A stretch of 43,731 nt of DNA from Clostridia bacterium. Its GTDB lineage: Bacteria; Bacillota; Clostridia; Christensenellales; Aristaeellaceae. Where the stretch lies: the NCBI GenBank assembly GCA_017481825.1, contig JAFUOR010000011.1:1-43731 (forward strand), written 5' to 3'. The notes beneath the pieces are model-generated. The model was not told where the DNA came from. It did no database searches and worked only from the letters and a program-made list of their open reading frames with translations. A program made the translations under genes and the position numbers. Of the stretch, positions 1 to 43,731 are shown in pieces; positions within the stretch are counted from its first letter, which is position 1; each line of letters begins with the position of its first letter.

Positions 1-2
1 GC

Positions 3-748
<746 letters not shown>

Positions 749-829
749 ACTTGGCTGTTGAGGCGAGGTTCTCCAGGTACGTAAAATGTTGAATTAGTAC
801 AGTAGGCTGTTCGTGAGAACCGCCCGCCC

Positions 830-845
830 GGTACGATAGGCATTT
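830..845 (+). repeat. Candidate integrase arm-type repeat, left copy
   Basis: GGTACGATAGGCATTT recurs with one mismatch at 10860-10875 (GGTACGGTAGGCATTT). The two copies are direct repeats located just inside the two ends of the element, about 80 and 120 bp from the att repeats. That placement fits arm-type binding sites of the integrase, but this role is inferred from position only. Confidence 0.45.
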
Positions 846-846
846 C

Positions 847-889
847 CCCCTCTTTCCTGACTGTTTATGTCAAGGAAAGAGGGGTTTTT
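847..889 (+). terminator. Rho-independent terminator between gap and the integrase
   Basis: A perfect 12-bp stem (CCCCTCTTTCCT at 847-858 paired with 873-884), 14-nt loop and five Ts. It lies directly in front of the integrase start codon, so it would terminate gap transcription before int. The remnant integrase of the second element has the same arrangement (11138-11176) with an unrelated stem sequence. Confidence 0.85.
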
Positions 890-893
890 GTTT

Positions 894-1796
894 ATGATTT
901 TTCAGGACGCAATTGTGGAGTTTGGCTTTGACTGTAAGGTGCGCAAATTGTCGCCAAGGTCGATTGATAATTACCAGAAGCAATTACGCTATTTACAGAA
1001 CTATCTCTTGGAGGAGTACGGCATCAAGAACGTGGAGCAAGTCAAGACAGCCCACATCAAACTGTTTCTGGCAATGATGGATGACCGCCAGCGCAAGCCC
1101 CGCTACATCAATGACCTGTTAAAAGCCTTCAAGACCTTTTTCAACTACCTGAAACGTGAAGGTCATATCAAAGAGAATCCAACAACCAAGGTCAAGAATA
1201 TGAAACAGCCCAAGACCAAGATACTGACTTTCAGCGAGGACGAAATCAGAAGGTTGCTCAATCACTTCAACGGAAAGAGTTTTCTGGACATCCGCAACCG
1301 CGCCATCCTGGCAATGTTCTTTGATACTGGTATGCGATTGACGGAGGTTATCACCCTGAAACCAGAGCAAATCCACGATGAATACATCCTGGTTCACGGA
1401 AAGGGAAGCAAGGAGCGATTAGTTCCTGTTTCGCCTTACCTGGCGAAGACCCTGATGAAGTACAGGATGGCGCGGGAAGCGTATTTTGAGGATAAACTGC
1501 CAGAGCCTTATGTGTTTCTCTCCAACAGGGGCAAGAAGCTGACCCAGGAGGCAATCGCCAAGTTCTTCAAGCGAGCATCTGCTGAGGTCAAAATCAACAG
1601 TCAGGTGCGTGTGTCCCCGCATACCTGTCGGCACACATTCGCTCACCTACAACTCAAAAACGGGTTAGACCTGTACAGTCTATCCCGCCTGATGGGGCAC
1701 GAAAGCGTAGCGATTACCCAACGATACCTGGAAGGCATCAAGGATGACGAAGTGCTCAAAAAGGGTCAGCGGTGCGGGGTGTTACAGAACTTATAA
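894..1796 (+). CDS. Tyrosine recombinase (integrase) of the gap-integrated element
   Basis: A 300-aa phage-type site-specific recombinase, expected to integrate and excise the element at the 3' end of gap. The N-terminal half is a SAM-like core-binding domain (about residues 1-100). The C-terminal catalytic domain shows every active-site residue: Arg in TGMRLTEV, Lys in HGKGSKERL, HTCRHTFAH (HxxR), LMGHES (His) and the nucleophile Tyr in TQRYLEG. I chose ATG 894 because the homologous remnant at 11177 begins at the aligned position. An earlier in-frame ATG at 867 lies in the loop of the upstream terminator. No clear promoter is seen; expression may depend on read-through from gap. The final codons already contain the first iteron half-sites (1786 on). 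Confidence 0.95.
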   Translation: MIFQDAIVEFGFDCKVRKLSPRSIDNYQKQLRYLQNYLLEEYGIKNVEQVKTAHIKLFLAMMDDRQRKPRYINDLLKAFKTFFNYLKREGHIKENPTTKVKNMKQPKTKILTFSEDEIRRLLNHFNGKSFLDIRNRAILAMFFDTGMRLTEVITLKPEQIHDEYILVHGKGSKERLVPVSPYLAKTLMKYRMAREAYFEDKLPEPYVFLSNRGKKLTQEAIAKFFKRASAEVKINSQVRVSPHTCRHTFAHLQLKNGLDLYSLSRLMGHESVAITQRYLEGIKDDEVLKKGQRCGVLQNL

Positions 1797-1866
1797 GAAC
1801 TCTGCTGAATGTTGATTGGAACCTGTTGGAACTCTAATAGATGTTGGTTAGAACTTCATAGGAACT
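1786..1866 (+). repeat. 32-bp iterons (2.5 units) after the integrase
   Basis: The hexamer RGAACY occurs at 1786, 1796, 1818, 1828, 1850 and 1861: three pairs, with 10-11 bp inside a pair and 32 bp between pairs. Units 1786-1817 and 1818-1849 align over their full length, and both end in ATGTTGRTT. The helical phasing suggests binding of a protein to one DNA face. The same motif recurs in inverted orientation at 9690-9728, upstream of the WYL regulator gene. Confidence 0.75.
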
Positions 1867-1869
1867 TTC

Positions 1870-1900
1870 AGGAGTGGGTGCGCCCACTCCTATTTCTTTT
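1870..1900 (+). terminator. Terminator of the integrase gene
   Basis: Stem GGAGTGGG / CCCACTCC (1871-1878 and 1883-1890) with a TGCG tetraloop, followed by TATTTCTTTT. Placed 75 nt after the integrase stop and just before the promoter box of the first paralogue. Confidence 0.85.
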
Positions 1901-1911
1901 CGCATTTTCAA

Positions 1912-2036
1912 AGTGGTGTTTTTATTCCCACCCTCCTGCGTTATGATATAGGCACAGGGTGAGGGAAACGCCAAGAGCCCTGAAAGAAAAGAAAGAACGG
2001 GAAGGAAAACCCGATAAACCAGAAAGGATAACTACT
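1912..2036 (+). promoter_or_regulatory. Promoter box and structured leader of paralogue 1
   Basis: A 21-bp box (1912-1932: AGTGGTGT, a T-rich centre, then ATTCCCACC) is repeated at 2451-2471 with one mismatch. It lies 9 nt before a TATGAT -10 (1942-1947). The transcribed leader can form hairpin I (CAGGG 1955-1959 with CCCTG 1978-1982) and hairpin II (CGGG 1998-2001, loop AAGGAAAA, CCCG 2010-2013). Both stems are replaced by different but still complementary sequences in the second leader, which supports a real RNA structure. RBS AGAAAGGA precedes ATG 2037. Confidence 0.7.
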
Positions 2037-2447
2037 ATGTCTGCTAACATCAACACCCTGGGCTACCGCCCCGATTTTGACTCCCAGAGCATCATCCTGA
2101 CCAAGAAGTTCGCCAAGTCCGCCTCCATCGTTGGCTCCAAGGATTACAATACCCTGTGCCGTCTCCGCAGGGATTACCCCGATTACAAGGTTGTGGTGCG
2201 CGAGATTGCCAAGAAGGAAGGCAAGAAGAACACCCACAAGAACCTGACCTACCAGGCGATGAAGGTCTACATTGAAACCACCATCACCGAAGCAGAAGCC
2301 CAGGCAAAGGCTCTGACTGAACTGGATAACGCCAAGATTCTTGGCAAGGGTCAGACCTGCGGTGCTTACCTGTTCGTGCGGGACTGGTTTCTGAAGAAGT
2401 ATACCAACTACTACACCACCGCTAATGCCGAAGAAATGCCCGCTTGA
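2037..2447 (+). CDS. Unrecognised protein, paralogue 1 of a three-gene tandem family
   Basis: 136 aa, no signal peptide or membrane segment. I do not recognise the family. It shares with its two downstream neighbours an N-terminal NTLGYR motif (shared with copy 2), a central YNTLxxLR motif, a LTYQAMKVYI helix (consensus sYxxMxxYI) and a C-terminal block: ILGKGQTCGAYLFVRDWF here, LLSKGQPAPYKYVRMWF in copy 3. Basic residues are frequent. ATG 2037 is chosen over the upstream in-frame ATG 1959 because AGAAAGGA sits at the right distance and the homology starts there. Codon use is like that of highly expressed genes. Position in a mobile element next to the integrase suggests an element-specific role, perhaps DNA binding, but nothing in the sequence proves a function. 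Confidence 0.85.
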   Translation: MSANINTLGYRPDFDSQSIILTKKFAKSASIVGSKDYNTLCRLRRDYPDYKVVVREIAKKEGKKNTHKNLTYQAMKVYIETTITEAEAQAKALTELDNAKILGKGQTCGAYLFVRDWFLKKYTNYYTTANAEEMPA

Positions 2448-2450
2448 TGA

Positions 2451-2570
2451 AGTGGTGTGTTTATTCCCACCACGATACACTATAATACAGATACAAGGTT
2501 GAGAAAAGCGACCTTGAAAAACAAAAACAAACGAGGACGGAAAACCTCTCAAACCAGAAAGGCAAAAAAT
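2451..2570 (+). promoter_or_regulatory. Promoter box and structured leader of paralogue 2
   Basis: The 21-bp box (2451-2471) is followed, again after 9 nt, by a perfect -10 TATAAT (2481-2486). Hairpin I here is AAGGT 2495-2499 / ACCTT 2511-2515. Hairpin II is GAGG 2533-2536, loop ACGGAAAA, CCTC 2545-2548. Compared with leader 1, the stems have changed on both sides while the loop of hairpin II and the downstream AAACCAGAAAGG are kept. The box begins 3 nt after the stop of paralogue 1, so the genes have separate promoters. Confidence 0.7.
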
Positions 2571-3005
2571 ATGGCTACTTACTCCAACAACACCCTGGGC
2601 TACCGCATCAACTACCGCGAAGGTACCATTTCTGTCAGCGACCGTCTCATCAAGGAAGCCAACCGTGAAGGCGTGAACAGTTCCGCCTACAACACCCTCA
2701 AAGCCCTGCGCGAGATGGGGATGCCGATTGTCAAGTTCCGCGAGAATACCACCGCCCGCAAGGGTCTGACCTACTCCAAGATGACCAAGTACATCCTCCT
2801 GTGCGAGAATAGCGAAAAGTATATGTGCGAGTTCATCCGCCAGCGTGAAGTCTCCAAGACCCAGAAGAACCCCTACCACTATATGCTGGACTGGTTCAAA
2901 GGCACCTTCCCGCATTACAACGAACAGGCAGAGTTCAACGCTGATGGTCAAATCATCGTGACTACTGCTGACTACCTGACCGAGACCGAAGAAAAGATTG
3001 CCTGA
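2571..3005 (+). CDS. Unrecognised protein, paralogue 2 of the tandem family
   Basis: 144 aa, soluble, function unknown. It aligns with paralogue 1 at NTLGYR (near residue 7), AYNTLKALREMGMP, LTYSKMTKYI and YHYMLDWFKGTFPHY. The C-terminal tail, AEFNADGQIIVTT, matches the NVEYDADGFIVER tail of paralogue 3 and is missing from paralogue 1, so copies 2 and 3 share a longer architecture. The ATG at 2571 follows CCAGAAAGGC with AT-rich spacing. Its own promoter and leader lie in the 123 nt after paralogue 1. The copies have diverged a lot at protein level, which points to an old duplication kept by selection rather than a recent tandem array. Confidence 0.85.
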   Translation: MATYSNNTLGYRINYREGTISVSDRLIKEANREGVNSSAYNTLKALREMGMPIVKFRENTTARKGLTYSKMTKYILLCENSEKYMCEFIRQREVSKTQKNPYHYMLDWFKGTFPHYNEQAEFNADGQIIVTTADYLTETEEKIA

Positions 3006-3053
3006 ACAAAATAACGGGAAGGAAAACCCGATAAACCAGAAAGGAACAAAGTT
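3006..3053 (+). promoter_or_regulatory. Short leader of paralogue 3 with hairpin II only
   Basis: CGGG (3015-3018), loop AAGGAAAA, CCCG (3027-3030), then ATAAACCAGAAAGGA and ATG 3054. This copies leader 1 almost base for base from the hairpin to the RBS but lacks the promoter box and hairpin I. Paralogue 3 is therefore probably co-transcribed with paralogue 2, and hairpin II seems tied to translation rather than to transcription start. Confidence 0.65.
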
Positions 3054-3590
3054 ATGTGTAATTCCAAGCTGGGCACTCAGTGCCGATACAACCCCGTGGA
3101 GAACACCGCTACCCTGACTTCTGCTTTCGCCAAGCGTGCTGGTATTGTTGGCACTGTTGAATATAACTACCTGGTTTCCCTGCGCAACGCCAATCCTGGT
3201 CTGGTCGTGCTGAAAGCCACTCACGCCTCTCCCACTCCCAAGACCGACGAGAACGGCAAGACCAAGGAACGCGACCCCTTTGATAAGGTTTCTTACAAGG
3301 CGATGACGGACTACATCTCCCTGTGCCGGACGAAGGATGCCTATATGAAGCAGTTCAACAACATCCGTCTGTTGAGCAAGGGTCAGCCCGCACCTTACAA
3401 GTATGTGCGTATGTGGTTCAAGGAGAAGTTCCCGCTGTTCGGCTCCATCAATGTTGAGTATGATGCTGACGGCTTCATCGTGGAGCGCATTGCGGTTCAG
3501 GCTGAGGTTAAGACTGTCAGGAACGCTCTTGCTCATCGGAACCAGCCCGTTCAGCAGGAAGCCCACGAAGACCTTGACGCGGTAGCGTAA
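3054..3590 (+). CDS. Unrecognised protein, paralogue 3 of the tandem family
   Basis: 178 aa, the longest of the three copies. Shared blocks: EYNYLVSLRNANPG (about residue 40), VSYKAMTDYISLCR (about 85), LLSKGQPAPYKYVRMWFKEKF (about 110) and the DADGFIVER tail. An insertion rich in Lys, Asp, Pro and Thr lies after the first block (PTPKTDENGKTKERD), probably a flexible loop. A C-terminal extension of about 30 residues rich in Gln, Glu and Ala has no counterpart in the other copies. Start ATG 3054 is fixed by the conserved leader. Function unknown. Confidence 0.85.
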   Translation: MCNSKLGTQCRYNPVENTATLTSAFAKRAGIVGTVEYNYLVSLRNANPGLVVLKATHASPTPKTDENGKTKERDPFDKVSYKAMTDYISLCRTKDAYMKQFNNIRLLSKGQPAPYKYVRMWFKEKFPLFGSINVEYDADGFIVERIAVQAEVKTVRNALAHRNQPVQQEAHEDLDAVA

Positions 3591-3594
3591 ATAA

Positions 3595-3654
3595 TTCTCC
3601 AAAGGTTGATGCGTCATAATATCAAGAGTATATACCGCATCAGCGTGTGGAGAA
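3595..3654 (+). promoter_or_regulatory. Palindromic promoter/operator P1
   Basis: 17-nt arms (3595-3611 and 3638-3654, 14 of 17 complementary) with core TTCTCC...GTTGATG / CATCA...GGAGAA, separated by exactly 26 nt. The left arm contains a -35 TTGATG (3606-3611) and the spacer contains TATATA (3629-3634) 17 nt later, so the palindrome wraps a sigma-70-type promoter. Sister elements: P2 at 4442-4501 and P3 at 9595-9654, both also with 26-nt spacing. Confidence 0.65.
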
Positions 3655-3674
3655 AATATAAAGGAGCAAAAAAT

Positions 3675-4391
3675 ATGGCTATGTTGGAGAAGCGGTTCTA
3701 TCCCCGCCAAGAGATAGCAGAAATCGTGGGTATCACCGACCTGAAAGATGGGCACTTCGCAGAGAAGGTTAAGCGATACCTGAACAAACGGCTTTACGAA
3801 TATGAGTATTCCCGTAAAGGTGCTAACATCACACAACTCCCGAAAACCGCAGAGGAACAGTTGGCATCACTAATGCGGGATGAACTTGAAATTGATAAGC
3901 AAAGAGACCCTTACTTGTTCGCTTGTTTCATTCGTGCGTTCTCAGTCATTGGTAGTTTTGAATCAATGCCGTGGACAAGCCGTACTGCGTTTTTTAATCA
4001 GCATTTTGAAAATACCATTACTCAGACTACTTTGGAACGATGGATGCGGTTTCTTCAAAAGGGCGAAAATGTAATCCGCTTCAAGAAGGGTGCGTTGTGG
4101 CGTACCATCAAAGATGAAGACGGCGACAAGGTTCATGTCAGGGTTGACCCTGACAGCGAAGAATACCGTGAATACTGCGAGAAGCGTAGTAAAAAACTGA
4201 TTGGCTTTGAGAATGCGGATAAGGAAACCCGTAGTAAAATGTGGGGTACTATGGTGTACGACCTATACCCTGAATACGGCGTATATTATTACTGCCCGCA
4301 GTTTGTGCTGAACGCTCTTGGCGACCAGGCAGAAGAAATATCCAGGCTTGTCGCCCAAGTGATGGCAGAACGTCAGGAGGGGCAAAATTGA
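3675..4391 (+). CDS. Hypothetical element protein, 238 aa
   Basis: No family recognised. The N-terminus (YPRQEIAEIVGITDLKDGHFAEKVKRYLNKRLYEYEYSRKGANITQLP) looks like a winged-helix or HTH module. The middle is helical, and the C-terminal part is aromatic and charged (VYDLYPEYGVYYYCPQFVLNAL) and ends in a short amphipathic helix. No signal peptide or membrane segment. The start follows AAGGAG with 8-nt spacing, and the gene is read from promoter P1. It is flanked on both sides by the palindromes P1 and P2, as if it were a cassette. Being next to the paralogue cluster and read in the same direction, it may work with them, but this is inferred only from position. Confidence 0.75.
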   Translation: MAMLEKRFYPRQEIAEIVGITDLKDGHFAEKVKRYLNKRLYEYEYSRKGANITQLPKTAEEQLASLMRDELEIDKQRDPYLFACFIRAFSVIGSFESMPWTSRTAFFNQHFENTITQTTLERWMRFLQKGENVIRFKKGALWRTIKDEDGDKVHVRVDPDSEEYREYCEKRSKKLIGFENADKETRSKMWGTMVYDLYPEYGVYYYCPQFVLNALGDQAEEISRLVAQVMAERQEGQN

Positions 4392-4441
4392 ATACCAGGA
4401 TGCGAAGGCGCAGGAGTATTTTCTCTTGCGTCTTTTTAGTT

Positions 4442-4501
4442 TTCCCCGAAGGTTGATGCGACACAATAACTATCCCTTATTGTCCATCAACGTGTGGAGA
4501 A
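4442..4501. promoter_or_regulatory. Palindromic element P2
   Basis: Same 17-nt arms (13 of 17 complementary) and the same 26-nt spacing as P1 and P3, but no convincing -10 at the matching position. The spacer has its own inner palindrome, ACAATAA / TTATTGT. No gene starts downstream on the plus strand before the terminator at 4603-4641, so P2 is either an operator only, a decayed copy, or the promoter of a short RNA of about 130 nt. Confidence 0.55.
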
Positions 4502-4602
4502 AACTGCTGATTTCTTGCGTTGAGACAGGTCTGCGGGCGGGAGGGGTAGACGATCCGGTTGGTGGAGGTAGAAAAACGGACGGGTGAGCTGGCACAGCGC
4601 AG

Positions 4603-4641
4603 AAAAAACGAGGCGAAGGAGCATAATCTTGCTTCTTCGCC
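4603..4641 (-). terminator. Terminator of the XRE regulator gene
   Basis: GGCGAAG / CTTCGCC stem (4612-4618 and 4635-4641) lying directly at the 3' end of the minus-strand regulator gene and followed on that strand by a run of six Ts. Confidence 0.7.
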
Positions 4642-4642
4642 G

Positions 4643-4963
4643 TCATTTATTGTTATGTGCTTTCCACATCAGGTATTCAATGTAATTCGTGAGTTCAGGC
4701 AATGCTTTGCGGGGGAATCTTGCTGGCAAACGAAAAACAGATGTGGTCTGGTCAATGGGCTTTGGGTCATCGGTGATGCCAAGGAGGTAGTCTATTGAGA
4801 CATTGAAATATCGGGCAATGGCAATTTTGATAGCATCCGGCGGTTCGCTCTTATCCCGCTCATAGGAAGAAATAGAATGCTTGTTGATTTTCAGGATTTC
4901 AGCAAGGTCATCCTGCGTCAGGTCAGCGTCTTTTCGCAGTTCCAGCAAACGCTCTCCAATCAT
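4643..4963 (-). CDS. XRE-family HTH repressor
   Basis: 106 aa. The first 65 residues form a Cro/C1-type helix-turn-helix: LTQDDLAEILKINKHSISSYERDKSEPP, then IARYFNVSIDYLLG, the usual end of the fold. The remaining 40 residues have no recognised domain and may mediate dimerisation. A strong RBS (AGGAGG, 7-nt spacing) precedes ATG 4963. It is divergently transcribed from the Cys-rich/secreted gene pair, so the 120-nt spacer probably holds its operators. Likely a local repressor of the element, possibly of that pair. Confidence 0.9.
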   Translation of the reverse strand: MIGERLLELRKDADLTQDDLAEILKINKHSISSYERDKSEPPDAIKIAIARYFNVSIDYLLGITDDPKPIDQTTSVFRLPARFPRKALPELTNYIEYLMWKAHNNK

Positions 4964-5121
4964 AACATTTCCTCCTGATTGATGATAAGAACATTATAGA
5001 GGAAAATGCGATTTTTGAGAAAAATATAGACAAATTAGACCTTGTAGTGTATAATATAGAATAATATTCTACTTTCAAACGGATGGTAGAGCATTTAACA
5101 AGCAAAAGGGGGATTGTTACA

Positions 5122-5322
5122 TTGGGATACCGTGTTCATGTCAAAGGCACCATTCACTGTCTTGCAGGATGCTGTAAGAGAGGACAGAAAATCATTGAAG
5201 AAAACTACTTTGAAGTTTGTACGATTGAGGAGGCCGAAGCGCGCCTAAAAAAGAAAAACATCGTTCCTAATCGGTGTTCGTTTTGTAATTGGTTGAAAGA
5301 TAAGGAGGCGACTACCAAATGA
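5122..5322 (+). CDS. Small cysteine-rich protein
   Basis: 66 aa, not recognised. HCLAGCC near residue 14 and CSFC near residue 56 could together bind one zinc or form disulfides. I place the start at TTG 5122 because AAAGGGGGA lies 8 nt upstream. An in-frame ATG at 5083 has no RBS. The stop overlaps the start of the next gene (ATGA), so the two are translationally coupled and probably work together. Read divergently from the XRE regulator. Confidence 0.6.
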   Translation: MGYRVHVKGTIHCLAGCCKRGQKIIEENYFEVCTIEEAEARLKKKNIVPNRCSFCNWLKDKEATTK

Positions 5323-6059
5323 AAAAAGTGCTATGTGTAATAAGCATACTGACAATCATCCTTACATCCGTTCTCCCGGCTATCGCAGAGGAGAAATTTT
5401 CACTATACAACGGATTACAATTCGGTATGACAATGAACCAGGCTATGGGTAAATTGGGTTATAGCAGTCGAAATAAGCGTGATGCTGACAATTTGGGTAG
5501 ACCCTACTTGTCAGGGTATGTGTGGAATTTCTTGGATATAGACTCCGTAGACATCGCCGTTCATTTTGATGAAAACGGCTTATCGAAAACAGTGGTGTAT
5601 GAGCTGGGTTCGTATTACGACAGGTACGAGATTGATTATCAGCAATACAATCGCATCGAAGCTCTCTTAAAAGGGAAATATGGATATACTGAATACAACA
5701 ATACGACCGCAAAGAGGCTACCATTCAAGGAAGCCGAGTTCATGACTAAATACCCGTATGGTACAGACCATAATGTGTATGCCATGACATCTCTTAACGG
5801 ACAAGACGCATACAATCATAGCGGCACATACTATTATCATAAATTGTCATGCCCGCAATTCAGCCAATGGGTTGTACCGGTAAGCGATGGCTATGTTGTA
5901 GTGGAGCATTCGTTGTGGTGCCATGAAGCATGGGTAACATCAGCAAGAGGCGATAAGACTCCCGATTTCTACGAACTTATCAATTACGCGTTCTTAACCG
6001 AGACGGAATACGATACTCTGATTAAAGATAAACCCCTGGATGTGTATAACGGTATATAA
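5319..6059 (+). CDS. Secreted protein of unknown function
   Basis: 246 aa with a clear signal peptide: MKK, a hydrophobic stretch (VLCVISILTIILTSVLP) and a cleavage site at AIA-EE. The mature part begins with FSLYNGLQFGMTMNQAMGKLG, which resembles the start of SmpA/BamE-like or 'FGMT' repeat folds seen in clostridial secreted proteins, but I cannot assign it. Rich in Tyr, Asn and Asp; two late Cys (SCPQF, LWCHEAW). Translationally coupled to the Cys-rich protein upstream. AT-rich codon use compared with gap and with the paralogue genes suggests a different origin within the same element. Confidence 0.8.
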   Translation: MKKVLCVISILTIILTSVLPAIAEEKFSLYNGLQFGMTMNQAMGKLGYSSRNKRDADNLGRPYLSGYVWNFLDIDSVDIAVHFDENGLSKTVVYELGSYYDRYEIDYQQYNRIEALLKGKYGYTEYNNTTAKRLPFKEAEFMTKYPYGTDHNVYAMTSLNGQDAYNHSGTYYYHKLSCPQFSQWVVPVSDGYVVVEHSLWCHEAWVTSARGDKTPDFYELINYAFLTETEYDTLIKDKPLDVYNGI

Positions 6060-6071
6060 TATGTCATACGC

Positions 6072-6106
6072 AAAAATGTCCCTCCCTCCATCCCGGAGAG
6101 AGGGGC
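6072..6106 (-). terminator. Terminator of the serine recombinase gene
   Basis: Imperfect GC-rich hairpin (TGCCCCTCTCTCC pairing with GGAGGGAGGGACA on the minus strand) followed by TTTTTG on that strand, a few bases past the recombinase stop. Confidence 0.65.
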
Positions 6107-6111
6107 ATCCT

Positions 6112-6699
6112 TTATCCCATCATCTTCAAATACTTATACACCGTTGGCCTTGACAGCCCGCACACCCGCGCCAGTTCGGTGAGGTTCATCGTCCCCGCCA
6201 CAAACGCCGGATAGTGCTTGTAAAACACTGTGGGGATGTCCTCTTTCGTTGTCTGCGGTCTGCCGATGCGCTTACCCTTGCTCTTGGCGTTCTCCATCCC
6301 TGACTTCACCCTTGCCCGTATCATCGCCAGCTCCAACTGACTAAACACCCCCGCCATCTGCAAGAATGCTTCGCTCATTGGGTCGGTCTGCCCGTTCCGG
6401 CAGTCAATCGTGATGCTCCCCACAATGACCAATCGCAGTTTCTTTTCGCGGATAACATCAATGATTTCGCACAACTGCTGTGTGCTTCTGGACAGTCTGC
6501 TGACCTCCAAGGTAATGATGGTATCGCCAGCAGTCGCCATGTCCAAGAGCATATGGAGTTCCTTTTTTACCCTGGCGTCGCCGTGTTCATATTCAAAGAC
6601 CACTTCTTCTGCGCCAGCGTCTTTCAGTTCGCGGATTTGCCGGTTGATGTCCTGCTTGTCCTCATTGGTCGAACAGCGGGCGTAGCCGTATATTGCCAT
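6112..6699 (-). CDS. Serine recombinase, resolvase/invertase family
   Basis: 195 aa, the usual size of small resolvases and invertases. N-terminal catalytic domain with the nucleophile Ser10 in GYARCSTNEDKQ, the conserved SRLSRS motif (about residue 68) and the long E-helix (QMAGVFSQLELAMIRARVKSGMENAK). Linker GKRIGRP, then a C-terminal HTH (LTELARVCGLSRPTVYKYL) that binds the recombination site. GGAGG RBS 7-8 nt before ATG 6699. A 19-bp inverted repeat lies just upstream (6733-6810) and may be its site. In an element that already has a tyrosine integrase, this enzyme could resolve dimers, invert a segment or be a passenger. Confidence 0.95.
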   Translation of the reverse strand: MAIYGYARCSTNEDKQDINRQIRELKDAGAEEVVFEYEHGDARVKKELHMLLDMATAGDTIITLEVSRLSRSTQQLCEIIDVIREKKLRLVIVGSITIDCRNGQTDPMSEAFLQMAGVFSQLELAMIRARVKSGMENAKSKGKRIGRPQTTKEDIPTVFYKHYPAFVAGTMNLTELARVCGLSRPTVYKYLKMMG

Positions 6700-6732
6700 C
6701 GTGATAGCCTCCTGTCAAATAAAAGGTCGGTC

Positions 6733-6810
6733 GGTTTCCCTTGACGATTTCCGTAGGTTTTGAGCCTGTTTTTACCCCTTTTTCAGCCGTTGAAAATCGT
6801 CAGGGAAACC
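6733..6810. repeat. 19-bp inverted repeat upstream of the serine recombinase
   Basis: GGTTTCCCTTGACGATTTC (6733-6751) and its near-perfect inverse (6792-6810, one slipped base) separated by 40 nt. It fills the gap between the 88-aa gene and the recombinase gene. It could be a resolution site, an operator or a long hairpin in the mRNA. Confidence 0.55.
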
Positions 6811-6822
6811 AAGTGTTAGTCT

Positions 6823-7089
6823 TTACGCCTCTTGGGTGTCATCCGGCTTCTGTGTTGAGGTCTTGTAATGCGCCTCCTGTAACGCTTTTATCTGTCGCCT
6901 GAACTCATACAGGCAGGTGCCGATGTCGTTCAGCGAACGCATTGCTTCCAGTTCGCCCGCCTCCCGCGCCAGCCGACACAGCAGACCCGAATCATCTTCA
7001 AAGAGGTTCAGCGCACCTTCCACCATCAGGCGCATTTCAGAAAAGGTGTGGCTGGTAATCCACATAAAATCATCTTCCAGCGTCATCAT
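6823..7089 (-). CDS. Small acidic hypothetical protein
   Basis: 88 aa, acidic and mostly helical (SEMRLMVEGALNLFEDDSGLLCRLAREAGELEAMRSLNDI), no recognised domain. ATG 7089 follows GGAGGG. An ATG 12 nt earlier lies before that RBS and is less likely. It sits 27 nt after the ArdC-like gene in the same direction, so it is probably in that operon, driven from the promoter at 8407-8435. Similar small helical proteins are common in plasmids and conjugative elements. Function unknown. Confidence 0.65.
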   Translation of the reverse strand: MMTLEDDFMWITSHTFSEMRLMVEGALNLFEDDSGLLCRLAREAGELEAMRSLNDIGTCLYEFRRQIKALQEAHYKTSTQKPDDTQEA

Positions 7090-7116
7090 ATTTCCCTCCA
7101 TATGGGGAGGCGGGCA

Positions 7117-7950
7117 TCAGCCCGTACTCCCCAGAATCAGATTCACAGCCTTTTCGGCTTTGCCGGACGCGCTCACGATGAAGCGTTTGTCGCCTTTGAG
7201 AACCGTCAGCCAGTTCTGGATGTACGCCGTATTGTTGCGGAGGCTGTGGTCTGTTTCCAGTCCCACATAATTCACCAGCGCGGATGCCCCGATTTCCGCG
7301 ACCAATTCTTCCTTGCTGTAATCTTCTGTGCCGAAGAAGGAGGGACGGGTCAGCCGGTTCAGGCGGGAGGGATGACCCGTGCTGTGGGTCAGTTCGTGAA
7401 AGACTGTGCTGTAATACTCTGCGGTGCTGACAAACTGCTTGCGGATGGGGAGGACAACTTCATCAGTGGCGGGGCGGTAGAAAGCCCTGTCGCCTTCGCT
7501 GTGGGTAAGCGTTACACCTTCGCGGGAGAGGTAGTCATATATGATGTCCTGCGCAGTTGCCAGCGTGTCCGCGCCATCGGGGAGAACCGTTTCGGCGGTG
7601 TGCTTTGCGGTGATGCCTTCGCACTGGTCAATGTGAAATACATTGTAGTAGCGGAGAAACGGCACTTCCTTCTTTTCGCCGGTTTCTTCGTCTTCCTGCT
7701 CAATCCATTTCCAGAAGACAACCATCTGCGATTTAGCACCCTTCTTGACCCGTCCGCCCGCCTGCTGGCACTGCTTGAAGGTCAGATACTCGCCGGGGCG
7801 ACCCAAGAGCATCTGATTGAGGAGGCTATATGCCTTGCCGGTTGCGTGGCTGATGGCTTTGCCATTGGCGACCCAGGGCTTTTGCCAGGGGATGATGCCG
7901 TTTTCCATCTGGTCTATGATTCGGGCGGTGATTTCTGCGTAAATATCCAT
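7117..7950 (-). CDS. ArdC-like anti-restriction protein / zincin-like metallopeptidase
   Basis: 277 aa. The N-terminal part is the ArdC single-stranded-DNA-binding domain typical of plasmid primases and anti-restriction proteins (IIDQMENGIIPWQKPW, then GKAYSLLNQMLL, then YLTFKQ and VKKGAKSQMVVFWK). The C-terminal part is a zincin-like peptidase domain with HELTHSTGH (HExxH motif, about residue 187) and the downstream EELVAEIGAS glutamate. ArdC proteins are carried by conjugative elements and protect incoming DNA against host restriction. This is the best evidence that the element moves, or once moved, between cells. Its mRNA leader holds the hairpins at 7975-8067. Confidence 0.9.
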   Translation of the reverse strand: MDIYAEITARIIDQMENGIIPWQKPWVANGKAISHATGKAYSLLNQMLLGRPGEYLTFKQCQQAGGRVKKGAKSQMVVFWKWIEQEDEETGEKKEVPFLRYYNVFHIDQCEGITAKHTAETVLPDGADTLATAQDIIYDYLSREGVTLTHSEGDRAFYRPATDEVVLPIRKQFVSTAEYYSTVFHELTHSTGHPSRLNRLTRPSFFGTEDYSKEELVAEIGASALVNYVGLETDHSLRNNTAYIQNWLTVLKGDKRFIVSASGKAEKAVNLILGSTG

Positions 7951-7974
7951 TTTTCTTTGCTCCTTTGCTTGTCA

Positions 7975-8011
7975 GGGGAGCAAGGCTTGTGGTAGAATAT
8001 CCTTGCTCCCC
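7975..8011 (-). ncRNA. mRNA hairpin B with loop TCTACCACAA, before the ArdC-like gene
   Basis: On the minus strand an 11-bp perfect stem (GGGGAGCAAGG / CCTTGCTCCCC) encloses a 15-nt loop containing TCTACCACAA. The same decanucleotide is in the loop of hairpin A 30 nt upstream in the transcript. It ends 25 nt before the ArdC-like start codon. A cis-acting RNA element is the simplest reading. Confidence 0.6.
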
Positions 8012-8041
8012 GGTTTCTTCGCGGTTACTGTGGGGCATTCG

Positions 8042-8067
8042 CCGGAGTGTTGTGGTAGATACTCCGG
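8042..8067 (-). ncRNA. mRNA hairpin A with loop TCTACCACAA
   Basis: CCGGAGT / ACTCCGG stem with a 12-nt loop ATCTACCACAAC on the minus strand, directly after the stop codon of the Gp157-like gene. The stem differs from hairpin B while the loop is the same, as expected if the loop is what a protein or an RNA recognises. Its T-rich neighbour is on the other strand, so it is not a terminator for this operon. Confidence 0.6.
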
Positions 8068-8070
8068 TTT

Positions 8071-8355
8071 TTACTTTGCCAGTGCGACGGAGAACCGGCG
8101 GGTCGTGGTAGTCTTGCCGTATTCCTGCCAGACTTCGGGCAGATCCTTGCGCAGGGCGGTGGTGTCAATGCGAGTGCTGATCACGGGCTTCCAAGTGACC
8201 TTGTACTGTCCGGCGGTCAGGGTGTCCGCAGCGGCTTCGGTCATATGGGCTTTGATTTCCTCTTGGATGGCTTCAATCTCTGCGTTGAGGTCTTCCGCCA
8301 TCTTGCGGAGTTCGGTCAGTTCGTTCAACTTGCTGATGATTTCGTTGGTTGCCAT
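8071..8355 (-). CDS. Gp157-like phage/mobile-element protein
   Basis: 94 aa. The N-terminal half is a predicted coiled coil (LNELTELRKMAEDLNAEIEAIQEEIKAHM). The C-terminal half, YKVTWKPVISTRIDTTALRK...YGKTTTTRRFSVAL, matches the pattern of small phage and conjugative-element proteins that end in DTTALKK...TTTRRFSV (Gp157-like or relatives). Their biochemical role is poorly defined; Gp157 in streptococcal phages has been linked to phage resistance. First gene of the leftward operon, directly behind the consensus promoter at 8407-8435. Confidence 0.75.
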   Translation of the reverse strand: MATNEIISKLNELTELRKMAEDLNAEIEAIQEEIKAHMTEAAADTLTAGQYKVTWKPVISTRIDTTALRKDLPEVWQEYGKTTTTRRFSVALAK

Positions 8356-8406
8356 TTGGGTGTTCCTCCTTTTGTTGTGTGGGCGTGTGCCCTGATTACA
8401 TTAACT

Positions 8407-8435
8407 ATTATACTACGTTTCGCGTAGGATGTCAA
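8407..8435 (-). promoter_or_regulatory. Consensus promoter with an operator in its spacer (leftward operon)
   Basis: On the minus strand, TTGACA (8435-8430), exactly 17 nt, then TATAAT (8412-8407): a perfect sigma-A promoter. The spacer is almost filled by the palindrome CTACG-TTTCG-CGTAG (8413-8427). A related half-site pair, GTAG-ATTTT-CTAC, lies at 8446-8458. A repressor on this palindrome would block RNA polymerase; the divergent XRE gene at 8542 is the obvious candidate. Confidence 0.85.
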
Positions 8436-8488
8436 TACTCAAAACGTAGATTTTCTACTTTTTGCGAAATTTTCTTCCTTCACGTGTA

Positions 8489-8517
8489 TTGCTTTGATAC
8501 GCCATCCGTGCTATACT
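8489..8517 (+). promoter_or_regulatory. Promoter of the second XRE gene
   Basis: TTGCTT (8489-8494), 17 nt, TATACT (8512-8517), followed by a GGAAGG RBS and ATG 8542. Back to back with the leftward promoter, with the GTAG/CTAC half-sites between them. Confidence 0.7.
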
Positions 8518-8541
8518 CTTTGAGAAAGGAAGGTGAAACAG

Positions 8542-8751
8542 ATGATAAAGTTTCGCGTAAAAGTCCTGCTTGCGATGAATGATATGACCCAGAAACAACT
8601 GGCGGAAGTCACCGGCATTCGTCCTCCTACGGTTTCGGCTATTTGTACGGGGGCTATTAAAGAATTGCCCGTGAATGTGATAAATAAGATGTGTAAGGCA
8701 CTGAATTGTCAGCCGGGCGATCTGATGGAATACATCCCCGACCAGGAATAA
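8542..8751 (+). CDS. Small XRE-family HTH regulator (YozG/Cro type)
   Basis: 69 aa, consisting almost only of a helix-turn-helix: MTQKQLAEVTGIRPPTVSAICTGAIKELPVNVINKMCKALNCQPGDLMEYIP. This is the short single-domain form often found in phages and conjugative elements. ATG 8542 is preferred to GTG 8533, since GGAAGG lies 8 nt before the ATG. Its divergent position and the palindrome inside the opposite promoter make it the likely repressor of the ArdC/recombinase operon. Confidence 0.88.
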   Translation: MIKFRVKVLLAMNDMTQKQLAEVTGIRPPTVSAICTGAIKELPVNVINKMCKALNCQPGDLMEYIPDQE

Positions 8752-8762
8752 ACATAAACGCA

Positions 8763-8803
8763 AAAAAGCGGGGACAGCCCTGCCATCACGCAGAACTGTC
8801 CCC
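8763..8803 (-). terminator. Terminator of the minus-strand mini-gene operon
   Basis: GGGGACAG / CTGTCCCC stem (8770-8777, 8796-8803), followed on the minus strand by GC and six Ts. It ends the operon that runs 9521 to 8910 and also lies just behind the convergent XRE gene. Confidence 0.7.
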
Positions 8804-8909
8804 ATAGGTACTCCAGGCTGGGTTTCGGGACTTTTTTCTGGCGCGTCCGTCCGCCCGCCCCTGCCTGGTCTTCGCTCCCACTAAATCACTTTTTGATTTC
8901 AAAAGACGG

Positions 8910-9014
8910 TCATTTGAATATGTTTCGTAAGTGTTTGGCGAAGTCATCAATGACCGCTTTTGCTTTCTTGGCTGATTGCTTGTCAATCTCTATTTGAACC
9001 TTTCGGCTTGCCAT
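8910..9014 (-). CDS. Very small basic protein, 34 aa
   Basis: MASRKVQIEID, then a Lys/Ala-rich helix and FAKHLRNIFK. Last gene of the overlapping mini-operon that begins at 9521. Strongly basic; no domain recognised. The start has a GA-rich stretch (AGAAAGAG) upstream. Supported by operon continuity more than by its own features. Confidence 0.5.
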   Translation of the reverse strand: MASRKVQIEIDKQSAKKAKAVIDDFAKHLRNIFK

Positions 9015-9029
9015 CTCTTTCTGTATCTG

Positions 9030-9149
9030 CTATTGAACGATACCAGGGACTTCTTCGCGCACTTCCTGAGCTTCCCCCTTGGCGATGGCATCCGCATAAT
9101 CACAGAAATCCTCAATGTGCTGGTTGTGATAGGGATTGTCACTGGTCAT
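9030..9149 (-). CDS. Very small acidic protein, 39 aa
   Basis: MTSDNPYHNQHIEDFCDYAD, then AIAKGEAQEVREEVPGIVQ. Its ATG overlaps the last 11 nt of the upstream RHH gene in another frame, so it is translationally coupled. Acidic, one Cys, helical C-terminus. Function unknown. It is too short for most gene callers. Confidence 0.5.
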   Translation of the reverse strand: MTSDNPYHNQHIEDFCDYADAIAKGEAQEVREEVPGIVQ

Positions 9150-9348
9150 CGCGCCACGTACCCGCATCATACTGCGCTTGGCATTGGCGTAATCTTTGCT
9201 GACATTCATAGTCTTCCTCCTTTCTGCGCTTGGTTTCTGCTGTAAGCATCTGGCGTATTAAATGGGACAGGGTTGTGTTTTCTTCCCTGGCGAGGGACAT
9301 CAGGAGTTCCTTTTCCTCTGTGGGAAGGCGTAAGCCAATACGTGCCAT
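9139..9348 (-). CDS. Ribbon-helix-helix-like protein, second of the pair
   Basis: 69 aa. MARIGLRLPTEEKELLMSLAREENTTLSHLIRQML fits the beta-strand plus two-helix pattern of CopG/MetJ-type DNA-binding proteins. The tail is charged and Gln-rich (TKRRKEEDYECQQRLRQCQAQYDAG). The start codon overlaps the stop of the preceding RHH gene (TGATG). Possibly an antitoxin, partition or mobilisation-control protein; no toxin partner is recognised. Confidence 0.7.
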   Translation of the reverse strand: MARIGLRLPTEEKELLMSLAREENTTLSHLIRQMLTAETKRRKEEDYECQQRLRQCQAQYDAGTWRDDQ

Positions 9349-9521
9349 CAGAACTCCCCCTGTTTGTTCTCAATGCGAAACGTAATCCCGTATTGAGAAT
9401 TGCTGTTGATGTCGCGGATGAACCACCGCAAAAGTTGAGACATCGTAATATCATTCTTGTATGCGATTTCCGCAAATTTTCTTTTATCTTCATAAGGAAG
9501 ATTGATGATAATTTGAGACAT
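9348..9521 (-). CDS. Ribbon-helix-helix-like protein, first gene of the mini-operon
   Basis: 57 aa: MSQIIINLPYEDKRKFAEIAYKNDITMSQLLRWFIRDIN, again a short strand followed by two helices (RHH fold), then a short polar tail. AAAGGA lies 9 nt before ATG 9521; longer in-frame starts lack an RBS. It is the first of four coupled tiny genes reading left from the palindrome P3, opposite to the WYL gene. It could bind P3 and control both directions. Confidence 0.72.
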   Translation of the reverse strand: MSQIIINLPYEDKRKFAEIAYKNDITMSQLLRWFIRDINSNSQYGITFRIENKQGEF

Positions 9522-9594
9522 TTTCTCACATCCTTTCATAGGAATGTGAAAATTGTCTCTGAAAGATTGTTCAACGTTGTCCAACGCAGGATTT

Positions 9595-9654
9595 TTCTCC
9601 ACACGTTGATGCTCCATAATAGAAAAAGTATAAGGAACATCAACCTTTGGAGAA
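9595..9654 (+). promoter_or_regulatory. Palindromic promoter/operator P3
   Basis: 17-nt arms (9595-9611 and 9638-9654, 15 of 17 complementary), 26-nt spacing. The promoter TTGATG (9606-9611), 17 nt, TATAAG (9629-9634) lies at the same position within the palindrome as in P1. The arm sequences are swapped left to right compared with P1. P3 separates the leftward RHH operon from the rightward WYL regulator. Confidence 0.65.
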
Positions 9655-9689
9655 AACAGGAGAGACGGCAATGACGGGGTGGACGGGAC

Positions 9690-9728
9690 ATTCCAGCACA
9701 GTTCCAACAAAGTTCTAACCACATCCAA
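9690..9728 (-). repeat. Iteron cluster upstream of the WYL gene (inverse of 1818-1866)
   Basis: Read on the minus strand, GATGTGGTTAGAACTT is followed by GGAACT and GGAAT, each 11 nt apart. The first part matches GATGTTGGTTAGAACTT at 1841-1857 in 16 of 17 positions. The two iteron clusters therefore face each other across about 7.8 kb. Possible operator of the WYL regulator, or a replication or recombination-accessory site. Confidence 0.65.
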
Positions 9729-9775
9729 GAGAGTTTCAGGCTACTTCTTACAATCATTCAAGGGAGTTGTTATTC

Positions 9776-10762
9776 GTGCCGAAGGTAGCAGATAGCAAAC
9801 TGCGTCTGTTCCGCTTGATTAAATACTTTGAGCAAATGACAGACGATAATCACTTCGTCACCCGCAGAAATGTAGAAGACCATCTCAAAGTCGCGTGGAA
9901 CACCAGCGTAGACCGCAAGACCTTTGAGAGTGATTTGATGTGCCTGGAAACGCTGGGGTATGACATTGAGCATCCTGAAAACAGCCATCAGTATAAACTG
10001 GTCAATCGTCCTTTCGCATTCAGTGAGTTGAAGATGATTATTGACTGTCTGCTGTCCGCCCGCACGTTGGATGAAAAGACCACCCAACGCCTGATTACCA
10101 CCCTCAAAAAGGAATGTAGCAAGTACGAGGCTGAAACGCTGGACAGGCAAGTGATTGTCGCCAATCGGGTCAAGACCACAAACAAAGCGGTACATTATGC
10201 CCTGGATGAAATCCAGGTCGCCATCCAGTCAGACTGCCAAATCAGTTTCAAGTACTTTGACTATGATATGAAAAAGAAGCGCACTTACCGCAAGAATGGT
10301 GAAACTTATTACGTTAGCCCATTCGTGGTGGTGTACTCTGACGAGAACCATTATCTCCTGGCGTATGATGGCAAGAAGGTTCGTCCCTATCGTATTGACC
10401 GAATGGAAGATGTATGGTCTGAGCCGGAGAAGCCCAGGCAGGGGCAGGAGGTCTTTGACGAGAAGATAGACCTTGACCACTATCGCCAATACACCTTTGG
10501 TATGTATGATGGCAAGGTGGAAATGGTACGGATGAAGTTCTTTCATCGTATGATGAACACGGTCATTGATAAGTTTGGTGCTGATGTGGTGGTCTATCGC
10601 GTGGACGACGAACACTTTGAAATCACCGTCCCCGTTGCCATCAGTCCTCAATTCTGTGGATGGGTATTTGGTCTGGGGCGACAAGTGGAAATCCTGGAGC
10701 CTAAATCCGTCGTTAAAAAGATGAAGGATATGCTGAAAAACGTCGGCGAACTGTATCAATGA
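9776..10762 (+). CDS. WYL-domain transcriptional regulator
   Basis: 328 aa. The N-terminal winged HTH (about residues 5-75: KLRLFRLIKYFEQM...FVTRRNVEDHL...DRKTFESDLMCLETLGYDI) is followed by a middle segment and a WYL domain (about 145-225: QISFKYFDYD, YYVSPFVVVYSDENHYLLAYD, RPYRIDRMEDV) with its C-terminal extension. WYL proteins are ligand-responsive regulators often found in phage-defence islands and mobile elements. GTG 9776 is chosen because AGGGAG lies 9 nt before it. The gene is preceded by P3 and the inverted iterons, so it probably controls itself and other element promoters that carry those motifs. Confidence 0.92.
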   Translation: MPKVADSKLRLFRLIKYFEQMTDDNHFVTRRNVEDHLKVAWNTSVDRKTFESDLMCLETLGYDIEHPENSHQYKLVNRPFAFSELKMIIDCLLSARTLDEKTTQRLITTLKKECSKYEAETLDRQVIVANRVKTTNKAVHYALDEIQVAIQSDCQISFKYFDYDMKKKRTYRKNGETYYVSPFVVVYSDENHYLLAYDGKKVRPYRIDRMEDVWSEPEKPRQGQEVFDEKIDLDHYRQYTFGMYDGKVEMVRMKFFHRMMNTVIDKFGADVVVYRVDDEHFEITVPVAISPQFCGWVFGLGRQVEILEPKSVVKKMKDMLKNVGELYQ

Positions 10763-10859
10763 TAAGTTCCCCTTACCCTTACATAATTCGCCAAATCGTT
10801 GCCTTTTTGCTGTTGGTATGGTAAACTATCAATGTAGTTTCATAAGCATTCAGGCATCA

Positions 10860-10875
10860 GGTACGGTAGGCATTT
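10860..10875 (+). repeat. Candidate integrase arm-type repeat, right copy
   Basis: GGTACGGTAGGCATTT, the one-mismatch partner of 830-845, lying about 120 bp before the right att repeat in the otherwise featureless stretch 10763-10929. Confidence 0.45.
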
Positions 10876-10929
10876 TCGTCCAAAACTGTTCAACAAGCCT
10901 ACGGACAAAGACCCGCAAACCCTTGATAC

Positions 10930-10946
10930 AGCCCGCTTTGCGGGCT
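10930..10946. repeat. Short hairpin abutting the duplicated gap tail
   Basis: AGCCCG-CTTTG-CGGGCT; the gap-like sequence begins 2 nt later. It may mark the point where the gap fragment was captured by the element, or terminate the WYL transcript, although no T-run follows. Confidence 0.4.
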
Positions 10947-10947
10947 G

Positions 10948-11043
10948 GACACCTATCAGGTGCAGGTCGTGTCCTGGTACGACAACGAGAACAGCTACAC
11001 CTCTCAGATGGTTCGCACCATCAAGTACTTCGCTGAGCTGTAA
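10948..11043 (+). pseudogene. Duplicated 3' tail of gap (31 codons) at the right end of the element
   Basis: Encodes [16 protein letters not shown]...FAEL and stop, identical in protein to the last 31 residues of the intact copy. The first 48 nt differ at five bases from 627-674, all synonymous (TAT/TAC, GTG/GTT, AGC/TCT); the last 48 nt are identical. The divergent part must be carried by the element itself (its attP arm) and looks as if it was taken from the gap gene of another strain or species. Confidence 0.85.
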
Positions 11044-11069
11044 TTCAGTAGAATCAAGGCTTTGCGAGG
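10996..11069. repeat. attR: right 74-bp direct repeat
   Basis: Exact copy of 675-748. It bounds the element on the right. Directly after it lies the 5' part of a second integrase gene arranged exactly as the intact one follows attL, so the site at 11046-11066 may also be the left end of an older, decayed element. Confidence 0.9.
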
Positions 11070-11137
11070 GCTGAGGCAACAACATCATCACTCCTGAGTG
11101 GTGAAAATGTTGATTGACTGCCATAGTCTCAATCGCT

Positions 11138-11176
11138 CCACTTTCTCTTGGAAACAGGAGAAAGTGGGGTTTTTTT
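11138..11176 (+). terminator. Terminator in front of the integrase remnant
   Basis: CCACTTTCTC / GAGAAAGTGG (10-bp perfect stem, 10-nt loop) followed by GG and seven Ts. Same place relative to att and integrase start as the hairpin at 847-889, but with a different stem sequence. Confidence 0.8.
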
Positions 11177-11547
11177 GTGTTTTTGAAGCATGCTATCAAG
11201 GAGTATGAATTTGACTGTAAAGCAAGGAAATTGGGTGTAAATACTATTCAAGGCTACATGCGAATGCTTCGCTACCTGATGGACTACCTGGATAAGGAAT
11301 ATGACATCACTCAAATTGAAGATGTGAAACCATTCCACATCAAGCACTTCCTCCTGCTCAAACAGGAAGAGGGTAAGAAACCTCAATATATCAATGACCT
11401 TTTGAAAGTGTACAAAACATTCTTTCGCTACCTGGAAGAGGAAGAATACCTGGATAAGGCTCCAACAGCAAAAATCCACAATGTAAAACAGCCCAAAGTC
11501 CTAATTCGCACCTTTTCTGAGGATGAAATACGCAGGATGCTCAATTA
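11177..11547 (+). pseudogene. Tyrosine integrase remnant, 5' part only
   Basis: From GTG 11177 about 123 codons align with the N-terminal half of the intact integrase: AIKEYEFDCKARKLG, IEDVKPFHIKHFLLL, KKPQYINDLLKVYKTFFRYL and RTFSEDEIRRMLN. The reading breaks off after LNY, before any catalytic residue, at the junction with an IS3-type transposase fragment. The moderate protein similarity to the intact copy shows a different element of the same family that used the same gap site. The downstream 40 codons in this frame are not integrase. Confidence 0.9.
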
Positions 11548-11792
11548 TTGTACGACAACGCAATGGCTGAAAACTTCTTCTCCATCCTCAAGGTTGAATG
11601 TCTCTACAGGCATAAACCTGCTTCATTCCGTGAAACAAACGATCTGATCGACCATTACATCTTTTTCTATAACCACGAGCGCATTCAGCAAAAAACTGGC
11701 GTGCTTCCGCTCTCGCTTCGGCACGCCAGTTAATCTCTCTTTCCTACATCCGGGCTTTTTTGTGCAGTCCGTACATTCTGGGGCGGTTCACA
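11548..11792 (+). mobile_element. IS3-family (IS150 group) 3' remnant
   Basis: 11548-11733 encodes the C-terminal 61 residues of an IS3-family OrfB transposase: YDNAMAENFFSILKVECLYR, then the end of the DDE domain with ...YIFFYNHERIQQKTGVLPLSLR. The DDE glutamate lies in the E of 'ILKVE' or nearby. A hairpin (CTGGCGTGC / GCACGCCAG) overlaps its end. The sequence near 11775-11792 (CTGGGGCGGTTCACA) resembles the outer end of IS150-type terminal repeats, so the IS probably ended there. Its left part is missing and the IS junction truncates the integrase. Confidence 0.75.
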
Positions 11793-11821
11793 GCCTATCC
11801 TGTCGAGGGCATTTTACATAT

Positions 11822-12292
11822 TTAACTTTCCTTCTCCAACTCCGCGACCTTTGCCCGGAGCTCACCCAGATGCTTGCTTTCTTCCCGCACGATGGACATA
11901 AATGTCTCCCGCACGTCCGCATCATCGCATTTGCGGGCGAATTCCGCATAGATCTTGACCGCATCGGCCTCGCTGTCCGCCGCGTAGCGGTACAGCCCCA
12001 GCAACGTCGTCAGAGCCTTCTCGCGATGCATTTCCATCACGCCGCCGGTGAAGAGCACCTCCGCTGCCATGGAGGAAATCAGCATGCGTTCTTCCTGAGG
12101 ATCAACCGTGTGCCCGGTCTGCATTGCACGGAAACGGCACAGATGATCATTTTCGTCCTTCAATATTTCCCGGATGCCCTGCTGCACGCGGGGATCATCC
12201 GCCAGCATCAGCGCACGCTCATAGACACGTATCGCGCGGCGTTCCATTTCTACCGCCACGCACAGTGCCTGATTTTCATTTCTCACAATCAT
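11822..12292 (-). CDS. Ferritin-like (rubrerythrin-type) protein
   Basis: 156 aa, all helical, with the four-helix-bundle iron-ligand pattern of rubrerythrins and related ferritin-like proteins: AVEMERRAIRVYERAL (E, ExxR), LKDENDHLCRF (ExxxH in the second helix), then DSEADAVKIYAEFARKC and IVREESKHLGEL (E, ExxH in the fourth helix). No rubredoxin domain, so not a full rubrerythrin. Probably protects an anaerobe against peroxide or stores iron. ATG 12292 follows GGGGTGTGGAGA. The DnaA-box cluster 12336-12428 lies directly in its upstream region. Confidence 0.75.
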   Translation of the reverse strand: MIVRNENQALCVAVEMERRAIRVYERALMLADDPRVQQGIREILKDENDHLCRFRAMQTGHTVDPQEERMLISSMAAEVLFTGGVMEMHREKALTTLLGLYRYAADSEADAVKIYAEFARKCDDADVRETFMSIVREESKHLGELRAKVAELEKES

Positions 12293-12335
12293 TCTCCACA
12301 CCCCTTCCACAGCTTATCCCCTGATATCCACCGGA

Positions 12336-12428
12336 TTATCCACAGTTATCCACAGACTTATCCACAATATCAACAGGCATATTTGATGTCACGTGGAATT
12401 GTCCACAATATCCACAGACTTATCCACA
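12336..12428 (+). promoter_or_regulatory. DnaA-box cluster (six boxes in 93 bp)
   Basis: Perfect TTATCCACA at 12336, 12346, 12358 and 12420; one-mismatch boxes TTGTCCACA at 12399 and ATATCCACA at 12408. All point the same way and form two triplets (spacing 10/12 and 9/12 nt) 33 nt apart, i.e. a duplicated module. This is denser than the boxes upstream of dnaN. It may be a second DnaA-binding locus (a titration or regulatory site) or one half of a split origin. It lies in the intergenic region between the ferritin-like and DUF1858 genes. Confidence 0.85.
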
Positions 12429-12473
12429 TGTTATGTTGACGACTTTAAAATCATCTAAAAACCGCTTCAACAT

Positions 12474-12494
12474 CAGTAATATCAAGGCTTTGCG
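12474..12494 (+). repeat. Third att-like core site
   Basis: CAGTAATATC followed by AAGGCTTTGCG: 19 of 21 positions match 725-745 and 11046-11066, the post-stop part of the att repeats. No gap sequence precedes it. It could be the right end of the older element whose integrase remnant begins at 11177, or a secondary attachment site. Confidence 0.55.
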
Positions 12495-12509
12495 GACTTT
12501 TACAAAGAA

Positions 12510-12547
12510 GGCTTCCTTCCGTGATACGCAGGAAGGAAGCCTTTTTT
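12510..12547. terminator. Strong terminator hairpin after the DUF1858 gene
   Basis: 11-bp perfect stem GGCTTCCTTCC / GGAAGGAAGCC (12510-12520, 12531-12541) followed by six Ts on the plus strand and by TTCTTT on the minus strand. It lies directly after the stop of the minus-strand gene at 12553, so it probably ends that gene and isolates the DnaA-box region. Confidence 0.8.
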
Positions 12548-12552
12548 GTGGA

Positions 12553-12765
12553 TTACTTCGCCTTATAGACGGCGTTCAGCTTTTCCACAAGCTCGTCCGC
12601 ATCATTGCCGTGCACCATGGCCGCCTGCTCGATGGATTCAGCGGTGGAGTGAGGGCAGAACAGACAATGCATGCCCATATCGTTGAACACCTTCACAACG
12701 CTCTCCAGAGCTTCATCTGCGCAGGAGCGCAGCACCTCGCCGACTGTCATATTCTTATTGATCAT
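12553..12765 (-). CDS. DUF1858 (ScdA_N-like) small protein
   Basis: 70 aa: MTVGEVLRSCADEALESVVKVFNDMGMHCLFCPHSTAESIEQAAMVHG. This is the DUF1858 fold, a small helical domain with the conserved CxxC (CLFCPHS) that ends a helix. In anaerobes such proteins are found alone or fused to hybrid-cluster or redox proteins, and a role in redox or iron-sulfur handling is assumed, not shown. ATG 12765 follows GGGAG at 8 nt; the upstream in-frame ATG has no RBS. Confidence 0.85.
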   Translation of the reverse strand: MINKNMTVGEVLRSCADEALESVVKVFNDMGMHCLFCPHSTAESIEQAAMVHGNDADELVEKLNAVYKAK

Positions 12766-13233
12766 ATGGATATCTCCCTTCCGCGACTGCCTTGCGCAAT
12801 CGTCTTCACTCATGATACGACAGCTTGCTCATTCTGTCAAGTGATTATTCATGTGGAGAACATGGGCTTACGTATGCACCCTGCCAAGGGCGTTGCCCTT
12901 ATATCCTGCCAAAGAGTCTTCGACCTTCTGGACTCCCGCTTCGCGATGCAGCAGGTTGCCTTCTGTTGAAGTATGCGCGCGTACTTATTAAAGGGACGAA
13001 ATCTACATGTGCCTTGTTGTTTTCACTTTGGCTCTACTCTCCTGCGGCGTCCGAAAAAGATTACTGATGACGAAAGTATTGTAGAGCGGCCTTCCCACTA
13101 ATAGGGTTCCCGGATTTTTGAAAGGTAGTGCCGCGCTTGCGTTATCATGGATGAGGTTCCCGTATCCTCAGACTTAGCCCTTACAATATTTTTCCCGAAC
13201 CTCAATTACTCACAACAAAGAAACCTTCTGTAC
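12766..13233. other. Intergenic stretch without a recognisable gene; holds repeat copy R1
   Basis: About 470 bp between the DUF1858 and MBL genes. The only structure I see is the dispersed repeat copy R1 at about 12956-13050 (see the R2 entry at 22832). The rest shows no coherent reading frame with an RBS, no RNA gene and no clear promoter. Confidence 0.5.
12956..13050 (+). repeat. Dispersed repeat copy R1
   Basis: Shares GACGAAATCTAC(A/T)TGT, TTGTT and CTTTGGCTC blocks in the same order and spacing with 22832-22940, with about two-thirds identity over 90 nt. In one frame both read TKSTC...LWL, but no start or RBS supports a protein. Probably a family of intergenic repeats typical of this group of Clostridia. 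Confidence 0.6.
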
Positions 13234-14115
13234 TTATTCCCCTGTCCCTTCCGCCATATCCACCGGAAGGTCAGTTTCACTAAAAGGATCCTTGCCCTCA
13301 TAGCCATCCAGGCTGACCACGGCAGCGGCGGCTTCCGGGGCTTTGGGTACAGTGGGCAGCGGCATCATATGGATGGTCATGAATCCATCCTCGTCAAAGG
13401 CCAGTCGGATGCTCTGACCCTGTGTGGTCATGGGAATAATCTCCGTCTCTCGGCTGCGGCTGCGACGGGCAAATTCCACAATGATATCCGCGCGATCCCA
13501 GAAATGCATGGGGATCAGAAGCCTGGGCTTACAGGACAGCATGAAATAGTTGGCGCCTGCATCAAAGTGCATGCCCATGCGGGGATCCACTGGGAAAAAC
13601 GCCAGATCAATCTCATCCGTGGGAATGGGAGCAATCTCCTTGCGGAAATCCTCATCGGCTATTTCAATTTCACGCGCTGTGGATACTTCACGCCAATGCC
13701 AGAAATTCAGATCACCGGCATGGAAGAAGCAACGTCCGTCCATCTGCACCAGATAAGACACACCTGCATCCGTTGATCCAAATGCTCGGACATTCACCCG
13801 GTCAGAAAGCGTCAGCTTGCCGCCGGGACCCATGCGTCGGCCCTGGATGTGCGTCGGCATGTCGTCCGCCACAATATAGGTTACCGGTGCATACTGCTCC
13901 CAGCTGAACACCACATCATCAAAATGATCCACGTGGTCATGGCTGATGAAAACGTAGACCTCCTTGAACTGCGCAAGATAGTCCGGCGTAATGCGCAGAT
14001 TTTCCGACAGCTCACGCTTCTGACCAAGCCAGTAGTCAAACACTAACAGCACATCGTCGCTGGCTACAGAGAAGCCACTGTGATGATAATAGGTAACCGT
14101 CATAATCTGGCTCAT
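13234..14115 (-). CDS. Metallo-beta-lactamase-fold hydrolase (UlaG/YtkL-like)
   Basis: 293 aa. MBL-fold enzyme: HHSGFSV near the N-terminus, the zinc motif SHDHVDHFDD (HxHxDH, about residue 60), FHAGDLNFWHW (the D/H region, about 130) and LLIPMHFWDRAD (last His). The pattern resembles UlaG-like L-ascorbate-6-phosphate lactonases and YtkL-type predicted hydrolases; the substrate is not known. The C-terminal 60 residues are acidic and Pro/Ala-rich, likely disordered. ATG 14115 follows GGAGG at about 10 nt. It ends 230 nt from the histidinol-phosphatase gene and is probably a separate unit. Confidence 0.85.
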   Translation of the reverse strand: MSQIMTVTYYHHSGFSVASDDVLLVFDYWLGQKRELSENLRITPDYLAQFKEVYVFISHDHVDHFDDVVFSWEQYAPVTYIVADDMPTHIQGRRMGPGGKLTLSDRVNVRAFGSTDAGVSYLVQMDGRCFFHAGDLNFWHWREVSTAREIEIADEDFRKEIAPIPTDEIDLAFFPVDPRMGMHFDAGANYFMLSCKPRLLIPMHFWDRADIIVEFARRSRSRETEIIPMTTQGQSIRLAFDEDGFMTIHMMPLPTVPKAPEAAAAVVSLDGYEGKDPFSETDLPVDMAEGTGE

Positions 14116-14347
14116 CAAATGAGCACCTCCGAATCACCGCATATGCTTTGCGGCCCGTGATCTTTCGATTTTCGCCGCTTTTTCAAGCGGAACAACAACC
14201 ACAGCTCATCTCCTGTATTATGCCACGAAAAACCCCGTTTGTCAATTTTTTAGGTGAATTTCAGGTATAAAAAACCATCAAAACTTAAATTTAAGGCTAA
14301 TTTCAGGATGCAATCCCCACTCTAGTACCCCTTTTTGTCGTTTTATG

Positions 14348-15160
14348 TCATATACGGTATAAGGTCATCCGCCGCTGATCGAAGGCAGCCTGATATTTTC
14401 CACCAAGTTGGCGCACCATTTCCTTGGCGCGCTCCACATCGGCATAATCCCGTTCCACATCGTGACTGTCCGAGCCAAAGGTAAAATTCTCTCCACCCAG
14501 TTCAATATACCGCTTAATGATGCTGGAATGTGCAAAAGTATCCCCTGTCGTCGCGTAACCAGAAGTATTGACCTCCAGACACTTCCCCAGATCGATGATA
14601 TGCTCGAGGATCGCATCAAACACATCCGGCGCATCCTCATAAACGAGAGCCCGATCGGCGCCTGTATACGCGCTGAATTTCGCCGCATAACCAATATGAG
14701 CCACGCTGTCGAAATCATTCCACGCCAGGATGGACTCCGCCTTTGCTTCCGCGTACTCTCTGTAAGCCTGCGCACGCGTTTTTCCACCGAAATAGTCATC
14801 CACATCATAGCAATCCACACCGTTCACCAAATGCAGCGACAAAAGGCGGAAATCCAACGGCAGAGCATCCATATCAGCCTTGATACGATCACGTAATTTG
14901 GGATTATCACCAATCTCCACGCCAGCACGGATGGTCAGCATGGGATACTTTACCCGCATCTGCTGAATTTCATGGAACCATACATCCCAAATCGGCGGAA
15001 TGTCCAGTTCCGGCGACGGATGCCCTGGTTCAATGTGCTCCGTCAGGCAGATTTCCTCTACACCGCGCTGAACCATCGTGCTGCAGAGCTCATCCATCGT
15101 CTGACGGCCATCCATGGAATGTACCGTATGCAAATGATAATCCATTAGACGTTGTTTCAC
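14348..15160 (-). CDS. PHP-domain phosphatase, histidinol-phosphatase type
   Basis: 270 aa PHP-fold phosphoesterase, similar to HisJ/HisK histidinol-phosphatases (last phosphate removal in histidine synthesis), though the substrate could differ. Motifs: DYHLHTVHSMDG (HxH, metal site), LTEHIEPG (EH), GVEIGD, LSLHLVNGVDCYD, DSVAHIGYAAKF and FGSDSHDVERDY. I place the start at GTG 15160, which lies 8 nt after AAAGGAAG; an ATG 15 nt further in is possible. The GTG is inside a parS site, so ParB binding overlaps translation initiation DNA and the end of addA. It starts 14 nt after the addA stop and is surely co-transcribed with it. No other his gene is nearby. Confidence 0.88.
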   Translation of the reverse strand: MKQRLMDYHLHTVHSMDGRQTMDELCSTMVQRGVEEICLTEHIEPGHPSPELDIPPIWDVWFHEIQQMRVKYPMLTIRAGVEIGDNPKLRDRIKADMDALPLDFRLLSLHLVNGVDCYDVDDYFGGKTRAQAYREYAEAKAESILAWNDFDSVAHIGYAAKFSAYTGADRALVYEDAPDVFDAILEHIIDLGKCLEVNTSGYATTGDTFAHSSIIKRYIELGGENFTFGSDSHDVERDYADVERAKEMVRQLGGKYQAAFDQRRMTLYRI

Positions 15161-15168
15161 GTGAAACA
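15153..15168. promoter_or_regulatory. parS site 1
   Basis: TGTTTCACGTGAAACA, the perfect 16-bp palindrome bound by ParB (Spo0J) and, in Bacillus, also the core from which Noc sites diverged. It overlaps the start codon of the PHP phosphatase gene. Confidence 0.95.
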
Positions 15169-15174
15169 CTTCCT

Positions 15175-18100
15175 TTATCCTTGTCGTTCCATGCGATAAG
15201 CCTTGCCTATGGAGAGGGCATAAAGCCACATTTCCTTGACCGGAACGCCCGTAATCCTCTCCAGCGCCCGGGCATACCATTCCAGCTGCATGGCGTATCG
15301 CTCCTGAAAGGCCGCTTCATCCTGAATATGGTCTGTCTTGTAATCCAGCAGCACCCAGCCGTCATCCTCGCGGAAGGCGCAATCGATCACACCCTGCAGA
15401 AGCGTGGCGTTATCCTCCATGCGCAGGTTAAAGCTCCATTCCCGCCTCACTTGACGGCTTCGCAGCATCCTTTGGCCGATATCACTGCCATAGAATCGCA
15501 CCAGACCCTGCATATTCAGCGTGAATAATTCTTCGCTGCGGAGGATCTCGCGCTCCACCATATCATGCACAGCCCGCTGCACTGCATCAGACAAGCGGCT
15601 TGCACCACGCATCAGCGAAAGCGGCATCAATGACAGTACCCGATGGATCAGCGTGCCTCGCTCAGCGCCGGTCAGCTGCCTCTCCTCCATAAAAGTCGGC
15701 CGTGAAGGGAGCTCCGACATGCGCAGCGGCGAAATGATTTCCTCTGGTCTGCGCTTGTCTTCTGCATCCTCTTCATCCATCGCGACAGGCATGGGATCCT
15801 TTGTCACCTGCTTCTTCGCAATCGCAGTAACCGAGGTTTTCAGCGGCACCGATACTGCCTGCTGATAGAGCGAATCCCAGTGGCTCAGATCGCACTCCGG
15901 CTTGGTTCGAAGCAGCTCCTGAAGCTGATGATCCGTCCCTACTTTATCCACAGGATTATCCACAGCATCCATTTCCACATGGCTCCAACACCGGACATTC
16001 CATGGGGTTCCGTCTTGTGGAAAGGTTGTGGATAAGTTGTGGATATTCGCCGTGAGCATCCCCTGCATGAGCCAGTCCGTCATGCTCTTCGCCGTCCAGA
16101 TGCGATAGTCACTTTCGGGCATGTGCCACACATCACGCTCGTTTCCCTTGCTGCAACCGATGAGAATGAGCCGCTCCCTGGCACGCGTCATGGCCACATA
16201 GAGCAGCCTGGCGCGCTCTGCCTTTTCATCCAGCTCCCGTTGAATCTTGAATGCCTCATCAGCAATCGTCTTTCTGCGGATAGACAGTTCGCGATTCACA
16301 TAGGGCATCGCGACGCCAAGACTCGTATGCATCAACAGATCACCCCGATAAGCGCGATGGAGCTTTCCGCTCATCTGCATGCAAAACACCACGGGAAACT
16401 CCAGGCCCTTCGACTTGTGCATCGTCATGATGCGCACCAGATTTTCGCCTTCACCCAGCATTTTAGCAGACATACGGTCATCGCCGCTGGACTGTTGATC
16501 TGTCAGGCGCAGAAAATCTGCCAGAGTCGAGCCACCACCTTGCTCAAAGGCCAGTGCACGCTGATAGAGCATGCGCAAATTCGCCTGGCGCAGCTCTCCC
16601 TTTGGCAGCGCACCGCAAGCCGCATAATAGCCAGAATCGCGAATCACATGCCACATGAAATCAGACAGGCGCATGATTTCCGATTCAAACCGCCATGTTC
16701 GCAGCTGCTCGCGGATTTCACCACAGCGCCTGTTCAGCGGCTGATCACCCTCACAGCATGTCTCAAATGCCTCATAAAACGGTACGCTCTTGCCTGTTTT
16801 ACACTGTCGAATCTCGCCGAGCTGGGTATCAGTCAACGAAAAGGGCGGCATTTTCAATACGGACAGCAGCGGAATATCCTGCATTGGATTGTCAATCACG
16901 CACAAAAGCGACTTGATCGCCTGGATTTCAGGCAGAGAAAAATAAGCCGCCGCACCATCGTAGAATACCGGAATGCCAGCCTGATTGAGCATCTCCACCA
17001 ACTTTGGCGCCGTGTTGGACGCCGCCGACAGCAGGATGACCATATCCCGATAAGTATAATGACGCATACCGCTGCCATCATCAAACTGCTCATTGAGCAT
17101 CTCCCGAATGCGCTGGATCACAACCTGCGCTTCTAATCGCAAGGCTTCGACCTTTTCGCCGTCGTCGCCAGCCGATTCATCCAGCAGGTGCATCTCTACA
17201 GCCGGATCATCCACCGTTTCGCGGCCGCAAATCAGCTCATCCTTCGGTTCGTAGGTCAGCTCGGTCACATCCGGACGCATCACCGTGCGGAACACCTGAT
17301 TTGTAGCCTCCAGTACATTGGCGCGACTTCGGAAATTCTTCTGCAAAAAGATTCGGCGCGTTTGAGCATCTTCATCATCAGAAAAGGTGCGCATTCTATG
17401 CAAAAACAGCGTCGGATCGGCCTTGCGAAAGCGGTAAATACTCTGCTTGACGTCGCCAACCATGAACATGAAATTGTTCGGCCCATGAATTGACTGCAAA
17501 ATGGCATCCTGAATCTGCGATACGTCCTGACACTCATCCACAAAAATGTGATCATATTCCGCCTGCAAAGCCGTCCTGTATGCCGACTGAGACAGAATAT
17601 CCATCGTAAATTGCTCCATATCACTGAAATCAATGACATGCTGCGCCTCTTTTTTGCTTAAAAACAGCTGATGTGTGCGCTTTGCAAGCACAGAAAGTCC
17701 TCTGAGCTGGCTCTGCATCACATGCAATTCATGTTGCAGCTTATCTTCATTAATGGTCAGACGAACCCTGGTTTCCTTGATAATCGCTGCAATCCTGTCC
17801 CTCTGCTTTTTAAAGCGAGCAAGCCATTCCTTCTGCGCATCAGATGTATTTCGCGCCGCCTTCGCTTTCACCAGCACAAATTCATCCAGTGCAGACAGAA
17901 TCGACTGTGCGTCCTCCCAATCCACGTGGAATAATCCGCGATAAGCTTCCATATCCGCCTGCCATGTTTCTTGGCGGATGGACACGCTGTCCGGCTCCTC
18001 AAGCATGTTTTTCATCCCTTGCAGGATGTCACCGATACCTTCAAGCTCCAATCTGGCATGGCGAATCAACACCCGATACCATGGATGCAGCTCTAACTGT

Positions 18101-18678
18101 CCACATCTGACCTGGGTAATTGCCCGATCCAGCCAATCAAAGGGCGATGGTAACGACATAAGAAAATCATAGAGTGCCGCCGTCATATCATGAAGACGCT
18201 GCTGTTCCCAACTGTAGGCCAGATCCATAAAATCCGGATCATTGTGCTCATCAAGGAGTTCATTCAGCGCATCAAGCCAGGCCTCATCAAACAGCGCGGT
18301 CTTCATCTGATCATCGCAGGCGCGCACCATTGGATCAATACCAACCGCCTCAAAATGATTCCGCAGCACCTTCTGGCAGAAAGCATGAATCGTCGATATC
18401 TCCGTGGATTCCAGATCATCCAACGCTCGACCCATCACCTCAGAATCTGCGGCAGCTTCCTTCACAAGCCGCTTGTTCAGACGCTGACGCATCTCCGATG
18501 CCGCGGCCTTGGTGAACGTCACGATGAGCATGCGATCAATCCGCCAACCTTCGCGGATGAGCTGCACAATGCGTTCCACCAGCACAGCGGTTTTACCTGA
18601 GCCTGCAGCTGCGCTGACAAGGATGGTGTGATTGCGTGCACTGATCGCCTGCTGCTGCTGGGGAGTCCACATCGGCAT
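15175..18678 (-). CDS. addA: ATP-dependent helicase/nuclease subunit A
   Basis: 1167 aa, the usual size for AddA of the AddAB (RexAB) enzyme that processes double-strand DNA breaks for RecA. UvrD-type helicase: Walker A AAAGSGKTAVLVERI (about residue 28), motif Ia VTFTKAAASEMRQR, motif II VDECQDVS, motif III GDVKQSIYRFRKADP, motif IV FRSR, motif V MTMHKSKGLEFPVVF, motif VI LYVAMTRARERL. C-terminal RecB-type nuclease with GVIDCAF and LLDYKTDH (D, DYK). ATG 18678 has AAGGAG 9 nt upstream and is preferred to the ATG three codons earlier. addB is not adjacent, which is unusual. DnaA boxes lie within codons of about residues 878-912. Confidence 0.97.
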   Translation of the reverse strand: MPMWTPQQQQAISARNHTILVSAAAGSGKTAVLVERIVQLIREGWRIDRMLIVTFTKAAASEMRQRLNKRLVKEAAADSEVMGRALDDLESTEISTIHAFCQKVLRNHFEAVGIDPMVRACDDQMKTALFDEAWLDALNELLDEHNDPDFMDLAYSWEQQRLHDMTAALYDFLMSLPSPFDWLDRAITQVRCGQLELHPWYRVLIRHARLELEGIGDILQGMKNMLEEPDSVSIRQETWQADMEAYRGLFHVDWEDAQSILSALDEFVLVKAKAARNTSDAQKEWLARFKKQRDRIAAIIKETRVRLTINEDKLQHELHVMQSQLRGLSVLAKRTHQLFLSKKEAQHVIDFSDMEQFTMDILSQSAYRTALQAEYDHIFVDECQDVSQIQDAILQSIHGPNNFMFMVGDVKQSIYRFRKADPTLFLHRMRTFSDDEDAQTRRIFLQKNFRSRANVLEATNQVFRTVMRPDVTELTYEPKDELICGRETVDDPAVEMHLLDESAGDDGEKVEALRLEAQVVIQRIREMLNEQFDDGSGMRHYTYRDMVILLSAASNTAPKLVEMLNQAGIPVFYDGAAAYFSLPEIQAIKSLLCVIDNPMQDIPLLSVLKMPPFSLTDTQLGEIRQCKTGKSVPFYEAFETCCEGDQPLNRRCGEIREQLRTWRFESEIMRLSDFMWHVIRDSGYYAACGALPKGELRQANLRMLYQRALAFEQGGGSTLADFLRLTDQQSSGDDRMSAKMLGEGENLVRIMTMHKSKGLEFPVVFCMQMSGKLHRAYRGDLLMHTSLGVAMPYVNRELSIRRKTIADEAFKIQRELDEKAERARLLYVAMTRARERLILIGCSKGNERDVWHMPESDYRIWTAKSMTDWLMQGMLTANIHNLSTTFPQDGTPWNVRCWSHVEMDAVDNPVDKVGTDHQLQELLRTKPECDLSHWDSLYQQAVSVPLKTSVTAIAKKQVTKDPMPVAMDEEDAEDKRRPEEIISPLRMSELPSRPTFMEERQLTGAERGTLIHRVLSLMPLSLMRGASRLSDAVQRAVHDMVEREILRSEELFTLNMQGLVRFYGSDIGQRMLRSRQVRREWSFNLRMEDNATLLQGVIDCAFREDDGWVLLDYKTDHIQDEAAFQERYAMQLEWYARALERITGVPVKEMWLYALSIGKAYRMERQG
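15944..16046. promoter_or_regulatory. DnaA-box cluster inside addA
   Basis: Perfect TTATCCACA at 15944 and 15956, and in the opposite orientation TGTGGATAA at 16027 (perfect) and TGTGGATAT at 16038 (one mismatch). Two boxes point right and two left, i.e. a symmetrical 103-bp module. It codes for a probably variable linker of AddA (VDNPVDKV and NIHNLSTT), where protein constraint is low. Confidence 0.8.
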
Positions 18679-18729
18679 CAAAATCATCTCCTTTGCTCTA
18701 TTTTACCACAGACTCGCCTGATAGAAAAG

Positions 18730-18745
18730 TGTTTCACGTGAAACA
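18730..18745. promoter_or_regulatory. parS site 2
   Basis: Perfect TGTTTCACGTGAAACA in the 288-bp AT-rich gap (18679-18966) between addA and recF. Apart from the two parS sites I see no gene or RNA in this gap. Confidence 0.95.
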
Positions 18746-18950
18746 TTCATCGAATTTTTAATTTAATATAAATTTATTATTTTTATTTAACGAAAGCCCT
18801 TGAAAATACAGCATGTATCTATCTTTTTGCGTTGATTTTTACTGTTCGATACATCATCCAAGGATTGATCAAACACATGCGTCATCAATCGATTTCATCG
18901 CAAATATCAAAACGGCCTGAAGGACGCTATTTTGTCCAACAGGCCAACAA

Positions 18951-18966
18951 TGTTTCACGTGAAACA
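18951..18966. promoter_or_regulatory. parS site 3
   Basis: Perfect TGTTTCACGTGAAACA directly adjacent to the recF stop codon and 206 bp from parS 2. Confidence 0.95.
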
Positions 18967-20142
18967 TCAATCAAAATCGAGGTCATCGAGGCTATCCTGA
19001 TAGGCTGCAAAGTCCTCGCCTGAAGAATTTTCCCGCAAGCGTGCGTAACCATCGCGGCTCATACTGACCTGATAGCTTCGACGCTCCTTGCAGCCATCCA
19101 GATCCGATTCATCCGTACAGGTGATGAATGTCTGCACGCCATGGATTTCCTCCAGCAGATGTGTGCGGCGCGTCATGTCGAGTTCACTCATCACATCATC
19201 CAGCAGAAGGATGGGCGCCTCTCCTGTTTCACCACGGAAGACCTCCAGTTGGGCCAGCTTCATGCTCAGCGCTGCCGTACGAATCTGGCCCTGGGAAGCA
19301 AACACCTTCATTTCTCGCTCATTAAGGGTCAGCGCGATATCTTCCCGATGCACACCGAAGCTTGTACTGCCCTTGAGCACATCCTCCTGACGCGATTTTT
19401 TCCATGCATCCTTGGCAAAGCTGACGATGTCCTCTGTATCCGCCATGCAGCAGTCGTAAGTCATGGAAAACACCTCATGGGGCCGACCGCTGATCGACTC
19501 ATACTTCTCACCCGCTACGAAAGCTGTATGCTGCACCATCCGGCGGCGCAGCGGGATGATTGTTCCGCAAGGAATAGCCATGGCTTCCTCAAAGGCGTCC
19601 AGCATAACATGATCAAGCCGTTGCCCCTTTTTCGCTTCACGGAGCATGGCATTCCGTTGGTCAAGGGCCTTCTGATACTGCTGCAATGCCGTGAAGTAAG
19701 ACGTACTGAGCTGCGAAAGCATCATATCGAGATACCGCCGCCTGATGGAAGGTCCTTCCTTCACCAGCATCAGGTCTTCCGGCGAAAATATGACACACTG
19801 CACATGCCCCATGAGCTCCGACAACCGAGATGCCCGCTTTCGATCAACAAAAATGGCCTTCTTCCTGATTTCTCCCGGCGTCAATTTGACCTGCACATCC
19901 GTGCGCACGCCATTTTTCCGCAGCTGTACACCCACGGCGGCCATCTCCGCGCCCTTGCGCACCACTTCCCGGTCCTGACTGGTGCGGTGGCTCCTTCCCA
20001 GGGCACAATAATGAACGGCCTCCAGCAAATTTGTCTTACCGGAGCCGTTTTGACCAAAGAGAATATTGATCCCCGGATGCGGGCTCATCTCCAGTTCACC
20101 GTAGTTGCGGAAGTCCCTTAATTTTAATGATTCTATCAGCAT
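18967..20142 (-). CDS. recF: DNA replication and repair protein RecF
   Basis: 391 aa, an SMC-like ATPase that loads RecA at single-strand gaps. Walker A in FGQNGSGKTNLLEAV (about residue 31), the RecF-type RYLDMMLSQ segment, the signature SQGQIRTAALSMKLA and Walker B ILLLDDVMSELD. The C-terminus has an acidic extension of about 20 residues (ending in DDLDFD) beyond the normal fold, which is about 365-370 aa. The start MLIESLKLRDFRNYGEL is typical. It lies 77 nt after dnaN and is probably in its operon; the yaaA/S4-domain gene that often lies between them is missing. Confidence 0.98.
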   Translation of the reverse strand: MLIESLKLRDFRNYGELEMSPHPGINILFGQNGSGKTNLLEAVHYCALGRSHRTSQDREVVRKGAEMAAVGVQLRKNGVRTDVQVKLTPGEIRKKAIFVDRKRASRLSELMGHVQCVIFSPEDLMLVKEGPSIRRRYLDMMLSQLSTSYFTALQQYQKALDQRNAMLREAKKGQRLDHVMLDAFEEAMAIPCGTIIPLRRRMVQHTAFVAGEKYESISGRPHEVFSMTYDCCMADTEDIVSFAKDAWKKSRQEDVLKGSTSFGVHREDIALTLNEREMKVFASQGQIRTAALSMKLAQLEVFRGETGEAPILLLDDVMSELDMTRRTHLLEEIHGVQTFITCTDESDLDGCKERRSYQVSMSRDGYARLRENSSGEDFAAYQDSLDDLDFD

Positions 20143-20219
20143 ATTTGTTATTAAACATAAACGGGATACAAAACACGATCATAACGATTCGCGTCCTGTA
20201 CCCCGTTATGATTTCATAC

Positions 20220-21335
20220 TTAATTGAACACGCGCACCGGCAGGATCAGATACAAATACTGATCCCCCTCTTGCGGGCATACCACGCAGGGACTGACGTT
20301 GCTGTTAAAGCGCATGCACAGGTCATCATCGGTAATGTTGCGGATCACATCAGTGATATACTTGGCGTTGAAGGCGATTTCAATCGGATCGCCGGAGAGT
20401 TCAGCGTTCAGCTCCTCCAGCACGTCGCCCAGCTCCGCATTGGAGGTAATGGACAGCGTATCGCCGGAGAAGGACATGCGAATGAGGTTATTCTTGCCTT
20501 CGCGCGCCATCAGCGAAGCACGGTCAATGGCGTTTTGCACGCCAGTGCGATCCGCCTTGGCAATGGTTTTGAAGGACAGCGGCACAATCTTGCGGTAGTC
20601 GATATACTCGCCCGCCAGCAGCACCGTGGACAGTTTCGTGGAGCCGAAGGAAGCCTGCATGCGGCTCTTGTCGATCAGCAGCGTGCAGAATTCATCCTCA
20701 TCAGCCAGAATTTTACTCAACTCATTGAGCACGCGGCCGGGAATAACTGCCTTGAGAGTTTCAACATCATTCGGCAGCTCAAAGGGTTGGAAGACCTTCT
20801 GGATCGCCAGACGGAAGCCATCCAGCGCGACCATGCGGGCTTCGTCCTTGCTAACCTCCAGCAGACAGCCGGTCAGAATCTGGCGGCTTTCGTCCGTGGC
20901 GATTGCAAATACCACGCGGGAGATCATTTCCTTCAGCTGCTTCTGGGGAATATGAACCGTCACACCATTGTCAACGCTGGCCATCTCGGGATATTCCACC
21001 GGATTCATGCCTGCCAGATTTGACTTGGAGGACATGCAGCGGATGGACGCAGCATGATTATCACCGACCTTGATAGTCACCTCGCCTCCGGGCAGCTTGC
21101 GGGCCAGCTCTGTAAAGAGCTTGCCAGGCAACACCGTACGGCCAGTCTCCCTGACCTCAGCAGGAAGCGAAGTTTCAATGGTCAGGCTGCCATCCGAACA
21201 GGTCAGGTTGATGCCCGCTGCATCCGCTTCAATCAGCACGCCTTCCAGAATCTGCTTGGCAGGGCGCGCTGCCAGAGCACGGGTTACAGTATTCAGGCCA
21301 TCCAGAAGATCCTGGACGTTCACGGTAAATTGCAT
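20220..21335 (-). CDS. dnaN: DNA polymerase III beta subunit (sliding clamp)
   Basis: 371 aa. The ring-shaped clamp that tethers DNA polymerase III to DNA. MQFTVNVQDLLDGLNTVTRALAARP, LTIETSLPAEV, TVLPGKLF, LTGCLLEV and, at the very end, the hydrophobic-cleft region ending in YLILPVRVFN are all typical. I take ATG 21335 (GAGAGGATGATCCC upstream); a longer frame up to 21542 would run into the DnaA-box region and lacks a known N-terminus. As usual it is followed by recF, but dnaA, which normally precedes it, is not present; its place is taken by 600 bp of non-coding DNA and an rpiB-like gene. Confidence 0.98.
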   Translation of the reverse strand: MQFTVNVQDLLDGLNTVTRALAARPAKQILEGVLIEADAAGINLTCSDGSLTIETSLPAEVRETGRTVLPGKLFTELARKLPGGEVTIKVGDNHAASIRCMSSKSNLAGMNPVEYPEMASVDNGVTVHIPQKQLKEMISRVVFAIATDESRQILTGCLLEVSKDEARMVALDGFRLAIQKVFQPFELPNDVETLKAVIPGRVLNELSKILADEDEFCTLLIDKSRMQASFGSTKLSTVLLAGEYIDYRKIVPLSFKTIAKADRTGVQNAIDRASLMAREGKNNLIRMSFSGDTLSITSNAELGDVLEELNAELSGDPIEIAFNAKYITDVIRNITDDDLCMRFNSNVSPCVVCPQEGDQYLYLILPVRVFN

Positions 21336-21948
21336 GGGATCATCCTCTCTGTTGACATAGATAGCAGAAATATATTGTTTCGTCGTAGACGTAGGGGGTG
21401 TGGAAACTGTGGAAAAGTCCCTCAACCCCGGTCTGCCACTGACTTTGCTTGCTGGGATAACGTGGGGATAAAAGGCCGCCTGTGTCCACAGGGATGTGGA
21501 TGAACCGACCTTCAGGAATGTATTCGGGTTATGCCCAGGCATTTCCTGCCTGAACGGAATGTATGCCGTGTATATTTTTAGGGAAAAACGTCCCCAAAAG
21601 ACGGTTCATGCAGAAAAAACATCCATCATAGATGAAAGTAATAAACAGTTTGAACAGCCTGTGGATAACTTTCCTGTGGACAAGCGAAAACGGTACGATA
21701 TGCGGCTTTTCGTCTTTTTTGGCGCAGCTTGTCCACAAACAATCCCCAAAAACCAGACAGCGAAACGTCAAGCTTTCATAACTCTGCATACGCCTGCATA
21801 CCCCTTCCCGTCTCCTTTAACTCCCACGCGTGCGCATCTGCAACCGAAAGCATGCAACTCAATCGTGAAAAGGAGGTATAGGGGCGAAGCGCCCCTATGC
21901 GGGATATAAGGGCAGTGCCCTCCCGGGGTCCAGGAGCAGAGCTCCTGG
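21336..21948. other. oriC: Probable chromosomal origin region (oriC)
   Basis: 613 bp non-coding DNA upstream of dnaN. DnaA-box-like sequences: TGTGGAAAC 21399, TGTGGAAAA 21409, GTGTCCACA 21482, TGTGGATGA 21495, TGTGGATAA 21660 (perfect), TGTGGACAA 21675 and TTGTCCACA 21729. The AT-richer piece 21570-21660 could be the unwinding element. Gene direction switches here: minus to the left, mainly plus to the right (from 24406), as expected for leading-strand genes leaving an origin. The region is confirmed as origin-proximal by dnaN, recF and parS; the exact start site is not proven, since denser box clusters lie at 12336 and 15944. Confidence 0.7.
21880..21948. repeat. Three consecutive short hairpins after the rpiB-like gene
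   Basis: TAGGGGC-GAA-GCGCCCCTA (about 21880-21898), GGGCAGTGCCC (21910-21920) and CCAGGAGC-AGA-GCTCCTGG (21930-21948), the last touching the stop codon. On the minus strand they follow the rpiB-like gene and end near TCCTTTT, so they may serve as its terminator. The composition looks like a mobile intergenic repeat common in Clostridia. Confidence 0.5.
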
Positions 21949-22581
21949 TTACAGGGATTTCAGGTAGGAGGCGACTTCGTCGTTTTTGCAGTGGGGGTAG
22001 AAGAGTTCGGCGAAATGTTCACCGGAGATGGTTTCCTTGAGGAAGTCCTGGTCGATATCGTGAAGAATCTCGATGAGCTTACGGTGGGTGACGAGCTTGA
22101 CCTGATCAAGGATCTTCTTATTGCGCTGCTCGGGGATGACGCGCTCCTTGGGATAGCCCTGACCATGGCCGAAGCCAAAGAGCTGCTGGAAGATCATTTC
22201 AAGCTTAAGCTCAGCACCCCAGCCGAAGTCCTTGGCGAAGGGCAGGGCCACGCAGTTGCCGTCGTTGATGTGGGCAAACATGTAGCCGTCGGAGGGATCG
22301 ACCAGATGGCCGCACAGCACGCCGGGGAAAGAATTGCAAGCCAGCATGGCGCCCTCGCCCGTGCCGCATCCGGTCACTACGTAATCCACCGCGCCGGTCT
22401 CCAGCAGAATGCAGGCCATCAGCCCAATCTTGACGTAGGTCAGCTGGCAGGCGTCATCAGCAGTGTACATGCCGAAATTAACAACTTCATGTCCCATTGG
22501 CTCCACAACTTTCTTGAGGCTGGCTTCAATCATCGCATTCTTCGCGGCCTGGCTGTTTTCATTGATCAGTGCAATACGCAT
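21949..22581 (-). CDS. RpiB/LacAB-family sugar-phosphate isomerase
   Basis: 210 aa. N-terminal domain of the RpiB/LacA/LacB fold: MRIALINENSQAAKN, VEPMGHEVVNFGMY and the active-site loop VVTGCGTGEGAMLACNSFPGVLCG with the catalytic Cys, followed by NDGNCVALPF. These enzymes interconvert ribose-5-phosphate and ribulose-5-phosphate or galactose/allose phosphates. The protein is longer than RpiB (about 150 aa) through a C-terminal helical extension (LEMIFQQLFGFGHGQGYPKERV...), known in a subgroup of unclear substrate, so I give no symbol. ATG 22581 has AAAAGGAG upstream; promoter at 22635-22663. Confidence 0.85.
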   Translation of the reverse strand: MRIALINENSQAAKNAMIEASLKKVVEPMGHEVVNFGMYTADDACQLTYVKIGLMACILLETGAVDYVVTGCGTGEGAMLACNSFPGVLCGHLVDPSDGYMFAHINDGNCVALPFAKDFGWGAELKLEMIFQQLFGFGHGQGYPKERVIPEQRNKKILDQVKLVTHRKLIEILHDIDQDFLKETISGEHFAELFYPHCKNDEVASYLKSL

Positions 22582-22634
22582 CGCTGTATTCTCCTTTTAA
22601 TATGATAATGTAAAAAGCATACGCTTCTCATCAT

Positions 22635-22663
22635 ATTATACCATCATTGTTCAGGGAATGCAA
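22635..22663 (-). promoter_or_regulatory. Promoter of the rpiB-like gene
   Basis: Minus strand TTGCAT (22663-22658), 17 nt, TATAAT (22640-22635), about 55 nt before the start codon. Confidence 0.65.
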
Positions 22664-23072
22664 TCAAAAATGCTGAGGGCAGGGCTCGACTCTCTATCCG
22701 GCAGGGACGCTATCCCTGCACCCTGCATAGGGCTCGTTCACTCAACATCGCCCTTCGCTTTCGCCTGCGGCGAATTCCCCACTGGGGAGCCGCTCCGAAC
22801 GATGCCCCCGTGAACCCCTTTTCGCGATCCTGGTTGCGTATCTTCGGTTGGAGTTGCACACGTGTGTTTATAGAGAGAACGAAATCTACTTGTACTTTGT
22901 TTGTCACGCTTTGGCTCAACTTCCCTGTGGTTGTCTCACGTTGCCCGCAGTCTGCGCGTATCTTTGCAGCAACAGGAGGCGGCATTGAAATGGGTCGAAG
23001 ACCTCTCCTGTAAAAGGGTACGGGAGTAAGTGGGTACAAAAAAGCCTTTTTACAGCCAGGGTTCCCACCACG
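22664..23072. other. Intergenic stretch with repeat copy R2
   Basis: About 400 bp between the rpiB-like gene promoter and the terminator of the SH3b gene. It holds the dispersed repeat R2. Apart from that I see no supported gene; the short frames here lack an RBS and resemble the non-coding repeat translation found at R1. Confidence 0.5.
22832..22940 (+). repeat. Dispersed repeat copy R2
   Basis: Second copy of the repeat at 12956-13050, same strand: GGTTGC..., AACGAAATCTACTTGT, TTTGTTTGT and CTTTGGCTC in the same order. A few indels; overall about two-thirds identity. Confidence 0.6.
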
Positions 23073-23117
23073 AAAAAAGACCCGCCCACCACAGAAAGGC
23101 AGCGTGGTGCGCGGGTC
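23073..23117 (-). terminator. Terminator of the SH3b protein gene
   Basis: GACCCGC / GCGGGTC stem (23079-23085, 23111-23117), prolonged by CCACCAC/GTGGTG, then six Ts on the minus strand. Confidence 0.8.
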
Positions 23118-23163
23118 AGAAAGGTAATTGAACGAAACCGGTCAGACAGGAGTGATCAGGAAA

Positions 23164-24090
23164 TTACCAGGTCATGAACCAGGTGGAGATGTAGCCCACA
23201 GTGCCGTTGACATCGACCTTGCACCAGTCAGTGCCGTGTTCGATGACGGTAACGGTGGAGCCCACGGGCAGGGTATTGATGATGCCGCTGTTCAGGGACG
23301 GACCCTTGCGGAAGTTAACGATCTTGCCGCCATTGACATTGATCAGCTTGGCCTGGAAGGGCGCAACAGCTGCGGTGTCATCGGTTTCCTTGAGGAACTT
23401 GGTCATCATGTAGCCAATCTTGCCGTCTTCGACCTGCACCTTGTGCCAGGTATCGCCGGCCTTGAGGATGGTGACCTTCACGCCGTTGCGGTAGTAATCG
23501 AGCACCTTGGCGTCCAGGGACGGGCCCTGGCGCAAGTTGAGCACCTGGGTATCACGGGGATTGTTGACGATGGCAACCTTGCCGGTGGAAACATCGGGGC
23601 TGGGGGTCGCGGTGGAGCCAAAGTTTAGGTACTGGGTGGACATGAAGCCCTCGATGCCGTTCACAGTGACACGGCTCCAGCTTTTGCCCTTTTGCAGAAC
23701 GGTGACCTCGCCGCCGTTCTTCACGGAGGTGAGAATCTTGCCCTCCATGGAAGGCTCTTCGCGCAGGTTCAGGCCGATGCCGGTGTTGGTGCGCACGGTG
23801 GCGGTGGTTTCCGTTGTGGCGGTATTCAGAAACTTGGCCATCATATAGCCGGTTTTGCCGCCGACCTCGACCTTGTGCCATTCGTCGCCGCGCTCAGTGA
23901 TTTCCACCAGCGTGCCGGTAGGGAACTGACCCAGAACCTTAGCCTGCAGGGATGCGGTTTCGCGCAGGTTCAGCGCGCCGCCCTGCACCAGGGCGCTGTC
24001 AGCGGTATCCGCCATAGCGGGGATGGCGCTGAGCATCATGGCAGCAGCGGCAGTCATGCCGGCCAGTTTCTTGATAGACATGTGCTTCAT
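23164..24090 (-). CDS. Secreted protein with four bacterial SH3 domains
   Basis: 308 aa. Signal peptide MKHMSIKKLAGMTAAAAMMLSAIPAMA-DT. The mature protein is four SH3b repeats of about 65 residues, each with the pattern xLNLRexPSLxakVL, a VtVlxxGxxWxKV strand and GYMmtkFL: at about residues 36-98, 99-164, 170-238 and 243-308. SH3b domains bind cell-wall peptides, so this is probably a wall-associated protein. No enzyme domain is attached. AAAGGAGG RBS before ATG 24090. A 13-bp inverted repeat in the upstream region (24170-24221) may be its operator. Confidence 0.9.
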   Translation of the reverse strand: MKHMSIKKLAGMTAAAAMMLSAIPAMADTADSALVQGGALNLRETASLQAKVLGQFPTGTLVEITERGDEWHKVEVGGKTGYMMAKFLNTATTETTATVRTNTGIGLNLREEPSMEGKILTSVKNGGEVTVLQKGKSWSRVTVNGIEGFMSTQYLNFGSTATPSPDVSTGKVAIVNNPRDTQVLNLRQGPSLDAKVLDYYRNGVKVTILKAGDTWHKVQVEDGKIGYMMTKFLKETDDTAAVAPFQAKLINVNGGKIVNFRKGPSLNSGIINTLPVGSTVTVIEHGTDWCKVDVNGTVGYISTWFMTW

Positions 24091-24405
24091 AGAGTTTTCC
24101 TCCTTTGCGGTATGCGGAGCGTCTCGGATTGCGCTCTCGTCCATCAAAACGCATAAAAGAAGGGCTTGCATCCGCTTTTTAACTGGTATAAATTAGTAAT
24201 TCACTGCTTTAAAAAGCGGATTTACCATCAATTAGGAGGTATATTCCCGCAAATGCTTCTTTTTGCACAGCTTTTGTGGATAAACATACCAGGCACAAAA
24301 TCCGCCGAAATTTACAGATATGCGGCATTTGTAGGCTGTACATCGCGCGGTTTTTGCGGTACAATAGACTCGGCTGATTATATCATCCCAAAAGGAGAGA
24401 ACGAT
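24091..24405. other. Divergent intergenic region
   Basis: 315 bp between two divergent secreted-protein genes. It contains the inverted repeat 24170-24221, a perfect single DnaA box TGTGGATAA at 24275-24283 and an AGGAGGT at 24235-24241 without a convincing gene behind it. The frame of the next gene stays open upstream of ATG 24406, but that part has no homology or signal peptide. Confidence 0.5.
24170..24221. repeat. 13-bp perfect inverted repeat
   Basis: ATCCGCTTTTTAA (24170-24182) and its exact inverse TTAAAAAGCGGAT (24209-24221) with a 26-nt AT-rich spacer containing TATAAATTAG. It lies 80 bp upstream of the SH3b gene and could be an operator around its promoter. Confidence 0.55.
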
Positions 24406-25590
24406 ATGAAGATGAAGAGCCTGCTTTGTATGCTGCTGGCGGTATTGCTGCTTCCGGGTATTGCCCTGGCGGAGGAATCCACGGCGGATACGCTGATGCT
24501 TTCGGAACTGACGGAATGGGCAGCGCGCTATCAGGCCCGGGCCATAGCATCCGAGCCGCTGAACATTCCCAAGGAGAGCATCACAGAGGATGGCTATGAG
24601 TTCATCTATGATTTTGCGACCCTCTATGCCGATACGCCTGTAATGAGCAAGGATACGGAAATCAGCGCGGTGGTCATCACCTCCCCAAAAGAGGAAGGCC
24701 CCCGCGGTACGATGGTGGACGACACCATAGCCGTTATCCTGGCTGCTTATTACAATGAAAACGACGAGCTTGCCGGTTCCCGGGAAAGCGCGGCGCTTTA
24801 CCGTGTTGACCTTTTGCCGGATATGCTCCAGTGGGCTCAGGTGCAGCGCGATGGCCAGCGTGTGGAAACCATACAGTACGCTGTGCATGAGCAGCTGACC
24901 ACCGGCGGAGATGGCTATACCGACGCTGGTGTGATCTATACCATGCAGGATGGCACGGTCAGCGCCATCCGCGTGTACGGCCTTGACAGCCGCATCACCG
25001 AGCAGGAGATGTACGCCGTATATACCAGCGTGCGTGACGCGTCGGTGGATACCTCCTATGTGCAGGTGCCCTTCAGCTATGACGGTGCATCCCTGACGCC
25101 CTTTGATGGGGAAGATCTGCATTTCTCCGGTCTGCCCTTTGCGTCTATGAAGCCCGAGGATGCGATCACTGTGCTGGGCGAGCCCATCGATGATCAGTGG
25201 CTGGAGGATGGTGAAAATGGTTATATCCGCACGATGACCTTCGCAGAATGCGAAATTACCTTCCTCTACGATGCAGCCAGGGCCAATGCTGAGGTCTATA
25301 TGCTTCTCATCACTGAGGATGGCTTCGAGGGCCCCCGCGCTGTGCGCATCGGGGATACCTTTGCATCGGTGTTCAACCGCTTCCGCAACGGCGAGGGAGA
25401 GTTTGACGGATTGTCCCGCGAGGTGCTCTACGGCGATGAGAACAGCGGTGTCTTCGGTGTGGCGGAATACGGTGCTGACGCCTCCGCAACGCTGCGCTAC
25501 GGTCTGGTGCTGGAGGATGGCAGCCGCGTGGTGCTGCACCTGACCTTCACCACCATGGAGCTGAGCGAAGTCATGCTTTATGTCAAATAA
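24406..25590 (+). CDS. Secreted protein of unknown function
   Basis: 394 aa with a signal peptide (MKMKSLLCMLLAVLLLPGIALA-EES). The mature part is acidic and rich in Asp/Glu/Tyr. No domain recognised. A segment LHFSGLPFASMKPEDAITVLGEPIDDQW and a later AVRIGDTFASVFNRFRNGEGEFDG look like two copies of a 'GxxFxxxxxxFG' module seen in secreted clostridial proteins. AAAGGAGA RBS before ATG 24406; earlier in-frame ATGs have no signal peptide following. The following gene starts 36 nt later in the same direction, so they are probably one operon. Confidence 0.82.
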   Translation: MKMKSLLCMLLAVLLLPGIALAEESTADTLMLSELTEWAARYQARAIASEPLNIPKESITEDGYEFIYDFATLYADTPVMSKDTEISAVVITSPKEEGPRGTMVDDTIAVILAAYYNENDELAGSRESAALYRVDLLPDMLQWAQVQRDGQRVETIQYAVHEQLTTGGDGYTDAGVIYTMQDGTVSAIRVYGLDSRITEQEMYAVYTSVRDASVDTSYVQVPFSYDGASLTPFDGEDLHFSGLPFASMKPEDAITVLGEPIDDQWLEDGENGYIRTMTFAECEITFLYDAARANAEVYMLLITEDGFEGPRAVRIGDTFASVFNRFRNGEGEFDGLSREVLYGDENSGVFGVAEYGADASATLRYGLVLEDGSRVVLHLTFTTMELSEVMLYVK

Positions 25591-25625
25591 CATCTTCTAT
25601 GTGATCCCCGCGAAAGGAGGTACAC

Positions 25626-28600
25626 ATGATGAAAATTGATCTGACCTGCCCGGTGGAGGCGTGGAAAGCTGAACTGCCCAAGGCCGGTTATCCTGCCTGC
25701 GATGTGACGCTGTTCAATCTCTCGCAGCAGCAGGTGGTATCGGTGGAGGTAACGCTGCTTTTGTCCTCTGCGGACGGAGAGGAAACTGCGAAGATTATCC
25801 ACCGCGGACGCTCGCTGGCAGGCGCTCCGGGCAAGACATTCCAGATGGCCGTGCCGGTGGATACCCATATCAATGCCGAAACCTATGAGATTACGGTGGA
25901 TAAGGTCTGGTTCGATAACGCCTCCGTCTGGCGCCGAGACCGGGAAAACATGGTCGAATACGAGCCGAACAACCTCCGCCGCTCCTCCGCCCTGACCACG
26001 CTGCGCTCCATTGCCGGTGATATGGCCAGCGGCTATCCTGTGCAGCAGAATGGTTTGTGGGTGTGCGTCTGCGGCCGTCCCAATATGGATGATACCGCCG
26101 TTTGCGCCCGATGCCATCGTGAAAAGGAGGAGGTCTTTGCCCGGTATAGCAAGGAGGCCATCGAGGAGGTGGTATCCAGTCGCGAGGCCGAGCTGGCAGC
26201 CAAGGGCCGCGCTGCGATCGAGCAATCCGGCAGGATGCAGACAGCCCGCGAGCAGGATTTCGTGCGCCGCAAAAAGGGGCGTCACCGTGTGCTGGCAGTG
26301 CTGCTGACGCTGGTGCTGATTGTCGGCGCCGCCTATGGCACGGTGTTCCATCTCCTGCCCTACCTGAAATACCAGCAGGCCGTGGCAACCCTCGAAAAGG
26401 GCGATTATGCCGCAGCCGAGGCAGTATTTGTGGAAATGAGCGGCTACCGCGAGGCGGATACCCTGGCCAAGGAGTGCCGCTACCTCACGGCGGACGCCCT
26501 CATCACCACCACCGATCTGAATGTTGCCACCGAGGAGCAGATCATCGAAGCCCGCGTCATCCTCACAGCGCTTGGCGATTATAAGGACAGCGCGTCCCTT
26601 CTTCCCGAATGTGACTGGCAGCAGGCCAATCTCATGCTTGGCGAGGGTCGTCTGGATGAGGCAGAGGCGCTGTATACCGCCCTGGGCGACTACAAGGAAG
26701 CCCCCGCGCAGCTGACGGAGATTGCTTACCTGCGCGCATTCAACCTGATGGAGGATGGCCAGTGGGAAGCGGCCCGCGATGCGCTGCTTGCGCTTGGCGA
26801 TTATAAGGACAGCGCATCCCTGGTCAAGGATACCTGGTATTACCCTGCCACGATGGCGCTGGATACCGGCGATACGGAAACGGGCCTTGCCATGCTGGCA
26901 GAGATCCCCGGTCACCGGGATGCGAATATCCTCATCAAAAAGACGCACTATGAAATTGGTATGCAGCTGCGTGCAGACGGCCTGATTGACGAGGCAGCGG
27001 AAGAATTCTACCTCGCCATCGGCTATGAGGACGCTCAGGCACAGGCCAACGAGTGCTTCTATGGCCCTGCCAGCGATGCGCTGGAGGTCGGCAACTACGA
27101 GCGCGCGGCAGAGCTGTTCAGCAAAATCCTGACCTACCGCGATGCGCAGGAGAAGTGGACTACCGCGACCTACGAGGCAGCGAAGGAAGCCATCCGGAAT
27201 ATCGAATACGATAAGGCCAGGGAGTTCCTTGCTGCCCTTCCCCAGGATTATGAGGATGTGGCTTCCATGACCCTGGACTGCACCTATCTGCCTGCCATGA
27301 ATGCCTACAAGCGCGGCGATTACGAGGAGGCCATTGCAGGCTTTACCGCAGTGATCGACCATCGCGACAGTGCGGAGATGATCGACAAGTGCCGCTACGA
27401 CATGGCGGATGCGCTGCGTGAAGCAGGCAGCTACGACGAGGCCGTGGCGCTCTATGTCGAGCTGGGGGAATACGGCGATGCTGCCAAGCAGATCAGCATC
27501 ACCCGCTATGAGCAGGCAGGCGTACTGCTCAAGGAAAACACCATCGACAGCCTGACTAGGGCGATTGAACTGTATGCGGAGCTGGATACGTACAGATCTA
27601 GCGAGACACAGATCAAAAAGGCGAAATACGCTAAGGCAGAGCTGCTGCTGGATAGCGGTGCCTACGAAGAAGCCAGGGCGCTTTACACTGAGCTTGGTTC
27701 TTACAGCAAATCGAAGACCCGCATCAAGGCCTGTGATTACGGTATCGCCGACGCTTTGGCCGCCAAGGGCGACTGGGAGGCTGCTGCTGCCGCCTTTGAG
27801 GCCCTGGGCTCCTATGAGGACAGTGCCAAGCGTGCCAAGCAGACCCGCTACGACGCTGCTGCAGCGTTGGCTGCGCAGGGCAAATGGCAGGACGCTGTGA
27901 TGATCTTCGACAGCCTTGGCAAGTACGAGGACAGTGCGGATCGCGCCAATCAGCTGCGTTATGAGCATGCTGCGTCTCTGGCGGCAGAAGGCAAATGGCA
28001 GGAAGCCGCGTCGGCCTTTGACGCGTTGGGCAAGTATGGGGACAGTGCGGATCGCGCCAATCAGCTGCGCTACGACGCCGCCTCTGCCATGGCGGAGAAC
28101 AGCCAGTGGGATGAAGCCATCGCGCTCTTTGCCCAGCTGGGGGATTACAGCGACAGCAAGACCCGCATCCAGCAGGTGAACTACGCGCATGCTGCGCAGC
28201 TGGCGCAGCAGGGTGATGTGATCGCCGCTGCGCATCTCTACGAGCAGTGCGGCACCTATGAGGACGCCGCCGTTCAGGCCAGCGTGCTTTACGACAGCTA
28301 TTTCGGCGAGGCAGCCTCCGCCATCGACGCCGCCTATGCCCAGGAGGATTACGCCCAGACCGTGGCACTCCTGCAAAAGCTGGATCTGACGCAGCTTCCC
28401 CGCAAATATGCTTATCTGGCCGATACCTACAAGGAGGCCTGCTATCAGGAGGCCAACCGCCTCTATGATGCGAAGAAGCCCTATGCGGCCCTTGCATATT
28501 ATCAGCTCATCCCCGGCTACAAGAGTGTGGATGAGCGTCTGCAGCGCAGCTGCTACCTGATTCTGGGCACCTGGGAGGATCTGCAGGGCAACCGCTATGT

Positions 28601-28802
28601 CTTCCGGGAGGATGGTACCTGCGATATGCCCGGCGGTACGGTCTACTTCATGGTGGACGGCACGGTGATGCGCACCGGCGATACGGCCAATGAGCTCACC
28701 GAAACTCATCGCCTCACCGGCGTGACCCGCAAGAACGCCTGGCTCTACGACAAGCGCTCCGGGACGGAGATCACCATTTACCTGACCCGCGTCAGCGAGT
28801 AA
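25626..28802 (+). CDS. Membrane-anchored zinc-ribbon/TPR-like repeat protein
   Basis: 1058 aa. Order: a beta-rich N-terminal domain (about 1-140), a zinc ribbon with CVCGRPN...CARC (about 148-168), a charged helix, one membrane segment (HRVLAVLLTLVLIVGAAYGT, about 220-245) and then a long array of about 16 tetratricopeptide-like or Sel1-like repeats (consensus YxxAxxLxxxGxWxxAxxxFxxLGdYxDSaxxxxxxxY) up to about 975, ending in a small C-terminal beta domain (ILGTWEDLQGNRYVFREDGTC). Topology suggests a cytosolic zinc ribbon and an outside repeat array, so it may link the cell surface with a partner inside. AAAGGAGG RBS; a second ATG directly follows the first. Confidence 0.85.
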   Translation: MMKIDLTCPVEAWKAELPKAGYPACDVTLFNLSQQQVVSVEVTLLLSSADGEETAKIIHRGRSLAGAPGKTFQMAVPVDTHINAETYEITVDKVWFDNASVWRRDRENMVEYEPNNLRRSSALTTLRSIAGDMASGYPVQQNGLWVCVCGRPNMDDTAVCARCHREKEEVFARYSKEAIEEVVSSREAELAAKGRAAIEQSGRMQTAREQDFVRRKKGRHRVLAVLLTLVLIVGAAYGTVFHLLPYLKYQQAVATLEKGDYAAAEAVFVEMSGYREADTLAKECRYLTADALITTTDLNVATEEQIIEARVILTALGDYKDSASLLPECDWQQANLMLGEGRLDEAEALYTALGDYKEAPAQLTEIAYLRAFNLMEDGQWEAARDALLALGDYKDSASLVKDTWYYPATMALDTGDTETGLAMLAEIPGHRDANILIKKTHYEIGMQLRADGLIDEAAEEFYLAIGYEDAQAQANECFYGPASDALEVGNYERAAELFSKILTYRDAQEKWTTATYEAAKEAIRNIEYDKAREFLAALPQDYEDVASMTLDCTYLPAMNAYKRGDYEEAIAGFTAVIDHRDSAEMIDKCRYDMADALREAGSYDEAVALYVELGEYGDAAKQISITRYEQAGVLLKENTIDSLTRAIELYAELDTYRSSETQIKKAKYAKAELLLDSGAYEEARALYTELGSYSKSKTRIKACDYGIADALAAKGDWEAAAAAFEALGSYEDSAKRAKQTRYDAAAALAAQGKWQDAVMIFDSLGKYEDSADRANQLRYEHAASLAAEGKWQEAASAFDALGKYGDSADRANQLRYDAASAMAENSQWDEAIALFAQLGDYSDSKTRIQQVNYAHAAQLAQQGDVIAAAHLYEQCGTYEDAAVQASVLYDSYFGEAASAIDAAYAQEDYAQTVALLQKLDLTQLPRKYAYLADTYKEACYQEANRLYDAKKPYAALAYYQLIPGYKSVDERLQRSCYLILGTWEDLQGNRYVFREDGTCDMPGGTVYFMVDGTVMRTGDTANELTETHRLTGVTRKNAWLYDKRSGTEITIYLTRVSE

Positions 28803-28881
28803 GGTTGTTACAATTGTAAACGCAAGAAAAGCGGACAGTCCATGCGTTATATAGACAGAAAAACATGGGAGGAATTACCTT

Positions 28882-30342
28882 ATGAAGAAGATTCTGTCTT
28901 TGGCGATGGCCTGCCTGCTTTTTTGCTCCCTGATGGCCACTGCGCTGGCCAACAGCTGGGGTGCATCCGGCGGGGTGTATGATATCGTGAGCAACGATCA
29001 CGCCTACGATGATTACGTGTGTGCCGACTGCACGGACAGCGATTACGTGGCTGGCCGCCATGTGACCCATGCGGTGCTCAAGAGCCGCTACCACAACCTG
29101 CTCATGACGACCTACCGCGACGATAACGGCGCATGGCGCGAGGACGTTCTCTCCACGACCGCCGTCTATCAGCCGGATGACGCCCGCAGTCAGGTGGTGG
29201 AGATCGAGCATGCTAACGGCGGCCTGAAGCTGATTTATAACAAGAGCGAAGAGTACTACTTTGTCTACGAGGAAGGTAAATACATCCTCTGGAGTGTCCT
29301 ATTTGATACCGATTCCTTCTTTGGCGGCAGCTATAGCCGCGCCACGGAGGACAGCAAGGAGAAGGAGCTGGGCAATTACGTGCTCTGGCAGAGCGACTTT
29401 GAGGGCGTGGGCAATGCCATCGGCGATGCGGTATGGCGTGTGGATGACGTGACCCTGGATGAATTCAACATTACCCTGCTTCCCCGCACAATGAGCGAGG
29501 TTCGTCGGTCCAACCATGTTTCCGCAGCGCTGCTGGAGGCTGCTGCTCCCTTTGTATTCGAGCTGCGTGCGGCGGACGAAAAGGGTATCAAGCTGCCTGT
29601 TTACGCCGCTCCGAGCGAGGACGCCTATCGCGCTGCCAACGGCAAGGCCTCCGTCAGCACGGCAGGGGAAATGAAGGTGCTGGGAGCCTGGGATGGCTGG
29701 ACGCTCATTGAGTATGAGGTCAGTCAGCGTACCAGCCGCATCGGTTATGTCGAGGCCGTGCTGGAAGATGCGCAACCGCTTGATTTTACCAACATTCCCC
29801 TTGTTACCGCCTGCGATACCTATCTGACAGATGATCCCTTCGTGTCCCAGTACGCGCAGGTGAACATCAAGGCCAACAAAGAGGTCACGGGCCTCAAGCT
29901 CCTCAACGATTACTACGCCTATGTGTCCTACAATCATGGGGGGCAGGAAATCTGGGGCTTTGTGCCTTTGAAGGATCTCCAGCTGATGGCGGATGAAAAC
30001 CGCTGGGATGTGATGGATTCCCTCATCGGAAAGTGGAGACTTGCGGATGAAGGTGCAATTCTGGCCGATCTCAAATACTTCTTCTCCGACGGCACCTATC
30101 AGGGACGCAGCCTTGATGACCGTAGCCAGATCCTCGAAAGCGGTACCTGGCATGTGGTGGAGTGTGAGGACAAGGCAGCCTATGAGGATGTTCCTCTGTA
30201 TGAGATATTCTTCGTTCTGAATGACGGTACCGGGTATCGTTACGCTCTGTCCATTAACGATGACGGCAGCATCACCATGTACACCAACGAGGAGAGCCTC
30301 CGCTATACGCGCAATGAGTATTCGACCTACGGCAACGGATGA
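28882..30342 (+). CDS. Secreted protein, unknown function
   Basis: 486 aa with a signal peptide (MKKILSLAMACLLFCSLMATALA-NS). No family recognised. An early YVCADCTDSDYV pair of Cys, then beta-rich sequence. A middle part (about 230-330: IKLPVYAAPSEDAYRAANGKASVSTAGEMKVLGAWDGWTLIEYEV) resembles an SH3b-like domain. The last 100 residues (SLIGKWRLADEGAILADLKYFFSDGTYQG) resemble the small C-terminal beta domain of the preceding TPR protein (LGTWEDLQGN.YVFREDGT). That shared end suggests the two proteins work in the same surface system. RBS GGAGG before ATG 28882. Confidence 0.8.
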   Translation: MKKILSLAMACLLFCSLMATALANSWGASGGVYDIVSNDHAYDDYVCADCTDSDYVAGRHVTHAVLKSRYHNLLMTTYRDDNGAWREDVLSTTAVYQPDDARSQVVEIEHANGGLKLIYNKSEEYYFVYEEGKYILWSVLFDTDSFFGGSYSRATEDSKEKELGNYVLWQSDFEGVGNAIGDAVWRVDDVTLDEFNITLLPRTMSEVRRSNHVSAALLEAAAPFVFELRAADEKGIKLPVYAAPSEDAYRAANGKASVSTAGEMKVLGAWDGWTLIEYEVSQRTSRIGYVEAVLEDAQPLDFTNIPLVTACDTYLTDDPFVSQYAQVNIKANKEVTGLKLLNDYYAYVSYNHGGQEIWGFVPLKDLQLMADENRWDVMDSLIGKWRLADEGAILADLKYFFSDGTYQGRSLDDRSQILESGTWHVVECEDKAAYEDVPLYEIFFVLNDGTGYRYALSINDDGSITMYTNEESLRYTRNEYSTYGNG

Positions 30343-30365
30343 GGAGAATGATTCAACAGAAAAGA

Positions 30366-30395
30366 ATCCCTGCAAGCCGCTCGACTTGCAGGGAT
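30366..30395. terminator. Bidirectional terminator
   Basis: ATCCCTGCAAG / CTTGCAGGGAT (11-bp perfect stem, 8-nt loop) between two convergent genes; T-rich (TTCTTTTC) on the minus strand. Confidence 0.8.
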
Positions 30396-30402
30396 GATGT
30401 AT

Positions 30403-31437
30403 TTACCCCAGTGCCTCTTCGCTCTCCATGGTATCCACCTGTGTGTTGGTATCCACCATCGTTCCGTCCTCCAGGTTCGTCTGCGAGTCGGTAGCGTTTT
30501 CCGTCATGCCATCGGTGCCGTTGTTCATGTTGCCGCCGCGCTGGGCGTCCTCCCATGCGCGCTGGATGGCCAGCAGGATATCGCCGTGCTCGCCCCGCAG
30601 GGACATCGTGGCCCCGGAGGTGATATCCGTCAACGTGGCCTTGTCCGTATCGGACAGCGCATCGTAGCTTTCGCCCTCAGTGTAGGGTTTGCCGGTCTCC
30701 TGATCGAAGTAGGTGCTGAACCAGCTGTTCACTTCATCGATGGTCTTGCCTGCCATCATCTGCTCATAGGCGTCCATCTGCTGCCGCCAGGAGCCGGAGG
30801 TCAGCATGTAATCATCGCCCTGCGCACCCTTGGTGGTCCAGGCGGTGATTTCATTCATGAAGGACTCCTCGCCCTCCGCATCGTCAGGGAAGCCGCTGAA
30901 TTGGGAAGACAGCACTTCCAGCTGATCCACATCGATGGACTGAATGCGGCCATCCTGATCAAATGTACCGTGGGCGAATACGACATTGAAGGAATACACC
31001 TGATTGCCCTCGTCATCTGTACCGGGGCCGACGCGGCCTGTGGCGGCCATGCCGATGCCCTTGAGGGGTGATGCATCCGTATCGTCGGGGCCGGGTACGA
31101 TGTCGATGGTACCGGCGGTGCCGCCAATGGCCATGTTGACGGCGGTTTTGATGGCCTCGCTGGTGATGGTTGCACCGGAGACATTGTCCACAAAGGTAGT
31201 GTCGCTGCTGACGATGGCGTCCGGCAGTGCCTCAATGGCACGGGTGCCCACGCCTTCGGTTTCGTTGTGCTCGATGACCTCCACAGCGGTGATATCCGTG
31301 CCGTTCATGCTGATGCGGACGCGAAGGGTACCGCCGTAGCCTTCCGCCTCGCCGGTGCGCTGATCCGCATTGGCGGTGCAGCCGGTCATCACTGCCGCCA
31401 TGAGCAGGGCCAGCAGCAGGGAGAAATGTTTGCGCAT
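30403..31437 (-). CDS. FMN-binding-domain lipoprotein
   Basis: 344 aa. Lipoprotein signal with lipobox AAVMTGC (Cys20), so it should be anchored on the outer face of the membrane. Two FMN_bind modules: the first with VDNVSGATITSEAI (about residue 84-97), the second with TLTDITSGATMSLRG (about 265-280). In this family the Thr of (S/T)GAT is the site where FMN is covalently attached by ApbE, and such proteins carry electrons across or outside the membrane. The tail is rich in Thr, Asp and Asn. GGAAGG RBS before ATG 31437. Divergent from the VanY-like gene. No apbE or electron-transfer operon in the window. Confidence 0.85.
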   Translation of the reverse strand: MRKHFSLLLALLMAAVMTGCTANADQRTGEAEGYGGTLRVRISMNGTDITAVEVIEHNETEGVGTRAIEALPDAIVSSDTTFVDNVSGATITSEAIKTAVNMAIGGTAGTIDIVPGPDDTDASPLKGIGMAATGRVGPGTDDEGNQVYSFNVVFAHGTFDQDGRIQSIDVDQLEVLSSQFSGFPDDAEGEESFMNEITAWTTKGAQGDDYMLTSGSWRQQMDAYEQMMAGKTIDEVNSWFSTYFDQETGKPYTEGESYDALSDTDKATLTDITSGATMSLRGEHGDILLAIQRAWEDAQRGGNMNNGTDGMTENATDSQTNLEDGTMVDTNTQVDTMESEEALG

Positions 31438-31671
31438 GATGATCCTTCCTTTCAGGGTGATGACACCATGTTGCCCGACTCTGTAAATTTTCATGCAGTT
31501 TTTTCCCATGCTGCGGGGAAAGGCAGGAGTTTTCAACATGCGCGTCGAATGTATGATGATGAATATGCCCGCGTGCGCCTGTTTTTCCGTCAGAAAAGGC
31601 AAAAAACGGGCCGTACGCTGCGCAATCTCCGATTGAGACAATCAAATTCCCGCAAAAGGCAGGTGTCCCAT

Positions 31672-32820
31672 ATGAAGAAGAACCTCAAGCGGAAGGATCC
31701 CCTGAAGAAAGTCATCGTCTGCACTGTGCTGCTGGTGCTGCTGACCGTCGCTGCAGTGGCGGGCAGCCAGATGCTGCGCAACTATCGTGCTGATCTCCTG
31801 GCGCAGGAGCAGAAGAAGGTTGCCGAGGCGAATCAGCAGAAGAAGGCCGAGTACGAGCTTGCTGTGCAGCAGTATGAGGCGCAGAATGTCAAGGATCAGG
31901 TCAACACGGCCTGGCCCGAGGCAGCCAGCGAGGGCTGGGATGTGGTGGATCTGACCAACTACCCCCTGGAGAACCCCGGCTCTGTGACGGTCACCCGCGC
32001 CGATGTGATGAACAACGGTCTGCTGCTGGTGAACGAGTGGCATTCCCGTCCGGAGGACTTTGACGAGTCCGCCGTGATCTCCCTGAGCGGCTATGCCCGT
32101 GATTCGGGTCTGGACTCCTTCTGGAGCAATTCCTCCTGCAAGCTGTTCCCCCAGGCCATCGACGCGCTCATCGCTGCCCTGAAGGACGCCAAGGCCGTGG
32201 GTCTGGAGCACTATGTGGTGAACTACTCCTACCGTACCTACGCCGAGCAGGAGAACCTGTTCAACACCGAGATGGCCAAGCATACCGAGCGCTATTCCGG
32301 CGATGCGCTCATCGCCCGTACCAAGCGCAGCGTGAACTATCCCGGCACGAGCGAATTCAACTCCGGTCTGTCCTTCACCCTGTATCTGTACGAGAGCGGC
32401 AACGCCACCCTGAGCGACACACCCTTCTATCAGACCGAGCAGGGCAAGTGGTTCTACGAGAACAGCTGGAAGTATGGCCTGGTTTTCCGCTTCCCCAAGG
32501 CCAACTACCCCTATGAGACCACCACGGACAAGTCCTACAAGACAGGCATGAATCAGGCGCTGAACTGCTACCGTTACGTCGGCAAGGCTCATGCGGCAGT
32601 CATGACCCACCTTGACCTGTGCCTGGAGGAATACATCGAGTATCTCCAGGAACATCCCCACATTGCCGTGTTTGAGAACGGCGTACTCAAGTACGAGATC
32701 GTCCGTCAGCAGGTCGGCGACGACGTGGCCTCCTTCTCCGTGGATACCACCCGCAAGACCAGCAACTACACCATGTCCCTGGATAACATGGGCGGCGTGG
32801 TGACGGTGTTTGAGTATTGA
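31672..32820 (+). CDS. VanY-like D,D-carboxypeptidase-fold protein, metal site lost
   Basis: 382 aa. N-terminal membrane anchor (VIVCTVLLVLLTVAAVAGS), a coiled-coil stretch (EQKKVAEANQQKKAEYELAVQQYE), then a domain with the whole pattern of VanY/LAS peptidases: NYSYRTYAEQENLF, ARTKRSVNYPGTSEFNSGLSFTLYL, GKWFYENSWKYGLVFRFP and YRYVGKAHA. The zinc ligands and the catalytic base are replaced: SEH is SEF, the Asp of GLAxD is Thr (GLSFT) and E-P-W-H before RYVG reads A-L-N-C. It therefore cannot be a normal zinc peptidase; a peptidoglycan-binding or regulatory role is more likely. Start ATG 31672 with AGGCAGGTG upstream. Confidence 0.85.
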   Translation: MKKNLKRKDPLKKVIVCTVLLVLLTVAAVAGSQMLRNYRADLLAQEQKKVAEANQQKKAEYELAVQQYEAQNVKDQVNTAWPEAASEGWDVVDLTNYPLENPGSVTVTRADVMNNGLLLVNEWHSRPEDFDESAVISLSGYARDSGLDSFWSNSSCKLFPQAIDALIAALKDAKAVGLEHYVVNYSYRTYAEQENLFNTEMAKHTERYSGDALIARTKRSVNYPGTSEFNSGLSFTLYLYESGNATLSDTPFYQTEQGKWFYENSWKYGLVFRFPKANYPYETTTDKSYKTGMNQALNCYRYVGKAHAAVMTHLDLCLEEYIEYLQEHPHIAVFENGVLKYEIVRQQVGDDVASFSVDTTRKTSNYTMSLDNMGGVVTVFEY

Positions 32821-32837
32821 TGGATGAAAGACATCGT

Positions 32838-32876
32838 GTCCCCGCAGTGCAAAATCGCTGCGGGGACTTCTTTTTT
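32838..32876 (+). terminator. Terminator of the VanY-like gene
   Basis: GTCCCCGCAG / CTGCGGGGAC (10-bp stem, 10-nt loop), then TTCTTTTTT. Confidence 0.88.
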
Positions 32877-32878
32877 GC

Positions 32879-32907
32879 GTGACATTTGCAAGCGTTTATG
32901 CTATCCT
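32879..32907 (+). promoter_or_regulatory. Promoter of the acyltransferase-deacetylase pair
   Basis: GTGACA (32879-32884), 17 nt, TATCCT (32902-32907) with an extended TG two bases before the -10, 31 nt upstream of ATG 32938. Confidence 0.65.
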
Positions 32908-32937
32908 ATACCTACTATGAAGCCTGGAGGTTGCCGC

Positions 32938-34140
32938 ATGAAATCCTACCGCCCATCAGCGCATCACATCCCGGAGCTCAACGGATTGCGGGTGCTGCTG
33001 GTGTTCATCGTCAGCTGGTATCATATCTGGCAGCAGTCGTGGCTGACGCCTCAGATCGGCTCCTATTCGCTGGATTTTCTGGTGCGCTCGGGCTATGTGC
33101 CGGTGGATGGCACGATTCTTCTCTCTGGCTTCCTGCTGTTTCTGCCTCATGCCCGCGCGATGCTCCTGGGAGAACCTATTCCCAGTACGCGCAGCTTCTA
33201 TCAGCGCCGCGTGATGCGCATCGTGCCCAGCTACTATTTTGTGACGCTGCTGATGCTCTTTGTTGTGGCGATCCCCTATGACAGCTACCACGGTTACACG
33301 GAAAACATGGTGCGCGACGTGGTCATGCACCTGACTTTCACGCAGACCTTCAATTATGCCACCTACATCGCCACCCCCATCGGCGTGGCAAGCTGGACGA
33401 TCGCCATCGAGATGCAGGCATACCTTGTCTTCCCCTTGCTGGCAAAGGCCGCGCGCAGGAACCCGCTGGGTACGCTGGCCTCCATGGTGGCTGCGACGCT
33501 TCTGTTCCGTACCTACTGCCTCTGGGCACTGGATGACTACAATATGGTAGTCAACCAGCTGATTAACTTCCTGGATGTGTATGCGCTGGGTATGGCGGCG
33601 TCCTTGCTGTATGTGAAGCTGACCACCCTGTACCCGCAGGACAAGGGAAAATATTGCTGGCAGGCCGTGGCGACGGTGCTGGTTTTTGCATCCCTGTATG
33701 GCTTGATGCAGGCGCTGCGGGCGCAGGCAGGCTCGCCCAACACGGCAGCCATCCAGAGCGGGCAGATGTTCCGCCGTCCCATCTTTGGCGGATTGCTGGC
33801 TTTGCTGGCGGTGTCGCTGCCCTTTACTGTGCGGCCTATCCGCTTCCTGATGGGCAACCGGTTCATGGGCTTCCTGGCTCTGATCAGCATGAATTATTAC
33901 CTCATGCATCAGAACATCGCCGTGCATCTTAAACGCCTTGGTATCCCGCCCTCGGTCAGTGATACCCCCAATATGGCCGGGGAGCAGCCCTGGATGACCC
34001 AGTATACCTGGTTGTGCTTCGGTTTGTCGCTGCTGATTGCGATCCTCATTACTTTCCTGATTGAAAAGCCCTGTGCATGGCTCCTTGGCAAGGGCTTCAA
34101 GAAACTCAATACCTACATCGATGAACGAAAGAAGGCTTGA
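32938..34140 (+). CDS. Acyltransferase-3 (OafA/YrhL-type) membrane protein
   Basis: 400 aa integral membrane protein with about ten hydrophobic segments. It begins with IPELNGLRVLLVFIVSWYHIW, the conserved start of acyltransferase-3 proteins with the essential His, and has RRVMRIVPSYYFVTLL, the conserved RxxRxxP-type motif. These proteins move acyl groups, usually acetyl, onto surface polysaccharide or peptidoglycan. GGAGG RBS 7 nt before ATG 32938. A polysaccharide deacetylase follows 3 nt later, so the pair could add and remove acetyl groups on the same polymer. Confidence 0.9.
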   Translation: MKSYRPSAHHIPELNGLRVLLVFIVSWYHIWQQSWLTPQIGSYSLDFLVRSGYVPVDGTILLSGFLLFLPHARAMLLGEPIPSTRSFYQRRVMRIVPSYYFVTLLMLFVVAIPYDSYHGYTENMVRDVVMHLTFTQTFNYATYIATPIGVASWTIAIEMQAYLVFPLLAKAARRNPLGTLASMVAATLLFRTYCLWALDDYNMVVNQLINFLDVYALGMAASLLYVKLTTLYPQDKGKYCWQAVATVLVFASLYGLMQALRAQAGSPNTAAIQSGQMFRRPIFGGLLALLAVSLPFTVRPIRFLMGNRFMGFLALISMNYYLMHQNIAVHLKRLGIPPSVSDTPNMAGEQPWMTQYTWLCFGLSLLIAILITFLIEKPCAWLLGKGFKKLNTYIDERKKA

Positions 34141-34143
34141 ATC

Positions 34144-34977
34144 ATGTCCATGTTTTACCGTTTCCCCGGTGGCCTTAAAAAGGCGCTCTCCCTCTCCTAC
34201 GACGATGGCGTGGAGCAGGATATCCGCCTGATGGAGATCCTGGACAAGTACGGCATCCGCTGCACCTTCAACCTCAACAGCGGCTGCTATGCTGCCGAGG
34301 GCACCACCTATCCCGCAGGTCACATCCATCGCCGTATGAGTGCCTCACAGGTTGCGAAGGTTTACGCCAATCCCAACCATGAGGTAGCCAATCACTGCCT
34401 GACCCACGCGTCCCTGACCGAGCTCTCTCCGGCGCAGATCGTTCATGAGGTCATGGCGGACCGTGAAAACCTCGAGGCCATGTTCGGCGGCCTCGTGCGT
34501 GGCCTGGCCTATCCCTTCGGCACTTACAGCGATGCGGTGGTGGAGGCCCTCAGGGCTACCGGCGTGGCCTACGCCCGTACGGTGGTATCCACCAACAACT
34601 TCGATATCCCCCAGGACTGGCTGCGTCTGCATCCTACCTGCCATCACAATGCGCCGAACCTCGAACAGCTCTGTGAGCGCTTCCTTGCAGATACTGCTCC
34701 TTTCGGCAGCCGCCTGTTCTACCTCTGGGGCCACAGCTATGAGTTCGAGGCCAATGATAACTGGGATGTGATTGAGCGCTTCTGCCAGAAGATGAGCGGT
34801 CGCGATGACATCTGGTACGCCACGAACATCGAGATCGTCGATTATGTCAACGCCTGCCGCGCCATCCGGACCAGCGCCGACGGTAAGACCTTCCACAACC
34901 CCACGGCCATTGATGTGTGGGCTGATGTGGACGGTAAGCGCGTATGCCTGAAGGCTGGGGAAACGGTGAGGGTCTAA
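34144..34977 (+). CDS. Polysaccharide deacetylase (NodB family)
   Basis: 277 aa, NodB homology domain: LSLSYDDGVEQD (motif 1 with the metal Asp pair), EVANHCLTHASL (motif 2, H-x-x-x-H), RGLAYPFGTYSD (motif 3) and a late LFYLWGHSYEF (motif 5 region with His). These carbohydrate esterase 4-type enzymes remove acetyl groups from N-acetylglucosamine polymers. No signal peptide or membrane anchor, which is unusual for the family and suggests a cytosolic or substrate-specific role. The start is 3 nt after the acyltransferase stop and lacks a strong RBS, so translation is probably coupled. Confidence 0.9.
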   Translation: MSMFYRFPGGLKKALSLSYDDGVEQDIRLMEILDKYGIRCTFNLNSGCYAAEGTTYPAGHIHRRMSASQVAKVYANPNHEVANHCLTHASLTELSPAQIVHEVMADRENLEAMFGGLVRGLAYPFGTYSDAVVEALRATGVAYARTVVSTNNFDIPQDWLRLHPTCHHNAPNLEQLCERFLADTAPFGSRLFYLWGHSYEFEANDNWDVIERFCQKMSGRDDIWYATNIEIVDYVNACRAIRTSADGKTFHNPTAIDVWADVDGKRVCLKAGETVRV

Positions 34978-34988
34978 CAGATGTGATC

Positions 34989-35020
34989 AGAGCTGAGCAT
35001 GCTGCTCGGCTCTTTCTTTT
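34989..35020 (+). terminator. Terminator after the deacetylase gene
   Basis: AGAGC-T-GAGCA / TGCTC-G-GCTCT hairpin followed by TTCTTTT. Confidence 0.75.
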
Positions 35021-35039
35021 AAATAACAAATGTCTTTGC

Positions 35040-35068
35040 TTGACATGCCTCGCCAACCGTGCTATCAT
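35040..35068 (+). promoter_or_regulatory. Promoter of the MATE gene
   Basis: TTGACA (35040-35045), 17 nt, TATCAT (35063-35068), 38 nt before ATG 35107. Confidence 0.8.
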
Positions 35069-35106
35069 CACCGCGAATCAACCAATACAACCGGAGGCAA
35101 CTCCTC

Positions 35107-36474
35107 ATGAAAGCATCCTCTGCACGCATCGACCTGACCCGGGGGCCCATCATCCGGCGGGCGCTGCTCTTTGCGCTGCCGATCTGCATCGGCAATGTCC
35201 TGCAGCAGCTCTATGGCACGGTGGATACCCTTGTGGTGGGCAATTACTGCGGTCCGGAGTCCCTTGCGGCGGTGGGCACCAGCTCCCAGCCGATTGAGAT
35301 GTTTCTGTGCCTTTTTATGGGCCTTGGCACCGGCGTGTCCATTCTGGTGAGCCAGCACACCGGCAGCGGGGATTCAGCCCATCAGAGGGCCGTGATTGCC
35401 AATGCCAATGTGTTCCTCTACCTTTGTGCCATTCCCCTGACGATCCTCGGCTTCCTTTTCGGCCCGCTGCTGCTCAGGCTCATGCAGGTGCCGGAGGAAT
35501 CGTGGAGTTACGCGGTGGATTACATCCGCATCCTCTTCCTTGGTACGCTGGGCAACCTGGGCTACAACGTCAATGCCGGCATCCTGCGCGGCGTGGGCGA
35601 CAGCCGTTCGACCCTGCTTTTCCTGCTCATCTCCTGTGTGACGAATATCGTCCTGGATCTGCTCTTTGTCGTGTCCTTTGGCATGGATGTGGCGGGCGTG
35701 GCGCTGGCGACCTCCATCGCGATGATCCTTTCCTGGGTCTGCTCGATGGTCTACATCATGCGGCGCTACCCGGAGCTTGGCTATACGCCCCTGCCCCGTG
35801 GATTGGATAAGGCCATCCTGAAGGAGATTATCCGCATCAGCCTCCCTCTGGGGCTGAACCAGTCCATCTATTCTGTGGGGCATTTTGTGGTGCAGGCGCT
35901 CATCAATGGTCAGGGCTTCGTGTTTGCGGCAGCCTGCTCCGTGGGCGGCAAGGTTAACGGCATGGCGAATGTCGCCATCCAGTCCATGGCCTCTGCGGCG
36001 ACGGCCTTTGCGGGTCAGAACCTTGGCGCCAAACGCTATGACCGCCTCTACCGGGGAGGATGGCGCATTCCGTTCTTTACCGGTGCGCTGACCTGTGCGG
36101 CGGGCCTTGTGGTGACCATCTTCTGCGCGCCCATCCTGCGTCTGTTCAATGATGATCCCGAGGTGTTGGTGATGGCGGAGCGCTTTGTGCGCACCGTGCT
36201 GCCCTTCTGCTGGACATATGCGGTGTTCAACAGCATCATCGCCTTTGTCAACGGCATGGGTCTGATGAAGTACGCCACCATCGTGAACATCCTTGTGCTA
36301 TGGGTGGTGCGGATTCCGGTAGCATTCCTGATTGCGACCTTCTGGGATGGCTCCTGGGTCATGGTTTGCTATTCCGCCTCCTTCGTGGTGGGCATGCTGG
36401 CGATGCTGCTGTTCTTCCTGAGCAAACGGTGGAAGGAAATCCGTGTGCTGGCCAGGGGCATGGAAACAGCCTGA
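35107..36474 (+). CDS. MATE-family efflux transporter
   Basis: 455 aa, 12 membrane helices in two halves. Typical MATE features: LTRGPIIRRALLFALPICIGNVLQQLYGTVDTLVVG at the start, GPESLAAVGTSSQPIEMF, GVGDSRSTLLF and, in the second half, ASAATAFAGQNLGAKRYDR. Uses a sodium or proton gradient to export cationic drugs or metabolites; the substrate is not readable from sequence. GGAGG RBS before ATG 35107, own promoter and terminator, so monocistronic. Confidence 0.93.
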   Translation: MKASSARIDLTRGPIIRRALLFALPICIGNVLQQLYGTVDTLVVGNYCGPESLAAVGTSSQPIEMFLCLFMGLGTGVSILVSQHTGSGDSAHQRAVIANANVFLYLCAIPLTILGFLFGPLLLRLMQVPEESWSYAVDYIRILFLGTLGNLGYNVNAGILRGVGDSRSTLLFLLISCVTNIVLDLLFVVSFGMDVAGVALATSIAMILSWVCSMVYIMRRYPELGYTPLPRGLDKAILKEIIRISLPLGLNQSIYSVGHFVVQALINGQGFVFAAACSVGGKVNGMANVAIQSMASAATAFAGQNLGAKRYDRLYRGGWRIPFFTGALTCAAGLVVTIFCAPILRLFNDDPEVLVMAERFVRTVLPFCWTYAVFNSIIAFVNGMGLMKYATIVNILVLWVVRIPVAFLIATFWDGSWVMVCYSASFVVGMLAMLLFFLSKRWKEIRVLARGMETA

Positions 36475-36483
36475 ATGATATAA

Positions 36484-36522
36484 AAACGGGGACGCGCTCC
36501 TGCTGCGAGTGCGTCCCCGTTT
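36484..36522. terminator. Bidirectional terminator between MATE and GH26 genes
   Basis: AAACGGGGACGC / GCGTCCCCGTTT (12-bp perfect stem, 15-nt loop) between the convergent genes; the A and T ends work for both directions. Confidence 0.85.
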
Positions 36523-36524
36523 CC

Positions 36525-37442
36525 TTATTCGTCGATGTAATTTTCCACTCCGTTAAGGGTCACGAAATACGGATCGTGATACACCTCCTGGAGCTTGTCT
36601 GCGGTGTTGAATTCATCCGAGGTGATCCATTTGGTGTGCCATGTCATGAACCACACCCACGGCGCATTCTCCTCCTCCATCTGGCGACGGCTCGGGATTT
36701 CGCCGTTTTCGTGGTAGCAGATGGGCATGTTCGCCGGGGCGATGGCTGCGCATTTGCGGTAGAGCTCGCCCTGAGCGCCGCCCTGATAGCTGTCGCCGCC
36801 CAGGATATCCACACAGTCATCCCCCGGATACCACGGCGAGAGGTCGCCCGGTGCGTCGGAGAAACCCAGTACCCAGATCAGGTTGTTCAGGCCGTGGACG
36901 CGGGTATAGCGGTCATACATCAGCCGCCAGAGCTTCACGAAGCCCTCCGCGCCTCCCCGGCCCCACCAGAACCACTTACCATCCATCTCGTGGAAGGGCC
37001 GCCACAGCACGGGAATGTTCATGTGCTGCAATCTGCGCAGATAGGGTACTGCACGATCCATGCCCTCAAGCAGGGCTTCATGGGCCCTGGCGCCCTGGAG
37101 GAAGGCGTTTTCCCAGTCCAGCTCATCCTCCTTGGACTGCATGTAGGAGGAGGCGAAATCCACGCCTGTGTGCCAGCAGATGGTTACGATGCCGCCCCGG
37201 GCATGCCAGTCCACCGCGCGGCGCACCACGCCGTTAAAATCATTGTCGATAAAATCCAGACCGCGGATAGCGGGCATGCGGCCTGTGCGCATCACGAGGT
37301 AGTTGATCTCGTGATCCGTGGTGCCGCACCAGTTGGATTCCATCTGTCCGGTGAGGCAGCGCTTCCCTCTGAGGGAGCAGATATACTGGTACAGCCGCTG
37401 AGCGGCGGGGATGGCGTTGGGGTTACAGAGCTTGCGGGTCAT
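36525..37442 (-). CDS. Glycoside hydrolase family 26 (beta-mannanase-like)
   Basis: 305 aa (beta/alpha)8 enzyme. LTGQMESNWCG near the N-terminus, then GIVTICWH, the acid/base Glu in VLWRPFHEMDGKWFWWG (about residue 167) and the nucleophile Glu in MPICYHENGEIPS (about 250). This is the clan-A arrangement of GH26 mannanases, which split beta-1,4-mannan. No signal peptide, so it should act inside the cell on imported oligosaccharides, or be exported in another way. Stands alone on the minus strand among plus-strand genes, with no transporter or regulator beside it. Confidence 0.9.
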   Translation of the reverse strand: MTRKLCNPNAIPAAQRLYQYICSLRGKRCLTGQMESNWCGTTDHEINYLVMRTGRMPAIRGLDFIDNDFNGVVRRAVDWHARGGIVTICWHTGVDFASSYMQSKEDELDWENAFLQGARAHEALLEGMDRAVPYLRRLQHMNIPVLWRPFHEMDGKWFWWGRGGAEGFVKLWRLMYDRYTRVHGLNNLIWVLGFSDAPGDLSPWYPGDDCVDILGGDSYQGGAQGELYRKCAAIAPANMPICYHENGEIPSRRQMEEENAPWVWFMTWHTKWITSDEFNTADKLQEVYHDPYFVTLNGVENYIDE

Positions 37443-37581
37443 GGAGTGGCCCTCCCTTATGTGATGCTGGATGCAGTATAGCAGACTAATGCCTGTTAAG
37501 CAACAGGGAAAGTGAAGCGGTAAAAAAGAAAAAAAGCCACTGCTTCTGCCAAGCGATTGGGATAAAGTTTGGGCGGAACTG

Positions 37582-37610
37582 TTGACATTTTTCGCGTCTT
37601 ATCGGATAAT
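37582..37610 (+). promoter_or_regulatory. Promoter upstream of the phosphate transporter
   Basis: TTGACA (37582-37587), 17 nt, GATAAT (37605-37610). The same GTTGACATTT decamer recurs at 37635-37644 without a clear -10; the repeat could be a regulator site or a second start. Confidence 0.65.
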
Positions 37611-37713
37611 CATATATGGTGTATACCGGTGGATGTTGACATTTGTTCCATCTTAATCCGACTGGTGATAAGATGTGATAGATAACCACGGAAAACGAGA
37701 GGAGAGATCTCAG

Positions 37714-38766
37714 GTGGATTCAATTCTGGATTTCTGGTATCAGATGACGGCGAACCCGCTGCTGTTCATGGCCGTCACGCTGACCCTGGGCGTGATTCTT
37801 GTCAACGGCTGGACGGACGCCCCCAATGCCATCGCAACCTGCGTGGTGACGCGGTGCATGCCGCCCAAGGCAGCCATCCTCATGGCGGCGGTGTTTAACT
37901 TCCTGGGCGTTTTCGTGATGACGCTGATCAACGCTACGGTTGCTGAAACCATCACAAAAATGGTGGATTTCGGCACAAACCCGGATCAGGCGATCATCGC
38001 CCTGAGCGCGGCGCTGTTTGCCATCGTGCTGTGGGCTACGCTGGCGTGGGTCTTCGGCATTCCTACCAGTGAGAGCCACGCGCTCATCGCAGGCCTGACT
38101 GGCAGCGCCATCGCGCTCCACGGCGGTCTGGCGGGCGTGAACGGTGCAGAATGGGTTAAGGTGCTCTATGGCATCTTTATTTCGGTTACGCTGGGCTTTG
38201 GTCTGGGCTGGCTTGTGTGCAAGCTGGTGACGAAGCTGTTCTACAAGGCGAACCGGCCGAAAACAGAGCCCTTCTTCCGCGGCGCACAGATTGCCGGCGC
38301 GGCCTCCATGGCCTTCATGCACGGCGCGCAGGACGGCCAGAAGTTTATGGGCGTTATCCTGCTGTGCGTATACATGTCCAAGGGGCAGGCGCTGCCCTCG
38401 GATATCAGCATCCCCATCTGGCTGATGATCGTCTGCTCGGTGGTCATGGCAGCCGGTACGGCCATGGGCGGTAAGAAGATTATCAAATCCGTTGGCATGG
38501 ACATGGTGAAGCTGGAAAAGTATCAGGGTTTCTCGGCAGATATCGCAGCGGCGCTGTCGCTTCTGTTCTGCTCGGTGTTCAGCCTGCCGGTGTCCACCAC
38601 CCATGCCAAGACCACGTCCATCATGGGCGTTGGCGCGGTGAAGCGCGTGTCGGCCATCAATTTCGGCGTGGTGAAGGAAATGGTGCTTACCTGGGTGCTG
38701 ACCTTCCCCGGTTGCGGTCTTGTCGGTTTTGTGATGACCAAGCTGTTCCTGATGCTGTTCAACTAA
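37714..38766 (+). CDS. pit: Inorganic phosphate transporter, PiT family
   Basis: 350 aa, about ten membrane helices. Signature segments of PiT transporters occur in both halves: VNGWTDAPNAIATCVVT (about residue 28) and GIPTSESHALIAGLTGSAIA (about 125), then MAFMHGAQDGQKFMG and SLPVSTTHAKTTSIMGVG. Couples phosphate entry to cations. I place the start at GTG 37714 behind AGAGGAGAGATC, since an upstream start at 37675 has no RBS. It is followed 31 nt later by a DUF47 gene, the normal partner of PiT transporters. Confidence 0.92.
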   Translation: MDSILDFWYQMTANPLLFMAVTLTLGVILVNGWTDAPNAIATCVVTRCMPPKAAILMAAVFNFLGVFVMTLINATVAETITKMVDFGTNPDQAIIALSAALFAIVLWATLAWVFGIPTSESHALIAGLTGSAIALHGGLAGVNGAEWVKVLYGIFISVTLGFGLGWLVCKLVTKLFYKANRPKTEPFFRGAQIAGAASMAFMHGAQDGQKFMGVILLCVYMSKGQALPSDISIPIWLMIVCSVVMAAGTAMGGKKIIKSVGMDMVKLEKYQGFSADIAAALSLLFCSVFSLPVSTTHAKTTSIMGVGAVKRVSAINFGVVKEMVLTWVLTFPGCGLVGFVMTKLFLMLFN

Positions 38767-38797
38767 TTGACACAATCGATTGAGAGGAGTTTTTACA

Positions 38798-39418
38798 ATG
38801 GCTAAGGGCGATAAGTTCTACTATGAAAACCTTGAGGCGAGCGCTGCCTTCTCCAAGGATGCGGCGACGTATCTGGTGGAGTGTTTCGAGCATTACGAGC
38901 CGGAAAACATCCAGAAGATGCTGGATGAGATGCATGCGATTGAGCACGGCGCGGACGAGAAAAAGCATGAAATGAATGAAGCGCTGGCCAAGGCGTTTGT
39001 CACCCCTGTGGATCGTGAGGATCTGGACATGCTCAGCCACCGGCTGGACGATGTGACCGACCTGATCGAGGAGATTCTGCAGAAGTTCTACATTTTTGAC
39101 ATCCGCGTGATCAATCCCGCTGCGGTGGCCTTTGCCCGGAAGCTGGTTCGCTCCTGTGAGCTGCTCTGCAAGATCATGGGTGAGTTTGAGAATTTCAAGA
39201 AATCCAAGACCATTCGTCCGCTGATCATCGAACTGAACGATGTAGAGGAGGAGTGCGATCAGCTTTACCTGACCTCCATGCGGGAGCTGACCCAGAAGAG
39301 TACCGATGTGTTGGTGACGGTTTCCTGGCGCGAGATCTTTGACTGCATGGAAGCCTGTGCCGATGCCTGCGAGCATGCCAGCGAATGCGTGGGCTCCGTG
39401 ATTATGAAGAATACCTGA
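38798..39418 (+). CDS. DUF47/PhoU-like partner of the phosphate transporter
   Basis: 206 aa, all helical. FYYENLEASAAFSKDAATYLVECFEHY, MHAIEHGADEKKHEMNEALAKAFVTPVDREDLDML and MRELTQKSTDVLVTVSWREIFDCMEACADACEHASE are typical of DUF47 proteins, which bind metal clusters like PhoU and regulate the adjacent PiT transporter. GAGAGGAG RBS, co-transcribed with pit. Confidence 0.92.
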   Translation: MAKGDKFYYENLEASAAFSKDAATYLVECFEHYEPENIQKMLDEMHAIEHGADEKKHEMNEALAKAFVTPVDREDLDMLSHRLDDVTDLIEEILQKFYIFDIRVINPAAVAFARKLVRSCELLCKIMGEFENFKKSKTIRPLIIELNDVEEECDQLYLTSMRELTQKSTDVLVTVSWREIFDCMEACADACEHASECVGSVIMKNT

Positions 39419-39430
39419 TGATCTGAGGTG

Positions 39431-39458
39431 AAGCGTATATGCAGCTGCATATACGCTT
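39431..39458. repeat. 28-nt perfect palindrome between the DUF47 and trkA genes
   Basis: AAGCGTATATGCAG followed by its exact inverse, no loop. It ends 30 nt before ATG 39489. Either a terminator with a weak T-tract (CATCTTTT) or a dimeric operator for the trkA-trkH pair. Confidence 0.7.
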
Positions 39459-39488
39459 GCCATCTTTTCAGGCATGGGAGAGATAGGC

Positions 39489-40844
39489 ATGAAAATCGTT
39501 TTGATCGGCTTGGGAACCATTGGCCGAACCATTCTGTCCAGCCTGTCCGGCGAGGGACACAGCATTACCATCATCGACGAGAGCAAGGAGAAGGTTGAAA
39601 GCCTGATCGAGCGGTTTGATGTGCTGGGTGTGGTCGGTAATGGTGCATGCAGGGATATTCAGCTGGAGGCCGGCGCGGACAGCGCCGACCTTGTTGTTGC
39701 GCTGACAAGGAGCGATGAACTGAACATCCTTGCATGCCTTGTGGCCCGGAAGATTGGCGCGCGCAATACCATTGCCCGTGTGCGCAATCCTGACTATCGC
39801 GCACAGATTGCAGAAATGAAGGAAGACCTCGGCATTGCCATGATCGTCAACCCGGAGCGCGAGACGGCCAACGAAATTTTCAACCTCATCAGCCTGCCCT
39901 CCGTGGCGAACATTGAGCGCTTTGCCAAGGGCAAGGCATATCTGGTGGAGATCGTGGTGGAGAAGGGCTGCGCGCTGATTGGGGAAACGCTGGTCTCCCT
40001 GGGCAAAAAGCTGTCTGCAAAGGTGCTGATCTGCGCCGTGCAGCGCGGCAGCGAGGTCATCATTCCATCGGGTGGATTTCGGATCGAGGAGGGTGACCGC
40101 ATCCACTTTACCTCTGAGGCGAGAGCGCTGGGCGATTTCCTCTCCGAGGTCGATCTTGTCCGCTCTCCCCTCAAGCATGTGATGATCGTGGGCGGCGGCA
40201 GAATTGGCTACTATCTTGCCGATGCGCTGTCGAAAAAGAAATATGCGGTTAAAATGATCGAAAGCAGCAGCGTCCATGCCTCGGAGCTGGCGCAGCAGCT
40301 GCCTGGGGTCACGGTTGTGTGCGGCAACGGCACGCAGCATGATCTGCTGATCGAGGAAGGCATAGAAGCGATGGATGCCTTTGTGGCCCTGACGGACATT
40401 GATGAGGAGAACATGATCGTTTCCATGTTTGCCAACAAGAAGGATGTCCGCAAGACCATCACCCAAATCAAAAGCGATGATCTGTATGGCATGCTGGACG
40501 AGCTGGGCATTGATAATACCGTGTCTCCCCGCCACATCGTTGCCAGCCGCATCATCAGCTACATCCGCGCCCTGGCCAATACCAGGGGCAGCAATGTGCT
40601 GACGCTGTACCAGCTGGTTAATAACCGGGTAGAGGCGCTGGAATTTGCTGCCCGCAAGCAGGAAAACTTCCTCAACAAGCCGCTCAGGGAGCTGCACATC
40701 CGGCAGGGCTGCCTGATCGGCTGCATCATCCGTAAAAACGAGGTCATCATCCCGGGCGGCGACACCCAGATCAGGCTGGGCGACAATGTCGTGGTTGTGA
40801 CCACGCACAAGAGCTTTGATGACCTGGCGGACGTGTTTGAATAA
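39489..40844 (+). CDS. trkA: Trk potassium uptake regulatory subunit TrkA
   Basis: 451 aa, cytosolic gating ring subunit of the TrkAH potassium importer. Two RCK modules: the first with the nucleotide-binding IGLGTIGRTI (residue 5) and VVGNGACRDIQLEAGADSADLVVALT, the second with VGGGRIGYYLADAL (about 237) and VVCGNGTQHDLL; each is followed by a TrkA_C domain (SEVIIPSGGFRIEEGDRI and NEVIIPGGDTQIRLGDNV). ATG 39489 chosen because MKIVLIGLG is the normal beginning and GGAGAGATAGG lies before it. It ends 9 nt before trkH. Confidence 0.96.
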   Translation: MKIVLIGLGTIGRTILSSLSGEGHSITIIDESKEKVESLIERFDVLGVVGNGACRDIQLEAGADSADLVVALTRSDELNILACLVARKIGARNTIARVRNPDYRAQIAEMKEDLGIAMIVNPERETANEIFNLISLPSVANIERFAKGKAYLVEIVVEKGCALIGETLVSLGKKLSAKVLICAVQRGSEVIIPSGGFRIEEGDRIHFTSEARALGDFLSEVDLVRSPLKHVMIVGGGRIGYYLADALSKKKYAVKMIESSSVHASELAQQLPGVTVVCGNGTQHDLLIEEGIEAMDAFVALTDIDEENMIVSMFANKKDVRKTITQIKSDDLYGMLDELGIDNTVSPRHIVASRIISYIRALANTRGSNVLTLYQLVNNRVEALEFAARKQENFLNKPLRELHIRQGCLIGCIIRKNEVIIPGGDTQIRLGDNVVVVTTHKSFDDLADVFE

Positions 40845-40853
40845 GGTGATGCT

Positions 40854-42395
40854 ATGAACTATAAAAAGATTGGGAGCATCCTGGGCAAAATCATGATCCT
40901 GGAGGGAATTCTGATGCTCGCCCCCCTGGCGGTGAGCCTGATCTACCGGGAATCCCTCAGGCATATCCTCGCTTTTGTGATTCCGGTTGTCGTGCTGGTG
41001 CTCCTTGGTGCGCTGCTGCAGCTGCTCAAGGCGCAGCGCAGCAGCCTTTACCAGAAGGAAGGCTTTGCCCTCACAGCGCTGGTGTGGATTGTGATGACGC
41101 TCTTTGGTGCCATCCCCTTTGTCATCAATGGCGACATTCCCAACTATGTCGACGCCTGCTTTGAGATGATGTCCGGCTTCACTACTACCGGCTCCAGCAT
41201 CATTGCCGATATTACCGCCGTTTCCCGCTCGACCCTGTTCTGGCGCAGCTTCTCCCACTGGATCGGCGGCATGGGTATCCTCGTGTTCGTGCTGATCTTC
41301 ATCCCGGAGAGCAACGACGGCTCGTCCATGCACCTGCTGCGCGCAGAAAGCCCCGGACCGCAGGTGGGCAAGATTGTCTCCAAGATGAAGATGACGACCC
41401 GCATCCTGTACCTCATCTATCTGGGCATGACGGTGCTGGAGGTCATCATCCTCATGCTCGACAAGCCCATTGCAGGGTATGAGGACGACAAGCTGTTTTT
41501 CAGCCTGCTGGCGACCTTCGGCTGTGCAGGCACGGGCGGCTTTGGCTTCATCCCCGGCAGCATGGAGCTGTTCCATCCCTTCTCCCAATATGTGATGGCC
41601 ATCTTCCTGATTCTCTTCGGCTGCAATTTCAGCCTGTATTACCTGCTGCTGATCGGCAAGATCAGGGATGTGCTGCGCAGCGAGGAGTTCCGGAGCTACT
41701 TCCTGATCATCGTGCTGGCGGTGGTCTTCGTGTTCCTCAGCCTTGTGGGCCGATTTGAGGCCTTCCCGCAGGTCTATACCATGGAGGAAGCCTTCCGCTA
41801 TTCCCTGTTCCAGGTTGCCTCCCTGATGACCACAGCGGGCTATACTACCACGGACTATCATGTGTGGCCCATGCTGGCGACCATGTCGCTGATCATCGTA
41901 ATGTTCACCGGCGCCATGGCGGGCTCCACAGCCGGCGGCATCAAGGTGTCCCGTATCGTCATGGCGATGAAGGGCGCGTATGTCAACATCCGCAAGCTCA
42001 TCAATCCCCGCTATGTGCCGGTGACCAAGTTCGAGGGCAAAACGCTGGAGCAGAAGACGATCAACGATGTGTTCGCTTTCATCACCCTGTACTTCTTTAT
42101 CCTTATTGCGGTCATGTTCCTGCTGGCCTTCGATCCCGTCAACGGGCAAGCGGTCACGATCATCTCCGATGCAGGCGCCTATGAGGTAAAGCATGGCTTT
42201 TTCAGCAATTTTTCAGCCGCGCTGGCGTGCATTTCCAATGTCGGTCCTGCCTTTGAGGCGGTTGGCCCCTACGCCAGCTTTGCATCGTACAGCTGGTTCT
42301 CCAAAATTCTTCTGACCTTTACCATGATGCTTGGCCGTCTGGAGATACTGCCGGTGCTGATCCTGTTCAACAGGCGCACATGGAAGCGCGTCTGA
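40854..42395 (+). CDS. trkH: Trk potassium uptake channel subunit TrkH
   Basis: 513 aa membrane protein with four repeated M-P-M modules. Filter-like Gly segments: SGFTTTGSSI, GCAGTGGFGFIPG, TTAGYTTTDYH and ISNVGPAFEAVGP; also FWRSFSHWIGGMGILVFVL and GSTAGGIKVSRI, the usual TrkH signature. Potassium enters through this subunit under control of TrkA, the gene directly upstream. 9-nt gap and no terminator between them, so one operon. Confidence 0.96.
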   Translation: MNYKKIGSILGKIMILEGILMLAPLAVSLIYRESLRHILAFVIPVVVLVLLGALLQLLKAQRSSLYQKEGFALTALVWIVMTLFGAIPFVINGDIPNYVDACFEMMSGFTTTGSSIIADITAVSRSTLFWRSFSHWIGGMGILVFVLIFIPESNDGSSMHLLRAESPGPQVGKIVSKMKMTTRILYLIYLGMTVLEVIILMLDKPIAGYEDDKLFFSLLATFGCAGTGGFGFIPGSMELFHPFSQYVMAIFLILFGCNFSLYYLLLIGKIRDVLRSEEFRSYFLIIVLAVVFVFLSLVGRFEAFPQVYTMEEAFRYSLFQVASLMTTAGYTTTDYHVWPMLATMSLIIVMFTGAMAGSTAGGIKVSRIVMAMKGAYVNIRKLINPRYVPVTKFEGKTLEQKTINDVFAFITLYFFILIAVMFLLAFDPVNGQAVTIISDAGAYEVKHGFFSNFSAALACISNVGPAFEAVGPYASFASYSWFSKILLTFTMMLGRLEILPVLILFNRRTWKRV

Positions 42396-42430
42396 CCCCT
42401 TCGGATATGTGATGAAACGGAGAGAACACC

Positions 42431-43561
42431 ATGAATGAGATGCCACCAGAGGTATGCCGGCGGAAATGCTTTCTGATCAATCTGGCGTATTTCGCGGCCA
42501 TTGCAGGGATTGCAATCTTCGTGATCCGCTATGCTCTGTCCGCGCTGACGCCTTTTCTGATTGCGGCGCTGGCAGCGGCAGTGCTGCGCCCCATCGTCAG
42601 TGTTCTCCACAAGCGTCTGCATCTGCCGACCAAGGTTACGGGCGTTGCGCTGACGGTGCTGCTCTTCCTGCTGCTGGCATTTCTCGGCCTGATTCTCTTT
42701 GACCGGGTGATTGATGCCGCCACGGCCTTTTTGCGCGCCGTTCCCGGGCTGTGGAGCGAAACGCTGATGCCTGCCCTGCGCAGCCTGTTTGCGTCCTTTA
42801 CAGAGAAGCTGACCCAGATGAATGTGGAGCTTGACTTTTCTGTGGATGAGCTTCTGGCTCCGTTGGGGACAGGCATCACGACCCTCTCCACAAAGCTGCT
42901 GAGCATGGCAGGCAACGCGGCCTTTTCGCTCCCGTCGCTGCTTATCAGTGTGATCATCTGCATCGTCTCCACGCTGTTTATGCTTTTTGATTGGGACAAG
43001 ATCACCGGTTTCATCTATCTCCAGCTGTCCCGCAGAAACAGCGAACTGGCGCACAAAATCGCTCACCAGAGCGGCAAGACGATCAAGCAGTTTATCCTGT
43101 CCTATGGTCTGATCCTGCTGATCACCTTCACGGAGCTGAGCATCGGCTTCCTGCTCATCGGCTTTGACAACGCATTCCTGCTGGCAGCGCTGATCTCCGT
43201 GTTTGACATCCTGCCGGTGGTCGGCTGCGGCGGCATTTTGATTCCGTGGATGATCATCAGCTTCATCATTGGCAACACGGCAAACGGTGTAGGTCTCCTG
43301 CTGCTGTACGTTGTCATCACCATTGTGCGCAATGCAACCGAGCCGAAAATCGTCGGCAAGCAGGTGGGGCTCCATCCGCTGGTGACGCTGATGTCCATGG
43401 TCATCGGCAGCTCGCTGATGGGCGGCGTGGGCCTGTTTGGTCTTCCCATCGCGCTGGCGGTCATCACGAAGATGAATCGCGACGGCGTGATTCACCTGTT
43501 CAAGACAGAGCCAGCACGCCCTGCAGATGGCGAAAAGAAAGCGCGGACGGCCAAAGGGTAG
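42431..43561 (+). CDS. AI-2E/PerM-family permease, YtvI-like
   Basis: 376 aa, about eight membrane helices. Typical of the AI-2E transporter (UPF0118) family: LTPFLIAALAAAVLRPIVSVL near the N-terminus, a soluble helical domain (about 110-165), then LSYGLILLITFTELSIGFLLIG, FDILPVVGCGGILIPW and VRNATEPKIVGKQVGLHPLVTLMSM. The closest recognisable subgroup is YtvI, an integral membrane protein made during sporulation in Bacillus, although its transported substrate is unknown. Starts 35 nt after trkH; perhaps in the same operon. Confidence 0.88.
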   Translation: MNEMPPEVCRRKCFLINLAYFAAIAGIAIFVIRYALSALTPFLIAALAAAVLRPIVSVLHKRLHLPTKVTGVALTVLLFLLLAFLGLILFDRVIDAATAFLRAVPGLWSETLMPALRSLFASFTEKLTQMNVELDFSVDELLAPLGTGITTLSTKLLSMAGNAAFSLPSLLISVIICIVSTLFMLFDWDKITGFIYLQLSRRNSELAHKIAHQSGKTIKQFILSYGLILLITFTELSIGFLLIGFDNAFLLAALISVFDILPVVGCGGILIPWMIISFIIGNTANGVGLLLLYVVITIVRNATEPKIVGKQVGLHPLVTLMSMVIGSSLMGGVGLFGLPIALAVITKMNRDGVIHLFKTEPARPADGEKKARTAKG

Positions 43562-43601
43562 CTTTCCACACGGTTGCTGTCGGCTTTGACAGCTTGAATT
43601 G

Positions 43602-43730
43602 TCAAGTCAAGTGCAACAGCTGATTGAAGAAAACTTCAAAGGGAGATCTCCAGCCGAGGCATTTGCGCGGACGAAGATTGATTTTGTTGGTAAAGGCAGC
43701 GAAGAACGCAGGATCGAATGATTCCAAGTC
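43602..43730 (-). mobile_element. IS30-family transposase, 3' end; rest outside window
   Basis: Minus-strand frame of 43 codons cut by the right edge: DPAFFAAFTNKINLRPRKCLGWRS and PFEVFFNQLLHLT, stop. NxRPRKCLGWxxPxEVF is the conserved C-terminus of IS30-type DDE transposases. The IS end should lie in about 43562-43605 beyond the stop. It converges with the YtvI-like gene, which appears intact. Confidence 0.85.
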
Positions 43731-43731
43731 A

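What the first reader, a model, noticed from the sequence alone, without database searches (positions are those of the whole stretch)
2037..3590. Three tandem paralogues of an unrecognised protein family
Proteins of 136, 144 and 178 aa share a YNxLxxLR block, a sYxxMxxYI helix and a KGQxxxYxYVRxWF block, but have diverged strongly. Retention of three copies with high-expression codon use beside the integrase suggests a selected multi-component function (for example defence, copy control or structural assembly) that I cannot name. This is the best candidate for an undescribed system in the window.
Basis: partly seen in the sequence, partly recalled or inferred. Interest (0 to 1): 0.75.

Follow-up and report, generated by a model that had tools for sequence, protein, structure and literature searches.

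The report
Protein trio of undescribed mobile element
Three small sister proteins of no known family sit in a fixed order on a family of mobile DNA elements in gut bacteria, share an RNA hairpin before some of the genes, and look like a core part of the element whose job is still unknown.

Summary
Three ORFs (136, 144, 178 aa; 2037-3590) are real paralogues without a match in the family libraries searched. They are not a local curiosity: arrays of 2-5 copies lie in 32 of 37 regions from 33 of 300 related genomes; a profile finds copies in 45 of 300. Copies group by position (A-B-C trios, D-E pairs), so the order is old. Here the array is the integrase-proximal part of an integrative element in the 3' end of gap, with gap tails 10,321 bp apart; L062 has the same site and a spacing of 10,317 bp. 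About a third of copies (35 of 108; random windows 110 of 2160) have a hairpin before the start codon, with a covarying stem and an AAGGAAAA-type loop; the exact motif occurs twice in the window's genome, both before these genes. Codon use is the most gap-like of the element. A 238-aa protein or a helicase-like gene is near in 9 loci each of 44, never both. Structure prediction never left the queue (33 attempts), so fold and function are unproven. Best guess: an abundant heteromeric nucleic-acid-binding complex serving the element's propagation; counter-defence is the main rival.

The parts
2037..2447 (+). paralogue A (136 aa)
   Evidence: groups with first-position copies of other trios
2571..3005 (+). 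paralogue B (144 aa)
   Evidence: in the second-position clade, support 99/93
3054..3590 (+). paralogue C (178 aa)
   Evidence: in a group with other third-position copies, support 93/92; in no starred set of up to half of the rows
1996..2028 (+). leader hairpin CGGG-AAGGAAAA-CCCG plus AAACCAGAAAGGA before A
2531..2563 (+). variant leader hairpin (loop ACGGAAAA) before B
3013..3045 (+). leader hairpin before C, like the one before A
1911..1960 (+). promoter-like repeat before A
   Evidence: repeat D3; -10 and inverted repeat read by eye, not tested statistically
2450..2499 (+). promoter-like repeat before B: GTGGTG/CACCAC inverted repeat and TATAAT
   Evidence: repeat D3; read by eye
867..1796 (+). 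tyrosine recombinase (XerC-like integrase)
3675..4391 (+). 238-aa partner (c5 family), no known family
3595..3656 (+). 62-nt inverted repeat before the 238-aa gene; further copies 4442-4503 and 9595-9656
701..751 (+). gap 3' tail, left end of the element
   Evidence: 98% identical over 51 bp to 11022-11072
10948..11072 (+). second copy of the gap 3' end, right end of the element
7117..7950 (-). ArdC-type protein of the same element
6112..6699 (-). serine resolvase of the same element
9767..10762 (+). WYL-domain protein of the same element

Best explanation
The three genes are the core expressed module of an apparently undescribed family of small (about 10 kb) integrative elements of Clostridia. 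Shown: shared ancestry, old order A-B-C (or D-E), frequent place beside a recombinase, element ends in two cases, gap-like codon use, a covarying leader hairpin in part of the copies. Inferred: the paralogues are made in bulk and in balance through the common leader hairpin, assemble into a hetero-oligomer, and bind the element's nucleic acid to serve its excision, replication or transfer, working with the adjacent 238-aa protein or helicase-like protein where one is present.
For: Arrays of two or more in 32 of 37 regions and in 20 of 20 named loci, 13 of which are the same contigs by length. Position labels need 10 changes on the tree against 45.5 in shuffles, 0 of 200 as low. Recombinase within 1.5 kb upstream in 18 of 44 loci, several of the others being cut by contig ends. 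Gap tails 10,321 bp apart in the window, 10,317 in L062. Median pI 8.0-9.3 for the five subfamilies, from ORF models of which some have long starts. Hairpin: 96.3% of cells pair against 57.1% in shuffles, covariation score 0.945 against 0.216, 0 of 500 shuffles as high. Exact motif twice in 3.16 Mb, both before these genes, reversed control 0. c5 in 9 and c3 in 9 of 44 loci, never both. A resolvase on the element hints at a circular replicating form (inference).
Against: No structure, and no nucleic-acid-binding family by profile; the NANOG-homeobox similarity of the C-terminal helix is only E 0.08. 26 of 44 loci have neither c5 nor c3, some because of contig ends, so a fixed partner is not general. 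The hairpin is at 35 of 108 copies by a loose scan, 22 with the downstream motif (random windows 110 of 2160). Two of five covariation measures do not exceed shuffles (pairs changed on both sides 94 of 500, further pair types 115 of 500). L058 has another order; 5 of 37 regions have one copy only. Hetero-oligomerisation rests on gene order alone. Only two elements have both ends seen.
Confidence: 0.37

Rival explanations
1. The paralogues are counter-defence proteins made in bulk on entry (anti-restriction or anti-nuclease), each against another class of host defence.
For: 15 ArdC-family ORFs in 14 of 44 loci; small acidic-looking ORFs after some arrays share the hairpin leader (L049, L059, L064); strong divergence between copies; gap-like codons.
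Against: Fixed order and position-specific lineages over large distances fit a complex better than interchangeable inhibitors; proteins are mostly basic, unlike acidic DNA mimics (recalled). PADLOC has no hit, but it models defence and says little on counter-defence.
Confidence: 0.25
2. They are structural (coat or particle) proteins of a capsid-like transfer mode.
For: Small, gap-like codons, paralogous set; a hairpin leader as in coat-protein operators (recalled analogy).
Against: The searches made in phages, plasmids and viral contigs found no relative; no virion gene among the window-element ORFs scanned.
Confidence: 0.12
3. They are accessory DNA-bending or directionality factors of the neighbouring recombinase.
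For: Small basic proteins beside a recombinase in 18 of 44 loci; weak homeobox-like helix.
Against: Of the 9 loci with D-type copies in the same family only L044 has a recombinase within 1.5 kb upstream, though L114 and L115 of other families have one; recombinases of different kinds and both orientations neighbour the arrays; three bulk factors would be unusual (recalled).
Confidence: 0.12
4. They form a maintenance or copy-control system of the element that acts on its own mRNA through the hairpin.
For: Covarying hairpin next to the Shine-Dalgarno site.
Against: Would not need three position-specific copies; most copies show no such hairpin in the scan.
Confidence: 0.09

Closest known systems
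Site-specific integrative elements with tyrosine recombinases that insert in a gene's 3' end
   Same: recombinase at one end, repeat of the target's 3' end at both ends
   Different: target is gap (a 333-aa gene neighbours the recombinase in L114/L115, ends not sought there), no relaxase or conjugation gene found in the window element, core is an unknown paralogue array
Integrative mobilizable elements with ArdC and resolvase
   Same: ArdC-N/MPTase-PolyVal protein and serine resolvase
   Different: no relaxase or coupling protein among the window-element ORFs scanned
Phage satellites
   Same: small integrated element with own regulators; restriction genes near some arrays
   Different: of 8 window-element ORFs scanned with PHROGs only the integrase and a RecE-C-like 94-aa ORF gave good matches; no relative in the phage and viral searches made

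Membership tests
Tyrosine-recombinase integrative element | integrase of the Phage_integrase family | tested here: met
   PF00589 E 1e-31
Tyrosine-recombinase integrative element | direct repeat of the target at both ends | tested here: met
   gap tail 701-751 and 11022-11072, 98%; also in L062. Not seen for the other loci, whose far ends were not sought or not held
Tyrosine-recombinase integrative element | excision as a circle | not testable with these tools
   needs reads or PCR
Conjugative or mobilizable element | relaxase, coupling protein or T4SS gene | tested here: not met
   none among the window-element ORFs scanned with Pfam; the 79-aa ORF was scanned with PHROGs only
Prophage or phage satellite | virion or packaging genes, or relatives in phage genomes | tested here: not met
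   six window-element ORFs were scanned with Pfam but not PHROGs
Known capsid, Rep or RHH family (for the paralogues) | profile match | tested here: not met
   59 members against Pfam list no such family, best is DUF7753 in 3 of 59, E 7.5e-4 before correction for 59 scans
Known Rfam leader RNA | covariance-model match | tested here: not met
   none at gathering score in the window, none up to E 1 in 1800-4600
Homeodomain-like DNA-binding protein | helix-turn-helix fold | tested here: inconclusive
   only E 0.08 to NANOG chains, Homez in 1 of 59 at E 0.0086; no model obtained

The most novel reading that the evidence does not exclude
An undescribed kind of mobile element of Clostridia propagates with a new heteromeric protein machine (A-B-C or D-E) whose subunits are balanced by a common RNA hairpin; it stands in for the relaxase, Rep or capsid modules of known elements.
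Probability: 0.25. Interest if true: 0.85.

Novelty: new variant of a known kind. Interest (0 to 1): 0.6.

Why it matters
If the trio is the propagation module, small genome islands of gut and rumen bacteria, some with restriction systems next to the array, move by an unknown mechanism. The array, the hairpin and the two alternative partner genes give ready handles: a family profile, an RNA motif and defined element ends.

Tried and rejected
Looked for and not found: profile or PDB-sequence relatives; relatives in phages, plasmids and viral contigs (the B subfamily was not used as a query there); homology of the paralogues to the 238-aa protein (probability 0.2%); known RNA family; literature (search listings only, no paper opened; nothing listed appeared to describe these genes; one search returned no paper). 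Rejected: that the 333-aa gene beside the recombinase in L114 and L115 is gap (positive control L060 found). Set aside as a likely artefact, untested: a 631-aa open frame on the minus strand over the array (1941-3836). The key missing test is structure prediction: 33 attempts, all answered 'machine is busy'.

Rows dropped: two T ORFs under 100 aa from the tree (92 of 94). For the covariation count, hairpins were picked by loop and downstream motif, not by stem; of 24 distinct instances (25 in all) four with a longer loop were left out, the window copy at 3013 (identical to that at 1996) was added to make 21 rows, 20 distinct; one row precedes a small non-T ORF (L064) and one a truncated copy (L047). 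Hairpins with a 7-nt loop (L054, L059, L064) were outside that pattern.

Full report
Observation. The three ORFs exist as described and are paralogues: at E up to 1 the third copy finds only itself and the other two in the 3.16 Mb genome, E 1.3e-10 and 4.2e-8. No family is named by Pfam, PHROGs, NCBIfam, PADLOC or PDB sequences. Codon use is the most gap-like of the element; one of 19 chromosomal genes of the window equals it.

Spread. One copy finds relatives in 33 of 300 genomes of the same taxonomic family, the own one included; a 59-row profile finds them in 45 of 300, 13 of 50 genera. In a draw of 391 genomes of the class the profile finds 6, the own one included; one of these (G686) is a single weak match, the other four have two adjacent copies. 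Named carriers include rumen Clostridiales MAGs, Christensenella sp. UBA4379, Oscillibacter valericigenes An890, and MAGs labelled Lachnospiraceae, Oscillospiraceae and Ruminiclostridium. The searches made in phage, plasmid and viral-contig collections found nothing.

Array architecture. In 37 sequences (36 fetched regions and the window, covering the 33 genomes) there are 94 copies: 18 arrays of three, 11 of two, 2 of four, 1 of five, 5 single copies, of which at least L038 lies at a contig end. A maximum-likelihood tree of 92 copies puts 17 of 18 first-position copies of trios in one weakly supported group (86/79), 17 of 18 second-position copies in a clade (99/93), and 16 of 18 third-position copies in two further groups (12 and 4). 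Eight of the 11 two-gene arrays form a clade of their own (100/99), split into first and second genes; L033, L035 and L066 lie elsewhere. Position labels need 10 changes against 45.5 in shuffles, 0 of 200 as low. The order is thus old. L058 departs from it. The window's third copy is in no starred set of up to half of the rows.

The element. In the window 51 bp around the gap stop codon recur 10,321 bp downstream (98%), and the last 31 codons of gap are encoded again. L062 has two gap tails 10,317 bp apart. All six sequences with a close relative of this recombinase (E below 1e-120) have gap beside it; in L053 a gap tail lies at the far side. Elsewhere other recombinases are found; L114 and L115, from another family, have closely similar recombinases beside a 333-aa gene that is not gap. 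Element genes in the window include a resolvase, an ArdC-type protein, HTH proteins and a WYL protein. A recombinase lies within 1.5 kb upstream of the array in 18 of 44 loci; the 238-aa family (c5) follows in 9; a helicase-like gene (c3; one of two members scanned passes the Pfam DEAD and ResIII cut-offs) is near in 9, on the array's strand in 7; never both; neither in 26, some cut by contig ends. Of nine loci whose large neighbours were scanned, four have restriction-modification genes 0.4-4.2 kb after the array (L036, L046, L050, L059); the rest gave RCC1/TPR repeats, Sel1, a sodium-proton exchanger, or nothing. Whether this cargo lies inside the elements was not shown.

RNA leader. Before the Shine-Dalgarno site of part of the copies lies a hairpin with a variable stem and the loop AAGGAAAA, followed by AAACCAGAAAGGA. 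In 20 distinct rows all four pairs have changes on both sides, 96.3% of cells pair (57.1% in shuffles), score 0.945 against 0.216, 0 of 500 as high; sliding the partner by 1-3 columns drops pairing to 12.5-48.8%. Two counts do not exceed shuffles: pairs changed on both sides (94 of 500) and further pair types (115 of 500). No G-U pair occurs, so pairing at the DNA level is not excluded, but varying arms with a fixed asymmetric loop in gene sense speak for RNA (inference). A looser scan finds a hairpin at 35 of 108 copies, 22 with the downstream motif, and in 110 of 2160 random windows. In the window's genome the exact motif occurs twice, both here, reversed control zero. It also precedes small acidic-looking ORFs after some arrays. 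Promoter-like repeats with a TATAAT-like box and an inverted repeat precede many copies (by eye).

Mechanism. Shown are ancestry, order, element context, codon use and, for part of the copies, the hairpin. Inferred are balanced bulk expression, a heteromer, and nucleic-acid binding (median pI 8.0-9.3; a crude propensity estimate gives beta-beta-alpha-alpha-beta, then a mainly helical second half). A role in propagation is my best guess (0.37); counter-defence, coat, recombinase accessory and copy control are rivals. The missing test is the structure.

Novelty. Integrative elements are a known kind. Four text searches (listings only) showed nothing on this core module, its hairpin or its partner swap, which is weak evidence of absence.

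Noticed in passing
window 3595-3656, 4442-4503, 9595-9656; L065, L067, L040, L041, L046, L087, L088, L062: Long inverted repeats (13-22 pairs, loop 12-28 in the scan) with variable but complementary, often AAAGGTT-like arms lie before the 238-aa-family gene in 8 of 9 loci and before the WYL gene in two (window, L062); -35- and -10-like boxes by eye.
   Followed up: partly
L037 4663-4683, L039 8173-8193, L049 6166-6186, L060 12177-12197: Palindromic element with a near-invariant core GCGGAGTGCGAAGCACGGAGC just downstream of the helicase-like gene c3 in 4 of 9 c3 loci, and nowhere else in the 44 sequences searched; origin-like or terminator-like.
   Followed up: partly
window 11114-11647: Truncated second recombinase of the same kind right after the right-hand gap tail: probably a remnant of another element at the same site.
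   Followed up: partly
L049 7873-8229, L059 11267-11623, L064 after 10830: Small acidic-looking ORFs behind the same kind of hairpin leader; the one of L059 has no PHROGs match, the others were not scanned.
   Followed up: partly
window 5319-6059: 246-aa protein with a signal-peptide-like start (by eye), no Pfam family at E 0.1; relative in L068.
   Followed up: no
window 1941-3836, minus strand: 631-aa open frame antisense to the whole array, probably an artefact of codon bias.
   Followed up: no
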